A stretch of DNA of 64,000 bases from Malus domestica (Eukaryota > Streptophyta > Magnoliopsida > Rosales > Rosaceae): positions 31,922,001 through 31,986,000 of the forward strand of contig NC_091667.1 of NCBI RefSeq assembly GCF_042453785.1, in the 5' to 3' direction. The notes beneath the pieces were generated by a model. It had not been told where the DNA came from. It ran no database searches and was given only the letters and a program-made list of their open reading frames with translations. The position numbers and the translations under genes were made by a program. This document shows, in pieces, positions 1 to 64,000 of the stretch (its first letter is position 1; each line of letters starts with the position of its first letter).

Positions 1-216
1 TGTTGCCATGTGCAAGTTTGACAAATCTGAGGTCATATGGTCCAAGTCAAGAAACCAGAAATCTTGTTGAAGAGTTGAGGATGATGCACCAGCTCGTGCT
101 TGCATAGCAAGATGAAGATTTTGTGAGGATGTAGTTGAGAGATATGGTATGACAAGATACTAAAACTGGGAGCTATTAGACTGTGGAATCATGCCTTGTG
201 AAGGACCACATGGATT

Positions 217-450
217 CTAGCTAGGTGCTTCACCATATAACCCAGTAGGCATTGGAGTTGGCATAGATGAGGATAAACCCTGAGAGAAATGCTCTGATGT
301 GCCTGTAAAATTCTTATTCCAATCAAAGCAAGTAGCAGCAACATGGTGACAAATTTGACATCCATGTTGAAAACAATTCAATGCAGAATGACCTTTGCGA
401 TCACATATTTGCAGAATGACCTTTGCAACCCTAGAAAGAAGAAGGAGTGA
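217..450 (-). mobile_element. Fragment of a Ty1/copia gag-like sequence (zinc-knuckle region), fossil
   Basis: On the minus strand this stretch encodes a CQIC/RKGHSALNC-like zinc-knuckle motif followed by a second C-x2-C-like segment, which resembles the gag tail of plant Ty1/copia retrotransposons. No LTR, protease or polymerase sequence accompanies it here, and the window edge lies close by. It is a broken remnant upstream of USB1. The assignment rests on the short motif only. Confidence 0.35.
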
Positions 451-514
451 AGAAGACCAAATGTGTACGTTTCTCTTTGATTGTTTTTCCCTCCTAATCG
501 CGCAGTTCGAAATC

Positions 515-635
515 ACGGACCTCGGGCCTCGGCCTAGTGGGCCCAATTATGAGGCCCATTATCTCCGGTCTTCTCGTTCTACTTCTAGTTACCCAAATTA
601 AGAACGTACTGGTTCGCTTTTAGCGCGAGAGAGAA
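515..635 (+). promoter_or_regulatory. USB1 promoter and 5' leader with site II-like GGCCCA motifs
   Basis: Two site II-type motifs (TGGGCCCAATT near 538 and GAGGCCCATT near 552) lie 85-100 bases before the USB1 start codon. Site II/GGCCCA boxes are typical of plant housekeeping and RNA-processing genes. No clear TATA box is seen. The transcription start is not resolved. Confidence 0.5.
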
Positions 636-2498
636 ATGGAGGCCCTGATTGCCTCGTACGGAGACTCGTCGTCGGGCTCAGACTCCGAGTCGCCGGCTCC
701 ACCTTCACCACCACCTCCGGAGCTCAACAACCCTCAAGAACCGACCCCTGCGCTGCCTCCACCTCCTCTTTCACTTCTCGACAGCCCCAATTCCTTCGGT
801 AACCTCTGATTCCCATCAATTTCATCTTTTAGCTTTCTGCTGTGATGGCTTTTTCCGAGTTGCCCACCAAGTGTTTGATGTTTTGCCTCTGAAGGATTTC
901 TGGACTTATCGGCAAGCGCCCAGCCGAGCAGAGTTCGGAACTTTCCTCACGTCGAAGGGAACTACGCAGTACATGTATACATCCCAGGTTATCAAAATTC
1001 TCGAAATTTTCAGCTCCATTAGCAAATGCGATCGCTTTGCACTTAGTTTTTGCTTGTTTAATTGTGTGGTTCCAGTTTATATACCACCAGCACCAAGGAA
1101 AGAGATGGCCTTGTTTTTGAACAAGCTAGCTTCTCTGGTGCCTGGTCTCCATGCGGTTGACGTTGACTTCCCGCTTGACATTCTGCGTAAGGACGAGCAC
1201 AAGCTTGAACAAGTTGCTTTAGGCAGAGAGTTCCATATAAGTCTCGGAAGAACTGTTCCGATTCGGGTGCACCAGATTGATTCCTTGGTGACAATGCTGC
1301 GGCAGAAGCTTCAGATTCAGAGGCGGTATGGTTACATTTACATTCTCTTGTCCGCATTGCGTGAAGTTAGTTCTGTTATTTAACATAATTCTGTAAGCCT
1401 GCAAATTTTTTGTCCATTTTCGGTTTAACACATTTTGTTATTGTGAAACAGGTATTGGATTGATTTTAGCAAGTGGGAGGTTTTTGTTAATGATGATCAG
1501 ACCCGGACCTTTGTGTCTATCGAAATCATTGCTGCTGGGTTAGCTGAGGTATGATTGCTAGCTTTCTCTCTTGGTGCAATTCTAAATGTTTTCAGTTGTT
1601 ATATGGGCTTAAGATTTAGTAAGTACTTGCCGAAGGTCATGGGATTTTGAAATATTGATATCTTGCTTGCTTATTAGCTTAGATTTGGTCTTCGATGCAC
1701 TTGTAACATGAAAAACACAAACGAAAACTAATGCATGATATGCTCATGGTTTTAACATGTGTTGTCCTGGCGTAAATCATGTTCCTAATCCTGTCATGTG
1801 AGTATAAGCCTATGATACTTAGGGCATGTTTGGCGGGCCGGACAAGATTGGAATTGGTATTTCAGACTAGTTAGGTTAGGATTGAACTGGATAGGATAGG
1901 TTTTTGGTCTAAAGATTGGTGTAGACTGTCTTAACGATGGGATTTAAAACGTGAAACAGATCTGCGACATCCCAACGATGACCCGCCCACCCAACAACTC
2001 TGCTCGTGACTTGCAACACCTCTCGTACCCTCCACGCCCCTTGAGGCCCGTCAGACCACTCTGATATCCTGGAGAGGTGAAACGTGGTTACTAGAAGCAT
2101 ACCTGTTTTCGTATTAATGCACGGTTGAAGCAGCTTTCATTGTCTACAAGTCTGAAATATTTCAACTTCCATTGATTTCAGATAACAAAGCAGATTCAAG
2201 CTGTGAATGAGGTGTATAAGCTTTTTCGTGTTTTTCAAACTCGAAAAACAAGATTGTGCCTGAATACTACTCATTGCTCAAAAAACTAAATCACTTCATG
2301 GGGTGTTGGTGATCACAGGATCCGCGCCCTCACATCTCGGTAGCTTGGGCATTGGGTGACATCAGCAATTCCCTGAAGAAAGTGGTTGAAGAAGAAAGAC
2401 GAAGATCTACCATCGGAGGATCGTTACAGAAATGTATTTTTACCAGTAAATTCAATGGTATCGAATGTAGGATTGGTAATAAGACACAAAATATGTAA
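636..2498 (+). CDS. USB1: U6 snRNA phosphodiesterase USB1 (2H phosphoesterase), 3' part irregular
   Basis: USB1/MPN1 trims the oligo(U) tail of U6 snRNA in the nucleus. Exons I can place: 636-798, 895-987, 1076-1325, 1452-1548, one starting at 2182, and 2319-2498. Phases join cleanly through the first four. The protein starts MEALIASYGDSSSGSD, continues through VRNFPHVEGNYAVHVYIP, and has both catalytic HxS tetrads of the 2H family: HISLGRT in exon 3 and HISVAWALGD in the last exon. The donor ending the exon that begins at 2182 (ITKQIQAVNEVYKL) is unclear, and the usual HNLPEFYK-type segment before DPRPHISVAW is not visible. The last codons (NKTQNM, stop) look frame-shifted relative to a usual KICKFSE-like ending that is readable one frame over. 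Identity is certain; integrity of the 3' part is not. It is convergent with ORANGE. Confidence 0.85.
1822..2110. repeat. Probable small transposon-like insertion in the USB1 intron
   Basis: The sixth-hundred-base intron of USB1 (1549-2181) contains a block opening with GGGCATGTTTGG, a start common to plant hAT-type MITEs, with a GC-rich core unlike the AT-rich intron around it. I could not define a matching terminal repeat or target-site duplication, so the boundaries are approximate. Confidence 0.25.
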
Positions 2499-3487
2499 AT
2501 TTTCTGAACAATAATGTAGCCATTTAACTGTATCGTGAAATTCCGAGAATATATCGCTGAGCATTGGATGAGAAGACATTTCTTTGTTGGTGTCGAACTT
2601 CTTGTCGAAGGTATTGGCACCAGTGTAAACGTCATCATCCATGTTGATGGTAATTACTTCCCAGCTACCAAGGGTGTCGGAACAACCTTGCACGCAGCCT
2701 CCTGTGCATTACTTAATATTGTCTCAGTTTCTCCAAACTTGAATGCTCCTGTAAACCCACTCTTGACCTTTCCGTCATCTGCAATTACAGGAAAGCTGGC
2801 TAGGATGTTGCCGTTAACCTACCTAACTGGCTAGGATGTAGCCGTCATCTCCAAACTTAAAAGACCGGAAAGCCGGCTCCAAACCTCAATGTGCTACTAG
2901 TTTTTGTATGCGAGAGCTCCACCTCCATTGTTGTAACAGCATCTGATGCGGACTAGTCCTTCATTCCCGTTACTCTTTGCTATCTCCACTTCAAACTTGG
3001 CGTAATGGCTCCCGGCCGCCTCTCCGGTGAAATTGAGAAACCCTGGGAAACCCTGGAGCTAGGCGTTTTCATTCTGTTGTCCGTATATCTTGATATTACA
3101 AGTATTTGTTGTGCAAAATGCAAGCTAAGTTCAAGTTATGTTTATGTATGTGTGTGTGTGTGTTGTCACTTCGCCACTTTTCCAACGTTTTCTCCAAAAT
3201 TGTGATTTTGGTGTTGTTCTAACTTTGGTGAATGCTAATAACAATTCCCTCGTTAACCATTGGGACGAGCAACAAGGCAGTTTTGATTCCGTGCACAACG
3301 GCGATACCTCGAAAGAAATTGATTCTTCACCAGAAAGATGTTTTAAAACAAAGTTGAACAGTTGATGTATACAGACGTTCCTTGCTTATGACACGACTTA
3401 TGAGAGGATGTATGTATTGCATTTGCATCAAAAGAAAGAAAGAAGGTTGTAAGTGGTAAGGGAACGACTACCGATGCCGCTCCACTT
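2499..3487. other. Convergent intergenic stretch between USB1 and ORANGE
   Basis: This holds the 3' ends of two convergent genes. A short (GT)n run lies near 3147-3163. Reading frames present are short and lack recognisable domains. I see no further gene. Confidence 0.6.
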
Positions 3488-5819
3488 CTAATCAAAGGGA
3501 TCGATCCGAGGGTCGTGTTCACTTGCCATCGCTATTCCAGTGCAAAGGCATGTCGGGCACATTACCTGCCACATTTACGGACGCAATGTTAGATATAGCT
3601 GCCATTTGGAAGTCATCTCTCAAAATTTTGCTACTAAATTAATCTTAAACGTCATTTCCAGTGCAATTTTTTTCTTCTGAATTGTCTTTCACATGCCCGA
3701 CAAATAAAAGTATCACCAAACATGTGAATATAGTGCATCTAAGCGGCAGGCACTAAAAGGAATTTAGTATGCAATAAACATTCAACGGACATAATTATAT
3801 GTCTAACCTTTCCCGCTCCTGAGCAATTTGAACATCGTTCAGTTTTTGGCAGAGATAGGGGTTGGTTTCCGCCATCAGCTGTCGATAATGGTTCAGTAAG
3901 AACAAGGGTTCCAGTGCTGGAGCAACGAGCACAAGCAAGATATCCTGCGTAAGTATCAAATACACAGGTAAGTTGACATATGAAACCAATCCGAACATCT
4001 CCATCGTATATATTTAAAGCTACAGTACATAAAACTAAAAGTCAGAAATAGAGGACATTATCACACCAGTTCCAAGACAATATTTGCATCGTTTATGCTC
4101 CTGCTGTTTCGCATTGTTTATTTCAACTACCATCAATGCTGAGATCACTCCAACTGCTCCTCCAGAAAACGACGCCACTATGGGATCAACTTGACTGCAG
4201 TTTGAAAGTATAGGAGATCAATAAACGAAACTGGTAACAACATGGTATCAACATTATTTAGCTTCGTTTCAAGATAGCTGACATCCTGGGTTTTTCTAAT
4301 GTGTAAAAATTGAGGATCCTTGTAAAATTTGACTATATCAGTTCCCAAAGTATTTGATTCCTATGTTACAGACCGAAAACAGTAACAATTGAATTTTTAG
4401 ATTCATAACACGATAGATGGTACAAAATTTCAAAACGATAATTACTAGAGAACAGGAGGGCTAATAGCCTGAGATATGAGCCATACCTCAACTGCAACGG
4501 CAGATGCATATTTACTATAAAATCTTTATACGATGTGCCTCCTATTCCAAGCTTCAACTCCAACTGAAAGATGTAAACGTAATTGTCGGCAGAGAGTTAG
4601 AAACATAACCGAATCCATGTTTTATAAGCAGAAACTACACTTATTTGACATGTTTCCTCGTTTTTTTACTTGCAAATTCAAAACCGTATTGTCGGACCAG
4701 TAAAATAAAATAATGTTTACTAATAACTGTTAAAACTAATCACAACAAGTTAATGCATAAAGAACTTACGGAGGGTGCTATGAGGCCACCGAAAAGGATA
4801 AACCCCGCAATAATTGAATAACATACAGCATAATACTGCTTAAGGTTGTCTGAACTCTGCAACCAATGCATTCACCTTGTGATTAATACTTTGCACAAAC
4901 ACTAGTTTTCGCAGTTTTTTATGAACCGACAAAAGGCTACAACAAAATATGGCTAAAACAAGTCCGGGATATGAAAATACATGTCTTCACAGGGTCAGCA
5001 GCTTACCAGGGGAGGCAAAAATGGAATGAATGATGGAAAACTAGGAAGTTCGTTTTCTTGATCTTCATTTACCGCTCCAAGCTCTGCGCGTTTAATCCGC
5101 TGTTGTATCCTCAGCCTGCGAACCTTCGCATATCGAAGCTCATTCTTAAAGAACACATTTCTAATGGCAATTGGAGAGTAATTTAAAACATGCTAAACTG
5201 AGAAAGTGGCAGCAACTAGCAATTGCTCTCACCTCCTCCATATGCAAGAAAATTTTGTTGCGCCGACTCCGAATATTATCTTGAATTTCTTGCAGCTCCA
5301 TTGTGGCAAAGTCCTGCACTGTTTCAGGCCCCTCTATGATACAAAATCTGCACAATTAAGCATGTAAAAACTAAAAATTACAGGCTAAAAAAGCAATTTC
5401 CGTATCATTGCTCGGTTAATTAACATCAACAGCAGATAAATCACATGGGTTTTTCAAATGAAGTTACAAACTTTCAAAGACCAGTAAGCTGTCTGCAATC
5501 TCATAAATTTCACAGTGCAAAGTAAAAATCCAAAGCTTGGAACTTTAAATTTCCATTTTCTGTTAATTTCCTAGAGAGAGGGGGGGTGGTACCCGGCGGG
5601 GTTTGTATCGGCGGCGGGATTGGGATCAGAATCGACAGACGGAGCGAAAGAGGAGGAGTCGGGCTCCGAAGCCATGGCCAGGGATCGCCATCTGGAGCTG
5701 CTTGTTGATATGGGGCTTCTTGGGTAGCTGAATTTGGAGCAGCCGGCGCTATGCAGTTTGTACGGACTGCACCGATTTACGGGGAAAGACACGGCCAAAA
5801 GTCTGCCGCAGCAGAGCAT
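3488..5819 (-). CDS. OR: ORANGE (OR) DnaJ-type zinc-finger chaperone of plastids
   Basis: OR stabilises phytoene synthase and promotes chromoplast formation and carotenoid accumulation. Eight exons with GT-AG borders can be placed: 5593-5819, 5233-5347, 5007-5123, 4770-4856, 4487-4563, 4194-4067, 3944-3808 and 3565-3488. They sum to 966 nt, or 321 residues, against roughly 300-320 for the family. The N-terminus (MLCCGRLLAVSFPVN) is serine-rich and fits a plastid transit peptide. It is followed by the highly conserved FCIIEGPETVQDF and IRSRRNKIFLHMEEV blocks, then two membrane segments (in exon 4 and exon 6). The C-terminal Cys-rich domain has four CxxC units (CKYCLGTG, CARCSSTG, CSNCSGAG, CPTCLCTG), and the protein ends EHDPRIDPFD. 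All key blocks are intact, so this looks like a functional gene. Confidence 0.95.
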
Positions 5820-6170
5820 CTCTCTCTCTCTCTCAAACCAGAAGGCAGAGCTTTCTGTTTCTCTTGAGGTTTCTTTCACTGGTAAATTCCAGAGAAGCAG
5901 AGAAGAAGGCTCTCTGAGAAATGGAGGCAAAACAAATGTAAATCTTGAAGCACCGACCATGTGCAGAACACTTATCAACTACCGAACTCTAGGATTTTTA
6001 TTTTTTGGTAAACTACCGAACTCTACGATTAGGAGAGAAACAAGGGGAGAGAGAGTGAGTGACCGGAAAAAAATAAAAAATAAAAAAAATATGGAGGGAA
6101 GTGGCTGATTCTTCTCTCATTTTTTCCTATTGTTTTTCAGAAAAAAAAAAATAATAATAGTAATTAGTCG
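5820..6170 (-). promoter_or_regulatory. Upstream region of ORANGE with CT-rich leader
   Basis: A (TC)n run at 5821-5838 lies directly before the OR start codon and probably belongs to the 5' UTR. A-rich tracts follow at about 6065-6090 and 6140-6155. No convincing TATA box was found on the minus strand. Confidence 0.35.
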
Positions 6171-6233
6171 TTAGATTCGAGTAGTCGTTCGGTATGTCAC
6201 ATTTAAAATTTTATTATAGGAAGCATAAGGTTA

Positions 6234-6772
6234 GGCCATCTCCAATCGAATTAGGTCTGAAAGATCATGTTTATCCTTATAGTTTTGCAAGAAATTATAT
6301 TTTAATAAACAATGCATGTCATATTTTATACCATCTCTAACCGGGGGGCCAAAGAATCATGGGCCAAACATAGCCCTTTGACAATAAACGCATCTCCAAC
6401 CGAGAGGGCCAAAATGTCATAGACCAAAAATAATCCCCTAAAGAATTTATTATTTTAATTGAATTAATATAGTTAATTAAATTAAACTACCGTATTAAAA
6501 TAAGGTTTTCTGACATATTTTGAGTGCCACTTGCCACAATAACGAAGAAAGCGTGGTATTGTTGCACTTGCTATAAAGTCAAGCTTGACATTCTGCCGCT
6601 GGAGAACTGGTTGGCTGACTGGAAATGGCCAACCCGTTGGCTTGATTTGGGGGTTTTGGCCAGATGGGGCCCAACAAGCCATTTGGCCTAGCCTTGCTTG
6701 AAGACGGTTTTCTTGTCATTCCAAGCTATTTTTAGCCCTATGACCATTTGATTTGATCGGTTGGAGATGACT
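6234..6772. mobile_element. PIF/Harbinger-type MITE (GGCCATCTCCAA family)
   Basis: The element begins GGCCATCTCCAATCG and ends CGGTTGGAGATGACT, an imperfect terminal inverted repeat. It is flanked by TTA at 6231-6233 and 6773-6775, the 3-bp target duplication expected of PIF/Harbinger. The interior contains degenerate internal copies of the terminus (near 6332 and 6391) and no coding capacity. Related elements occur at 19613-22372 and 52022-52449. Confidence 0.7.
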
Positions 6773-6775
6773 TTA

Positions 6776-9700
6776 GGTGCGGTGATTGTCCTTGAGATAT
6801 CGAAGGTTCTGTGTGATCGAATACTTCGTCCTCCTCCAAAGCCGCCACTGTTGAGAAGGTTACTTGCCTTATGCAAACATTATGAATTGCAAGTGATGAA
6901 TTGTTCTGATGATAAGGTTTATTTTTTAACTCATTATGTTTCGAGTTTAAACATTTTTCCCTCTCTTTAATGTATATATTAATGAAATATTGTTCGTAAT
7001 AAAAAAATAAAAAAATGATACATTCTCATTCATATATAAGATGATCAAGTCTGAAATTATTACTTTTAATGAGTGACTTAGTTAACCATTTTCATTTCTT
7101 ATGCGTTCAAAATTAGACAAATTCTTTGCAAACATTAAAAAAAAAAAAAGATATTAAGGAGACTTTGAAACTATTACATTATGGGAGGGGGAATTTCGAA
7201 CTCGGGACTTCTGAGTAGAACCCAAATGCTTCTCCACTAGGATATTAGACTAGTGCCGGTCCTGAATTTTTTGGTGCCTGGAGCGAATAATGTGCCCTTT
7301 TCCAGTACAACAACATAAATTAAAAAGAAATATTTAAAGAGGGCTGGAACCCAGTCGAAGCTGGGGGGCTAGGCCCTCACGCCCATATTATATTACTTTT
7401 AAGAATAAACATACAACTGGGGGAACATAGTATCGAAATCCCGACGATCAAAAGCAAAATATATACAACCACTCCAAGCAGTCAACATGGCCATCACATA
7501 TTGAATCCAAAATGTCAACGCCCCATTGGCTGCATATAAAGTACAAACGAGCGGCAACTTCAGCCAGTTCTGCGATATCCGGCTGGATGAGAGCAGCTAA
7601 AGACATGATTGTTCCCTAATAACATGAATAAATTGAGTAAACACCAAAAGTAGCAGCAAGGGAAGGAGATGTGAAGTAGATGAAGAGATGTAAGAACTGT
7701 GAATGTCCAGCAACAAAGACTTCGGAGCTTGTTGTCGAATACCTGCAGCGCATCATTTCTGGTAGATCAAATACAACCAAGTCCTGCCAACTCCAATTCC
7801 AAAAATCCTACAGTATAGCATAAATCTTATTCTCTTCTGATAAAGATGTGTGTCCCTACCCATAAATCGAAACCTTCATCTGCAAGGACGAATCCCATTT
7901 ATTCTTCTGAAGAATTTAAGAACCATGAACCACCTGGTCAAGATCAAGAAAAGCCAGTAACCAATTACAATTGAGTTTGAAGCAAATTAGAGCCAAATTT
8001 AAAATGTATCCGATGGATGTTCATCAATTTACACAATAGTTAGTTTCAAGAAAGGAAATTTCAACAGAACCTGAAAACTTCAGATCAGGGGGCACCAAAT
8101 AGTGAGCTACACATTCAGAATTTGAAATATTTCAAATCAACTTGGTGGGGCCAATATGTTGAAAAAATTGGAAGGAGCTATGAAAGTAAGGCTTTTCGCT
8201 AATCAGGCGTCTAGAGAATCAATATTTTACTCACGTATCAGTTACGGGGAACACTCCCCACCAGAGCAATCTCATTAGTCCTTCACATCTCAAACGGCAC
8301 AGAAATTGCACTAACAAACACGACTCCTATTAGTCCTTCACATCTAAAATCCAGGAAGTACCCATCTTTCGTCTGAATCTGGAAAATAAGCAGAGCACTC
8401 AATTTAACAATCTGGGTATCTCAAAGTTACTCACTTTAATCACAAATTTAACAATTAAACATATAAATGGGCATTTTTTTAGTGAAATATTAGTATCTTA
8501 CTCACTGTGTGCTCGGAGCAAGAGTACCCGGAAAGCTCAATGAGCTGTGCACAGAGGACTGCAGCGGTGAACGACAGCGACCGATTCTGTAAAATTCAGT
8601 CAAGTTTTCGGCAATTTCTGCAGCGATTTCGGAGTTCAAGAGGCTGATAAGGAAAGCTGCGACTGAAGGACACTGGTCTGGAAGAAAGGCTCTGGTCACC
8701 GCTGTCGCAATTTGTGAAGGAAGAAGTGCCCCAAAACAATTTCGGCCCTGAACAGATGCACTGTTTGCACTGGACCAGGGCCGGCACTGGCGATAACGTC
8801 CCCCAAACAGTACATATACAGATGCTAGAAATAATAAATGTCACCTGAAACTACTAGAACCATTCAATTCTAGCGTCTACAGCTTTAGCATTAGTTGGTA
8901 CAAGGGACATTCTTCTAAAGAGGGAGATGAACTCGTTGAGGCTCTTATTTATTCCTCCTCTTGAGGTGTCCTTTTAGGCTGCTAATTCCAGACGATCCAA
9001 TCTCATACATCTTCCCTGCAAAAGCATGTGTGCCAGACTTCAAGATCAAAATTTTCCAACAAAAGAAACTTAAAGATCAAACTCGCCTGCGGAATAAATG
9101 GTGCACAAGGGTGTTAAAAATGGTGCACAAGGGTGTTAAAATCTTGACATATGTATATTTTTGGCAGATTTTATGTGAGCATGCAACTAAAACTGGCATA
9201 ACAGTTTGAGTTGTAACTTCTCCATTGTATTTGTTAAGGCAAGACGGATGTCATCTATGCATTTTTCTGTAAAACTTAGAAGGCTGCATAGCAGCTCTTG
9301 TTCGTTGTATTGAATACCGTGGTTTAACCGATGAATGCAGAGTTTGCTGATGATTCATACGACAAGCAATTGAAAATCCCCATCATTTACACAAATTCAG
9401 AGCATTCATCCACTGTAATTTGCAGATATAGAAACGTCAAGATAAAAGGAAATGCAAAGTACCTTTCACCCAAATTGGAAGAGCACCGGTGGCATTAGCA
9501 AGTTAGCAACGGGAATTGACATACCAATATCTTCACAGTTTCTGCACAAGCACAAATCAAAAGAATTGTGGATTTCAAAATATGCGGCCGTGGCTAGCCG
9601 TCTGACCACGCCAATTCCACCAAAGCCGCCGCAACGCGGCGTAGTGTCCGATTGATTGCTTCAAAACAGAGCTTCGTATCCATGTGTTTATCAGCAGAGA

Positions 9701-9858
9701 GTACCCAAAACCCCTGAAAATTATTTCTTTATTCAGATAATAAAATTTCCCAAATTTCAAATTTTAATTCCGAACCAAAAATAGGATTTGAATTTTGATT
9801 ACCTAGAAATGGGGGGGGGGGGGGGTTGGGGTGGAGAGGGACTCAGGCCAAGACAGAG
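6776..9858. other. Intergenic region, no gene recognised
   Basis: About 3 kb between the OR upstream MITE and the TNL gene. It holds short frames only. A small tandem repeat of about 23 bp (GGTGCACAAGGGTGTTAAAA-type) lies at 9098-9143, and a pure run of 15 G is at 9811-9825, just beyond the TNL stop codon. Segments at about 7190-7410 resemble transposon debris but could not be classified. Confidence 0.5.
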
Positions 9859-12800
9859 CTATGTGTCTGTGATAAGGTGTGCCAAATTACAGAGTGTGTC
9901 GGGAAGATGTACAAGGCTTTTGCAGTTTCTCAGATTTAAATACCGAAGCCCCGTAAGCTGTTCAATCCAGGGGGAAAGCTCTTTGATAGATGTTCCATCC
10001 AAGAAAAGATATCTTAATCCTTCCATATTTTCTTCAATGCTTGGAAACACCTCAAATTTTGTAGAACCGGAAAGAGAGAGAGAGACAAGGGACTTGAGCT
10101 GAGAAATGCTGCTCGGAAGACTCTTAAGTTCCACGCAATATTTCAGGCTTAAATAACTCAACCCCGTGAGATTATTAATTGACAGCGGTAGTTCTTTAAT
10201 TTTTGACCCGGATAAATCAAGCTCTTCTAACTCCTCAATACCTTCTAAAATCTCTGGAAACATCTCAAGATTGGAGCAGTCATAAAGATTAAGGGTTTTG
10301 AGAGATTTCATACGAATGCTGCTTGGAAGACTCTTAAGTTCCACGCAATGTTTTAGGTTCAAATGACTCAACCCCGTGAGATTATTAATTGACAGGGGCA
10401 GTTCTTTAATTTTGGACCCGGATAAATTAAGCTCTTTTAATCCCTCAATAACTTCTGAAATCTCTGGAAACATCTCAAGATTGGTGCAGCCATAAAGCTT
10501 AAAGGTTTTGAGAGATTTCATACGAATGCTGCTTGGAAGACTCTTAAGTTCCACGCAATGTTCTAGGTTCAAATGACTCAATCCCGTGAGATTATTAATT
10601 GACAGGGGCAATTCTTTAATTTTGGACCCAGATAAATTAAGCTCTTCTAACTCCTCCATACCTTTTGAAATCTCTGGAAACATCTCAAGACTGGAGCAAC
10701 CAAAAAGATTAAAGGTTTTGAGAGATCTCATACGAATCTTGCTGGGTAGACTCTTAAGTTGCTTGCAATGTTTTAGGTTGAAATGACTCAACCCCGTGAG
10801 ATTATTAATTGACGGGGGTAGTTCTTCAATTTTTGCCCCGGATAAATCAAGCTTTTCTAACCCCTCAATACCTTCTGAAATCGATGGAAACATCTCAAGA
10901 CTAGAGCAGCCATAAAGATTAAAGGTTTTTAGACATTTCACATGAATGCAGCTTGGAAGACTCTTAAGTTCCTCGCAATGTTTTAGTTTGAAATGACTCA
11001 ACCCCGTGAGATTATTAATTGACAGGGGCAGTTCTTTAATTTTGGACCCGGATAAATTAAGCTCCTCTAACTCCTCCATACCTTCTGAAATCTCTGGAAA
11101 CATCTCAAGACTCGTGCAACCATAAAGGTTAAAGGTTTTGAGAGATTTCATACGAATGCTGCTTGGAAGACTCTTAAGTTCCTTGCAAAGTATTAGGTTC
11201 AAACGAATCAACCCCGTGAGATTATTAATTGACGAAGGGAGTTCTTTAATTTTTGACCCGGATAAATCAAGCTCTTCTAACTTCTCCATACCTTCTAAAA
11301 TCTCTGGAAACATCTCAAGATTGGAGCAGCCATAAAGATTAAAGGTTTTAAGAGATTTCATACGAATGCTGCTTGGAAGACTCTTAAGTTCCTCGCAATG
11401 TTCTAGGTTCAAATGACTCAATCCCGTGAGATTATTAATTGACGAGGGCAGTTCTTTAATTTTTGACCAGGTTAAATTAAGCTCTTCCAACTTCTCCATA
11501 CCTTCTAAAATCTCTGGAAACATCTCAAGACTAGAGCAGCCAGAAAGATTAAAGATTTTGAGAGATCTCATACGAATTTTGCTGGGTAGACTCTTAAGTT
11601 CCTTGCAATCTTTTAGGTTGAAATGACTCAACCCCGTGAGATTATTAATTGACGGGGGCAATTCTTTAATTCTTGACCTGGATAAATCAAGCTCTTCTAA
11701 CCCCTTAATCACTTCTGAAATCTCTGGAAACATCTCAAGGCTCAAGCAGCCAAAAAGATTAAAGGTTTTGAGATATTTCATACGAATGTTGCTGGGTAGA
11801 ATCTTAAGGTCATGGCACGAATTCAGATTCAATAAAACCAGGTTTGTAAGAGTCGAAGTAGACGGGTGAACCTTAACTAACCTTGTACAACATTGAAGAA
11901 TTAGCCTCTCAAGATTCGGCACATTTGTGAAGTCAGGGGTTTCCTTAAGGTATTCACAATAACTTAAATTGATGAATTTCAACGTTTTCAGCGTCTGTTA
12001 AAACATTCAAGAAAACATGCATTACTTAGTAAAACAGCTCACTCAAAACCCAAACATTTAAAAGAAATAAAAACATGTAATGATTGTACGTACCTGGGTT
12101 CCTTCCCAAAGTCGGTCAATGAGACTAAATTGCATGTCAAGTTCAACAAGATTTTTCAATTGAAAGTTGGACGGCAAAGACTTGAGAGGGAATTCAAACA
12201 AGGAGAGATACCTCAAGTTAAGTAACTTAAGGGGCCCAATCAGGTGGTGTTTGTAGTAATCTTCAAAAATTGAGCCCTTATGACCGATCTTGAGAAGTCT
12301 TAGTTGAGTCATACTAACAAAAGCTTCAGCATTTAAGCATACCCAGTCTGAGTACGAGAAATCCACGAATATGCTTTCAATTGATTCCGTAGCCTGTGCA
12401 AATCAAAGTATTAGAAAATACAGAGAACCTTAGTTTAGATAATGAAATTAATGCTTGTTTCTTAAAGAAGCCGTTTGATAATTATTTCGTCTTCAGTTTA
12501 ATATTGTTTTCAATTTTCAATTATTAAAACAATGAAACCTAAAAATTAAAAATTAAAAACAAAAATGGTTATCAAACGGGCCTAAGTAATTGATTTTGGT
12601 CAAAAGTTGAAGCTTTCTACTAACAACCACATAAGAAAGACTTCTCACCGTATTTTGAGTTAGCACGTGATGAACATCTTCATAACTCCACAACCTACTT
12701 CGTCTCCCAGGCTCTCTGATAGATTCTTGGCGAACGATTTCCCGACCCATTTCCTCTAATGAATCATGCATCTCTAGTTCCCCCTTCTCTGAGACAGTTA

Positions 12801-14420
12801 TGAGAGCTCGATCGATTAGAACTCTTATTCCTATATGAGGATGGAAACCACAACCGTCTAGAATTCGGGTTGCATGGTCTTTCTCCATCCCTTTAAAGAA
12901 ACATGCAATATCTAGAAAGATGTCCCTCTCTGTGTCATCTAGTCCATCGAAGCTTGATTTAAGCACATCATGAATTCCCCTTCGTGGAATTTTCCTTATT
13001 TTTTCTAACTCATCTTCCCACTCGCGTATAGTTTTGTTATGAAGAAAAGCTCCCAGGACTTTGAGTGCTAAAGGCAGACCTTGAGCATATTTTACAGCAC
13101 AAGTCGAGAGATTATCATAATCTCTGGTGGGTTGGTTTTTTCTGAAGGCGTGCCGCCTAAAGAGTTCCAGTGCTCCATAATCACTCAAGGTCTTGGGATT
13201 ATATATCACATCAGCTATGCTTAGTAACTGCGAATCTCTACTTGTGATAATAATCCTACTTCCACCACCAAAGCATTGTCGCTCTCCAAGTAAAGCTTCA
13301 ATTTGTTCTAATTTTTCCACATCATCAACAACAATAAGAACTTTTCTCTGACCAAGGCTTCTTAACATCACCTGAAAACCTCTTCTCGATATGTCAGAGC
13401 TCCCCACCTTGTTGTCCGAGATACTAGATAGAAGTTGTGTCTGCATATGTAGTTCGCCGTGCCTCATGAAACCCTCCTTGACATTTTTAAGAAAGCAACA
13501 AGCTTCAAATCGACAAGCGATTTTATCATAAACAGCATTAGCGATGGTTGTTTTGCCTAAACCACCCATACCCCATATTCCAACAACGCGAACATTATTC
13601 GTTTCACCTTCGGAGGGATATAATAATGAAAGCATTTCATGCATGTGAGAATCCATGTCAACCAAGCCATTATCTTTGCTTGATGTTGATGAGATTTTGA
13701 TCAATCTCGAATAAACATCTTCTACAATTTCCTCAATAAGCACTGCATCATTCCTGTCAAATTTTAAAAACAATATAACAACAACTCCAAATAATAATTA
13801 ATGGGTCTTTTTCATCTGTTAGTTTCCAAAAAAAATAGAAATTAAAACTAAAATCTAAATATTTGTCAAATTACCCTAAACGTTACAAAAATCCCAAAAA
13901 TTAAAAGGAAACTAAAACAAATTAGAATTTACTCATAGTTTCGCGAATCCCAGCCGGTTAAATCGGTGGCAGTCGTAAGAGCGGATCTCCAGCTCTGAAC
14001 CTCTTCCATTTTGGCGTTAGAATCAGGATCGTGCTGAGCAAAAGCTTCGGCGAATTTTCTCTTGAGTTTACGAACATCAGACGGATCAACTTCATAGAAA
14101 ATGGGGAGTACAATCTGGTTATTGGTATCCTTGCATTCCAGGATTTGCACAAGTTCTTTCAAGCACCAAGTGGAAGAAGCATAGTCTTGAGAGAAAACTA
14201 CAATCGAAATCCTCGACTCTCGAATCGCTGTTAGGAGCTGGGAAAGGTGGTCGCCTTTTCTGAGCTTCTCGGCATCAATGAAGGCGTTGATTGGTTTCTT
14301 AGCCAGAGCGTTGTAGAGATGGCTGACGAAGCCCTTGCGAGTGTCTTCCCCTCTGAAATTGATGAACACATCGTATTTCCAACCAAGGCCAGAAGAAGAA
14401 GAAGAAGAAGAAGAAGCCAT
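9859..14420 (-). CDS. TIR-NBS-LRR (TNL) disease resistance protein, C-terminally short
   Basis: An intracellular immune receptor. Four exons in consistent phase can be placed: 13933-14420, 12649-13753, 12094-12393 and 9859-11994, giving 4029 nt (1342 residues). TIR domain at about residues 17-155, with KYDVFINFRGEDTRKGF and the SxxYAxSxWCLKEL motif that contains the catalytic Glu of TIR NADases. NB-ARC from about 164: P-loop GMGGLGKTT (about 224-232), kinase-2 KVLIVVDDV, RNBS-B GSRIIITSRD, GLPLAL, and an MHD motif (ELEMHDSLEEMG). Exon 3 starts the LRRs, and exon 4 is almost wholly LRR, including nine 70-residue repeats. The protein stops within an LRR (LCNLAHLITDT, stop) with no post-LRR C-JID domain, which full-length TNLs usually have. 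All NB motifs are intact, so it may still be expressed. Confidence 0.9.
10082..11820 (-). repeat. Nine-copy, 210-bp in-frame LRR tandem repeat in the TNL gene
   Basis: The motif beginning GCTTGGAAGACTCTTAAG (plus-strand reading) recurs at 10111, 10321, 10531, 10741, 10951, 11161, 11371, 11581 and 11791, exactly 210 bases apart. Each unit encodes 70 residues, about three LRRs, of the pattern LKSLPSSIRMKSLKTFNL / CSxLEMFPEILEGMEELEEL / SGSKIKELPxSINNLTGL. Every copy is in frame and without stops. Copies differ at scattered sites, showing mixed ages. Confidence 0.95.
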
Positions 14421-17400
14421 TAATCGATCGCACCTGGTCAGCGATGATCGAGCAGCTAAGATTAAGAGTAATGTAAGAACAGAAATACTCGATTGATCTA
14501 TAAATTGAATCACCGAAAAAACTGGTCTGATCGATACGAAGTCAATGAGGACAAAGAAAATTATGGTTTATGTGTTTTCACATCTTCTAGGAAATTCAAC
14601 CAAAATAATTTTCTGGCAGGCAAAATTGACTTCAAAATATAAAATATTCTTCCAGATATGGACATATGAAGTTTCAGTGTGAAACGAATCTGCATACTTT
14701 GGTTTGGTTTTGACCCCAGAAAATGCTAAGAAATGATGGTTTAGCAGCTTTGCATGAGGGGACTGGGTCAAAAGTACTCTATTGAATCTACTCTTGCCTA
14801 CCAACAACTTCTTTGTAAGCCGGAAATATATCCCGATCTTCCTATTCACACGAAAAATGAGTAGGGCGACGGGAAATATTTCTGGTTAAGTGTAATTACC
14901 TCTTGTGCTTTGGCCGGTCAGTGCAAAACCAAATTCAGAGTATCCCACCAAAATACAAACTCACAGTTAAACAGTTTAAAATACAAGAAATAAAGGTACA
15001 GAGAGAACTACAAGGTTCGGCAAAACCCTGCCTATGTTCCTGAAGAAATATTGCTCTTCATTATGAGAATAATTAGTACAAGATACATTTAAGTTAAATC
15101 GACATAACCCAAACCCAATCCCTTGTACACTTACATAATTTTCCCAAGAGCCTCACTCTACCCCACAAGAGTTTCTCACTCTTACTCTCTATTTGCTTTC
15201 CTACGTGTTCCTCCGGATCAAAGCATAACTATTTCCTTTACTTAAAGTTATGCACCAACAATTATGCCAACAACCAAAGACCAAGAAAATCTTAAGTTCA
15301 CATGGCAACACCCTTTTCTATACCTACCTTATAGAGTACAACTTTTTCTCTATTTGTCATTTAATGCATAGAAAATAAAACATGCACAGTTGCGTGCAAG
15401 CAAACACAAAGTCAAGACTTGCTTGCTTCCAACTTTGCTTGTGGCAGACACCATGTCTTTTCTTGAAACAAGACTTCCATGCCACAACCGAAAGCCAAAC
15501 ACAAAGTCACAAATAGCTGTTGCCATTTCCCTGTAAAGCCAAATACAAAGTCACAAATAGCTGCTGCCATTTCCCTGTAGCATTCAGAAAGTTACACTAT
15601 CAAAATTGTTGCCAACTAATAACTCATAAGTATATGAGCCAAACACAACAATTGTAACGACAAAGGAGCAATTAATATAGTTGTTTGGTTTTTAATTTGA
15701 TGTCACGGTAGTAACGGTACTATGAAATCTTTGATATATTTGCTTTTAGCAACAAAACTACTAAAACTCCACAAATTGCTTATGAAAATAAAAAATATTG
15801 ACTAGATTTGAACTTGTGTAATCTACATCTTCACTACACATTGTTGCTCCGCTCGTGTTCTAAAGTTGACAATAGCTAGAAGGTCACAGCAAAGAAGCAG
15901 AGGAGGCTAACTATTACAGAAAATTTGTTTATTCAAAAGCATTAATAAAAACACACATTGAAATTAATTCACGCCAAAAATAAATAATACAGTGAAGGAT
16001 TTACAGTGGTAGCAGCTACACTACAACAATAGGGCGTCTGACCCTGTGCATTTTTATATTGGCTTTTGTGTTATCGGTTGTGACCGCTTGGGAGAGAAAG
16101 CATTTTCTGTTATGAATAAAAATATCATTGCATAACAAAATAGGAGATCATGGTTGACTGATAGTTTGGTTGTTTATTGTTTGTAATGAGAAAGATGTTT
16201 TTACTTCTAGTAATAATGAGTCTATATATGCAATGTTTTCATAACATAAAACCTCGCCAACAACAATTGTAACTTATTTGTGTTGATAAATTATGAATGA
16301 CATTAATATTGTCTAATATCTAAAAGAATTTGGATGCCTACATTTTTTTAGAACATTTTACCTTTATAAATTTGACGCCTCTCCCGACAATTCCTAACTT
16401 CGCCGCTGCTTCATTCAACTCCAAGTCCCAGTGGTTCTTGTCTATGATATCAATATACCTACTGTAAACGGTGACTTCAATATAAGCTACACTCAGTATA
16501 ACAAAAAGTGTGTATAGAGAATATATCTATGTATGAAAAAAATGGCAGTGGTTGTGTTTGTGTTGCCGAACGAATGATAATGAAATACTTAAACCCAAGT
16601 CAAGCTTCTTCAGTTCACAAAAATGAAAGTTTGTAATACTATAATGTTTGCATATAGACTTGAGAAATGACATACCGCCAGCCAGGAAGGTGTAGTGAAA
16701 GAGAGAGGAAAAGAGGAAAGAAACGAACACAAAAGGACAAAGACTATCAAATAGACAATAACAATGACTTCCTAGTGGTGGTTACAGCTATTCAACTATC
16801 GATAATGCATTATCTTAGGTTGAAATGTGGAAGCATCTGAGAGGTAGCATGGTAACAACTACTATACAATAAACAAAACTGATAAGAGAAAAGATCCAAA
16901 TGTGAAAGGATAATAAAGAACAGTTATTCAAGATCAGCAGTTTACAAGATTCGAACTTAGGACCACAATCTACTAGATCGTGGTATTAACTATTTTTTTG
17001 TATTAAGTAAAGTGGTGTTCTAATATAATTCTTAGGAATTTCAAGGAGGCATGTGGGGGTGAATCATTTTTTTTTCTAAATTCGGTGGTACAAAGGAAAA
17101 TTTTATTGATAACAGAAAAAGAAATTATATATAAAGGTAGACCATATAATAGACCCAAATTGATAAGGCTCCACTGCTAAGAACTATTGCAAAATGCGCA
17201 TTAGGATTAAACTTCTAGCATAAAGTAATTACCCTGTGAACCAACCTTCCACGCCAAGCCTCCACACACAGTCCGATATGTTGCAGCTGGTTTAGATACA
17301 TGTCCCCTGCGTGTTACAGAATCACAAGAGCAAGCTTACAAAACTGCAGTTTTGACTTATGGTTATTGCAAAAGGAAAATACAGGTTGGTGCCAGCAATT

Positions 17401-17451
17401 ACCAATGTAATTACTGTGGCAACCGCTAGAACTAATATGAAAGGAAACTGA
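14421..17451. other. TNL upstream region and intergenic DNA with duplicated blocks
   Basis: No gene was recognised. Three blocks here recur in diverged form downstream: 14790-14890 matches 18595-18700, 15660-15830 matches 18750-19260 (the second copy split by a MITE), and 15890-15975 matches 18535-18595. A stretch at 14990-15600 resembles repeat DNA but lacks readable ends. Confidence 0.5.
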
Positions 17452-18200
17452 TGTTGAATTAATGGCCAAATTGTAGTGGGCCGCCTATTGACCCAATAGC
17501 CCATTTAAAGGGCCTTTCTTCTTTGGCCCATGTGAAAGTCACGGGTGGCTTAGGGTTTTTATTAGGCAGCAATTGCTGCTTCTGATGGTAGCAAGGCAGC
17601 CGCATAGCAGCAGAAAAAGAAAAAAGAAAAGAGTGCTGCAGCCCACTTTGAAGAGAAGAAGAAAGTGCCCTCTCATTGGTTAGCTATCACTCCATCAAAG
17701 TTATAAAGGAATTTTAACGAAAAGACCGTGGTACTGTTCACTTTAACGAAAAATCACATTTTTACACTAAAAAGTCAAATATGGTACTATTCATTTTACC
17801 TTTTATTTTGTTCTTATCATTAAAACTCAAAGTTTTCAAGCCCTTTTTCATTAGTTTTCCTAAGTTATAATTGTTGTATTAGCTTTGAACTTTGTATATA
17901 GAGGAAATTATTCATTATATTTTCTTATCTATTTTTTTATTTTGTGAGTGAGAGTTATTTGGTGTATTGAGGTTTTGGGTTGTGAGATTACCAACACTTT
18001 GTAAACTCTCATTTGGTTGATAGTGGATTATTAGGTGAGCTCCTACTGCTCCGATGACGTACTCCAGTTACACTAACTGTTGAGGAACCTCGTTAAAATC
18101 TTGGTGTCTTTTATATTTTGTTCTTGCGTTCCATTTGATATATTTCTTGTGGGTTAGCTTAAGTTGGTTCCAATTGGTTTGGTGTTATCCTAGCACAACA
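17452..18200. mobile_element. Solo LTR, Ty1/copia-like, carrying a MITE
   Basis: The sequence starts TGTTGAATTAATGG and ends TAGCACAACA (TGTTG...CAACA termini). It is flanked by the 5-bp duplication ACTGA at 17447-17451 and 18201-18205. No internal retrotransposon sequence is present, so it is the product of LTR-LTR recombination. Without the inserted MITE it would be about 585 bp. The copia assignment comes from terminal motif and size. Confidence 0.7.
17707..17861. mobile_element. Small MITE, copy 1 (inside the solo LTR)
   Basis: A 155-bp element (AGGAATTTTAACGAAAAG ... ATTAGTTTTCCT) flanked by the 9-bp repeat AAGTTATAA at 17698-17706 and 17862-17870. A 9-bp duplication suggests Mutator-type mobilisation. 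Copies 2 and 3 lie at 18833-18986 and 31582-31739 in the opposite orientation. Confidence 0.7.
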
Positions 18201-18205
18201 ACTGA

Positions 18206-19609
18206 TTCCCAGTGAGCTGCAAGTTTGGCCATGGCGTGCCAGCACATGAAGAACTTACGTGTATTGGACTTATATGAATGAAACTGATTATCGGTCGAAG
18301 AGATGCTCAGATTAGAGTTAATGCACAATGAAACTGGTGTTATTTGGAAATCGCACGAGCATTCACTATCCGACGGTAATTCTCTCGTCTTCTCTTAATA
18401 AATTTGGACGTAACATGTTTAAGATGACTCTTCCAAACACATTTCTTATCCCTAATTTTTAATACCACCATATCACATCATAGTAAATCCAAATAACTAT
18501 CGAATGACATTTAGGCATCTGGAATATTAAATGCATTACTTTACATTGAAAAATTATTTATTCAACAGCATTAATAATACACACATTGAATCTACACTTC
18601 CCTACCCAACAGCTTCTTTGTAAACTAGAAATATATTCCGATCTCCCTATTCACATGAAGAGTGAGTTAGAGTGACTGGAAGTATCTGATTACGTGTACG
18701 CATACTACATATGTGCCATATCCAACGGTATTATTGCAGACATAAAGCACGCGATTAATGGTTGTTTGGCCTCTAATCTGATGTCATGGTAGTGACGGTA
18801 CTACTCTGAAATATTTGATGTATATGTTTTTAAGGAAAACTAATGAAAAGGGCTTGAAAACTTTGAGTTTTAACGATAAGGACAAAATAAAGGGTAAAAT
18901 GAATAGTATCAGGATTGACTTTTTAGTGTAAAAATGTGGTTTTTCGTTAAAGTGAACAGTACCGGAAGCTTTTCGTTAAAGTTCTCATGTTTTTAACTAC
19001 AAACTACTAGAACTTCACAAATTGCTTAAATACAAGTCGAAGCAATAACAAGAATATTTCTAATGGAACACCTTTCACAATCCGTGAAGAGCTAGTTCAG
19101 TAATAGACCGAGGGATAAGTAATTTGACTCATTCATATATCCAGATCATGAATGCATGTTTATGGAATCCATATTATGTAAGGAGACATTGCTTTTGCTA
19201 TTATGAAATTTTAAAAATAAAATAAAAATTTGACTAGATTAGAACTTGCATAATCTACGTTTTATTCATGGCATGCGATTATTAATGATTAAAGCTAAGC
19301 TTAATGCTATGGGAGGTAAAGTAGTGGAAAGCAAATCCATGGCACTCATGGCACTTATGGAGAAGATGAAGAAAAGAAACTTAGGTCGTATTTATATACA
19401 AACGCGTTACTAAATCACAGAAATGACAACGAGAGAGTTTGTGATTGTTGACAACCAGTGAGATGTGAAATTGAGAACACATGCAAGAGTTACATACTAG
19501 TACATGAATCATCTTAAAAGAGAAAAAAATGAAAAAGTGGAACTGTGTCAGTAGTTGCATGGTGATTACTGACTGTCCTAAAAAAAGCCTTCAACCCCAC
19601 GTCTTGCTC
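18206..19609. other. Intergenic DNA with second copies of the duplicated blocks
   Basis: Diverged repeats of the 14.8-16.0 kb region occupy about 18535-19260. No gene was recognised. MITE copy 2 interrupts one block. Confidence 0.5.
18833..18986. mobile_element. Small MITE, copy 2, with preserved empty site elsewhere
   Basis: A 154-bp element (AGGAAAACTAATGAAAAGG ... CGTTAAAGTTCTC) flanked by ATGTTTTTA at 18824-18832 and 18987-18995. The related duplicated block near 15745-15765 lacks the insertion, which confirms the element borders. Confidence 0.75.
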
Positions 19610-19686
19610 TTAGGCCATCTCTAACCGAGGGCTGGCCAGAGGGCTTGTTTGAGCCCTCTGGCCCTCCAAGATTCCCCAAGATATTA

Positions 19687-20555
19687 GGCCATCTCCAACC
19701 GATGGCTGGCCAAAGGGCTCGTTTTAGCCCTCTGGCCCTCCAAGATTCTCCAAGATATTAATATTTTAATGAACAGTACATGGTCATATTTGCCTCCGTC
19801 TCCAACCGAGGGCCAGAGGGCTTGTTTTAGCCCTGTCAAAAAAAACCGTCTCCAACCGAGGGCCAAACATAATTTATTATTTAAAAACTACAACTTAATT
19901 TTATTTAAAAATCATGTTGGTTAGTGTTGTATAATTTTTATGTCGGTTAATGTTATTTAATGTTGTTTCATATTGTTTAATGTTGTTTCATGTTACTTAA
20001 TTTAATTTAATGTTGTATAATGGCTTAGGAAGTTATAGGAAAAAATAGAATTTAAAAAAAATATGAAACAAATTTTGTGAAATATAAGTTATAGGAAAAA
20101 ATGGAATTTAAAAAAAAAAAATATGAAACAAATTTTGTAAAATAGAAGTTATAGGAAGTTATAGAAAAAAAAAGAAAAAAAAAGGTTTAAATTCATAAAA
20201 AAAAAAAGTTTAAATTCATAAAAAAAAAAAAAGGATTTACAACGGCTAGTGGCACTAGCCGTTGGAAGTTTGAATTCAAAATGTTATTTCTGTCGGTTGT
20301 AACCGACAGAAATAATATATATTATATTATTTCTGTCGGTTATAACCGACAGAAATAAGAAACATTAAAAAAAAAATAGCCAGCCCGAGGCTGGCTGGCT
20401 GGCCGAAAGCAGCCAGCCCTCCAGCCCTCCAGCCTTCTCCGATCCCGTGGGGCCCTCCCAGATTCCCGAGCCCTCTCGCCTAGCCCCCGGTTGGAGACGG
20501 TTTTAGGGCTATTTTCGGCCCTCTGGCCCTCTGGACCCTTCGGTTGGAGATGGCC
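19687..20555. mobile_element. PIF/Harbinger-type element B nested in element A
   Basis: An 869-bp relative of element A, with termini GGCCATCTCCAACCG and CGGTTGGAGATGGCC, flanked by TTA at 19684-19686 and 20556-20558. Host sequence on its two sides (CCAAGATATTA and TTAATATTTTAATGAACAGT) joins into the continuous subterminal sequence seen inside B itself (CAAGATATTAATATTTTAAT at about 19750). It has no ORF. Confidence 0.75.
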
Positions 20556-20988
20556 TTAATATTTTAATGAACAGTATAGGACCATATTTGCCTCCGTCTC
20601 CAACCGAGGGCCAGAGGGCCAAATGGCTCGTTTTAGCCCTGTCACAAAAAACCGTCTCCAACCGAGGGCCAAAGGGTCATAGGGCCAAACATAATTTATT
20701 ATTTAAATTTAAAAACTACAACAACTTAAATTTAGAAACAACAACTTATATTTAAACACTACAAATTAAATTTAAAAACAACATTAACTTAAATTTAAAA
20801 ATTACAACGACTTAAATTTAATATCCATAATCAATATCATCTTCATCATCCGCCATTGTAGGAGTATAGTCAGAGGTAAACAATTGCCGCCTAGCCATAA
20901 TTTCTTTTTTTTTCCTATCAAAATAGGCCTTACTCATTGGAGTGTAATTCGAAGCGTTCCTTTCCATATTCTTATCATCCATCTCTTC

Positions 20989-21780
20989 TTATATTTGTTT
21001 GGCTCGCTCTTCATGTCTACACTTCCTTTCTTCCGCCTCACGAGCATTTTGCTCCGCCAGTAATCGAAATGAGGCCGCCACTTCATGTTGAGCGGCGTAA
21101 TCAGCATTTGCCTTGCCCTTTTCCCTCAACCTTCGGGCCTTGTTTCGTCCCATAGCCCTAGGTAAAGAAATTTCGGATGGAGTCGGATTTTCTACCCTTG
21201 TTTGTTGAATGGTAGGAGATTCATCTTCATTCATATCTACAGATGGGGATGCAGCTTCCAAAGGATCCACTCTATGTTGAGGTGGATCTTCAAATAACAC
21301 CCACCCTTTACAAATTTCCCAACAACCGTGAAACTGAAAGGGTTTTGAGCTGCCCTCCATATACAATTCCTCCGCTTGGCGTACCTAGAAAATATAATTA
21401 AAAAAAATTTAGGAAATTAATTCACGAAATTAATGTAATATAATTAAACATTTAAAATAAACTGTAAAAACACTAACTTTGTCATAGTAATTGGAGCCGC
21501 TTTCATGTCTACTTGCTGCTGCTAATAGTGCTTGATGCCATTTATTCAAACTTGGATGAAGATGTTTCTTCCATCTTGAAGAACAACTTTCGTGGTTTCG
21601 GGTATTCGGTGGAATGGTGCCTTCGTAGAACTCTAAGTATTTTTTGGACACACGAGTCCAAACACCTTCACTTGTTTGAGAAATCTCCCTCACACTATCT
21701 TCTGAGATCCATCTATAAGCCTTGCAAAGAGCTTCATCTTCTTTTCGGGTCCAAGTCCTACCTTTCATTGCAGATGAGGC
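20989..21780 (-). CDS. Harbinger ORF1: Myb/trihelix-like DNA-binding protein
   Basis: The first exon starts at the ATG at 21780-21778 (MASSAMKGRTWTRKEDEALC) and encodes a Myb/SANT-like domain with spaced tryptophans (W in RTWTRKED, VWTRVSKKY, RWKKHL) as found in ORF1 proteins of PIF/Harbinger transposons. It continues to about 21480 (ESGSNYYDKV). The second exon (about 21386-20989) encodes a linker with QFHGCWEICKGWVLFEDPP and an Arg/Glu-rich helical tail (GRNKARRLREKGKANADY). In active elements ORF1 works with the DDE transposase to recognise the termini. There is no transposase in this element. Both parts are open; the intron between them (about 21387-21478) is inferred. Confidence 0.65.
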
Positions 21781-21784
21781 CATT

Positions 21785-22030
21785 TTTTTTGAAAAAAAAT
21801 GAAGGAAATATTGAAGGAAATATTGCAAATGAAATGAAGAAATATTATAGATGAAGGAAATATTGAAAAATTGAAACAAATATTATAGATGAAGGAAATA
21901 TTGGAAAATATATTGAAGGAAATATTGAAAAATTGAAACAAATATTATAGATGAAGGAAATATTAGAAAATTTATTGAAGGAAATATTGAAAAATATTGA
22001 AGAAGGAAATATTGCAAATGAAGTGAAGAA
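21785..22030. repeat. Short tandem repeat upstream of Harbinger ORF1
   Basis: A GAAGGAAATATTGAAAAATT-type unit recurs with variation from about 21800 to 22015, in units of about 35-60 bp. It lies where the leader of ORF1 should be. Confidence 0.6.
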
Positions 22031-22375
22031 TTGAAAGAACTTCACCATATTTATAGAAGAAAAAAATGTTTAAAATAAATTTAAAAAAAAAAAAAAAACC
22101 AACGGCTAGCTGACTCAGCTAGCCGTTATATTAAAAAACATTTCAAACTATTAGTGTCGGTTATAACCGACACTAATAGTATAACTATTAAAAAAAAAGC
22201 TCTTTAATGCTGTCGGTTTTAGCCGACAGCAATAGGAAACATTAAAAAAAAAAATAGCCAGCCCTCCAGCCTTCCCAGATTCCAGAGCCCTCTGGCCTAG
22301 CCCTCGGTTGGAGACGGTTTTAGGGCTATTTTCGGCCCTCTGGCCCTCTGGACCCTTCGGTTGGAGATGGCCTTA

Positions 22376-22614
22376 CATCCTGGTATATAGCGAGTGCTTC
22401 TTCTATGATCTTAGCTTGAGCCAACAACTCAGCTTTCTTTTTCCCGGATGGATGGGTTGAAAGATAACCTCTGAGTGCCATAGTCACCACCAATAATCTT
22501 GCTCGACTTCTCGTACACAATTGGACACACTCTGGGATCGTATCCATCAGAAGCCCAATTCCATCTTGTGTAAGAGAGAGAGCATGAGAACACGAATATG
22601 AAAAATGAAAGAAT
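22376..22614 (-). pseudogene. Orphan exon-like fragment of an unidentified host gene
   Basis: On the minus strand an open frame reads IGLLMDTIPECVQLCTRS, then ARLLVVTMALRGYLSTHPS and AELLAQAKIIEEALAIYQD, preceded by an acceptor-like ACACAAG at about 22615 and followed by a GTAAG donor-like site. Composition looks protein-coding, but I do not recognise the family. A second frame of the same stretch (22429-22626) is also open, so the frame is uncertain. The fragment is hemmed in by Harbinger element A and the hAT element, with no partner exons nearby. It is either a gene broken by transposons or a captured fragment. Confidence 0.35.
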
Positions 22615-23205
22615 TGTATTCAGCATCTTGTCAGGCTATCAAATTGGTACACAAGCATTATGATGATCTTGTCAAGTGTCAATTGGTACACAAGCATTAT
22701 GATGTAATCAAGGAAGAAAATATCGGTAATATCGGAAATATCGGTAGTCCGAAAACACGGAAATATCGATAGAAATATCGGTAAAATATCGATATCGATA
22801 AAAATTACATGGAAACCACGGAAATTGTAAGAAAAACTTGGAAATTTTTATTGAAACTTTGTAGGATGTTTATTTAGTCACTTATCTATTAGTTTATCAC
22901 AAAAAATTGGAAGGAAATGCATTGCATGATAGATTTAACATTATCAAGTTGATTATATAGCGATCTGACAAACATTGTGAGTGTAGAAAATATGTAGTAA
23001 TTAATGAAAGAAGTCTAAACACACTATAATCATTTATATATAATGAATTAGTACAATATTTTACACTTTAGTACCACATAGAGTTCCTATGAGGTTCAAA
23101 TTTTTCACTATCTTCATCATCTCTATGTGTAGAATGAGTGTATTGTGAAGAGTAGTTATCAAATGATAAATCCCCAAAATAGTTTTGCATGTAATTGTTA
23201 ATATG

Positions 23206-26200
23206 TCACCCATATGGATCCGAGATTGGTTGAGGTTGTCCATAAGAAAAATCATTTGAAGATTGAGTCTGGGATTGTTTCCATGAGTCGCTCGATTCCA
23301 TCCCAACAGGAATGGGATATGAAGGGTAGGGAAATGGTTGGTTATGAGTATAACCATAGTTACTACTTCCCAATCCAACAGAGTCTGAAGTTCTAGATAA
23401 CGAGTCATCTTCTTGACTTGACAAAATCCCCTTGCCTCTTTCTCTGCGAGTATAGTCCTTCCTTATGGCACCAATTCCTGGTCCTGCCCGCCTACTGCCA
23501 TGGTCATCATCCTGTGTTGCATGCGTGAAGTTTGCCTCACCAGTAAAGGGGCTCATATATCCGGGAGGTGGTGGTCCATAATAGTTTCCATATCCACCAC
23601 CACTACCTCCAGCTCCACTATGTCCTTCATCATTCCCACCTCCGGTGGTAGGTGAGTCTCCTGATCTTGTACTAGAGCTATCATTAGTATCAGCACGATG
23701 TTGTGGTTGTGTAGGATTGGAAGAAGGTGGAATTCCAGTGTTTCTTGGTCTTGGGCGCAAAAGTTCTTCCAAAGAGTCAGAGCTGCTAGATCCCACCTCC
23801 TCCTCTAATAATCTTTCTACATTTATCCCTTCATTATGTGCTTCTTCAGCAACTCTGGGAGCTGGGTTGCCTTCATCATCATCTAAATGAAGAGGTCTAA
23901 TCCATTGAAAAAGTTGGTTACCCTCCGTATCATCATCTTCACCAACAATATCAAACACATCTAGTGGGTCACCACGGTCGACATGATCGATTTCTGCTTC
24001 CTTATCTCGAATTTGAAGCTTCATGTTGTAGTAGCAATAAACTAATTTTTCCAAGCTACTATGAGCCAACTTATTTCTTTGCTTTGTGTGTATGAGTGTA
24101 AATGTGCTCCAATTTCTTTCACAAGCAGATGAGGAAGCTGTTTGTGATAATACTTTTATTGCTAACTTTCTCACAGTTGGTGCATTGGTCCCATACATGA
24201 TCCACCATTCAGCTACAATGAAAAATAATGTTGATAAGCCTAATAACTCCAACAAATTCTATTATAAACTTATAGTGAAATATGTTTATACTCACTAGGA
24301 GACATATTTGTTCGAGCAGCAACTGATGTTGGTTCTCCAAAAGTTCTTCTTGCATCTTTAAACCATGTTAGCTGAATACAATAAATTGTGTTAGTTTAAT
24401 CCAACAAAGTAATTATTATAATTTAAGTAATTGTGTACCTCATTTCCAAATTGGCCAACTGCTGGTGATGCAGGGTCTAATTTAGAGTATACATTATGTA
24501 CAGCACGTATAAGGTTACCATCATCTCCAACACCGGGTCTGTATTGGTATCAGAGATTCAAATAATATGCTGTTCAAAGAAACACATACTCTAATAAGAG
24601 AAATAATACTTATGCAACTAAAGAAATGAATTGCAAATTATGACATAATTTATACCTGCTGCATGCAAATCGTGGTATAATGTTTTATACCATCGGTCTT
24701 CAATTATCTTTATGACCCATCTTGCACCATGTTTTCTTTCCAATTCATCCTTCACTACACGCAACAACTCATATACTGCCCCCATAGTAGGATACACTTC
24801 TGTGTCAACGATCCGTAAAACTTTGTAAAGAGGTTCAAACAGTTGACACACATGTTCTGATTGAGTCCAAAAAGCATGATCAAGCACTATACTTTCCACC
24901 ATACGACCTATATTTGAGCGGCTCAAATTGTGGTTGGCCCAATCGTCACTAGTGAATAGTTGTTTCAACCCTGCTTTCTTCTTGAGTAGGCTGTCTAATG
25001 CAATATAGTGGTGGCGAATCGAGTGGTAGCTGGACGAATAATTTCTCATTTGCAAAATTCACGCATCTTTGCCAACAACCAACCGTGATTGTAAATATAA
25101 TTTGTGATCGTTCTAGCTCTTTTGACCACAGTAGCAATATTCTCTCTCTTCCCCATTGCCTCAAACATGAGATCAATACAATGTGCTGCACATGATGTCC
25201 AAAACACATTATGATGCTTCATTAACTTTTTTCCAGCTTTGACAAATGCAGAACCGTTGTCGGTCACGACTTGGACAACATTATGCTCTCCCACCTCCAT
25301 GATTACATCCCTCAATAATTTGTAAATATACTTGTAATTCTTTATATGGTCTGAAGCATCAACAGACTTAAAAAAAATTATCTTTCCCTTGGAGTATACC
25401 ATGAAGTTGATGATAGACAATCTGGTCGGGCCGGTCCATCCGTCACACATGATTGTGCAACCATTAGTTTCTCACTTTGACCTCAACTTGTTAACATATT
25501 GGCTAATGTCTTTATACTCCATATCCAAATATTTGTTTCTTATCTCATAGGGAGTGAGAGGTTGTACTCCAACACCGGCCTGTTGACATCCCACTACCAT
25601 ATTTTTGAAATGATGTGATGATGCCTTCGCAGCAGGGACATTTTCATAGATAAAGAACTTGCTAATTAGACGCCCCATTCCCTCCTTCACATTACCTCCA
25701 GTGAAATAACTTCAAACACTCTTTTGACGTGCTTTGGATGACTTATATAAACTTGGGGCTAGTGGTGGTGTTGGTTGTGATTCTCTAAGACTGCCTCCCC
25801 GTCTCATTTGTGCACCACCACTTGTCCCGGAACCTTGTGCTCTGTTAGGAATTTTATGAAGGTGTTCTCTTTCCCATGCTGACTGTTTGGAGGCACGTAA
25901 TGCTTGTTTCAAACTGCGTCGTTCTTCAGGTCCCATGTCATCATCACATTCGTCCTCATCGTCATCATCATCACTGTCAAGCTCTTGGCCATAGACTTCT
26001 CCCCGTAGCCCAGCTCGAATATTTTTCATTCCCTGTGTTATCTTTTCCTTCTGCTGTTTTTTATTTTTTAATAATGTGCTGATGAATGCCTTCACTTCTG
26101 GGGGGACATTATTGCATCGTTGGACATTTTTTGCTGGATCTAATCCACTAAGATGGTACTTAAGTCGTGTCACTCCGCCACTCTTCATTACCCGACCACA

Positions 26201-26287
26201 ATATTTGCAAATTGTGCCATGTTTGTTTCCGTCTATTGGGTATCCATGTTCCCAAGCTGGATCACGTTTAATAGCTCCACTGGACAT
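23206..26287 (-). pseudogene. hAT transposase (BED finger, RNase H-like core, dimerisation domain), broken
   Basis: Starts at ATG 26287 (MSSGAIKRDPAWEHGYPIDG). The BED zinc finger (CKYCGRVMKSGGVTRLKYHL) is at about residues 28-50 and is followed by an acidic low-complexity stretch. The core (DUF659-like, IMCDGWTGPTRLSIINFMVY; VTDNGSAFVKAG) lies at 25690-25055, and downstream exons give YKTLYHDLHAA, LTWFKDARRTF and the hAT dimerisation motif SSSACERNWSTF (about 24135). The last exon (24255-23206) ends in a long Gly/Ser/Pro-rich tail. Three in-frame TGA stops interrupt it (about 25714, 25471 and 25054), and there is a frameshift at about 25010-25020. At least two stops replace a Trp codon expected in the family. 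It is dead as a transposase. Confidence 0.8.
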
Positions 26288-26339
26288 CGTAAATGTACCT
26301 ACATTTATTTTTCATGAAAATTAGACAAAAGAATTAAAT

Positions 26340-27110
26340 AATAAAGTTATTTAAGAGAACCTAAATAATAAAGTTATTCTACAGAAGAATTAAATATGAA
26401 GTAAAGAAAATGATTGTAAAAATTTAAGTAATTAAAAAAATAATATGGAATAATAAAACATAATATTAATGAATAATAATCCAATTTGATAAAAAAATAA
26501 TCCTAATATAAATGATGAATAATATTCCTTTTTGATAATAATCCTAATATAAATAATCCTACTATAAATGATGATAATTATGTTTCATGAAAATAATCCT
26601 AATATAAAACATAGTGATGAATAATATTCCTTTTTGATAATAATCCAATTTAATAATAATCCACTTTAATAATAATCCAATTTAATGAATAATCCAATTT
26701 GATAATAAAAAAAACCTAATATTAATGAATAAAAAGCCAGACACCAAGTGAGACAATTTTGGAGGATATTTAAGAATACCCATCTGTTTTTTTTTTTTTT
26801 TTTTTTTTTGCCTAAGTTTTGGACCTTTTGGTTCAACCCAACCCAACCCAAGTGTGGTTAACTTATGTTTGAGATTTGGGCCTAAGGTCTAAGTTCAACA
26901 AACTCAAGTTTGGAGACTACATTGAGTGGGCTTTAATGAATAGTCCAATTTGATAATAAGTCAATTTAATGAATAATAATCCAATTTGATAATAATCTAA
27001 TTTAATGAATAATAATCCAATTTGATAATAAAAAAACCTAATATTAATGAATAATAATCCTATTTGATAATAAAACCTAATATTAATAAAATAATAAATA
27101 ACATTAAACA
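26340..27110. repeat. AT-rich degenerate repeats inside the hAT element
   Basis: Motifs of the type AATAATCCAATTTGATAATA recur many times from 26475 to 27085, interrupted by a GC-richer stretch and a poly-T run at 26788-26809. No coding function is seen. Confidence 0.55.
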
Positions 27111-27114
27111 TATT

Positions 27115-28030
27115 AAAATTATCCTAGGGAATAATTATACAACATTACTTAATTACTTAAAAAAATTAACATGTAATTGTTAACATTACTTAACTACTTA
27201 CAAAAATTAACATGCAAGTATTAATTACTTAAAAAAATTAACATACGAGTCCACACAAATTTATTTGTTGTTGTATAAATTACAATAATATAAATATAAG
27301 TTTGTAAACTTACCTTAAATATGGAACAATTTGTGTTCAAGCTTTGGAATGGATCTGGAATGGCTTTGAAAATGGTAAGGGAAATAAAATAATAAATAAC
27401 ATTAAACATATTAAAATTATCCTAGGGAATAATTATACAACATTACTTAATTACTTAAAAAAAATTAACATGTAATTGTTAACATTACTTAATTACTTAC
27501 AAAAACTAACATGCAAGTATTAATTACTTAAAAAAATTAACATGCAATTGTTAACATTACTTAATTACTTACAAAAACTAACATGCAAGTATTAATTACT
27601 TAAAAAAATTAACATGCAATTGTTAACATTACTTAATTACTTACAAAAACTAACATGCAAGTATTAACATTACTTAATTACTTACAAAAACTAACATGCA
27701 AGTATTAATTACTTAAATTACTTAAAAAAATTAACATGTAATTGTTAACATTACTTAATTACTTACAAAAACTAACATGCAAGTATTACTTACTTAAAAA
27801 AATTAACATGTAATTGTTAACATTACTTAATTACTTACAAAAACTAACATGCAAGTATTAATTACTTAAAAAAAATTAACATGTAATTGTTAACATTACT
27901 TAATTACTTACAAAAACTAACATGCAAGTATTAATTACTTAAAAAAAATTAACATGTAATTGTTAACATTACTTAATTACTTACAAAAACTAACATGCAA
28001 GTATTAATTACTTAAAAAATTAACATACGA
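27115..28030. repeat. Minisatellite of about 72 bp in the hAT element
   Basis: A unit combining TTACTTAATTACTTACAAA, ACTAACATGCAAGTATTAAT and TTAACATGCAATTGTTAAC recurs about ten times, mainly 27430-28020, with period near 72 bp. A block of about 165 bp (TTAACATACGAGTYCACACAAATTT through GGGAAATAAAATAA) occurs on both sides, at about 27225-27392 and 28005-28270, so the array lies between duplicated flanks. Confidence 0.75.
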
Positions 28031-28074
28031 GTTCACACAAATTTTTTTGTTGTTGTATAAATTATAAGAATATA

Positions 28075-28156
28075 CCGAGCGCAATGGCGTTCTAAGATTC
28101 ATATAGCCGACCCCACTTAGTGGGAAAAGGCTTTGTTGTTGTTGTTGTTGTTGTTG
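28075..28156 (+). mobile_element. 5'-truncated Au-type SINE
   Basis: The sequence CATATAGCCGACCCCACTTA followed by GTGGGAAAAGGCTTTG and a (GTT)n tail is the conserved 3' end of plant Au SINEs. It is flanked by the 19-bp target duplication TATAAATTATAAGAATATA at 28056-28074 and 28157-28175. The tRNA-derived head is missing, so this is a truncated retroposed copy that landed in one of the two duplicated flanks of the minisatellite. Confidence 0.8.
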
Positions 28157-28514
28157 TATAAATTATAAGAATATAAATATAAGTTTGTAAACTTACTTTA
28201 AATATGGAACCCTTTGTGTTTAAACTCTGGATCTGGAATGACTTTGAAAGGGGTAAGGGAAATAAAATAATTGAAAAGGCTCCTCTGATACTCCACCTCT
28301 TGAAATTTTTTCACAATGACAACTTTGAAAGAATATCACAATGGCTCTGATACTCCACCTTTTAAAACAATATCGGCACACGGTTTTGAATGAAACCACC
28401 ATCCATGGTCTGAAAAGAATACAAATTATAATTGTAAAAGCTGCATGAAATTGTCCAAATAATTGTAAAACTTGTCGGGAATATTAAGTGAGTCATGTGT
28501 CCTCCTGACAGGAG

Positions 28515-29000
28515 GAACCCACACACACACACACACACAAATGACACAACGCACGCACACAACGCACGCACGCAGACACGACCTCAGTCTCTCTCTCTCT
28601 CGATCCTTCTCGATCTCTCTTCTCCCTTCTCTTCTCCCACACACACACTCACACAGAGAGCTCATCAGTCTCTCTCTCTCTCGATCATTCTCGATCTCTC
28701 TTCTCCCTTCTCTTCTCCCACACACACACTCACACAGAGAGCTCCACAGGTTGACATCCGATCCAACACACACATACACACAGAGATCGGAGATCTCTCT
28801 TCTCCCAAACACACACACACACACACACACAGATCTCTCGATCTCTCTTCTCCATTCTCCGATCTCTCTTCTCCCTTCTCCGATCTCTCTTCTCCCAAAC
28901 ACCCACATACAAAGAGAGATCTCCGATCTCTCTTCTCCCAAACACACACACACACACACACACAGATCTCTCGATCTTTCTTCTCCCTTCGCCGTTGATC
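28515..29000. repeat. CA/CT-rich microsatellite region with a tandem duplication
   Basis: Long CACACA and TCTCTC runs with interspersed TCTCTTCTCCC motifs. A unit of about 82 bp containing TCTCTCGATC and CACACTCACACAGAGAGCTC is present twice at about 28580-28745. Long open frames over this region on both strands are low-complexity artefacts. It may be the 5' leader of the hAT transposase. Confidence 0.6.
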
Positions 29001-29117
29001 GTGGCTCTGGCGAAGTCGGAGTTGGCTCAGTCGTCTGTGGTGGTGCGCCGCTGAGCAAGGATCACGTTCAGTCATCTGGTTCGTCTTCGTCTTCGTCAGG
29101 TGAGATTCCATTGAAAC

Positions 29118-29136
29118 CCTAAACCCTAAACCGACT
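29118..29136. promoter_or_regulatory. Telo-box-like doublet AAACCCTAAACCCTAAA
   Basis: Two and a half telomere-like units follow a GTGAG splice-donor-like site at about 29100. Telo boxes are found in promoters or leaders of plant genes active in dividing cells. Here the motif lies inside the hAT right arm; function is inference. Confidence 0.35.
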
Positions 29137-29635
29137 TCACATATGTTGAATCGTTTATTACCTCTTGCATGCGTGAAATCTGAAGTTTATATGTGAAATT
29201 GATGTTAAAAATCGTGTTTTTGCAAGGTTTTTGGGACGAAATCGGCCCGGGAATAGGCACACCATCTCCGGCGTTCTTCTCCGACGTCACCTCGGAGTCC
29301 GATTGCACCAAACTCAAAAAAAATTCGCGATATTTCCAAAATATCGCGATATTATCGATAATATCGCGATATTTGGCCGAAAACCATTCGGATACCACTT
29401 AAAATATCCATCCCCCGAAAAACCGATAATATCGGCGATATTTCGCCGATATTATCGGCATTTTCTTCCATGGATGTAATAATCATGTTAAAATAAAATA
29501 TAAAAAGAAAAACTACACATCCAAGCTTTAATCCAAAGAATTCTCATTTAGTAGTCCAAAGTTAATTGATTACCATTCAGTTAGTCCATAAACACTCAAT
29601 CTATCCAACTATTTTACGAGGTTATCAAAAACTAC

Positions 29636-29844
29636 CCAAGAGGATCCTCTCCGGGTTCTTTTGGTGAGGATCATAGGATCCGTGAATTATGTCCATTTAT
29701 CGTACATCATGCGGTCAGTTTTTGTTAAGTACTGTTTGTGTTTAATTTTAAATAAAAATATTTAAAATAATTTCTGATCGCACAATATACGATAAACTAA
29801 CAAGATTTATGGATCCTAGGGATCCTCACACAAAGGATCCGGAT
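29636..29844. mobile_element. Fold-back MITE, Mutator-like
   Basis: A 209-bp element starting CCAAGAGGATCCTCTCCGGG and ending GGATCCTCACACAAAGGATC plus CGGATT. The ends form an imperfect inverted repeat rich in GGATCC. The 11-bp sequence TCAAAAACTAC flanks both sides (29625-29635 and 29845-29855), consistent with a 9-11 bp Mutator-type duplication. Confidence 0.65.
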
Positions 29845-30869
29845 TCAAAAACTACTAGTACTACTTTCCAGGTGAAACATGAAAGGGTAAAAAAGCAAAC
29901 ATGAATCACTAGATTTACCACAAATGATATACTGAACAATCTAACAGTAAGTGTCAACAAGGCAAATCCAAACGGTATCACAGAGCATATATCAATAAGA
30001 AAAATAAAAAAATACTGCTACCATACCGAAAGCTCCATTATTCGGTAAGGTAACCATTGGAGGTCACTATCATCTTTCTCGCGATCAGTGAATAAAAGCC
30101 TAAGATCCGACTCTTGGATTCGAACCATGGGTTTGGGTCGCATTTCTCTAGTGTCATGTTTGAGTGCCAAAGTTCATCATTAAATACCTTTTTTTTTTTT
30201 TTTAATTTTATTTTATCAAACATCTTAACATACTTAGGGTGTTTTCAATTTGGGATTTGAGAGATTTTAATAGAGTTATAAATCTATAGATTTTTATGGA
30301 GTTTAATTAATTTGTAGATATTCCATGTAAAATTTTGATTCAATTCTCTCGAAATCTCATAAGGAGATGTGAGGCTTGAGGATGCTTAAAATACACTACG
30401 AAATATCTCAAATTGAATTCTTCAACTTTTTCAAATTATGTAAAATTAATTTCTAATTGAATACATGTTGAATGTTGTAAATTTCTTTAAAATCGTAATT
30501 GAATGCACCCAGATTTCTAAAGATTTTAATAAATCATCTTAAAATTCTTATTGAATACTTTGAATTTTAAAGAATCGCTTAAAAATCTGATTAAATACCC
30601 TTAAATTCATTAAAAAAAATTAAAAATTTTCAAAATCCCATTTAAATTCATCACCCTTAATAAATTGTACATTACATCATATCATGACAGAAATAGTCAC
30701 ACAAGGAAAGAGATACAACCAAATAGGGAATACCAAGGTCTTGAGCACATTAGCTCATGCATCCGGATTCTGCATATCGGGTCGGGTTCCGAAGTTCGAG
30801 CTCACATTTGATAATCAAATTCAAATTACATTTGATCCAACGGTGGTAATTGGCAAAACCCACCTCGGA

Positions 30870-31035
30870 GTCAAAAAATGCGGCTCACGCTCCCTCTCTT
30901 TTACAAAACCCTAGCAAAACCTCGGCCCTATAAATCCCTTCACATCCGCCGCAGGAGGCACCCAAATGCTCCTTTCTCTTCCCCTTCACACACTAATCCC
31001 TCGCAGAGGCGATGGGATTCCCAGTTGCTTCTCCG
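30870..31035 (+). promoter_or_regulatory. Orphan promoter-like segment (telo box, TATA, leader)
   Basis: Within 170 bases there are AAACCCTAGC (30906), CTATAAATCCC (30928) at a typical spacing, then a pyrimidine-rich leader and an ATG at 31010 (MGFPVASPSEKPFQLLHLF). This arrangement is typical of plant ribosomal-protein and other growth genes. The frame after the ATG ends soon and has no recognised domain. It may be a promoter separated from its gene. Confidence 0.35.
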
Positions 31036-31581
31036 TCGGAGAAACCTTTCCAACTGCTCCATCTTTTTGCACCATCGCCTCTGTTTCTTTTTTATTTATT
31101 TACTTAATTATTTGAGCAATTTCCTTTATCCTTGCCATTCATATTTCAGATTTTCAGCTTGTTTTTTTTATCCGAAAAGTAAAATCATATGGGTTTTTTG
31201 CAATTTTGTTGGGTGAGGCCGGTGATGATCAAAACATATTTTGCCTACATTGCTTGATTATCTCATTTTATTGAGATAATGATAAAATCATATGTCTTTG
31301 AGGCCTTCCTGGAACAACGAGCTTTATTTTATTTTTTATTTTTTGGATAAAATGTGCGAAGGTGCCATAGTTTCAAATCTTGATATTTCAAACAATTGAA
31401 TTTTTTTTAATTTTGATTAAAATAACAAGTTTTGTTGATATTTTCGATATATTAGTTAAATAGCAGAGAAATTTTTAATTTTGTCTAATTAAATTTATCA
31501 GATTTTGGTTGACTTTCGTAACATATTTTGATATTTTCACCTATACTCAAAATAGGAATCCAAGTCATTTTCATAAATAAA

Positions 31582-31739
31582 TAAAAAGAAAACCAATAAA
31601 AAGGGTTTGAAAATTTTGAGTTTTAATGATAAGGACAAAATAAAGAGTAAAATGAATAGTACCATGATTGACTTTTTAGTGTAAAAATGTGGTTTTTCGT
31701 TAAAGTGAACAGTACCGGGTGCTTTTTGTTAAAGTTCTG
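31582..31739. mobile_element. Small MITE, copy 3
   Basis: Related along its whole length to copies 1 and 2 (GAAAACCAATAAAAAGGG ... TGTTAAAGTTCTG). The repeat ATAAATAAA flanks it at about 31573-31581 and 31740-31748, although low complexity makes the exact duplication uncertain. Confidence 0.6.
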
Positions 31740-32259
31740 ATAAATAAATGGTTAAGAAATTTATATAAATTTAAGAGCCAAAATTGACAAGTATAAAATC
31801 GATTTTTAATTGGATAAACAGTTAGTGCACCTGATTGTAGGGAATGGTTATGCTCATCGCTTAATTTCATCATTGGATCAGTTTAAGTTTTAAAGTTTGT
31901 GAAATGGACAGATACAAATTTTAAAATTTAACTTCAGTCAATAATAATAAATATGGTAGTGAAAAAAAAATGCACCAGTGATTTGTGGTTTAGAGACACA
32001 CTCTCAAACTTAAATAACAAGTTTCATGCTTTCCAACAACACAAAAATTTTATAACTAAAAATCAATCAAAACATAATAATTGAATGAACGAGGATTTCT
32101 TTTATTTTTTCCAAATTTCCTGAAGGTTTTTTCTATAAAATTTGTAGTGTCATGATTGCCTTAAGAGAATCATAAATGTGTTCCTTGAAAAATAATATGA
32201 AACCATATTTTGAGTTCTTATGTTTATTGTTTTAATTCGATCTATCGTTTGAAGCCGCC

Positions 32260-33205
32260 TGTTTGGGCCCAAAATAATAGTTTGGGCCGAGTGTAGAGCC
32301 ATTCTCGGCCCGGAAGGCCTTGCGACAAGAAGACCATGGATCGTTCAGCTTATGGGCTTCCAAACCTAGGCCAGTTAGGTCAAAATGCAATGACAAGCCG
32401 AGTCCTGATACAATAGGGATTCTCGGCAGGATTAACAACCTAGAAGCGGATAGGGCTCGAATAAGGACTAGGTTCACAATCCTAATGAAAACAGGACTGG
32501 TCGAGGTGATATTGATCCGGAGAGGGAAAACCTAGTCCGAATGGGATTCTATCTCAGATTCGGGGTCCAGTGCTATAAATAGCGGAAGCTGTGCATCAGG
32601 AAAAGCCCCACAAAAATCAATACAAAATTGCCCTGCGCAAACTCTCACAACTTGAGATCTTTTTCTTTTCCTTTTTCGCTGACACATCTTCCGTTGGCAT
32701 CAACAGCACTGTGGAAGCAACCGGTGATATCTTAAGTCGGCATAGATAGCTCTGTCACCGTAGAGTCGGTCGGTCTCGCAGTATCTTCCGTTGGCATCAA
32801 CAACACTGCGGCGAGAACGGTCGATTGCCTATCCAAGTCTCGGTCGAGAAGGGTTTTCGAATCCTTGTTGGTCGAGGTCATCTCATTAGCCTTCTCGGCG
32901 AGGTGAGGTGTTACAGTTATTACATTCGGCACATTGTAAGCCGAATTCGGTTCGTGAACTTTGTAAGAAATAGCAGCCTTGTCTTCAGGCTCGAGAACCC
33001 AAGAGGCCGAGACGCGTTCCTTTCTCGGCCGCAATCGCAAGACGCAGAAGTCAGTAGCGCGACCCAACGCAGCATCATCAAATTTACTCCTCGGCCGAGC
33101 CTCGGCCGACGAGTTGGCACGCCCCGCAATCACCGAAGGACGTAGTTAGCTTAGAATATATTCGGCCTGCGCGCCACGTAGGCTTGGTAGATTTTAGGGT
33201 CAACA
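32260..33205 (+). repeat. 5' LTR of the gypsy element
   Basis: Starts TGTTTGGGCCC and ends GGGTCAACA. A TATA-like GCTATAAATAGC lies at about 32573-32584, and downstream a CATCTTCCGTTGGCATCAAC unit occurs twice (about 32687 and 32779). The short inverted terminus is TGTT...AACA. Confidence 0.9.
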
Positions 33206-33249
33206 TTTTGGCACGCCCAGTGGGACCCAGTGCTAAAACTACGAAGTTC

Positions 33250-36200
33250 ATGCCAATTGAAACGCGATCGGTAAAAAAGAAAACAGCTATGGGAAAATCA
33301 ACAGCCGATTTACCGATTCAGAACGTAGGACAAAGTGTGCCACAGGCGCAGAATCCCCTTAGCACCGGGACACCTGAGTCCACAAGTGCGACTCGCCGAG
33401 AAAGGGAAGTTAATCTCGGCGGTCAACACCGCAGTCTAGAAATCCCTAACAGGAACACTTGTGTTCTCAATGAAGGGATAGTGGAGGATTGCGACGAGGA
33501 TGGCGGTGAAGGATCTGACCCACCAACAAGGTCGTTTCTTCGAAAGCGACTCGACGAGCAGTCTCGGTCAGTTGAGCAGACGTTTAGCCGAGGTATTGAC
33601 AAGCTACATGACGTGATACTCAATTCCACTGAGCAGCAAACCAGACTGCTCGAAATGCTGGTTAGTAAATTCAGTGACGGCAGGCCTTTCGATCCTCTCC
33701 AGCGCTTGCCACCAAGAAATAATCCGTTACCAATGGTACAGGCCGAGCCAATTCCTGCTCGGCCCAAACCAATTGACTTGGAAAAGGTCGGAGGGTCAAA
33801 TAGTAGGTCGGACGGAATCGACCAGAGGGTCGAAGCAACACCTGTTGATATGACCGAGGTTCAGCGGATGATCGACTCGGCCATGAAGAAAGGGCCGAAG
33901 TTTCCTAAGTTTATCCATCCGTACCCGGCCTACATAGAAACGTTCGGATATCCGAAAGGTTTCAAGATTCCGGATTTTAGCCTTTTTGCCGGTGAATCGT
34001 CCTTGTCTTCGTTGGAGCACGTGGCTCGTTTCACCGCGCAATGCGGCGATGTTCATAGTGATTTCCATAAATTACGGCTGTTCAACTTCTCGTTGACCGG
34101 CTCGGCATTTGCTTGGTATATCAATCTCCCTCCTAATTCCATCCAAAATTGGGAGGAGTTGGTCGAGAAATTCCACGAGCAGTTTTATCGACCAGGGTTG
34201 GAGGTGTCGGTTTCTTCATTAGCAAGGATGGCTCAGGCATCAGATGAGTCCCCAATGGATTATCTTACCAGGTTCAAATCAGCCAGGAATTGGTGCCGAG
34301 TACCCTTGCCCGAAGTCGAGTTCGTCCGGCTTGCTTTGAACGGCCTCGACGTCGAATACAAAAAGAAATTCTTGGGGGCAAATGTTCGGGATATGTATGA
34401 ATTAGCCCAACATGTCGAACAGTATGATTATTTGCTCCGCGAGGAAAAGATTTCGAAAACTCCGTCTCGGGGGACGATTTACAAGAATCCTACCGTCAGT
34501 TATGCGTCAACCGAGGATGAATGCGTTAGTGTGGATGCGGCTGAGATAGTAATAGATAAGCCATACGTTTGCAAGGCCTTGACTCAAGTTGACTCCAGGG
34601 AAGTCAAAAGCCGCTCGGCCACTGAAGGAACATTGAAATCGTCAAAAGTGTATACTTTTGATATTACAAAGGCTGACGCAATTTTTGATCAACTGTTGTC
34701 AGCAAGGATCATCAAACTTCGGCCTGGTCACAACATTCCCAAGGCCGAAGAGCTTAAAGGAAAGGTGTATTGCAAATACCATAATTCAAGTAAACATACG
34801 ACAAACAATTGTGTCGTATTTCGAGACAACGTCCAGAGCTGGATTGATAATGGAAAACTGAAATTTCCAGAGAAGAAGATGAGTATTGATGCTGATCCTT
34901 TCCCCACAGCAACCGTGAATATGGTCGGTGCATACCTACCTAAGGACAAAGGAAAAGGGAAGGCCGAAGTTGTTGCGACGCAAGACTTTCGTACTCAGAA
35001 TTCTCGGCCACGTTTCATGGCCGATTTTCGTTCGAACAAACCACCTACAGCTTTAACAGGACCTGCTATTGTTAAACCTATGAGGGATTATAGCACCGAT
35101 GAAGATAGTGGGACGGCGGTTTTTTGCAGTAAATGTAGAGCGAAGGTCGGCAGTGAGCCAGAGAAGAAACCATCTTCGCCTATCACAGAACGACCTACGG
35201 CCGCAATTCAGCAAAAAGCAGCCGGCGTCGGCCGACACCAAGGGGTTTTTGATAGGCTCGGCCCAAAAGTGAAGATGGAAGAGACATCCTCAGTCAGGCG
35301 GCGCCTCGATTTTGGCGCTTCATTTTATGACGAGGACTATTATACGCGTAATTCTGGTAGTTCGGAATCGTCGCGGAGTCAAAAAACCTTCAAACCTCCC
35401 GAGCCTAAAGATCAACGTTGGTACACGTATCATTCTTTGAAAGGCGTCTACACCGCGTTGTCCAAATCCCAGAAATGCCGGCACCAGAGGATAGATTGCA
35501 TGGCCCGTCGGCAGGCAGCCCAAGAAACTTCGGCCCCTAAATGGCGGCCGAAGGACACAGTTGCTACTGGTGATGAACGACCATCTCCAGCTATTATGAC
35601 AGAGTTGGGTCAGGGGAAACGGTTGGTCGACCGAGATATCGAGACCACGTTCGAAGAAGCCGATAAACGGATCAAACTTCTTCTTCGCCCAGAGGAGATG
35701 AAGGCACGCCTCGAGCATTTCAGGCAAGAGGCCGAGAGCAAATTAGCCCAGCCAGCTATACAAGAACCGTTGATTAAAATTCGACGGAATTTGCATCCAC
35801 CATTCCTTGGGGAGGCTTTAGAATATATGCGCGAATTCCATAAGAAACATTCGGCCAACGATCTGTATGGTTTGCCGAAAGCATGCCAGGACACCATTGA
35901 TCTAGTCCTGACTTGTCCGGACGCCGAGCGCGTCATCCAGAAGACCTCTGACCCGGGATTGAAGGCAAGGTTCCAGCACATACGAGAAGCCCGTGTCCTT
36001 GGATTTGAAGTCGACCCATACACTGATATCGTTGCAGCCGACCTTCCTTTCTCAATGGAGGATCTTCAGTATTTACGATATCACTTCGAAGTATTTTCGG
36101 CGGTTTCTCTCTTCGGCCTCACGACCGATGAAGTAGCACGTGTTGCACGTCTGGATGCTTATCTCGATACCAGAGATGCCCGGCTATACTACCAAGAGCA

Positions 36201-37218
36201 GGTGCAGGTCCTGACCCCAAGCACACTGTCAATCTCAACCTCGCCTGCGGCGGTCACACAGAACCAACAAGCTGCCGAAGCAGCACCGCAGGTTCAAACC
36301 CTCGAAGAAGGGACAGAGGAGTCTTTTTGTCCAACTCTGACAAAAACAGAGCCCGCAGTCGTCGACCAAACGAGGGATGAGGTTAGCAAGGAGGGTCCCA
36401 ACCCGATGGGCCCGTCAGTCTTGGATAACATGGAAATTAGTATGGTCCATGTGTTACCTGCTGATTTTCAATCAAGCACGGCTCAACCGAATTTCCTCGA
36501 TGGTGATGTAGTCGCCGAGGAAACTGGCCATGTGGATTTTGTGTCTATTGCTGAAGATGAGTCAACAACGAAAGATGACAGTCTGAAGGCCGCTTTGACC
36601 GAATTATTTCCTCGTTCGTCATCGGCCGCACTCCACCATTTAAAGCCATTGTATGTGACGGCCCACATCGAGGGATATCCCGTTTCTAAAGTTTTTGTCG
36701 ACTGTGGCGCGACCGTCAATATCCTGCCTCTGAACATCATGAAGGCCTTGCGTCGCTCGAACGACGAACTTATTCCGTCAGGGATCACAATGAGTAGTTT
36801 CGTCGGCGACAAATCGCAAACCAAGGGTGTACTTCCGTTAACTGTGACTATTGCCGGTCGCACTCACATGACCGCTTTTTTTGTAGTTGATTCCAAAACC
36901 GAGTATAATGCACTGCTCGGTCGAGATTGGATTCATCAAACCAGTTGTATTCCTTCCTCATTGTATCAAGTGCTTGTTTTTTGGGACGGCAAATCGGTCA
37001 CTGTTCACCCAGCCGATAACCAGCCCTTTGAAACTAACATGATCCAAGCACGGTATTATGATGACCACGTCGGCTACATTACTTTGCAAGGCTTCAATGA
37101 TGAAGGCCGGCCGACTCGGATTTCTGTACAGAAAGCTATCGAGGTTGGCGCCGAGACTGTCCACCAGGATTCGGCGAGACTCGGATTAGCCAATTTCCTC
37201 CCCGAGGCCGATGTCTGA
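33250..37218 (+). CDS. gag-protease ORF of the gypsy element (fossil element part)
   Basis: An open frame of about 1,322 residues from the ATG at 33250 (MPIETRSVKKKTAMGKS). The retrotransposon gag domain lies roughly at residues 240-400 (SLEHVARFTAQCGD, SAFAWYINLPP, SPMDYLTRFKSARNWC). A compact Cys/His motif, CKYHNSSKHTTNNC, is near residue 510. The aspartic protease is near the C-terminus (VFVDCGATVNILPL, then YNALLGRDWIH). It overlaps the pol frame by 8 bases in a different frame. Confidence 0.85.
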   Translation: MPIETRSVKKKTAMGKSTADLPIQNVGQSVPQAQNPLSTGTPESTSATRREREVNLGGQHRSLEIPNRNTCVLNEGIVEDCDEDGGEGSDPPTRSFLRKRLDEQSRSVEQTFSRGIDKLHDVILNSTEQQTRLLEMLVSKFSDGRPFDPLQRLPPRNNPLPMVQAEPIPARPKPIDLEKVGGSNSRSDGIDQRVEATPVDMTEVQRMIDSAMKKGPKFPKFIHPYPAYIETFGYPKGFKIPDFSLFAGESSLSSLEHVARFTAQCGDVHSDFHKLRLFNFSLTGSAFAWYINLPPNSIQNWEELVEKFHEQFYRPGLEVSVSSLARMAQASDESPMDYLTRFKSARNWCRVPLPEVEFVRLALNGLDVEYKKKFLGANVRDMYELAQHVEQYDYLLREEKISKTPSRGTIYKNPTVSYASTEDECVSVDAAEIVIDKPYVCKALTQVDSREVKSRSATEGTLKSSKVYTFDITKADAIFDQLLSARIIKLRPGHNIPKAEELKGKVYCKYHNSSKHTTNNCVVFRDNVQSWIDNGKLKFPEKKMSIDADPFPTATVNMVGAYLPKDKGKGKAEVVATQDFRTQNSRPRFMADFRSNKPPTALTGPAIVKPMRDYSTDEDSGTAVFCSKCRAKVGSEPEKKPSSPITERPTAAIQQKAAGVGRHQGVFDRLGPKVKMEETSSVRRRLDFGASFYDEDYYTRNSGSSESSRSQKTFKPPEPKDQRWYTYHSLKGVYTALSKSQKCRHQRIDCMARRQAAQETSAPKWRPKDTVATGDERPSPAIMTELGQGKRLVDRDIETTFEEADKRIKLLLRPEEMKARLEHFRQEAESKLAQPAIQEPLIKIRRNLHPPFLGEALEYMREFHKKHSANDLYGLPKACQDTIDLVLTCPDAERVIQKTSDPGLKARFQHIREARVLGFEVDPYTDIVAADLPFSMEDLQYLRYHFEVFSAVSLFGLTTDEVARVARLDAYLDTRDARLYYQEQVQVLTPSTLSISTSPAAVTQNQQAAEAAPQVQTLEEGTEESFCPTLTKTEPAVVDQTRDEVSKEGPNPMGPSVLDNMEISMVHVLPADFQSSTAQPNFLDGDVVAEETGHVDFVSIAEDESTTKDDSLKAALTELFPRSSSAALHHLKPLYVTAHIEGYPVSKVFVDCGATVNILPLNIMKALRRSNDELIPSGITMSSFVGDKSQTKGVLPLTVTIAGRTHMTAFFVVDSKTEYNALLGRDWIHQTSCIPSSLYQVLVFWDGKSVTVHPADNQPFETNMIQARYYDDHVGYITLQGFNDEGRPTRISVQKAIEVGAETVHQDSARLGLANFLPEADV

Positions 37219-40200
37219 CACCGATCGAGAAGCACGTAGGGCCGCGGTTTCATCTACTATGGAACGACTGCTGGCCCATTGGTATACTATATCTAAACAG
37301 CCAAATTCGGGCGTTAACCTCGTCGAGTTCCTGGCCGAAGGAGATAATGGTCCTGTTTTGTCTCTTGATAAAATTCAAGCCGCCCCGGCCGCGCTCGAAG
37401 ACCATCGGCCCCAAGTTAAGGATCCCCTGGAAGAGATTAATGTTGGGACGGCCGAGGACCCACGGCCTTTGTTTATTAGTGCTTTACTTCCCCAACAAAT
37501 GAAAGATGAGCTTCGTGCCTTGCTTACGGAGTTCAAAGATTGCTCTGCTTGGAGCTACCATGAGATGCCCGGCTTAGATCGTACTCTTGTCGAGCATGAG
37601 TTACGTATTAAACCCGGATGTAAACCTTTCCGTCAGCCACCGCGTCGATTTTCGACGGAAGTGCAACTCAGCATCAAGGACGAGCTGGTTCGGCTTTTGA
37701 AAGCCGGGTTTATTCGGACAGCTCGATATGTTGAATGGTTGGCGAATATCGTTCCTGTTTTAAAGAAAAATGGTGCACTGCGCATATGCATCGATTTCAG
37801 AAATCTGAATCTGGCAACTCCCAAAGATGAGTATACAATGCCGATTTCAGACCTGTTAATCGACGCCGCGGCGAATCATGAGATGTTATCCTTTATGGAT
37901 GGGCATGCTGGGTACAATCAAATATTCATCGCCGAAGCCGATGTGCATAAAACTGCTTTCCGTTGCCCGGGGGCACTCGGTACTTACGAGTGGGTTGTTA
38001 TGCCATTCGGCCTCAAAAATGCCGGCGCCACATACCAACGAGCGATGAACACCATCTTCCACGACTTAATCGGAACCATCGTCGAAGTTTACATCGACGA
38101 CGTTGTCATCAAATCTAAACGCCGACGGACACATCTGGACGACCTCCGACAGGCTTTCCTCCGCATGCGTCAGCACAACCTCAAGATGAATCCTGCCAAA
38201 TGTGCTTTCGGCGTGTCGGCCGGAAATTTCCTTGGTTTCCTCGTGCATCACCGTGGAATTGAAGTCGATGCGAATAAAGCACGCGCAATCGTCGATGCCC
38301 CACCCCCAACGACGAAGAAACAACTCCAGTCCTTGCTTGGCCAGATCAATTTCCTCCGCCGATTTATTGCTAACTCGGCCGGTAAAATGAAAGCGTTCTC
38401 CACGCTTTTGAAACTCAAGGACTCGGATAAATTCGTGTGGAACGGCGAGCATCAGGCGGCGTTTACACAGATCAAAGTATCCCTCACGAAACCCCCTGTC
38501 ATAGTTCCCCCTCGGCGTGGTAAACCTCTGAAGCTCTATATCTCGGCGGCCGAAGAATCTATCGGCTGCCTCCTCGCGCAAGACAATGATGCCGGCCGAG
38601 AGCAGGCTATATTTTATCTAAGCCGGAATCTCAATCAACCAGAGATCAATTATCCCGCCGTCGAGAAACTGTGTCTCGCCGTATTTTTCGCCGCATCCAA
38701 GCTCCGGCATTACATGCTCCCGTCGGTCACCCAAGTCATTGCCCAGACCGACGTTATCCGGTACATGCTTACCCGACCAATCGTCAAAGGCCGAATTGGG
38801 AAGTGGACAATGGCGTTGTCCGAATTTAGTTTGCAGTACGTGCCGCAGAAAGCTGTGAAGGGACAGGCGTTGGCCGATTTCCTTGCTCAGCACCCTTCGC
38901 CTTATGGTTTCGGGGATGCTGACGTCGAAATCGGCATGGTGGTGACCCGCGACAACTATTGGACGATGTATTTTGATGGTTCCAGTACTTCGTCTTCGGC
39001 CGGCGCGGGCATCGTCATTCAATCTCCTCACAACGATCGCTGGTATTTTTCGCTCAAACTGGATTTCGAGTGCACCAATAATCAGGCCGAATACGAGGCT
39101 CTTGTCATTGGTCTTGGCCTCCTTCTTGACCTTCGAGCCACTCGTGCCCTCGTCCTCGGTGATTCTGAACTCGTGATTAACCAAATTAATGGGTCTTTTC
39201 GTTGCATGAGTTGTACTCTGGCGCCCTACCACATGGTCGCCAGCTATTTGGCCGAGTCTTTTGACGGTATTACATTCGAGCATATTTCTCGGGTTCATAA
39301 TACCGACGCAGACGAGTTGGCTCAGATCGCCTCCGGTGCTCAACTCATGGGGGGCAAGCTAGGCCGGGAGATACCAATATTACGACAGCTATACCCGGCC
39401 TTGGTTAATCAGCAAATCCTCCGTCGAGACAATGTGATCCGCACCAGGGTCATGTTCTTGCCTTCGTTGTTGGATCGGCAGGACTCTATAGAAATTTGCG
39501 CGGCCGAGGCTATACCAGATGATTGGAGGAAACCCATTATGCAGTACCTTGATAATCCTAACGGGACACATAGTCGCAGGACACGGGTTCACGCCATGAA
39601 CTATGTCACGTACCAGAACGAGTTGTACCGAAAGGGCGAAGATGGTTTGTTACTGCTATGCCTCGGCCCCCAAGAGAGTGCTCGGGCGATCGCAGAGGTT
39701 CATGAAGGGGTATGCGGAGCTCACCAATCTGGACGGAAAATGCGATGGCTACTCCGACGACACGGCTATTTTTGGCCGAAAATACTGAAAGATTGTATCG
39801 AGTTTGCACGAGGATGCGTGCAGTGCCAAATCCATGGGCCTATACAAAGGGTCCCGGCCGAATCACTACATTCGGTCATTAAGCCGTGGCCGTTTAGAGG
39901 ATGGGCCATGGACGTAATCGGCAAAATCACGCCGACTTCTGGAGCTGCTAAGCATGCATGGATAATAGTCGCAACTGATTACTTTACTAAGTGGGTCGAA
40001 GCAAAATCATATGCCGAGTTAACATCTAAAGAAGTTTGCGACTTCGTGGAGGAACACATTGTGACTCGGTTCGGTGTACCAGAAACAATCATAACCGACA
40101 ATGGAACAATCTTCACAGCCGAAAGGTTTAAAGAATACACGGCAAATTTGAACATTCGGTTGGAGCAGTCCACACCGTATTATCCACAGGCGAATGGGCA

Positions 40201-40786
40201 GGCCGAAGCAAGTAATAAAGTGTTGATCGGCATCCTCGAAAAAATAATAAAAGACAGGCCTGGCATGTGGCATTTGAAGTTGAACGAGGCATTATGGGCA
40301 TACCGAACGTCGCCCCGATCGGCGACTGCAACAACCCCATACGCATTAACCTACGGACACGATGCAGTGCTACCAGTCGAGTTGAGCATAAATTCGTTGC
40401 GATTAATTGAACAAAGTAGTTTGTTTAGCGCCGAATACAATCAGTCCATGAGACAGGAACTAGAAGATTTGGAAGAAGCGCGACTTGACGCGTATAACTT
40501 ACTAGTGGCGCAAAAACAGATTGCCGAGCGAGCCTATAATCAAAAGGTGCGACAGAAAACGTTCGGCGAGGGTGAATTGGTATGGCAAACGGTGTTGCCC
40601 GTAGGACTAAAAGATCCTAGGTTCGGCAAGTGGTCGCCGAATTGGGAAGGGCCGTTCATTGTGCATAAAGTATACGGTAAAGGGGCGTATCATCTTAAAG
40701 ATCGGACTGGTGTGATTCACAAATTACCGATTAATGGGAAGTTTTTGAAGAAATACTATCCAGTTACTTGGGAAATGCGTGAGTAA
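37211..40786 (+). CDS. pol ORF: reverse transcriptase, RNase H, second RNase H, integrase
   Basis: An open frame of 1,191 residues. Reverse transcriptase: RICIDFRNLN, MPFGLKNAGATYQR and the active-site YIDDVVIKS at about residue 295. A first RNase H follows (LYISAAEESIGCLLAQ), then a second, archaeal-type RNase H domain (MYFDGSSTSSSAGAGIVI at about 580), the hallmark of Tat elements. Integrase has an HHCC zinc-binding region (HQSGRKMRWLLRRHGYFWP with CVQC) and the DDE core (DYFTKWVEAKSY, ITDNGTIFTAE, YYPQANGQAEASNK). Confidence 0.9.
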   Translation: MSDTDREARRAAVSSTMERLLAHWYTISKQPNSGVNLVEFLAEGDNGPVLSLDKIQAAPAALEDHRPQVKDPLEEINVGTAEDPRPLFISALLPQQMKDELRALLTEFKDCSAWSYHEMPGLDRTLVEHELRIKPGCKPFRQPPRRFSTEVQLSIKDELVRLLKAGFIRTARYVEWLANIVPVLKKNGALRICIDFRNLNLATPKDEYTMPISDLLIDAAANHEMLSFMDGHAGYNQIFIAEADVHKTAFRCPGALGTYEWVVMPFGLKNAGATYQRAMNTIFHDLIGTIVEVYIDDVVIKSKRRRTHLDDLRQAFLRMRQHNLKMNPAKCAFGVSAGNFLGFLVHHRGIEVDANKARAIVDAPPPTTKKQLQSLLGQINFLRRFIANSAGKMKAFSTLLKLKDSDKFVWNGEHQAAFTQIKVSLTKPPVIVPPRRGKPLKLYISAAEESIGCLLAQDNDAGREQAIFYLSRNLNQPEINYPAVEKLCLAVFFAASKLRHYMLPSVTQVIAQTDVIRYMLTRPIVKGRIGKWTMALSEFSLQYVPQKAVKGQALADFLAQHPSPYGFGDADVEIGMVVTRDNYWTMYFDGSSTSSSAGAGIVIQSPHNDRWYFSLKLDFECTNNQAEYEALVIGLGLLLDLRATRALVLGDSELVINQINGSFRCMSCTLAPYHMVASYLAESFDGITFEHISRVHNTDADELAQIASGAQLMGGKLGREIPILRQLYPALVNQQILRRDNVIRTRVMFLPSLLDRQDSIEICAAEAIPDDWRKPIMQYLDNPNGTHSRRTRVHAMNYVTYQNELYRKGEDGLLLLCLGPQESARAIAEVHEGVCGAHQSGRKMRWLLRRHGYFWPKILKDCIEFARGCVQCQIHGPIQRVPAESLHSVIKPWPFRGWAMDVIGKITPTSGAAKHAWIIVATDYFTKWVEAKSYAELTSKEVCDFVEEHIVTRFGVPETIITDNGTIFTAERFKEYTANLNIRLEQSTPYYPQANGQAEASNKVLIGILEKIIKDRPGMWHLKLNEALWAYRTSPRSATATTPYALTYGHDAVLPVELSINSLRLIEQSSLFSAEYNQSMRQELEDLEEARLDAYNLLVAQKQIAERAYNQKVRQKTFGEGELVWQTVLPVGLKDPRFGKWSPNWEGPFIVHKVYGKGAYHLKDRTGVIHKLPINGKFLKKYYPVTWEMRE

Positions 40787-40855
40787 AAAATCAATCCATT
40801 AAAATTGATAAGTATTTACAAATGAGTAGGACGGTTGGTTTACATTCAAATATAT

Positions 40856-43800
40856 CTAAGGAGAAGAGGGAAGAAGAGTGCTGAGCAAAGCCTTCAGCTC
40901 CAACCACCGCACGTCGGCCATGATGACTTCGGCCTGCCGATTCTTTTTATCCAGCTTCAGCCGCTCGACTCGTTTGTTGGCCGCCGCATACTCAGTTAGG
41001 CGATCCTTCCCGCCTGACTCGAAGTCCCTCGCAAGCTCAGAAGCAATGGCCGACCGACGTTTTGCTAGTTCGGCCATCTGACGGTCGAGCTCGGCTAACG
41101 TTTCTCCTTTTGCCCGTAGATCGTCAATCTTCGGACGGAGGGTGTCTTGAACGGCCATGGCGGCTTGCAGGTCCTGTTCGGCCTTCAGAGCAGTCTGGAA
41201 GATACTAAATGTCTCCCGAACGCGCTCCAAGGCAGACGATGCCCGGACAATGGCATCTCCGCTCAGGCGACCATCGGCTCCAAGGTCGTTCAGACACACG
41301 CCGAGCAAATCGAGACCGTTGCGCTCAAGAACTTGCGATGATGAGAGCGCTAGGACTTCTCGCAGCTGGGTTAGGGCACTTGGATCGGCAGCATCAGTCG
41401 AAGCGGCCGAAGGGCCGGACTCTGCAGTCGTGCTGGAGAGGAGGGCTTTGAATTCAACCTCCCATGAAGCCTGCACAAATAAACAAGGTTAAGTTTAAAG
41501 GAAGTCATGACAAGAATAGCAAGAAGGTGTCGTGTGTTAACCTGCCGAGAGGAGACCTCGGCCATGTCCCCAGGATCGTTGCTCGAACCTAAAGAACTCA
41601 ATGGCCGAGCCCAGTGTCTCAGATTGCTTCTCACTTCACGCGGCCGATGGAGGTTATCTACGTTTGATGGCCACTGAGGCGGCCAGGAAATATAGATAAC
41701 GCCCTTCGGCGCATAGAATTGACGGTGAAAAGAATGTATAGGCACCTGACATTTGGTATTTTCTTTGTTTAGAGGTCTAAAGCGGAAAAGTAATCAGGAG
41801 GAGACGAGTGAAGGTACTTACAAAGGCCGAGGTAACCTCCTGTGGAGGAATATGGAAGCCTTGGTCTTGGGGATGGACCGGCGATTCCGCCGTAGCCTCG
41901 GGTTCCTCGAGCAGCCGTTTGCCCCGGTCGGCTGCCGATGGGCCGACTGGCGCAACTGCTTCAGAGGAGGCAGGGACGCCCTGGTCCTGAGAAGGAACGA
42001 GAGGTTCGGCCACCGGGATCGGTTCCTCGACCGTGCGCTTGCCACGATTAACCGGGGAGGGGCCGGTTTGAACCGCCATCTCGGGTATTGGAGGAGGTTG
42101 TCGACGAGTATGAGGACGGTGCGCCAGCGGGACCTCGTCGCTCCCCTCGCTTTCGTCCAACACAAGGACCGAGGGCTTTGGATTCTTGGGAGAAGTTCCC
42201 TCGGTCGTAGAAACCGCCTGTTGAGAGACAGGTGCCTTCTCGGCAGAAGGAGGTACAACTGATGCGCCGGCCACAGAGGCAGGCCGCGCTGGTGCCGTCT
42301 CTGCGGCCGAGGCCGGCTGTGTCTCGACCCCAGAATGGCCGGCGGCGGGAGAAGAAGCACTGGGAGTCGTCGTGTGACTGGAGATAACGTGGATCTCCCG
42401 GGCACCCTTCTTCGCCATTTGTTTGACCCGCTTGGCTGGCGGGGAAGGCTCGACAGCCGGCTCGGCCTCTTGGCGAGGCCGTTTGATCAGCACGGCCCTA
42501 CCAGCGGGTTTGTCCTTTTGGGCCACGACCGATTTTTTCCCGGTCGTGGCAGCGGCAACTGCCTCCGTCTTTCTCAAAGGCCGACTACCTAAAAAGATAA
42601 AGACAACTCAGTAAGGCAACTCAATATGCAAGGTTGATGGAAAGGAAGAAAATGAAACCGGTACCTTGAGGATGAGGGGCCGAGGCCTTCTTAGGCCGGT
42701 CACCAAAGAGTCTGCTAAGCACGTCTTCGACCGGCGCACCAAAGAATTCCTGGGTGTATTGCTCCCACCACTCACCAAAGGTGTCGGTGCATTGGGTTTC
42801 CGGGGTGGCTGGTCGAAGGCGGAATTTTTGGCAGCGCTCTTGGAACTCCTTCACGGCGATTCTACATTCCTTCTCAGAGGAACGAGGTTCGCGTCCACGG
42901 CTTAGGACCGTTCGGGAGAAGAGAAGGGGGATAGGGCAGCCCTGAAGGTAGCCGAGCTGTCGGGCGAGGAAGTTCGGATGATATACTTCCCATCCTGACC
43001 GTTTCCCATCGCAGCCGAGAGGGAGGTCGCGGGCAAGCACAAACGACCCCCAGGTCTGACGGAGATCGGCGTCCTCCTCCGCGCTCCATGAGGAGATAGG
43101 CAGCCTGATGGAGGAAGGATAGTCTCGACGACGACATATTAGGAACTCGTCGTTGGAGAAGTCGTCGAGGGCGAAGAGGTACCGAAATACCTCTTCGGCT
43201 TGATGGGGAGGTGTCGGTCGAGAGGCCAATTGAGACCCAAGCGCCTCTGTTGGTGAGAATTCGGCTATGGCCGGCCGAAGGGAGGTGAAGTATACCTGCA
43301 ACCAGAGTTGGAAGACCCAGAGAGGACCATTCTGGTGCGGGTCGACCTTTTGGAGGGTCGCCTCGGCCAGGCAGCGGAAAAGTTGGGCGAGAATGTTGGA
43401 ACTCAGCGCCAAGACGTGACCACTGGCCAGGGCTTCGGCTACCGGCATGTTCTCGACCAAACACTTGTTTGACTTGGTACAACAAATGTATTTGTTGTAC
43501 CAGTAGAAGAGGAAAGCTTCATGCTCTCCCTCTCGCAGGTCCTCTTCTCCTCGGCCGGCGAAGTGAAGATAGAGGGTGTTGTAATTACAGAAGTTCTTGT
43601 GGAGCTTCTGAATATCTTCCTTCGACGGGATATGACCGTCACGGCTCAAGGTCTCGAAGGCCCGACGGTCGAAGAGCGTTTTCAGGTCGATATTCGACGG
43701 ATGCCCAGAGAGGGTCACGTCGACAGGGATCCCGGTCGCCGAAGTCCCCAGAATGGCAGTAATATCCAGGACGGTGGGACCCATGGGACCCAGAGGAAGG

Positions 43801-44225
43801 ACCATTGTGTTGGTAGCCGAACACCAGAAGCACAGAGCGGCTTGGAGAAGTTCCTTGTCGGGGACGATTTCCATGGACGAAAGGAGGATGGCGTCGTAGA
43901 TGCCAAGGGCCTTCCATTGCTCGCCGAAGAGGCGTTCCATTCGAACGACCCAGGCTGCCCAGGATGTGGTCGTCGAGGGCCAGGAGCCCTGGGGTTTAGC
44001 CGCATCCCATCGCGACCATTCAAACCCTCGAAGCAAGGGTTTTAGGCAGTGCTCCTGTAGAAGGCCGATGATAGTCGGCGGTATTGTAGCCTTGAAGAGA
44101 GGACCCAGGATTTGGTACTGGGTGTTCATGTCGTTTTCAAACCGGATGGTCTTGATCGAGCTCCGATCAGGGATCTTCGGATGTTGGTCACATTCCCTGG
44201 AAAGCTTGGAGATGAAGGATGCCAT
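40856..44225 (-). CDS. Antisense cargo gene of the gypsy element: plant mobile domain (PMD) protein
   Basis: A gene on the strand opposite gag-pol. The main block, 44225 to about 42664, starts MASFISKLSRECDQHP and carries a plant mobile domain (LGIYDAILLSSMEIVPD, LCFWCSATNTMVLPLGPMG, TVLDITAILGTSATGIP). The downstream block (about 42590-41820) is Pro/Ala/Ser-rich with basic, nuclear-signal-like KRPRQEAEP and PPAKRVKQMAKKG. A third block (about 41745-41545) includes VIYISWPPQWPSN, and a last block (about 41478-40856) is a Glu/Lys/Leu-rich helical, coiled-coil-like tail. GT-AG-type borders separate the blocks, so I read it as a four-exon gene. PMD proteins of plants (MAIN/MAIL1 family) act in gene silencing and development, and PMD genes are known in plant transposons. 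Function here is not known. Confidence 0.75.
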
Positions 44226-44367
44226 TATGAAAAAAGAAGCACGGAGTAAAAGGGTTTTTCTGGGTTGGGGATTTAAAGACGAAGACTCGGAATAGGAGAG
44301 GCACTAGAAATCAATGGCAGAGAATTTCGGGAAGTTTGAGAGCGTAAAAGTACAAAGGAGGAAACTT

Positions 44368-44382
44368 CGGTATTTATAGAGT
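44368..44382 (-). promoter_or_regulatory. TATA box for the antisense PMD gene
   Basis: Read on the minus strand, CTCTATAAATACC lies about 150 bases upstream of the PMD start codon. It is outside the LTR, so the cargo gene appears to have its own promoter, independent of the LTR promoter that drives gag-pol. Confidence 0.55.
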
Positions 44383-44851
44383 TGTGGGGGGAAGAGCAAT
44401 CGTTCGAAATTCAAAACAAAGGGCAAAATCGACCAAAGGAATTGTTGATCATGATGAACATTTGGGGAATGCGGTTGAGAAGACCGAAGGTTTTAGGGTT
44501 TTGGGGGCGCACGATTGCGTGTGACGGCTAGATTAATGACGAAAAGACGGTTCGACGACCGCACGATGACAAATGGGCTCACGGACTGAGGTAGTGGCTC
44601 GCGGATTGAGATAGTGGTCATAATGGCAAGACAGTTCAGGCTGCCGCACGCCTTAGACGTCATTATGTAGGATTGGCCATATTAGAGGACGCCACGTGGT
44701 GAGTAGGTTAGCAGGATCAAGATCGTGCGATCGTGCTCAATAAATGCGCCTTGGAACTCGGGTATGAGGATTCTGAGTGGTAGATTCGCTTCTTCAAGGC
44801 CGGAACTCGGCCGAAGATTGCAGGCCGAGGACCTCAGAAGCGAGGGGGCAA

Positions 44852-45797
44852 TGTTTGGGCCCAAAATAATAGTTTGGGCCGAGTGTAGAGCCATTCTCGG
44901 CCCGGAAGGCCTTGCGACAAGAAGACCATGGATCGTTCAGCTTATGGGCTTCCAAACCTAGGCCAGTTAGGTCAAAATGCAATGACAAGCCGAGTCCTGA
45001 TACAATAGGGATTCTCGGCAGGATTAACAACCTAGAAGCGGATAGGGCTCGAATAAGGACTAGGTTCACAATCCTAATGAAAACAGGACTGGTCGAGGTG
45101 ATATTGATCCGGAGAGGGAAAACCTAGTCCGAATGGGATTCTATCTCAGATTCGGGGTCCAGTGCTATAAATAGCGGAAGCTGTGCATCAGGAAAAGCCC
45201 CACAAAAATCAATACAAAATTGCCCTGCGCAAACTCTCACAACTTGAGATCTTTTTCTTTTCCTTTTTCGCTGACACATCTTCCGTTGGCATCAACAGCA
45301 CTGTGGAAGCAACCGGTGATATCTTAAGTCGGCATAGATAGCTCTGTCACCGTAGAGTCGGTCGGTCTCGCAGTATCTTCCGTTGGCATCAACAGCACTG
45401 CGGCGAGAACGGTCGATTGCCTATCCAAGTCTCGGTCGAGAAGGGTTTTCGAATCCTTGTTGGTCGAGGTCATCTCATTAGCCTTCTCGGCGAGGTGAGG
45501 TGTTACAGTTATTACATTCGGCACATTGTAAGCCGAATTCGGTTCGTGAACTTTGTAAGAAATAGCAGCCTTGTCTTCAGGCTCGAGAACCCAAGAGGCC
45601 GAGACGCGTTCCTTTCTCGGCCGCAATCGCAAGACGCAGAAGTCAGTAGCGCGACCCAACGCAGCATCATCAAATTTACTCCTCGGCCGAGCCTCGGCCG
45701 ACGAGTTGGCACGCCCCGCAATCACCGAAGGACGTAGTTAGCTTAGAATATATTCGGCCTGCGCGCCACGTAGGCTTGGTAGATTTTAGGGTCAACA
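44852..45797 (+). repeat. 3' LTR of the gypsy element
   Basis: Same length as the 5' LTR (946 bp) and nearly identical by eye. It is preceded by a polypurine tract at about 44839-44850. Confidence 0.9.
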
Positions 45798-45945
45798 CCG
45801 CCTCACCAAAAAGAAATTCATATCTATATTTTTTCTATAACGAGTGACTAATAAGTCCAACCATTTTTCAACACCACAAAATAAGTTACAACCTGAACAC
45901 TACCGAGCGATTAATGGGTCCAATCGTTTTGCCATATATATTTTT

Positions 45946-46190
45946 AAGGGAAATTTTATTTAGACCCTAAAACCTTATTTCCACACCCAACTTAAATATT
46001 TTTATCATTGAACTCTCCAATTTAACCCAAAATTAATGTGAGATAAGAAAAATATATTGAAAGGAGATGAACCCATATCAGCCCCCAACTCTCACCGCTT
46101 TCCGGCAACTTCTTCACTGATCGGGTAAATTTTTCGTGTCGGTGTCTTCTATTTTCAGGCTCCTTTTCCTTTCTCTTTGTTCTCATCCTC

Positions 46191-46232
<42 letters not shown>

Positions 46233-46577
46233 ATTGCTCACTTCCTTCAACCGACAAATGCCGACGCACATGGGGGCTTATAGAGTTTTTGACGGTGATG
46301 TGGAGAATCACGACCAAGGGTGCTTTTATGTTGTATGGAAGGCATTCGATGTCAAAGCTTGTACGGAAGGTAAATGGGCTGCCATGGAAGGCAGTTTGAT
46401 TTGAAGTTGCCTTGAAAATCGTGGGGTTTGAGGTAGAATAATGGTGGGTGTGGAAATACATTTTGATTTTGTTTTTTGTTTTTCAGTTTTATACAAGGGT
46501 GAATTAAGAATTTGAATAAAATATTTTTAAAGTTGGATGTAAAAAGAGGTTGAATGAGTTTTAATAAAATTTCCCTT
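45946..46577 (+). mobile_element. TIR element with captured-looking sequence
   Basis: The left end AAGGGAAATTTTATTTAGAC matches the complement of the right end (AAGGGAAATTTTATTAAAAC), and similarity continues for about 70 bp (CACACCCAACTTAAATATTT against ACATCCAACTTTAAAAATAT). Between the arms lies non-repetitive, GC-richer sequence with a 48-codon ORF and a (CT)n tract. No clear target duplication was seen. Pack-type (gene-fragment-carrying) element is an inference. Confidence 0.5.
46258..46404 (+). CDS. Short hypothetical ORF inside the TIR element
   Basis: A 48-residue frame starts MPTHMGAYRVFDGDVENHDQ and ends KWAAMEGSLI. The ATG follows a (CT)n-rich leader (46196-46228), which is typical of plant 5' UTRs. 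I do not recognise the family. It could be a captured exon or chance. Confidence 0.3.
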   Translation: MPTHMGAYRVFDGDVENHDQGCFYVVWKAFDVKACTEGKWAAMEGSLI

Positions 46578-48115
46578 TTTCTTTTTATCAAAACATGCAA
46601 ATATCTTCTTTACCAACTTGAATCTCCTATCGTTTGTTTTCTCTTCATCCACAGATTTAATCTGTCTTTTTTGGTGATCAAACCAAAAATTTCTTGGACA
46701 TGATTGTACATACAACTTTTAATTTTTGTGAGCAGGAAAATTGTTACAGTCCTTGCCAACTCACCAGTTACACAAATTTATAGCAAGAATCTCAAATTAC
46801 TAGTAGTTATACAGTGGTAGTTGATGAAAAATATGTATCCCACCATCCCCATTTATGATAAATTGTTTGATATGACCATCAAAGAAATATATATCCCACA
46901 GATTTAGTAATTAATTTTTGCACCGAATGTTCTGTGTTTAATTTCCCTTCATCCAACATCGCTTGTATAAAAAATACATTGTGAGTTGTTCAGTGTTTAA
47001 TATATTAGTATCAGTGAAAATATCAATATGAAAATTTATGAAATGTCGACGGATATATAGAATATCGATATTGTTTGTTTTTTTATAGAAATGATGGAAA
47101 TTTAAAATGAAACTTTAGAAATTATTTAACATTGATTTGGACGAAATATAAAAGTTTCTCTGATAGTCTACAAATGTGTCATATTGATGATATTTGTCGA
47201 TTTTAGCCTAAACTTAAGAGTTTCTCTTATATGAGATGATGTTAAGTCTTCATCCATTTTTCCATATCTTTCTCTGTTTATATATATATATATATATATA
47301 TCCGGCAAGTGGTTCTCCAAGATGACTTGAAGAGAAGATCATGGACACCTATGAAAATTTAAATTGGTGATATTATATGTATTTATATGATGCCATTGCC
47401 CTTCTCTTTTCTTATTTGGTCCATGAGGGAAGCCATGCCATTGCCAAAACGTGAGTGAAGTCGTGCCCTTGCCAAGGTGAGTGAAACCATGAGCAGTGGA
47501 GGTCATGGGTAAAGCCGTACGCAATGGTGGATTCAGGAAAAATATTCAGAGGGTCATATTTAAAAGTTTGCAACATTACCTAGACATATGATAACTTTCA
47601 AAATTAACTCATAGTTTTATCATTCATAATTTATAAAACAAATAACAATATAAGTTACAATTGTCTACAATGCGTTTTTAGTATAAATTAGCATGCTATC
47701 ACTCAACCCCCATTAGGTTACGCAATGAACTTTCACAATATTTATAGCAGAAAAAGTTCTCTATCGAAATAGTAGGAACCAGTAGAATCAAAACCAATGT
47801 AATTAGTAAATACACATGATTACATATTATGTTCCCCCCCCCCCCCCCATCTCCACCATTTTATATTTGCAAGACTACCAGTTCTTTTCAATTGAGAAAA
47901 TTCACTACTTAAATGCATAGCAAGAATATAATACCCAAGTTGATATTCAAAAAAAAATAATAATAATGAGAACAAGAACTCTTCTTTAAGGCATGTTATC
48001 AAATAGTTAGAGGGCATGTTATGAATGACAATTCAAACCTTCAAAGGGACAACACTCAAGTCATACAAGGAGATTCATAATTTGAGGGATCAACTTACCC
48101 CTCCTTGCCCTTTAA
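46578..48115. other. Intergenic DNA, no gene recognised
   Basis: AT-rich. A (TA)n microsatellite is at 47279-47301, and a C-tract of about 15 bases is at 47834-47848. A triple repeat of a GCCATTGCC/AGTGAA-type phrase is at 47390-47520. Confidence 0.5.
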
Positions 48116-48799
48116 GAGCAACTCCACCGTAGGAGCCCTCCCCCCAGACAATCCACTATTCAATCCATCATGTGAACAGTAACTGCCCTTAATGAACAAT
48201 AACTGTCTTTTGCATGTCAACCGTTTCACTTGAATAGGCCTGGCAATAGGCAATAAAATAGTATTGAATTTTTTTTTTTACAAAATAATAGTAAATAAAT
48301 TTATTTGTAATTTCGGATAAGATATTATAAATCGTTCTCGTTGCGCCACGTGTTATTTACCCAAAACGACTATTATTAGTCATAGATTTCAATAAGATTT
48401 TTATCCAATGTTATCGTGCCATGTGTCATTATCTTTTCAAAATCTTTCAGGACAGATTTCAATCAGATTTTAAATCGTTCTCGTTGCGCCACATGTCATT
48501 ATTCGAAAAGATAATTATTGGTGATGGATTTCGATAAGATTTTATCCAATGCCGTCGTGCCATGTGTCGTTATCTTTTCAGAATCTTTTAGGATAGATTT
48601 CGATCAGATTTTTAACGAATGACGGCATGCCACGTGGCACTATATACAACTTAATCATTTCAGAATCCTCCATATAATCCATCATCCATCATTTGAAATC
48701 TCACACCAATTTTCTCAATATCTCTATCATTATTCATAGTTGCTGCTTCATTCTTCACCAAATCAAAATCTGTATCATTATTCATAGTTTCTACTTACA

Positions 48800-50145
48800 A
48801 TGTCTTCTTCTTCAAGCATGATGTGGGAAATCAATCAAGAAGATGAATACTTGTTTAACCAATCTGAAGGAATGTTGAATCTCCATATAGCCCAAAATGA
48901 TAAGGAAGAGGATGAGGAGCGGAGAATGAGAGATGACGAAGCAAGAATGGCCAGAGACTCACATTCCCGTCGAGTCATCCAAGCTGTGGCTCAGATATGC
49001 AGGCCCACCCATTCCGGAAACCTTGATAGAAACAGGCAACAACGAGGTGTGGAGCTGTTGGACGATTATTTTGTCCATAATAGTGCATTTCCTGATACGT
49101 ACTTCAGACGTCATTTTAGAATGGAACAACATTTGTTCAAAAAAATCATGATTGATGTTTGCAACCATGATTCTTACTTTGTGCAAAAGAATGATGCTTT
49201 TGGTGCTATGAGTCTCCTTCTTGAGCAAAAAATTACTACTGCACTGCGGATACTTGCATATGGAGCATCTGCAGACCGAGTGGATGAGATAGCGAAGATG
49301 GGGAAATCAACCATTCTTCAGTCCATGATGAGGTTTTGCATAGCAATCAAATCTATCTACACCGCAGAGTACCTCCGGCAACATACTTACATGGACTTGG
49401 AAAAGCTTCTGAAGAAGGTCGAGATACAAGGTTTTCCTGGGATGATTGGGAGCATTGATTTTATGCATTGGACGTGGAAAAAATGTCCAAGTGCATGGCA
49501 AGGCGCTTATGGAGACAGAAAATGAGCAAAAAGTATCATTTTGGAGGCGGTGGCATCTTTTAATACATGGATTTGGCACGCCTTTTTCAGGATTCCGGGA
49601 GCTCAAAATGACCTCAACGTCCTTGCCCAATCCCCAGTGTTCAACGATGTCCTGCAAGGAAAGGCACCAAAAGTTACGTATGAGGTCAACGGACGTATGT
49701 ACGACATGCCATACTATCTAGCTGACTACATTTACCTAAGGTGGTCAACATTTGTCAAAGCAGTGCCACGTCCGCGAAGTGCAAAGGAAAAACACTTTGC
49801 AAGTTGTCAAAATGGGTGTAGGAAGGATGTGGAGCGTTGTTTCATTATCCTCCAAGCTCGTTGAGCGATCGTCAGGGGTGCTGCCAGATTGTTTGATGTA
49901 GAGTCATTTCAATCCATCATGATGACGTGCATCATTCTTCATAACATGATTGTGCAAGATGAGTACGATTATGAAGCTGTTGATGATATGAGTCAGACAC
50001 GATGAACAATTCAAGAACACGTATATATTGAGCTCATGACGCCACCGATGAGCCCGTGCAACATGAGCTATTAGAAAGGGATGAACGTTACAATGTAAGG
50101 GTCATTCAACGATATACTGCATTTCAAAGGCCAAACATGCACTAG
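48800..50145 (+). pseudogene. Harbinger (PIF-type) DDE transposase, broken
   Basis: From the ATG at 48800 (MSSSSSMMWEINQEDEYLFN). The first 242 codons include the helix-turn-helix-like region and YFRRHFRMEQHLFKKI. The DDE_Tnp_4 core is readable: IGSIDFMHWTWKKCPSAWQG (first D), PGAQNDLNVLAQSPVF (second D) and DVERCFIILQAR (E). In-frame TGA stops are at 49523-49525 (Gly expected), 49862-49864 (Trp expected) and 50003-50005, and a frameshift precedes the conserved end (DERYNVRVIQRYTAFQRPNM). The usual Cys of IDCMHW is Phe. It is inactive but recently decayed. Confidence 0.8.
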
Positions 50146-50504
50146 TGAGCATTGAAACAAGCTGAAGATAATTAAGTTCATTTAGTGTGTTTTTTATTAT
50201 TTGGTATGTTTATGTAATTTTATTTGGTGTGTTTTATTTTAGTTCATTTAGTGAGGTTTTTATTATTTTGTGTGTTTATGTAATTTTATTTGGTGTGTTT
50301 TATTTTAGTGAGGTTTTTATTATTTGGTGTGTTTATGTGTGTTTTATTTTAGTGAGTTTTTTATTATTTGGTGTGTTTATATAATTTTATTTGGTGCGTC
50401 TTATTTTAGTTCATTTCGTGAGTTTTTTATTTGGTGTGTTTATGTCATTTGAATAAAGATTCTCTTATAGTATAAATATATTACCATAATAAATAAATTT
50501 ACTC

Positions 50505-50795
50505 TCACTTTAAATAAAGTATTAAATTCAATAAATTGGAAACAACATAAAATACTCTATTCAAGGCGTCTCTCCAAATACTAAACAATTGGCTAAGTAA
50601 TTTCCAACGACTAGACATCGATTCTTTGGTTCTACTCTCACCCATTTTTTCAAGATAATTTGTATGAATAAGACTCCACATTTCTCGCAACTGCATCTCA
50701 TTACCCGTACACGAACTATGAGTAATTTCAACCCAGCTAGTACACGATGCAACATCTTCAAAAATCGTCCAATTCGTACCTGCATCAGTAGTCAT
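50505..50795 (-). CDS. Harbinger ORF1 (Myb-like) fragment
   Basis: Starts MTTDAGTNWTIFEDVASCTS and continues with EMWSLIHTNYLEKMGES and SSRWKLLSQLFSIWRDAL, the Myb/SANT-like first exon typical of ORF1 in plant Harbinger elements. The frame runs to 50505, but the part after about residue 80 looks non-homologous, so the second exon is missing or lost. It is convergent with the transposase. Confidence 0.65.
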   Translation of the reverse strand: MTTDAGTNWTIFEDVASCTSWVEITHSSCTGNEMQLREMWSLIHTNYLEKMGESRTKESMSSRWKLLSQLFSIWRDALNRVFYVVSNLLNLILYLK

Positions 50796-51668
50796 TTTGT
50801 TGAAAAAAAAAAAGGATTGAAACTTTGAGAGAAAGATAGGAATGTGATTGAAAGTAGTTGAGAAAATATGAAATTGTGGTGTAAGGTAGATGATAATGAG
50901 AAGGTATTTCTAGAAAAGTAGAAACATTTTTTTAAATTTTTTCTAATATTTTTTCGGATTTTTTTTACAATTTTTAAATTTTTTTATTCAAATAATTAAT
51001 CTCTGCCGTTGGATTTAAAAAAATTGAATTCCAATACTCCAGATTGTGTCACGTGTCATAACGGTAAATTTTTTTAATTTTAAAACTATTTTTTCTTTTT
51101 TTTTTAATTTTTTTTTATAAAGCATATTAATATCGACTGTTAATCTCATATCGAACGGTTGATATTAAATAAGATTTTTTTAAATTTTTTTTTACCGTTG
51201 AGATCGAACGGTCCAAGTTAAAAAGCCGTTGAGATCGAACAGACCATGGGAAGCCACGTGGCTTCCCAACGGTAACATTTCAGTCTAAAAAGTGGGCTGA
51301 TTTTTCTGAAAATGTGTCGGCCGACGCGCCTCCACGTGCGAGTGGGGTGCACGCGCCTGACAGAAAAAATTAAAAAAAAGGGCCTGACATCGGGCTGACG
51401 TCAGCCTTGGCGTCACATCCACTCGGGCTCTCGGGCTGGCAATTCTTCATAGGCCCAAGGCTCGGGCCTCCACCTCCACTCGGGCTCCTTCACGCTAGAG
51501 CAAATCCACAGGGCCTCGGGCCCTTTTCTCTGGCCTGTCCCCCGAGCAATCCACCACGGTGGAGTTGCTCTAATGGATCCGCAAGTGGTCATATATGCTA
51601 TTGTCCTTTTATTTTCTTTTTCTTCTGCCATGAACAAAGTCATAGGTCAGTACTTCAGTCTGATTACG

Positions 51669-51738
51669 CAATTAATTGGGCACTCTAACAAGAAGGGAGA
51701 CGCAATTACTTGGGCACTCTAACAAGAAGGGAGACGCG
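51669..51738. repeat. Tandem duplication of about 37 bp
   Basis: GGGCACTCTAACAAGAAGGG with GAGACGC occurs twice in a row just right of Harbinger element C. Confidence 0.75.
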
Positions 51739-52021
51739 TAGTGCAGTCTCAAAAGTTAAAATGTTAATGAGGCCTGTGGATGGAAAGCGTGCCCTACAGA
51801 CGTTTGTATTCCTTTGCTGAGTTACTGTACTCTTACGCTTTTTTCCTCTCTTCCTGGAAAATTCACTCTACCGATCTCTGGCCGTGTTTTGTGTGGTATG
51901 AAACAAAACGGTCAAATAGTGCATAACAATTTAACATATAGAAAGTTGATCGTGCTAACAACGATTAATTGGTGTCCATAGAAATTACATGATATCAACT
52001 TAAACTTTATCCAACATATTA

Positions 52022-52449
52022 GGCCATCTCCAATAAAAGTCTAAACATAGTCCCATCTAAAATTATAGTATTGCAAAGAATTATTTTTTGATAAACGATG
52101 TCAGACCATACTCATATACTATTTTTAATCAAAAGGATTAAACATAGCCCCTTAATAATTTATTATTTTAAACCTTATACTTTAAATTTATTGATTAATT
52201 TAATTAAACTACTGTTGCAAGTTTTCAAATTTAGTTGTTTAATTTGAATCAATTATTATAACTGAGGAGCTAGATCCTCAAAAAGAGCTAATAGGGGTCT
52301 ATATTTGGCCAGCCTGATAGCCCTTTGGCCAATAATCGTCTAGTGAGATCCATAGAATTATAGCTTAGTCATTAGTTGACGATGAATTTTTAGACAAATC
52401 AAGTCATTTTTAATTTTTGAACCTTTAATCCTCTCAGTTGAAGATAACA
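52022..52449. mobile_element. PIF/Harbinger-type MITE (diverged GGCCATCTCC family)
   Basis: Starts GGCCATCTCCAATAAAAG after TTA (52019-52021) and ends CAGTTGAAGATAACA before TTA at 52450-52452. The right terminus is diverged, so this copy is older than those at 19.6 kb. Confidence 0.5.
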
Positions 52450-52452
52450 TTA

Positions 52453-53200
52453 TGTCTTGCTTTTTCATATTAAAAATGTTCATTTGACCCCAATGATAAC
52501 TCATTTCTGTAGTGTTTAGCTGGACTTACACGACATAAAAGTTGGTAAGTGATAGTGTTTTAAGGTGGTATTCAAAAAAGCATTAGTCATGTTTCAAATC
52601 CCCCAATCTACCGACAAAAGAATTATACCCTTTATCATAAAAAAAAATTGTAAAAAAAATAATGCATCATCATGTAAGGATTTTACCATGAATCCGTTTT
52701 TCTTTTACTTACAAATTTTACAAAGGGGCGGCATGCTTGTGAGTATTTTAGGTATCATAAAATAAGAGAGGGATACATAAATTTATATCATTTTTTCACT
52801 TAAGAGTAATGCAAACCAAAGAACGTATCACTAATAGAAATTGAGCATGTCAATATTTTAGTAGTAATCTAACCATCAACTTTTATGTCATTTAGTTTAC
52901 AAATCTACAAATTTAATCGTTCTATGCAGAGTATCTTGTAAAAATCCCTGCCCTTTACCAGCCACAGCTAATCAAATTCATTGCTTTGTCAGTATAACAA
53001 AGCAATTGCAGAAGAACACGTGACACAGTTTTGACCATTGGAGCGGAAGCAGGTGGCAAAAGATGAGTAGGTGAATCCATAAATATTACAGCAGTTAATG
53101 CTTTTATGATGTATAGCAAAATTATCCAGTATATTAGGTTTAGGATATATCACATCCATAGGTTTCAATCTTTGAATGTGTTGTCCACGCGAATAACAAA
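52453..53200. other. Upstream region of the P450 gene
   Basis: AT-rich, with no separate gene recognised. A G-box-like CACGTG lies at 53018-53023, about 310 bp before the CYP77B1-like start codon. Confidence 0.45.
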
Positions 53201-53215
53201 TGCCACTGGACTTTC

Positions 53216-53327
53216 TCTATATAAAGTACTCAGCAACTTCATCAACCTAATCATCTCTCTCTTTCTCTGCTTTTAAATTTATTTTGGTTACGGAGAGAGA
53301 AGTTGATAATCTAAGCTAGGGTTATCC
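53216..53327 (+). promoter_or_regulatory. TATA box and 5' leader of the CYP77B1-like gene
   Basis: CTATATAAAG at about 53217-53226 lies about 105 bases before the ATG and is followed by a (TC)-rich leader at 53252-53270. Confidence 0.7.
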
Positions 53328-54935
53328 ATGGAGGGGGTGATGATGGACGTCGTTCTGGTGTGTTTGGTGCTTGTGTTTTTCCGGCTATGGTGGCGTTACT
53401 GGTCTGGAGGCGGGCGTAAGAACCTTCCGCCGGGGCCGCCGGGGTGGCCAATAGTGGGAAATCTAATCCAAGTCATCCTTCAACGTCGGCACTTCATCTA
53501 CGTCGTCCGCGACTTACGTGCAAAGTACGGACCAATCTTTACCATGCAGATGGGGCAGCGGACTCTCATAATCGTCACCAGCTCCGACCTCATCCACGAG
53601 GCTCTCGTCCAGAGAGGTCCCGAGTTTGCGTCCCGCCCTGCTGACTCCCCCATCCGCCTCCTCTTCAGCGTCGGAAAGTGCGCCATCAACTCCGCAGAGT
53701 ACGGCCCTCTCTGGCGTACCTTGCGCAGAAACTTCGTCACCGAGTTGATCAACCCAGCGAGGATAAGGCAGTGCAGCTGGATCAGAAACTGGGCTATCAA
53801 ATCCCACATGGACAGGCTGTTAAAGTCCGACGGCGGCATTGTCCATGTGATGAGCGAATGCCGGCTCACCACCTGTAGCATCCTCATATGCTTGTGTTTC
53901 GGGGCGAAAATCTCCGACGAGAAGATCAAGACTATCGAGAGCGTGTTGAAAGACGTTATGATGATGACAACTCCGAAGCTCCCCGATTTCCTGCCAGTGC
54001 TGACTCCGTTGTTCCGCAGGCAGGTCGGGGAGGCGAAAGAGCTGAGGAGGAGGCAGTTGGAGTGTTTGGTTCCACTTGTTAGAGACAGAAAAGCATTTGT
54101 TCTTGAAAGTGATAATGTTGAGGATGAAAATGTTAGAAAGATAATGGTGAGTCCAAAGGGCGCAGCTTATATTGACTCCTTGTTTGAGCTGGAGGTGCCC
54201 GGAAGAGGAAAAGACGGAGGCCGCAGGCGGTTGGAAGAGGAGGAGCTGGTGACGCTAGTCTCCGAAGTCATTAACGCTGGGACGGATACGAGTGCTACTG
54301 CGTTGGAGTGGGCTTTGTTTCATTTGGTGATGGACCAAAAAATTCAAGAGAAGCTCTACAAGGAAATCGTTGATTGTGTAGGGACGGATCGCAGTCCTTA
54401 CACAGATCAACAAAAGCCGCACGAAGAGGTGATCACTGAGAGTGACGTGGAGAAAATGAGCTACCTTTCCGCGGTGGTGAAGGAAACATTCCGGCGTCAC
54501 CCACCAAGCCACTTCGTCTTGTCACACGCAGCAGTGAAGGACACGGAGCTCGGCGGGTACACCGTGCCCGCGGATGCGAGCGTGGAGTTTTACACTGCAT
54601 GGGTGACTGAGGATCCGGAGATGTGGGTGGACCCGGGTGAATTCCTACCGGAGAGGTTCATGGCGGGAGGAGACGGGGTTGACGTGGACGTGACGGGGAC
54701 CAAAGGGGTGAAGATGGTGCCGTTTGGAGCTGGCAGGCGGATCTGCCCGGCGTGGACGTTAGGAACTCTGCATATAAACCTACTACTTGCCCGGATGGTG
54801 CACGCTTTTAAATGGTTGCCAGTACCAGATTCCCCGCCGGACCCGACTGAGACGTTTGCTTTTACGGTTATCATGAAGAACCCTCTCAAGGCCATCATTG
54901 TTCCTAGGTCGTCATTGTCGTCAACCAAAATCTAA
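53328..54935 (+). CDS. CYP77B1: Cytochrome P450, CYP77B1-like
   Basis: An intronless 535-residue microsomal P450. The N-terminal anchor (VVLVCLVLVFFRLWW, about residues 8-22) is followed by the proline hinge LPPGPPGWPIVGN. Long stretches match CYP77B1: VILQRRHF, KYGPIFTMQMGQRT, FSVGKCAINSAEYG, TCSILICLCFGAKIS, LPVLTPLFRRQV. The I-helix oxygen-binding motif AGTDTSA is near 316, the K-helix ExxR (KETFRRHPP) near 385, and the heme loop FGAGRRICPAW with its Cys ligand near 465. The end DSPPDPTETFAFTVIMKNPL is also typical. The CYP77 family oxidises fatty acids; CYP77A members act in cutin synthesis, and CYP77B1 has been described as a fatty-acid epoxygenase. The one irregular part is a longer acidic loop (about 265-315). 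Complete and probably functional. A polyadenylation-like AATAAATAAA is at 55121. Confidence 0.93.
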   Translation: MEGVMMDVVLVCLVLVFFRLWWRYWSGGGRKNLPPGPPGWPIVGNLIQVILQRRHFIYVVRDLRAKYGPIFTMQMGQRTLIIVTSSDLIHEALVQRGPEFASRPADSPIRLLFSVGKCAINSAEYGPLWRTLRRNFVTELINPARIRQCSWIRNWAIKSHMDRLLKSDGGIVHVMSECRLTTCSILICLCFGAKISDEKIKTIESVLKDVMMMTTPKLPDFLPVLTPLFRRQVGEAKELRRRQLECLVPLVRDRKAFVLESDNVEDENVRKIMVSPKGAAYIDSLFELEVPGRGKDGGRRRLEEEELVTLVSEVINAGTDTSATALEWALFHLVMDQKIQEKLYKEIVDCVGTDRSPYTDQQKPHEEVITESDVEKMSYLSAVVKETFRRHPPSHFVLSHAAVKDTELGGYTVPADASVEFYTAWVTEDPEMWVDPGEFLPERFMAGGDGVDVDVTGTKGVKMVPFGAGRRICPAWTLGTLHINLLLARMVHAFKWLPVPDSPPDPTETFAFTVIMKNPLKAIIVPRSSLSSTKI

Positions 54936-57275
54936 TGCTTGAAGGCCAGTATTAATCAACTTGGTTTATTAATTGTTTACTGTTATTATTACGCAGGATT
55001 GTTTACTGTTAACGTATTCTTAATTATGTTCTAAACTTGCGGGAGAAAACTGTACAAGTTGGTATTGTAAGAACTAAAGAGGATGTGATATGAACAGATT
55101 CAGCTGAATTTGTATTCTGAATAATAAATAAAATTCTCTGTACACTTTTTCTCTTGCTCGAAGCTAAGAGACAATCTTAATATATATAGAGCACTATTTT
55201 TAATTTTTTTTTAGAGACCAACTAGTGGCTTCGTCACGGCAATCCACTTTCAAGGGCCATAAAGACTCATAGAGGCATTTCAGCCTTCCATTGGCTACAA
55301 TCGTGCGATTCTTCAACGCCAGTTTTATAATTTAGGACGTGCCGTGTGGAATATGAGCTTGAAATTCATTCTCTACCACCGAGCCACCCTTAGTGGTTAC
55401 ATTTAGAGCACTTTTAAGTTGTAACAATGTTTTCTATCACTTACTTTGGCTATAAGACCATCACCAATGGTTAGGAAAAAAATACATATTTTTAGTTATT
55501 TGCTGATTGAATTTAAAGTCTTAATGATTAGGAGATAAATTTGACATCAATTTCCAATTTATTTTTTGTTAGTTTAGTGGGAGATTTCTTGTTCCACTAC
55601 CATTTCGATCAATAAAAATTTTGTTTCAACAATTTTTTTAATAAATATAACCATTTAAAGCTTTATATTAATAAGAAAATAATATTGACAATTTGGTTGG
55701 AGAAACACAAAATTTGGCATAAGACTTAAGATTGGCACATCATCCATCAATTGCATTTTAAGTGTTATAATGTGACATTTATATTGTAAATGATCTTAAT
55801 TTTTTCTTTTAATAATAAGGGACTTATATTATAAATTGTTTAATTTTTATTTATCTTCATTTTTTGTTTACAATTTTGTGTTAATTCTTGAAAAATATTT
55901 TTTTATACTATTTTTTTGTAAACTACATAATGTGAATTGATAGTTACTTTTTTTTTAACGATTTAAAGTAGTAAAATATCAATCGCCACGTCATATAATT
56001 TATAAAAATTAGTTTGAAATTTTAGTGTCCTTAATATCCCCTCATTTTTATATAATCCTTTTTTTTTACAAACATTTTCACTTAAAAAAAATCAAATTAT
56101 GAGAATGAAAAAAATTGTGAATTGGAGGGATCGTGCTTGTGCTCCAAAAGACCACGTGACGACAAAGAAAATTTTGAATGCAAGGGCCTGCGTCACGTGT
56201 GATCATACCTCAGTATGTTTGCCACTGACCGTAGGATTTCAACTTTCACTTAATCTAGACCTTTAATTATCTGCATCTTGTGCTCCGCGCGCGACATGGA
56301 TTTCACTTAAAAGTAACATTAGAAAGACTAAATTTTAGAAACAAAATAATAAAGATGTTGATGATTAGCTTACTAATTAATCGTTGATATAAATGCTCAC
56401 TTCTATTGGTGACACATTATATAATTTGCAATTTTAGTCTTCTTAACATTACTCTTTCACTTAAAAGGCTTTAATATGCGCGCGGGGCCAGCGTTTCTCC
56501 TTCGCAAATGGGCAAAAGCCGACTCATTTCCACTCAAAATTTACCCTGGTCAATAGCAGGAGAAGGTCTAAGGTGTGATCACCGTTGGTGGTGGACTTTT
56601 CACCTTGTGAGAAAGGGGATGCGACACAATGGAATTAGGTTTGAGTAAAAAAAAAATGAGGTGGCCATGGGGTAGGGGTGTTTTTGTGTGTGTGTGTGTG
56701 TGTCTGTTTGTCATATAGCTACCTGATCTGGTCTCTGGATCAAAGAATTTCTTCAATAACAGACTTGTATACCCACCCCAAAAACTAGAAAACTAACATT
56801 ATTAACCCTAAAATATATGCATTGGAGAAGGTGTGGGGAAAATTTTCATTTTTCAAGTTTTCTCGTCGCCATTGGAGAAGGTCTTGGGCGTGGGTCACCA
56901 TTGGTGGTGGACCCGTTGTGTAGTGCAAGAGGGGCTCGAACACAAATGGAGCCGTGTGAACATGAAAAGATCAGAGGGGTGACGTATGGATGATTTTGTG
57001 TGTGTGGGTTGTATGGCCACATGGTTCGATTTTCGAACCAAAGAATTTCTCCCATCTCCCATTGGAGATGGTCTTAGAAACTGGGGTATATAAATTAGTT
57101 TTTCGAGCAATTATAAACTCTAAACTAACTATGAACTCGTTTGAAAATACTTATAAAATAACAGAAAACTCTTTTGATGAAAATATTTTTAAAGCTAATC
57201 ATTCATAATCCCGAAAAAGCACTCACAAATTTGAAACCCTTCCTATATCAAATGTTACCGAAACATAAAAGTCGA
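54936..57275. other. Intergenic DNA with MITE-like debris
   Basis: After the P450 3' end the sequence is AT-rich. Repeats of a GGAGAAGGTCTWRGG...GTTGGTGGTGGAC phrase occur at about 56560-56600 and 56870-56915, and AAGACCATCACCAATGG (55456) mirrors CCATTGGAGATGGTCTT (57058), suggesting transposon termini. A (GT)n tract is at 56683-56703. No gene is recognised. Confidence 0.45.
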
Positions 57276-57279
57276 AAAG

Positions 57280-57410
57280 AAATTATGTGGCCCATTGAAA
57301 GCCCATTTGTTTTCAAAGCCTAGTTCATTGCTTTAGTTGATAACTTCAGCCCATTGAAATCCCGTGTTTCCCTCAAAACCCTAGCTCTTTCCATCTCTAT
57401 AAAACGATGG
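57280..57410 (+). promoter_or_regulatory. Site II / telo-box / TATA promoter of a probable snoRNA unit
   Basis: GGCCCATT (57289), AGCCCATT (57299) and AGCCCATT (57349) are site II-like; AAAACCCTAGC (57375) is a telo box, and TCTATAAAAC (57395) a TATA box. This combination is typical of plant snoRNA and ribosomal-protein genes. Confidence 0.6.
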
Positions 57411-57557
57411 CAGACGCCCACTCTCCAGTCAACCCAGCAACGCCCTATCATCTTCTAGGGTTTGCTTTTTCTCTGTTTTGATACTCCCGATCGCCATTTT
57501 TTGGGCAGAAATCTAATTCTTGGTAGCAAAAAGTTTAAGAGATGGAGAGAGAAGGAG

Positions 57558-57660
57558 ATTGGCGGTGATGACCCAATGAAATTCAAGCTCAACAGACCGG
57601 ATTGTAGGCTTCTCTTTTCAGAGAATGTTTGCGTGTCGACAACCCCGCTGAACTGAGCCT
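57558..57660 (+). ncRNA. Candidate box C/D snoRNA 1 (25S rRNA target)
   Basis: C box TGATGA at 57566-57571 and D box CTGA at 57653-57656 (another at 57648-57651). GGC before and GCC after the boxes can form a short terminal stem. The segment TCAAGCTCAACAG at 57583-57595 is perfectly complementary over 13 nt to the conserved 25S rRNA sequence CTGTTGAGCTTGA (rRNA recalled from memory). A canonical D' box right after the guide is not visible, which weakens the call. Confidence 0.5.
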
Positions 57661-58156
57661 TCTCTTTCTCTTCTTTTCTTCTCAATTTTAATATTTATTT
57701 CTCCAAAAACAATTTATGATTTGGTTTTTTTTTAAATTTGTTTTTAATTATTTTGTTTAGTTTTATAAAATTTCGGTGGGAAATTAAAGAAAAGGTGGGA
57801 TTGCTATGAGGATACCAAGCTCCCTCTTCTGAGTAAGGTTGAGGAAACTTGCCGGCAGAATCGAACCTAATATTTATTAGCCACCACTGAGTATTTCTCC
57901 CCTTTTTTCCCACTTTAATTTTTTTTTTTAAATATTTTTTTTTTAAATTTCGATCTTTTTATTATGTTTTAATTGTGAATTTAGTTGTGGGAATGATGGA
58001 TTGGGATGAAGAAATCAAATTATCCAACACTTGATCTGAGATATTTGTTATCGAGTGATGTTAATTGATATACTTCTGAATCTGAATTAAATATTAATTA
58101 AGATTTATTGTATGTTATATTTGTGATTGTTCTGATGGTTTGAAAATAAAAATTGT

Positions 58157-58246
58157 TCAGGTGATGAAAAATGGAATAATCTTAGGACACCTTCCTACAC
58201 AGCGAAAATCTTGCTGTGGATGAGAACAACTTTCCATTCTGATGAT
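58157..58246 (+). ncRNA. Candidate box C/D snoRNA 2 (25S rRNA target)
   Basis: C box GTGATGA at 58161-58167 and D box CTGA at 58239-58242. ATCTTAGGACACCT at 58179-58192 is perfectly complementary over 14 nt to the conserved 25S rRNA sequence AGGTGTCCTAAGAT (rRNA recalled from memory). A C'-like GGATGAG lies at about 58218-58224; the D' box is not canonical. It lies about 500 bases downstream of candidate 1, so both could come from one polycistronic precursor. Confidence 0.5.
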
Positions 58247-58995
58247 GATTTTTTATTTAAATTTTACTGCAACATTTGATGTTGCCACTGTTTACTATTT
58301 AATTTTTCTAGCAACATTTTTGTGTTGCGAAGTTTTATGCACTCTAAAACTGTTTCGAAAACCGATTTGTTTCTGTTTAATTGTAGATTTTCTTCGCATT
58401 TAGATTTTAAAGTGGTTTGAAATCGAAACCAAAACGAACCGAGTTGTAATGAATTTTATTGCGATTCAAGCTATAAAACCACCGAACCATATCGAACCGC
58501 AACTGAAACTGAACCATATCGAATTGAACTGCAACTGAACCACGCTACATTGAACTACATCGAACTGAAACTGAACTGCAACTGAATCATATCGAACTGA
58601 ACCAAAAAATCAATTTTGGTTCCGGTTTCACCCAAGAAATGTGATGTAACGATGCTGAACAAAAAAGTTGGAGATTGCCACTTATATACTATAGTGTAGT
58701 TTATTTTTCTTTATTTATAAATAAGAAGCTTAAGTTCGATTTTTGTTAAAAAACAAATTGAAAGCTGCCAGACCCATCCCACAATTATATTTCCCCATCC
58801 TATCTTATTTTCCCACCCCACTCAAAAGGTAAAAAAGAAAAATACTCATTTTCCACCCACTGATATTCCTAAACTATCCCTTACAAAGAAAATTAGCCAC
58901 CACCACACATCCACCCACTCGATGGCAAGCAACCCTCTTCATACCATTAGCCAACTCCATCTCTAATTTAATAAAGATTATGAGGATGAGCAACA

Positions 58996-59149
58996 TCCTC
59001 GGTCGAACTTGTAGTCGCTCTTTGCAATTACAACTCAAGTAGAGGACTAATTGTAGAAGAGGAGTATCAAAATCCTCGGTCGAACTCGTAGTCGCTCTTT
59101 GCAATTACAACTCAAGTAGAGGACTAATTGTAGAAGAGGAGTATCAAAA
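58996..59149. repeat. Tandem duplication of 77 bp
   Basis: The unit starting TCCTCGGTCGAACTYGTAGT occurs at 58996 and again at 59073, nearly identical. No function is apparent. Confidence 0.85.
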
Positions 59150-59435
59150 CCACGTCAATTAGATGAACTGAGCATAGTTCCACACGGATTGCCGCGACTA
59201 TATTTGGGTATGAGAGAAAAAGAAAGAGAGTAAAGTTTCTTAAGGTAATTGTAATGGGTCTATGGTGTTTGATGAAGATTTCGAATGGGAAGGAATTGAC
59301 ATAAGAGATGAGGAAAATGGTGGTTTCAACTTGGTTGGTGCTTTGTGCAGTGGTTTCAACTTGCTGGGCTCATGTTTTTGTTCATTCTATTTTCAGAATT
59401 TAATACAAAAACAAAAGAATAAAATAGTTAAAGAT

Positions 59436-61715
59436 TGTCACGCCCTGATTCCGACATATGTCCAAGATTGACACGTGAGGTCCCTAAATGCCCGTAACTC
59501 AACATACCCCGCCTTTTGGATATGTACAAAATATAATTCAAGATCCAGATGCATAATAATTTTGCGTATATTTTATGGCTGCATCTAATCTCTTCGTTAG
59601 ACTGCCTACGTACCCTTAATAGGGATCAAGCCATTTGTAGTTCAACATCTCTACAACTCAACATATAACACGATTCGTTCAAGCCAAAAGGCATAACATT
59701 CCTCAATCAAACATTTGGACTTGACAAGCATGAATTATTCAATTCAAGCTACATAACAACCCACATGATAATCAAGGTTTCTATTTCATCCATCAAATAC
59801 ATCATTATGTTTCAACATAATCGTGTAGGCGGTGATCACCTAACGCGGATATACCAGGCATGATCACCCCTGAATATGTAGGGTCCCCCCATCGCGGATA
59901 TACCAAGTAGGACCATCCATATACCTCTGTTACATGGTGCAATAACTTCAACTCACAACTTATCCACATCTCAACCCCTATGAGTTTCAACGTAGTCATC
60001 TACACCATCAACTTCTCAAGGCCATCACTAATATGTCACACAAGCATATAAGTGCTACAACATACTTCTAATAGGATTCTAGGATAACCTTATCATATAA
60101 ATAATCACACACATCATTCACAGTACTAAAAGATAATTAAACTCAAATATATCCCAACCGTCATCAGTACACAAGCCAATCATGTTTAATAACATACGTC
60201 TATGGCTAATATATAAAATCACATTTCAATACAGATCCCATTTATAAGACCAAGACATATTCACATACGATATTAATAAAAGAAAATAAGTTAATAACCA
60301 TATCACATATATTCAAGTCATTCTCTAACCAATGTAGGCCACTAGATTTTACTTAGCCTTCCATAATACTAATTTTATTATTTAGAACGTTTCGAGACAT
60401 GTTGACCAAAAGTCAATTCTCGATCAACAGTAGGATCCACAACGCTACATCATTTGATCAAGTAGATCCGCACATCGGATTCTGGATCCGTAACTTCCTA
60501 AGGTCCACATTATGCTCAAGGAACAACATACTAAAATCTCAACATGATCCGATGGTTGGATCTCCGCCAATTACTAGAATTGGGTGGCGGTTAACGATTA
60601 ATTTTACTAACTTAGAAATCTAATTTAGGAAGATCTGTATGTCGGATTTTCGATCCATCGGTTCCAGTTATCCTCAAATATTACATACTATAATGTGTTA
60701 AAGTTTGGTGATGATCCAACGGACGAATCATCGATTCATATAAAGGTCAAGTGATGTATCGTAATGAAACTAAGTTCAAACAATCAAACCACATCATACG
60801 GATATCAATTATGAAATTAGAGCATCTAATTGAACTTAAAAGGACATCATTGGCACACTGGTCAGGCTATCGCCGCACGCGCCACCGCAGGTGGCGGTCG
60901 GCCGCCCATCTGGCCGGAAAATTCCACTATTTTTAAAAATTACCAAAAGTTATAGAATTGAAGATCTCAATGAGTAGAGTAAGTTTCATACATGTGACTA
61001 AGTCCAATTTGGCCGAGAAACACCTCAATTCACGACGAACCTGCCGGAACCCTAAAAATTGGATGTGCTTCAATTCGACCTCCTCGATGTTTCGTCGCCC
61101 ATACAACTGATTGGGCTTTGTTCCAGGGCTCAAGGGGAGTCCAATGGGGGTTATCATTTCCAAAATGGCGGATTGAAGACAAGGAACCCTCGCACCCAAT
61201 GGTGCGAGTTTCATCAAATTCAACCCAATTTTCGTCCAATCTTGAATGAATATTGAAGGAGAAGGAGTGTGGTGGTGATTTCAAGTGATGATTGGGTGAA
61301 ATTCGCCTAAAAATGGCTAGAAATCCATCGGAATTAACCGGGTTGATGGGATGGTATGTGTGCACGGGTCCACGGTTTTAGGGAGGATAGGGGGTCCGTT
61401 CCTTTTTTTTTTCTTCCTTTCTCTCACCACTCCCGTGGCTTTCTTTCCTTTTTTTCTTTCAGCCACTCCTGTGGCTTTTTCTTCTCTTTTCATTTTTTTA
61501 GCAACAACTTCAAACCGTAACTATACCGTTATAATCCGGACTCGCAAACGGCTTTCGTCTATGCGTTATTGATCTCGATATCTATTTAACAATATAAATT
61601 GTGACCTCGAATGGTCTACGGTTTTTAAATAATTAATTTCCCGAAAAATAATATAAAATCTCTATAATACCAATACGTGGATTATAATAATGAAATCCAG
61701 GAATGAGATTTCACA
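59436..61715. mobile_element. Large solo LTR (about 2.3 kb), probably Ty3/gypsy
   Basis: Starts TGTCACGCCCTGATTCCGAC and ends GAGATTTCACA (TG...CA termini). The 5-bp duplication AAGAT lies at 59431-59435 and 61716-61720. No internal domains are present, so a full element has probably been reduced by LTR recombination. The family is judged from LTR size and the TGTCACGCCC start. Confidence 0.6.
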
Positions 61716-61720
61716 AAGAT

Positions 61721-64000
61721 GACCTTATAAGTCATTTTGTAAAAGGTTAGAGTTGTCATTAAAAGTATCATTAAAAAGTGGGTGAAGAAATAGTGTTGGT
61801 GGGTGGGTATATTATCTCCCAAACAAATTTGAACCACATTATTGCTAGCTCATTGTGAGATTAAGTTCATATTCTCGTAATGTTGATAATATCGTTTGTT
61901 AAAAAAAAAAAAAAATTGGGGATCTATTTGGAAAAGTCTTGTGCCGAGATCATAGCGAGAGATTGTTTGGATTGGATTTTGGGGTATAGTGGACCGTTAG
62001 ATGGATTTTGGGCTTCGTCATATGGGTGTTTTGTTTGCACAAAGTTCCATCTGGTTTTTCAAACAACACAAAAAAGTCCAATTCATGTTTGAATACCTTT
62101 AGTCCACCTCCATTCTGGATTCAAAAACAAATACTGGATTCTGTCAAGGTTTGCGTCTATTTGTTGAAACCTGTCATAAGGTGGTACTAATTCACATTTA
62201 TTCACGTAATATAAGAGGATGAAATGTTTATATTTTCATCGAAATAGTGTTACGAAATAGATACTCATCTCGTATAATACAAGTAGATTGTAACGCCACA
62301 TTGCGATGTATGAAATGAAAATTTGTACCATGCTGATGTTGTGTTATGTGGATCACTAGGCCCATTGGGGTCCTTTGGTAAATGCGTCACAGTGAGGACG
62401 TCCCCACAGTAACTAAAACCCATATGGCCAACTAAACCCTAGTCCGAGCTTGCCATGTGCAAATATCTGTGCATGGCACTAGCATTGCTCGCTAGATTCC
62501 AGACAAATCGAAGCTCCCGGATAACACACTTTTTACAACTTTGTATAAATATCTGACATAAAATCCAATGTAGTGTATGATATATTTCGGATTTTTAACC
62601 ACCTAATCTTTAACTTTGGTAAGATTTCGAACCGAAAATTGAACGGTTCAAAAACCCAATATTATGAAGCATCATAAAAAATCTCGTACTTTCAATATCT
62701 AATTTCCACATTGTGAGTAACATTCGCTGTAATATTGTTCTCCCAGATTCTCCAAAGAAAGTGTAAATGTGGTCCAGTGTTACTGTATATGCTAAATGTT
62801 TTTGTGAAGTGCGAAGTAAGCCACTTGGCCACCAGACTTGGCTATCAGAAGCTGTACGTGCACCCTCAGATTCTCATCAAAGATTCGAAGATCATTCATC
62901 TGACGTACACGTATCATGATCAAGACATTTTTGTTTAAATGGATCAGGACGAGTTGAACATCCAAATGACTCAAACCCTTGGTGGTGGAGGTGAAACAGG
63001 GTACATATGGCATGGCAGCCACTACACCACCATAACAAGAACAGAAGCTAAAAGCAACTTTAGCTACTCTCAACTAAATGAAAATTGCAGCAGGTGCTGT
63101 TTGGTTAGCTGCTTTCGTTGCCACGTGTCCCCAATGCAACACAAAACTGATACACTTGTAGATCTAATGGTCTCGCTCGGTACAATGGATGGGATCAGAA
63201 TGGACAAACAACTGTTTATCAAGATATGCTGAAAGAAGAAATGAAATTTTTTGAACCAACTTGAAGATAGTAGATGAATTATTCAAGAAAATCAAATTGA
63301 AATGGAAGGATCCATTTCAATTCTCCTCAAAATGGGAGGACGAGGGAGAAGTTCTTAATGCATGTTTAATCCTTTTCCAATCGCTTCAAAGTACCTCAAA
63401 TTTCGAAAGTTATTCATTTTAATTTAATTATTTATATCAAGCAAGACCAATATTTTTTAATACAGATGAGCTTTACATATTATAAATCGCTACTTTTATA
63501 AATTAATGTGTCAGTAAGTTAGTTTTGTGTGTTGAATAATTTTATTCTCTATTATCGCATTGTTTTAGTTTGCAAGGAAAACTTACCTACTCAATACTTC
63601 AATTTGATCGTCACGCATATTTTTTACAAAACAGTGCTTGATTAATATGATTTACAATAATCCCGTGGCATGAAAGTCTTCTACACTACGTCACTTTTCC
63701 GTGAATCAGTTGGAGGGTGATTCATGTGCATGTAATAATCAGTTGAAGGGCGGTGGTGGGAATTATAATGATCTGTCCTTCTAGTGCTTTTTTGTTGGTA
63801 AAATATATTTATACCATATGCCGACCTCAGAACCACATTAACTAATCCGAGTTATTCAATTCAGAGTAATGTTACATTATCACATTTTTTTGTATTATAT
63901 TCGTGTCATCTCTTTACGAGAAGTTTTCGTGTTTTGAGAAATGGCCTGTACACTAAGTGTATAATACAAATGGTTAGATATTTGAAATAAAAATTTTAAC
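61721..64000. other. Intergenic DNA to the window end
   Basis: AT-rich. A frame at 62735-62938 and another at 62939-63232 are open but have no recognised domain. I see no supported gene. Confidence 0.5.

Follow-up and report, generated by a model that had tools for sequence, protein, structure and literature searches.

The window, a 64,000-nt stretch of Malus domestica DNA, contains a Ty3/gypsy retrotransposon (32260-45797) that carries in its 3' part a four-exon gene on the antisense strand (44225-40856). Its spliced frame, 3,147 nt without an internal stop in the window copy, encodes a 1,048-aa product with a plant mobile domain (PMD), and both the gene structure and its conservation across the family are directly visible in the DNA. 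We judge it probable, at roughly 60%, that this is a complete antisense gene with its own promoter, whose product would serve as a nuclear accessory factor for transcription or anti-silencing. A sequence-only reading of the same stretch had claimed that a young gypsy element here carries a PMD gene with introns in antisense orientation; coordinates, strand, domain match and LTR comparison all bear this out. The features are listed below (rows are those of an alignment of the window and 22 copies).

32255-32259: TSD CCGCC
32260-33205, plus: 5' LTR (TG...CA), 946 bp
33184-37218, plus: gag-protease ORF (Retrotrans_gag; ORF listing and Pfam)
33206-33228, plus: putative primer-binding-site region (TTTTGGCACGCCCAGTGGGACCC), assigned from sequence
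37211-40786, plus: pol ORF with RT, RNase H, second RNase H (RVT_3) and integrase (ORF listing and Pfam)
40787-40855, minus: putative 3' UTR of the antisense gene, 69 nt, between the pol stop and the antisense stop
40856-41470, minus: exon 4 and stop, helical-looking tail, 204 aa (sequence, alignment)
41471-41541, minus: intron 3, 71 nt, GT..AG (sequence, genome-wide acceptor pattern)
41542-41745, minus: exon 3, 68 aa, 204 nt long in 23/23 rows
41746-41821, minus: intron 2, 76 nt, GT..AG (sequence, alignment)
41822-42588, minus: exon 2, basic Pro-rich linker, NLS-like (sequence, alignment)
42589-42664, minus: intron 1, 76 nt, GT..AG (sequence, alignment)
42665-44225, minus: exon 1, ATG and PMD (Pfam, spliced alignment)
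44370-44379, minus: TATA box CTATAAATAC, 145 bp before the start codon (ATG, 44225)
44396-44416, minus: upstream motif TTTTGAATTTCGAACGATTGC, exact in 20/23 rows
44838-44851, plus: putative polypurine tract adjoining the 3' LTR, from sequence
44852-45797, plus: 3' LTR
45798-45802: TSD CCGCC

The retrotransposon and its class

The element is young, because its LTR pair, flanked on both sides by the TSD CCGCC, differs by 1 mismatch in 946 bp. LTRs were sought in eight copies, every one with an open antisense frame; L013 and L014 had no mismatch between their LTRs, and L016 and L028 had one each. Judged by these 0-1 mismatches, the family appears to have been amplified recently. There is an 8-nt overlap between the gag-protease and pol ORFs; the start of the former, a TTG inside the LTR end, is that of the mechanical ORF listing, and its protease match lies below the Pfam cut-off. 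Rfam yielded no matches within 32000-46000.

The Tat clade is defined by the RT-RH-INT order and an additional RNase H (PMC6317226, as far as its available text goes). In the window element, Pfam gave the order RVT_1, RT_RNaseH, RVT_3, rve, and on this domain order we class it as a Tat-clade Ty3/gypsy element. As in Ogre, the additional RNase H lies between RH and INT, a trait common to Retand, and there is an extra gene with a PMD. According to the portions available to us, Neumann 2019 gives the share of Ogre elements with a PMD extra ORF as 57%, and PMD-bearing Ogre/Tat Ty3/gypsy elements constitute the PMD-A1/A2 clades of Ikeda 2017 (PMC5418596). The window element resembles these as a Ty3/gypsy element that has a further RNase H domain placed between RH and INT, and by its extra PF10536 gene; introns within the PMD gene are not described in the available accounts of them. 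Unlike Ogre, whose gap between gag-pro and RT-RH-INT averages 274 bp and is an intron in pea and Medicago (PMC6317226, available text), it has no inter-ORF region, the two ORFs overlapping as described above. A tRNA-Arg primer is a further trait of Ogre; in the window element the putative primer-binding-site region lies at 33206-33228. Retand would be expected to have an antisense TRP28 (PF04195) gene; none of the four exon ORFs had a PF04195 match at E values up to 0.1.

The antisense gene and its conservation

PF10536 matched residues 108-488 of the minus-strand ORF 42621-44225 (E 3.3e-39) over the whole profile (1-347 of 347), with a score of 135.5 bits versus a gathering cut-off of 34.9, so that the profile check of the antisense blocks came out in favor of the PMD assignment. 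Exon 2 contains the stretch KRPRQE...PPAKRVK, which we take to be an NLS-like motif; the copies compared retain it in altered form. Exon 3 had no Pfam match, and the tail encoded by exon 4 was called helical and coil-like by eye. A PDB sequence search gave no match up to E 1, and the AlphaFold prediction for exon 1, at a mean pLDDT of 43.8, was not of usable quality.

The predicted GT-AG introns proved to be three in number, with splice dinucleotides intact in 22/23 (intron 1), 23/23 (intron 2) and 22/23 rows (intron 3). Between deeply diverged copies the introns differed by 0.25-0.40; the splice sites were kept while the remaining intron sequence drifted. Genome-wide, the unspliced intron-3/exon-4 acceptor pattern occurred at 110 places, and the spliced patterns of junctions 1 and 3, the two searched, occurred at none with up to three mismatches allowed, a threshold that diverged spliced copies could escape. 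Intronless processed copies, considered as DNA evidence of splicing, were thus not found for junctions 1 and 3. These data show that the introns are retained in the DNA of the family, in line with the earlier claim that antisense introns survive retrotransposition. Because the genomic RNA carries only their complement, the introns would stay in it unspliced, and each new copy would keep the whole gene. Our incomplete coverage of the literature turned up no description of antisense introns conserved in this way, and an earlier report is possible.

The TATA box, placed about 150 bp upstream of the ATG by the sequence-only reading, lies at 145 bp and was identical in 23/23 rows. It was also exact in two of four further, more distant copies, and not exact in the other two. 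The upstream motif was found at 243 places genome-wide at up to one mismatch. Invariant 10-mers made up 10/70 in the core promoter block, whose limits were set after the alignment had been seen, versus 0/256 in the introns and 3' UTR. The gene promoter and the LTR had no 10-mer in common; they shared three 9-mers, one of which is CTATAAATA.

Family copies were fetched from 27 places: 20 from the PMD list, three from promoter-motif sites and four, which stand outside the 23-row counts, from pol-end sites. The 20 PMD-list stretches were among the best-scoring element-like places and lean towards intact copies. A gene antisense to pol was present in 27/27, and the aligned copies reached down to about 77% identity. 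In L045, exons 2 to 4 were present and exon 1 was absent from the 5 kb fetched; the L018 stretch includes only the end of pol, and this copy was excluded from the gene alignments because of a 2.7-kb insertion. The gene is therefore no one-off insertion, and the comparison of related elements that had been proposed as a check found antisense introns and TATA box kept. A pol-end pattern independent of the antisense gene occurred at 192 places genome-wide. Part of the 100 matches listed, outside the two-mismatch rows, was compared by eye with the PMD, gene and motif places, and six sites among them showed no trace of the gene in those lists. Four of the six were fetched, and all four contained gene exons, so no gene-less related element was found among them; the remaining two, C6:6945699 and C12:18557171, lie outside the fetched set.

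In the frame comparison (window plus 19 copies), the full spliced frame was open in 11/20 rows and broken in nine. Among the broken rows are L015, at 99.7% identity to the window, and L010, at 99.4%.

Selection on the protein and relatives of the PMD

In 11 deep pairs with L026 or L019, dN/dS was 0.09-0.18 for exon 1, 0.26-0.46 for exon 2, 0.07-0.25 for exon 3 and 0.13-0.22 for exon 4; these are simple pairwise Nei-Gojobori values, with some deep dS above 1, and are raised by the stops that L026 and L019 carry. For pol, 14/15 pairs gave 0.06-0.14, and the PMD exon, at about 0.1 in deep comparisons, is close to this. Differences in exon 1 between the window and L026 were distributed over the codon positions as 78/59/237 (p 2e-32), and the deep comparisons involving L026, L032 and L033 showed a third-position bias in each of the four exons. 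In close pairs, exons 2 and 3 were not always informative, exon 3 dN/dS reaching 1.22. Judged from these substitution patterns, selection on the protein across the family nearly matches that on pol. A passenger or chance ORF was rejected on dN/dS and third-position bias.

Where they could be aligned, the element PMD and the host-type PMDs L001-L003 share 24-28% identity. In a tree with long branches, whose tested clades had been picked post hoc, the element PMDs stood apart from the host-type L001-L008 and grouped with the single-copy PMD gene L030, not with the second gypsy family, L029. L030 was the nearest relative found, and it has a likely intron of the same phase just after the PMD. Searches for relatives among plasmids found none, and among viral contigs yielded 93 pattern stretches, none confirmed as relatives.

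A coil-rich tail, again by eye, also follows the PMD in L030 and in L029, another antisense PMD element. The tails of L029, L030 and L001 could not be aligned with exon 4, so that PMD plus coil-rich tail is a layout in common, and common descent is not proven. The middle and tail had been described earlier as basic and Pro-rich, as coiled-coil-like and as unusual. The first description stands and the second holds by eye, whereas the third does not hold in the sense of a peculiarity of one copy: linker and tail are family-wide and selected, and the tail layout recurs in L029 and L030.

Possible roles and known systems

Gypsy elements with PMD genes, antisense genes in this position and the idea of counter-silencing have all been published before. 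Like Grande gene23, the window gene lies between pol and the 3' LTR in antisense orientation, and the Grande gene also has its own promoter and a nuclear protein (PMC7264820, PMC11963269, available text); the window promoter is known here by sequence only. The antisense genes known from this position encode TRP28 or no domain instead of a PMD, and the available parts of the same two papers mention no intron, whereas the window gene has three. HTLV-1 HBZ is likewise an antisense gene in an LTR element (PMC11963269, in part), but retroviral antisense promoters lie in the 3' LTR (PMC10186651, in part) and the window TATA box in the internal region. The anti-silencing protein VANC21 of VANDAL21 offers a model for a possible accessory role (PMC8616336, in part), although VANDAL21 is a class II element and an anti-silencing function of the window protein is putative.

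In the mechanism that we propose, an RNA polymerase II promoter of the gene's own (TATA box 44379-44370, motif 44416-44396) would drive the antisense gene, and splicing of the transcript would give the mRNA for a PMD, basic linker, 68-aa block and helical-looking tail. The protein would work in the nucleus, in trans on family copies, and may aid family transcription or resist host silencing. Transcription, splicing in RNA, nuclear location and role are all predictions from sequence features. In keeping with the sequence-only reading, MAIN and MAIL1, both PMD proteins, have a part in TE silencing (PMC5418596, PMC7156037), and a counter-silencing or self-regulating role has been suggested before (PMC8616336; for MULE elements PMC5418596), according to the available portions. 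The element protein shares PF10536 with MAIN and MAIL1; the genome's host-type PMDs, which stood in for these two, are far in sequence and on a separate branch, an identity so low that simple mimicry of MAIN/MAIL1 does not seem favored.

The same NLS-like linker and helical-looking tail would also suit a retrotransposition cofactor acting in nuclear import or integration site choice rather than in transcription or counter-silencing, and a nuclear location is described for GENE23, the antisense protein of Grande (PMC7264820, in part). We consider this unlikely, since a separate antisense promoter would be an odd supply route for a particle component and nothing here links the protein to integrase or Gag. 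Less likely still is that the antisense RNA itself matters, pairing with genomic RNA and feeding siRNAs that limit copy number, with the ORF incidental. A minus-strand transcript would be complementary to roughly 3.5 kb at the end of the internal region, and Vicient and Casacuberta propose an RNA role for antisense ORFs (PMC7264820, in part); RNA alone, however, needs no selected protein, and exon 1 dN/dS of about 0.1, third-position bias and drifting introns point to one. An RNA role and a protein role could coexist.

Plant LTR elements sometimes carry pieces of host genes (PMC7264820, in part), but a captured passenger without benefit is highly improbable here and largely refuted by the dN/dS values, with exon 1 near pol and the gene in every fetched copy down to about 77% identity. 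That the copies are relics of a gene with recently lost function is hardly credible: although nine rows are broken, L010 and L015 at at least 99.3% identity to the window among them, 11 are open, five of which (window, L013, L014, L016 and L028) have 0-1 LTR mismatches, a dating applied to open-frame copies only and hence no sign that open frames are commoner among young copies, and the first stops of the related copies L012, L022 and L023 fall at different codons (718, 519 and 914).

Splicing reduces RNA silencing in Arabidopsis. Within the preferred reading of an accessory factor, we therefore mention a doubtful extension: antisense placement might be a trick that keeps introns through the RNA stage, the spliced mRNA might pass for a host mRNA and so evade a surveillance that favors intronless transcripts, and a counter-silencing PMD protein might be made while the genomic RNA is silenced, with L030 as kin of the captured gene or a later domesticate.

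Ikeda et al. did not decide whether elements gave rise to genic PMDs or took theirs from genes (PMC5418596, in part), and L030 is relevant to this choice between domestication and capture. One review called for antisense and spliced transcripts to be examined (PMC7264820, in part). Antisense genes of plant LTR elements have so far mostly been described as ORFs of unknown use; here a whole gene is modelled. Its introns and core promoter are kept, and selection on its protein is nearly that on pol, so that we take a function, and not a passenger, as the working assumption.

Structure of the element and of its antisense gene

The genome searched comprised 651 Mb in 19 contigs, with the window at C7:31922001-31986000. 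The sequence-only reading had proposed a plant mobile domain (PMD) gene lying antisense in a gypsy retrotransposon. Indeed, a search with the PF10536 profile matched a 534-aa minus-strand ORF (42621-44225) across the full profile (E 3.3e-39). The features are as follows, with exons read from the sequence.

32260-33205, plus strand: 5' LTR, 946 bp, ends TG...CA
33184-37218 (as listed), plus strand: gag-protease ORF
37211-40786, plus strand: pol ORF with RT, RNase H, second RNase H and integrase
44379-44370, minus strand: TATA box, CTATAAATAC
44225-42665, minus strand: exon 1
42588-41822, minus strand: exon 2
41745-41542, minus strand: exon 3
41470-40856, minus strand: exon 4
44852-45797, plus strand: 3' LTR, 946 bp, ends TG...CA

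The two LTRs differ at one site, and the 5-bp repeat CCGCC is present on both flanks. Among angiosperm Tat elements, a second RNase H between RNase H and integrase is a feature of the Ogre and Retand branches (PMC6317226). Ogre is marked by a region separating gag-pro from pol; since the window element lacks it, it was not filed as Ogre.

The three GT-AG introns (76, 76 and 71 nt, no length a multiple of three) give a predicted spliced frame of 3147 nt, encoding 1048 aa without internal stops. The stops of the gene and of pol converge, with 69 nt between them. The linker of the protein contains an NLS-like KRPRQE...PPAKRVK, which the copies compared retain in altered form, as well as stretches resembling SUMO-interaction motifs. 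Exon 1 also contains a hairpin (43474-43502; 12-bp arms TGGTACAACAAA/TTTGTTGTACCA) overlapping its top same-codon stretch (fraction 0.87 versus 0.64 exon-wide). The RNA fold z-score for 43440-43540 was -3.2, and the dyad is partially broken in some copies. Elsewhere in the window, 10105-11808 holds about eight tandem repeats of 210 bp each (88% matching), a length divisible by three; they may be coding.

Presence and conservation across the family

PF10536 matched at least 118 genome places, host-type genes among them. Twenty element-like places were taken from this list for comparison, and all 20 were collinear with the window from at least the pol end across the gene and through the 3' LTR; L018 contains an insertion and L019 has gaps. 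At three promoter-motif sites absent from the list, the gene was again antisense to pol (3/3). Since these copies had been found via the gene, we also used a gene-independent pattern from the pol end, which occurred at 192 places (reversed control, 0). From the matches listed, four sites lacking any gene trace in the other lists were examined, and all four carried gene exons antisense to pol. Thus, no element wholly without the gene was found among the copies examined (20 + 3 + 4), and the gene is not a one-off insertion. One of the four pol-end copies, L045 (C15:11363500-11368500), has exons 2-4 and the pol end; exon 1 is absent from the 5 kb examined, reflecting either a deletion or an insertion past this stretch.

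The TATA box and antisense introns noticed in the window are conserved in its relatives. In an alignment of the window and 22 copies, the TATA box was identical in 23/23 rows (it was exact in two of the four later pol-end copies, outside these rows), and an upstream promoter motif was exact in 20/23. GT..AG was retained in 22, 23 and 22 of the 23 rows for introns 1, 2 and 3, the exceptions being L019 and L033; intron lengths ranged from 69 to 90 nt. Exon length was constant in 20/23 rows for exon 1 (1561 nt), 23/23 for exon 3 (204 nt) and 22/23 for exon 4 (615 nt), and exon 2 differed from the window by zero or a multiple of three in 19/22 copies (exceptions L009, L010 and L032). Invariant overlapping ten-mers numbered 10/70 in a core promoter block whose limits were chosen after the alignment had been viewed, 0/256 in introns plus 3' UTR, 0/116 in the 5' UTR and 5/412 further upstream. 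The full spliced frame was open in 11/20 rows (window and 19 copies), and broken frames also occurred in near-identical relatives of the window (L010, L015).

Three copies (L012, L022, L023) share an in-frame 75-nt enlargement of exon 2 (842 versus 767 nt). Their first stops, at codons 718, 519 and 914, all differ; the enlargement was therefore probably inherited through an open frame. Another copy, L027 (C14:468054-476896), is a mosaic, window-like from pol to mid exon 2 and L028-like from there to the aligned end (0-2% different in each part). The switch near window position 42250, within the antisense gene, clearly points to recombination or template switching.

Intron retention, activity and constraint

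A 36-base pattern spanning the unspliced intron-3/exon-4 boundary occurred at 110 genome places (59/51 by strand; reversed control, 0). No place genome-wide matched the patterns built for the spliced junctions of introns 1 and 3. The introns thus outlast retrotransposition, as had been proposed and as antisense placement predicts, because in genomic RNA the splice sites are present solely as their complement. Such retention is not evidence of a use for the introns, because they have no ready route of loss.

The family was recently active. The 5' LTR was sought in eight copies, all picked for an open antisense frame, and both LTRs were obtained in seven, with mismatches of 0 (L014, L013), 1 (L016, L028), 8 (L024, L025) and 12 (L021); six of the seven had a matching 5-bp target site duplication. 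At L024/L041, a PBS-like start comes directly after the LTR that lies downstream of the L024 gene; the L024 pair may therefore stem from tandem elements with a common LTR.

Across seven representatives (21 pairs), dN/dS for exon 1 was 0.07-0.23. In the 11 deep pairs, those with L026 or L019, it was 0.09-0.18, 0.26-0.46, 0.07-0.25 and 0.13-0.22 for exons 1 to 4; in close pairs, exon 3 had too few changes to interpret (one value, 1.22). For pol (six representatives), 14/15 pairs gave 0.06-0.14, and the little informative window-L027 pair gave 0.45 at dS 0.005. When the window was compared with L026, L032 and L033, each of the four exons showed a significant third-position excess. Exons 1 and 4 did so in 6/6 pairs tried; in exon 3 it was not significant in the three close pairs. 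Together, the exon 1 and pol ratios and the third-position excess indicate that the PMD exon is about as strongly constrained as pol.

Relatives of the gene and its proposed role

A second gypsy family, L029 (C8:15099592-15106276), has an integrase end 44% identical to window pol and, on the opposite strand, a single ORF for a 937-aa PMD protein with a coil-rich tail. The nearest relative found of the element PMDs is the PMD gene L030 (C11:19890704-19896789), for which inspection by eye gave three likely exons. Its tail exon had no match in the genome other than itself (E up to 0.001, with all 16 candidates scored). The 15.6 kb around L030 gave no match to window gag or pol, and its flanks shared no LTR-like repeat, the longest and sole repeat being 21 bp. 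As in the element gene, the first intron of L030 comes after the PMD, and the two introns share their phase; by hand count it lies 42 residues after a conserved WW, versus 33 in the window, which is only suggestive of homology.

In long-branched trees that lacked reference proteins for PMD-A, PMD-B and PMD-C, and with groups named after a tree had been viewed, element PMDs and L030 grouped (support 100/100 and 98/97) apart from host-type PMDs. L029 fell in a different branch, and its forced grouping with element PMDs was rejected (AU p 0.0005 and 0.006). These data hint at repeated entry of PMD genes into gypsy elements, or at L030 being a domesticated gene or kin of a donor. Separately, the PMD gene L004 (C6:32377830-32381885) has a phosphatase-like start nearby (TVVVVGDIHGQ; Pfam match below cut-off), resembling PMD-PP7 fusions as described in PMC7156037.

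Our literature search, with the two most relevant papers outside it, yielded no earlier description of an antisense gene of this kind with conserved introns, or of selection acting on one. A counter-silencing role has already been suggested (PMC8616336), also for MULEs (PMC5418596). In summary, gene structure, promoter and protein are conserved, and the gene is carried unspliced at every place examined. The gene would be transcribed and spliced, and the mRNA translated into a nuclear protein, most likely an accessory factor that would act in trans on the family's transcription or silencing.
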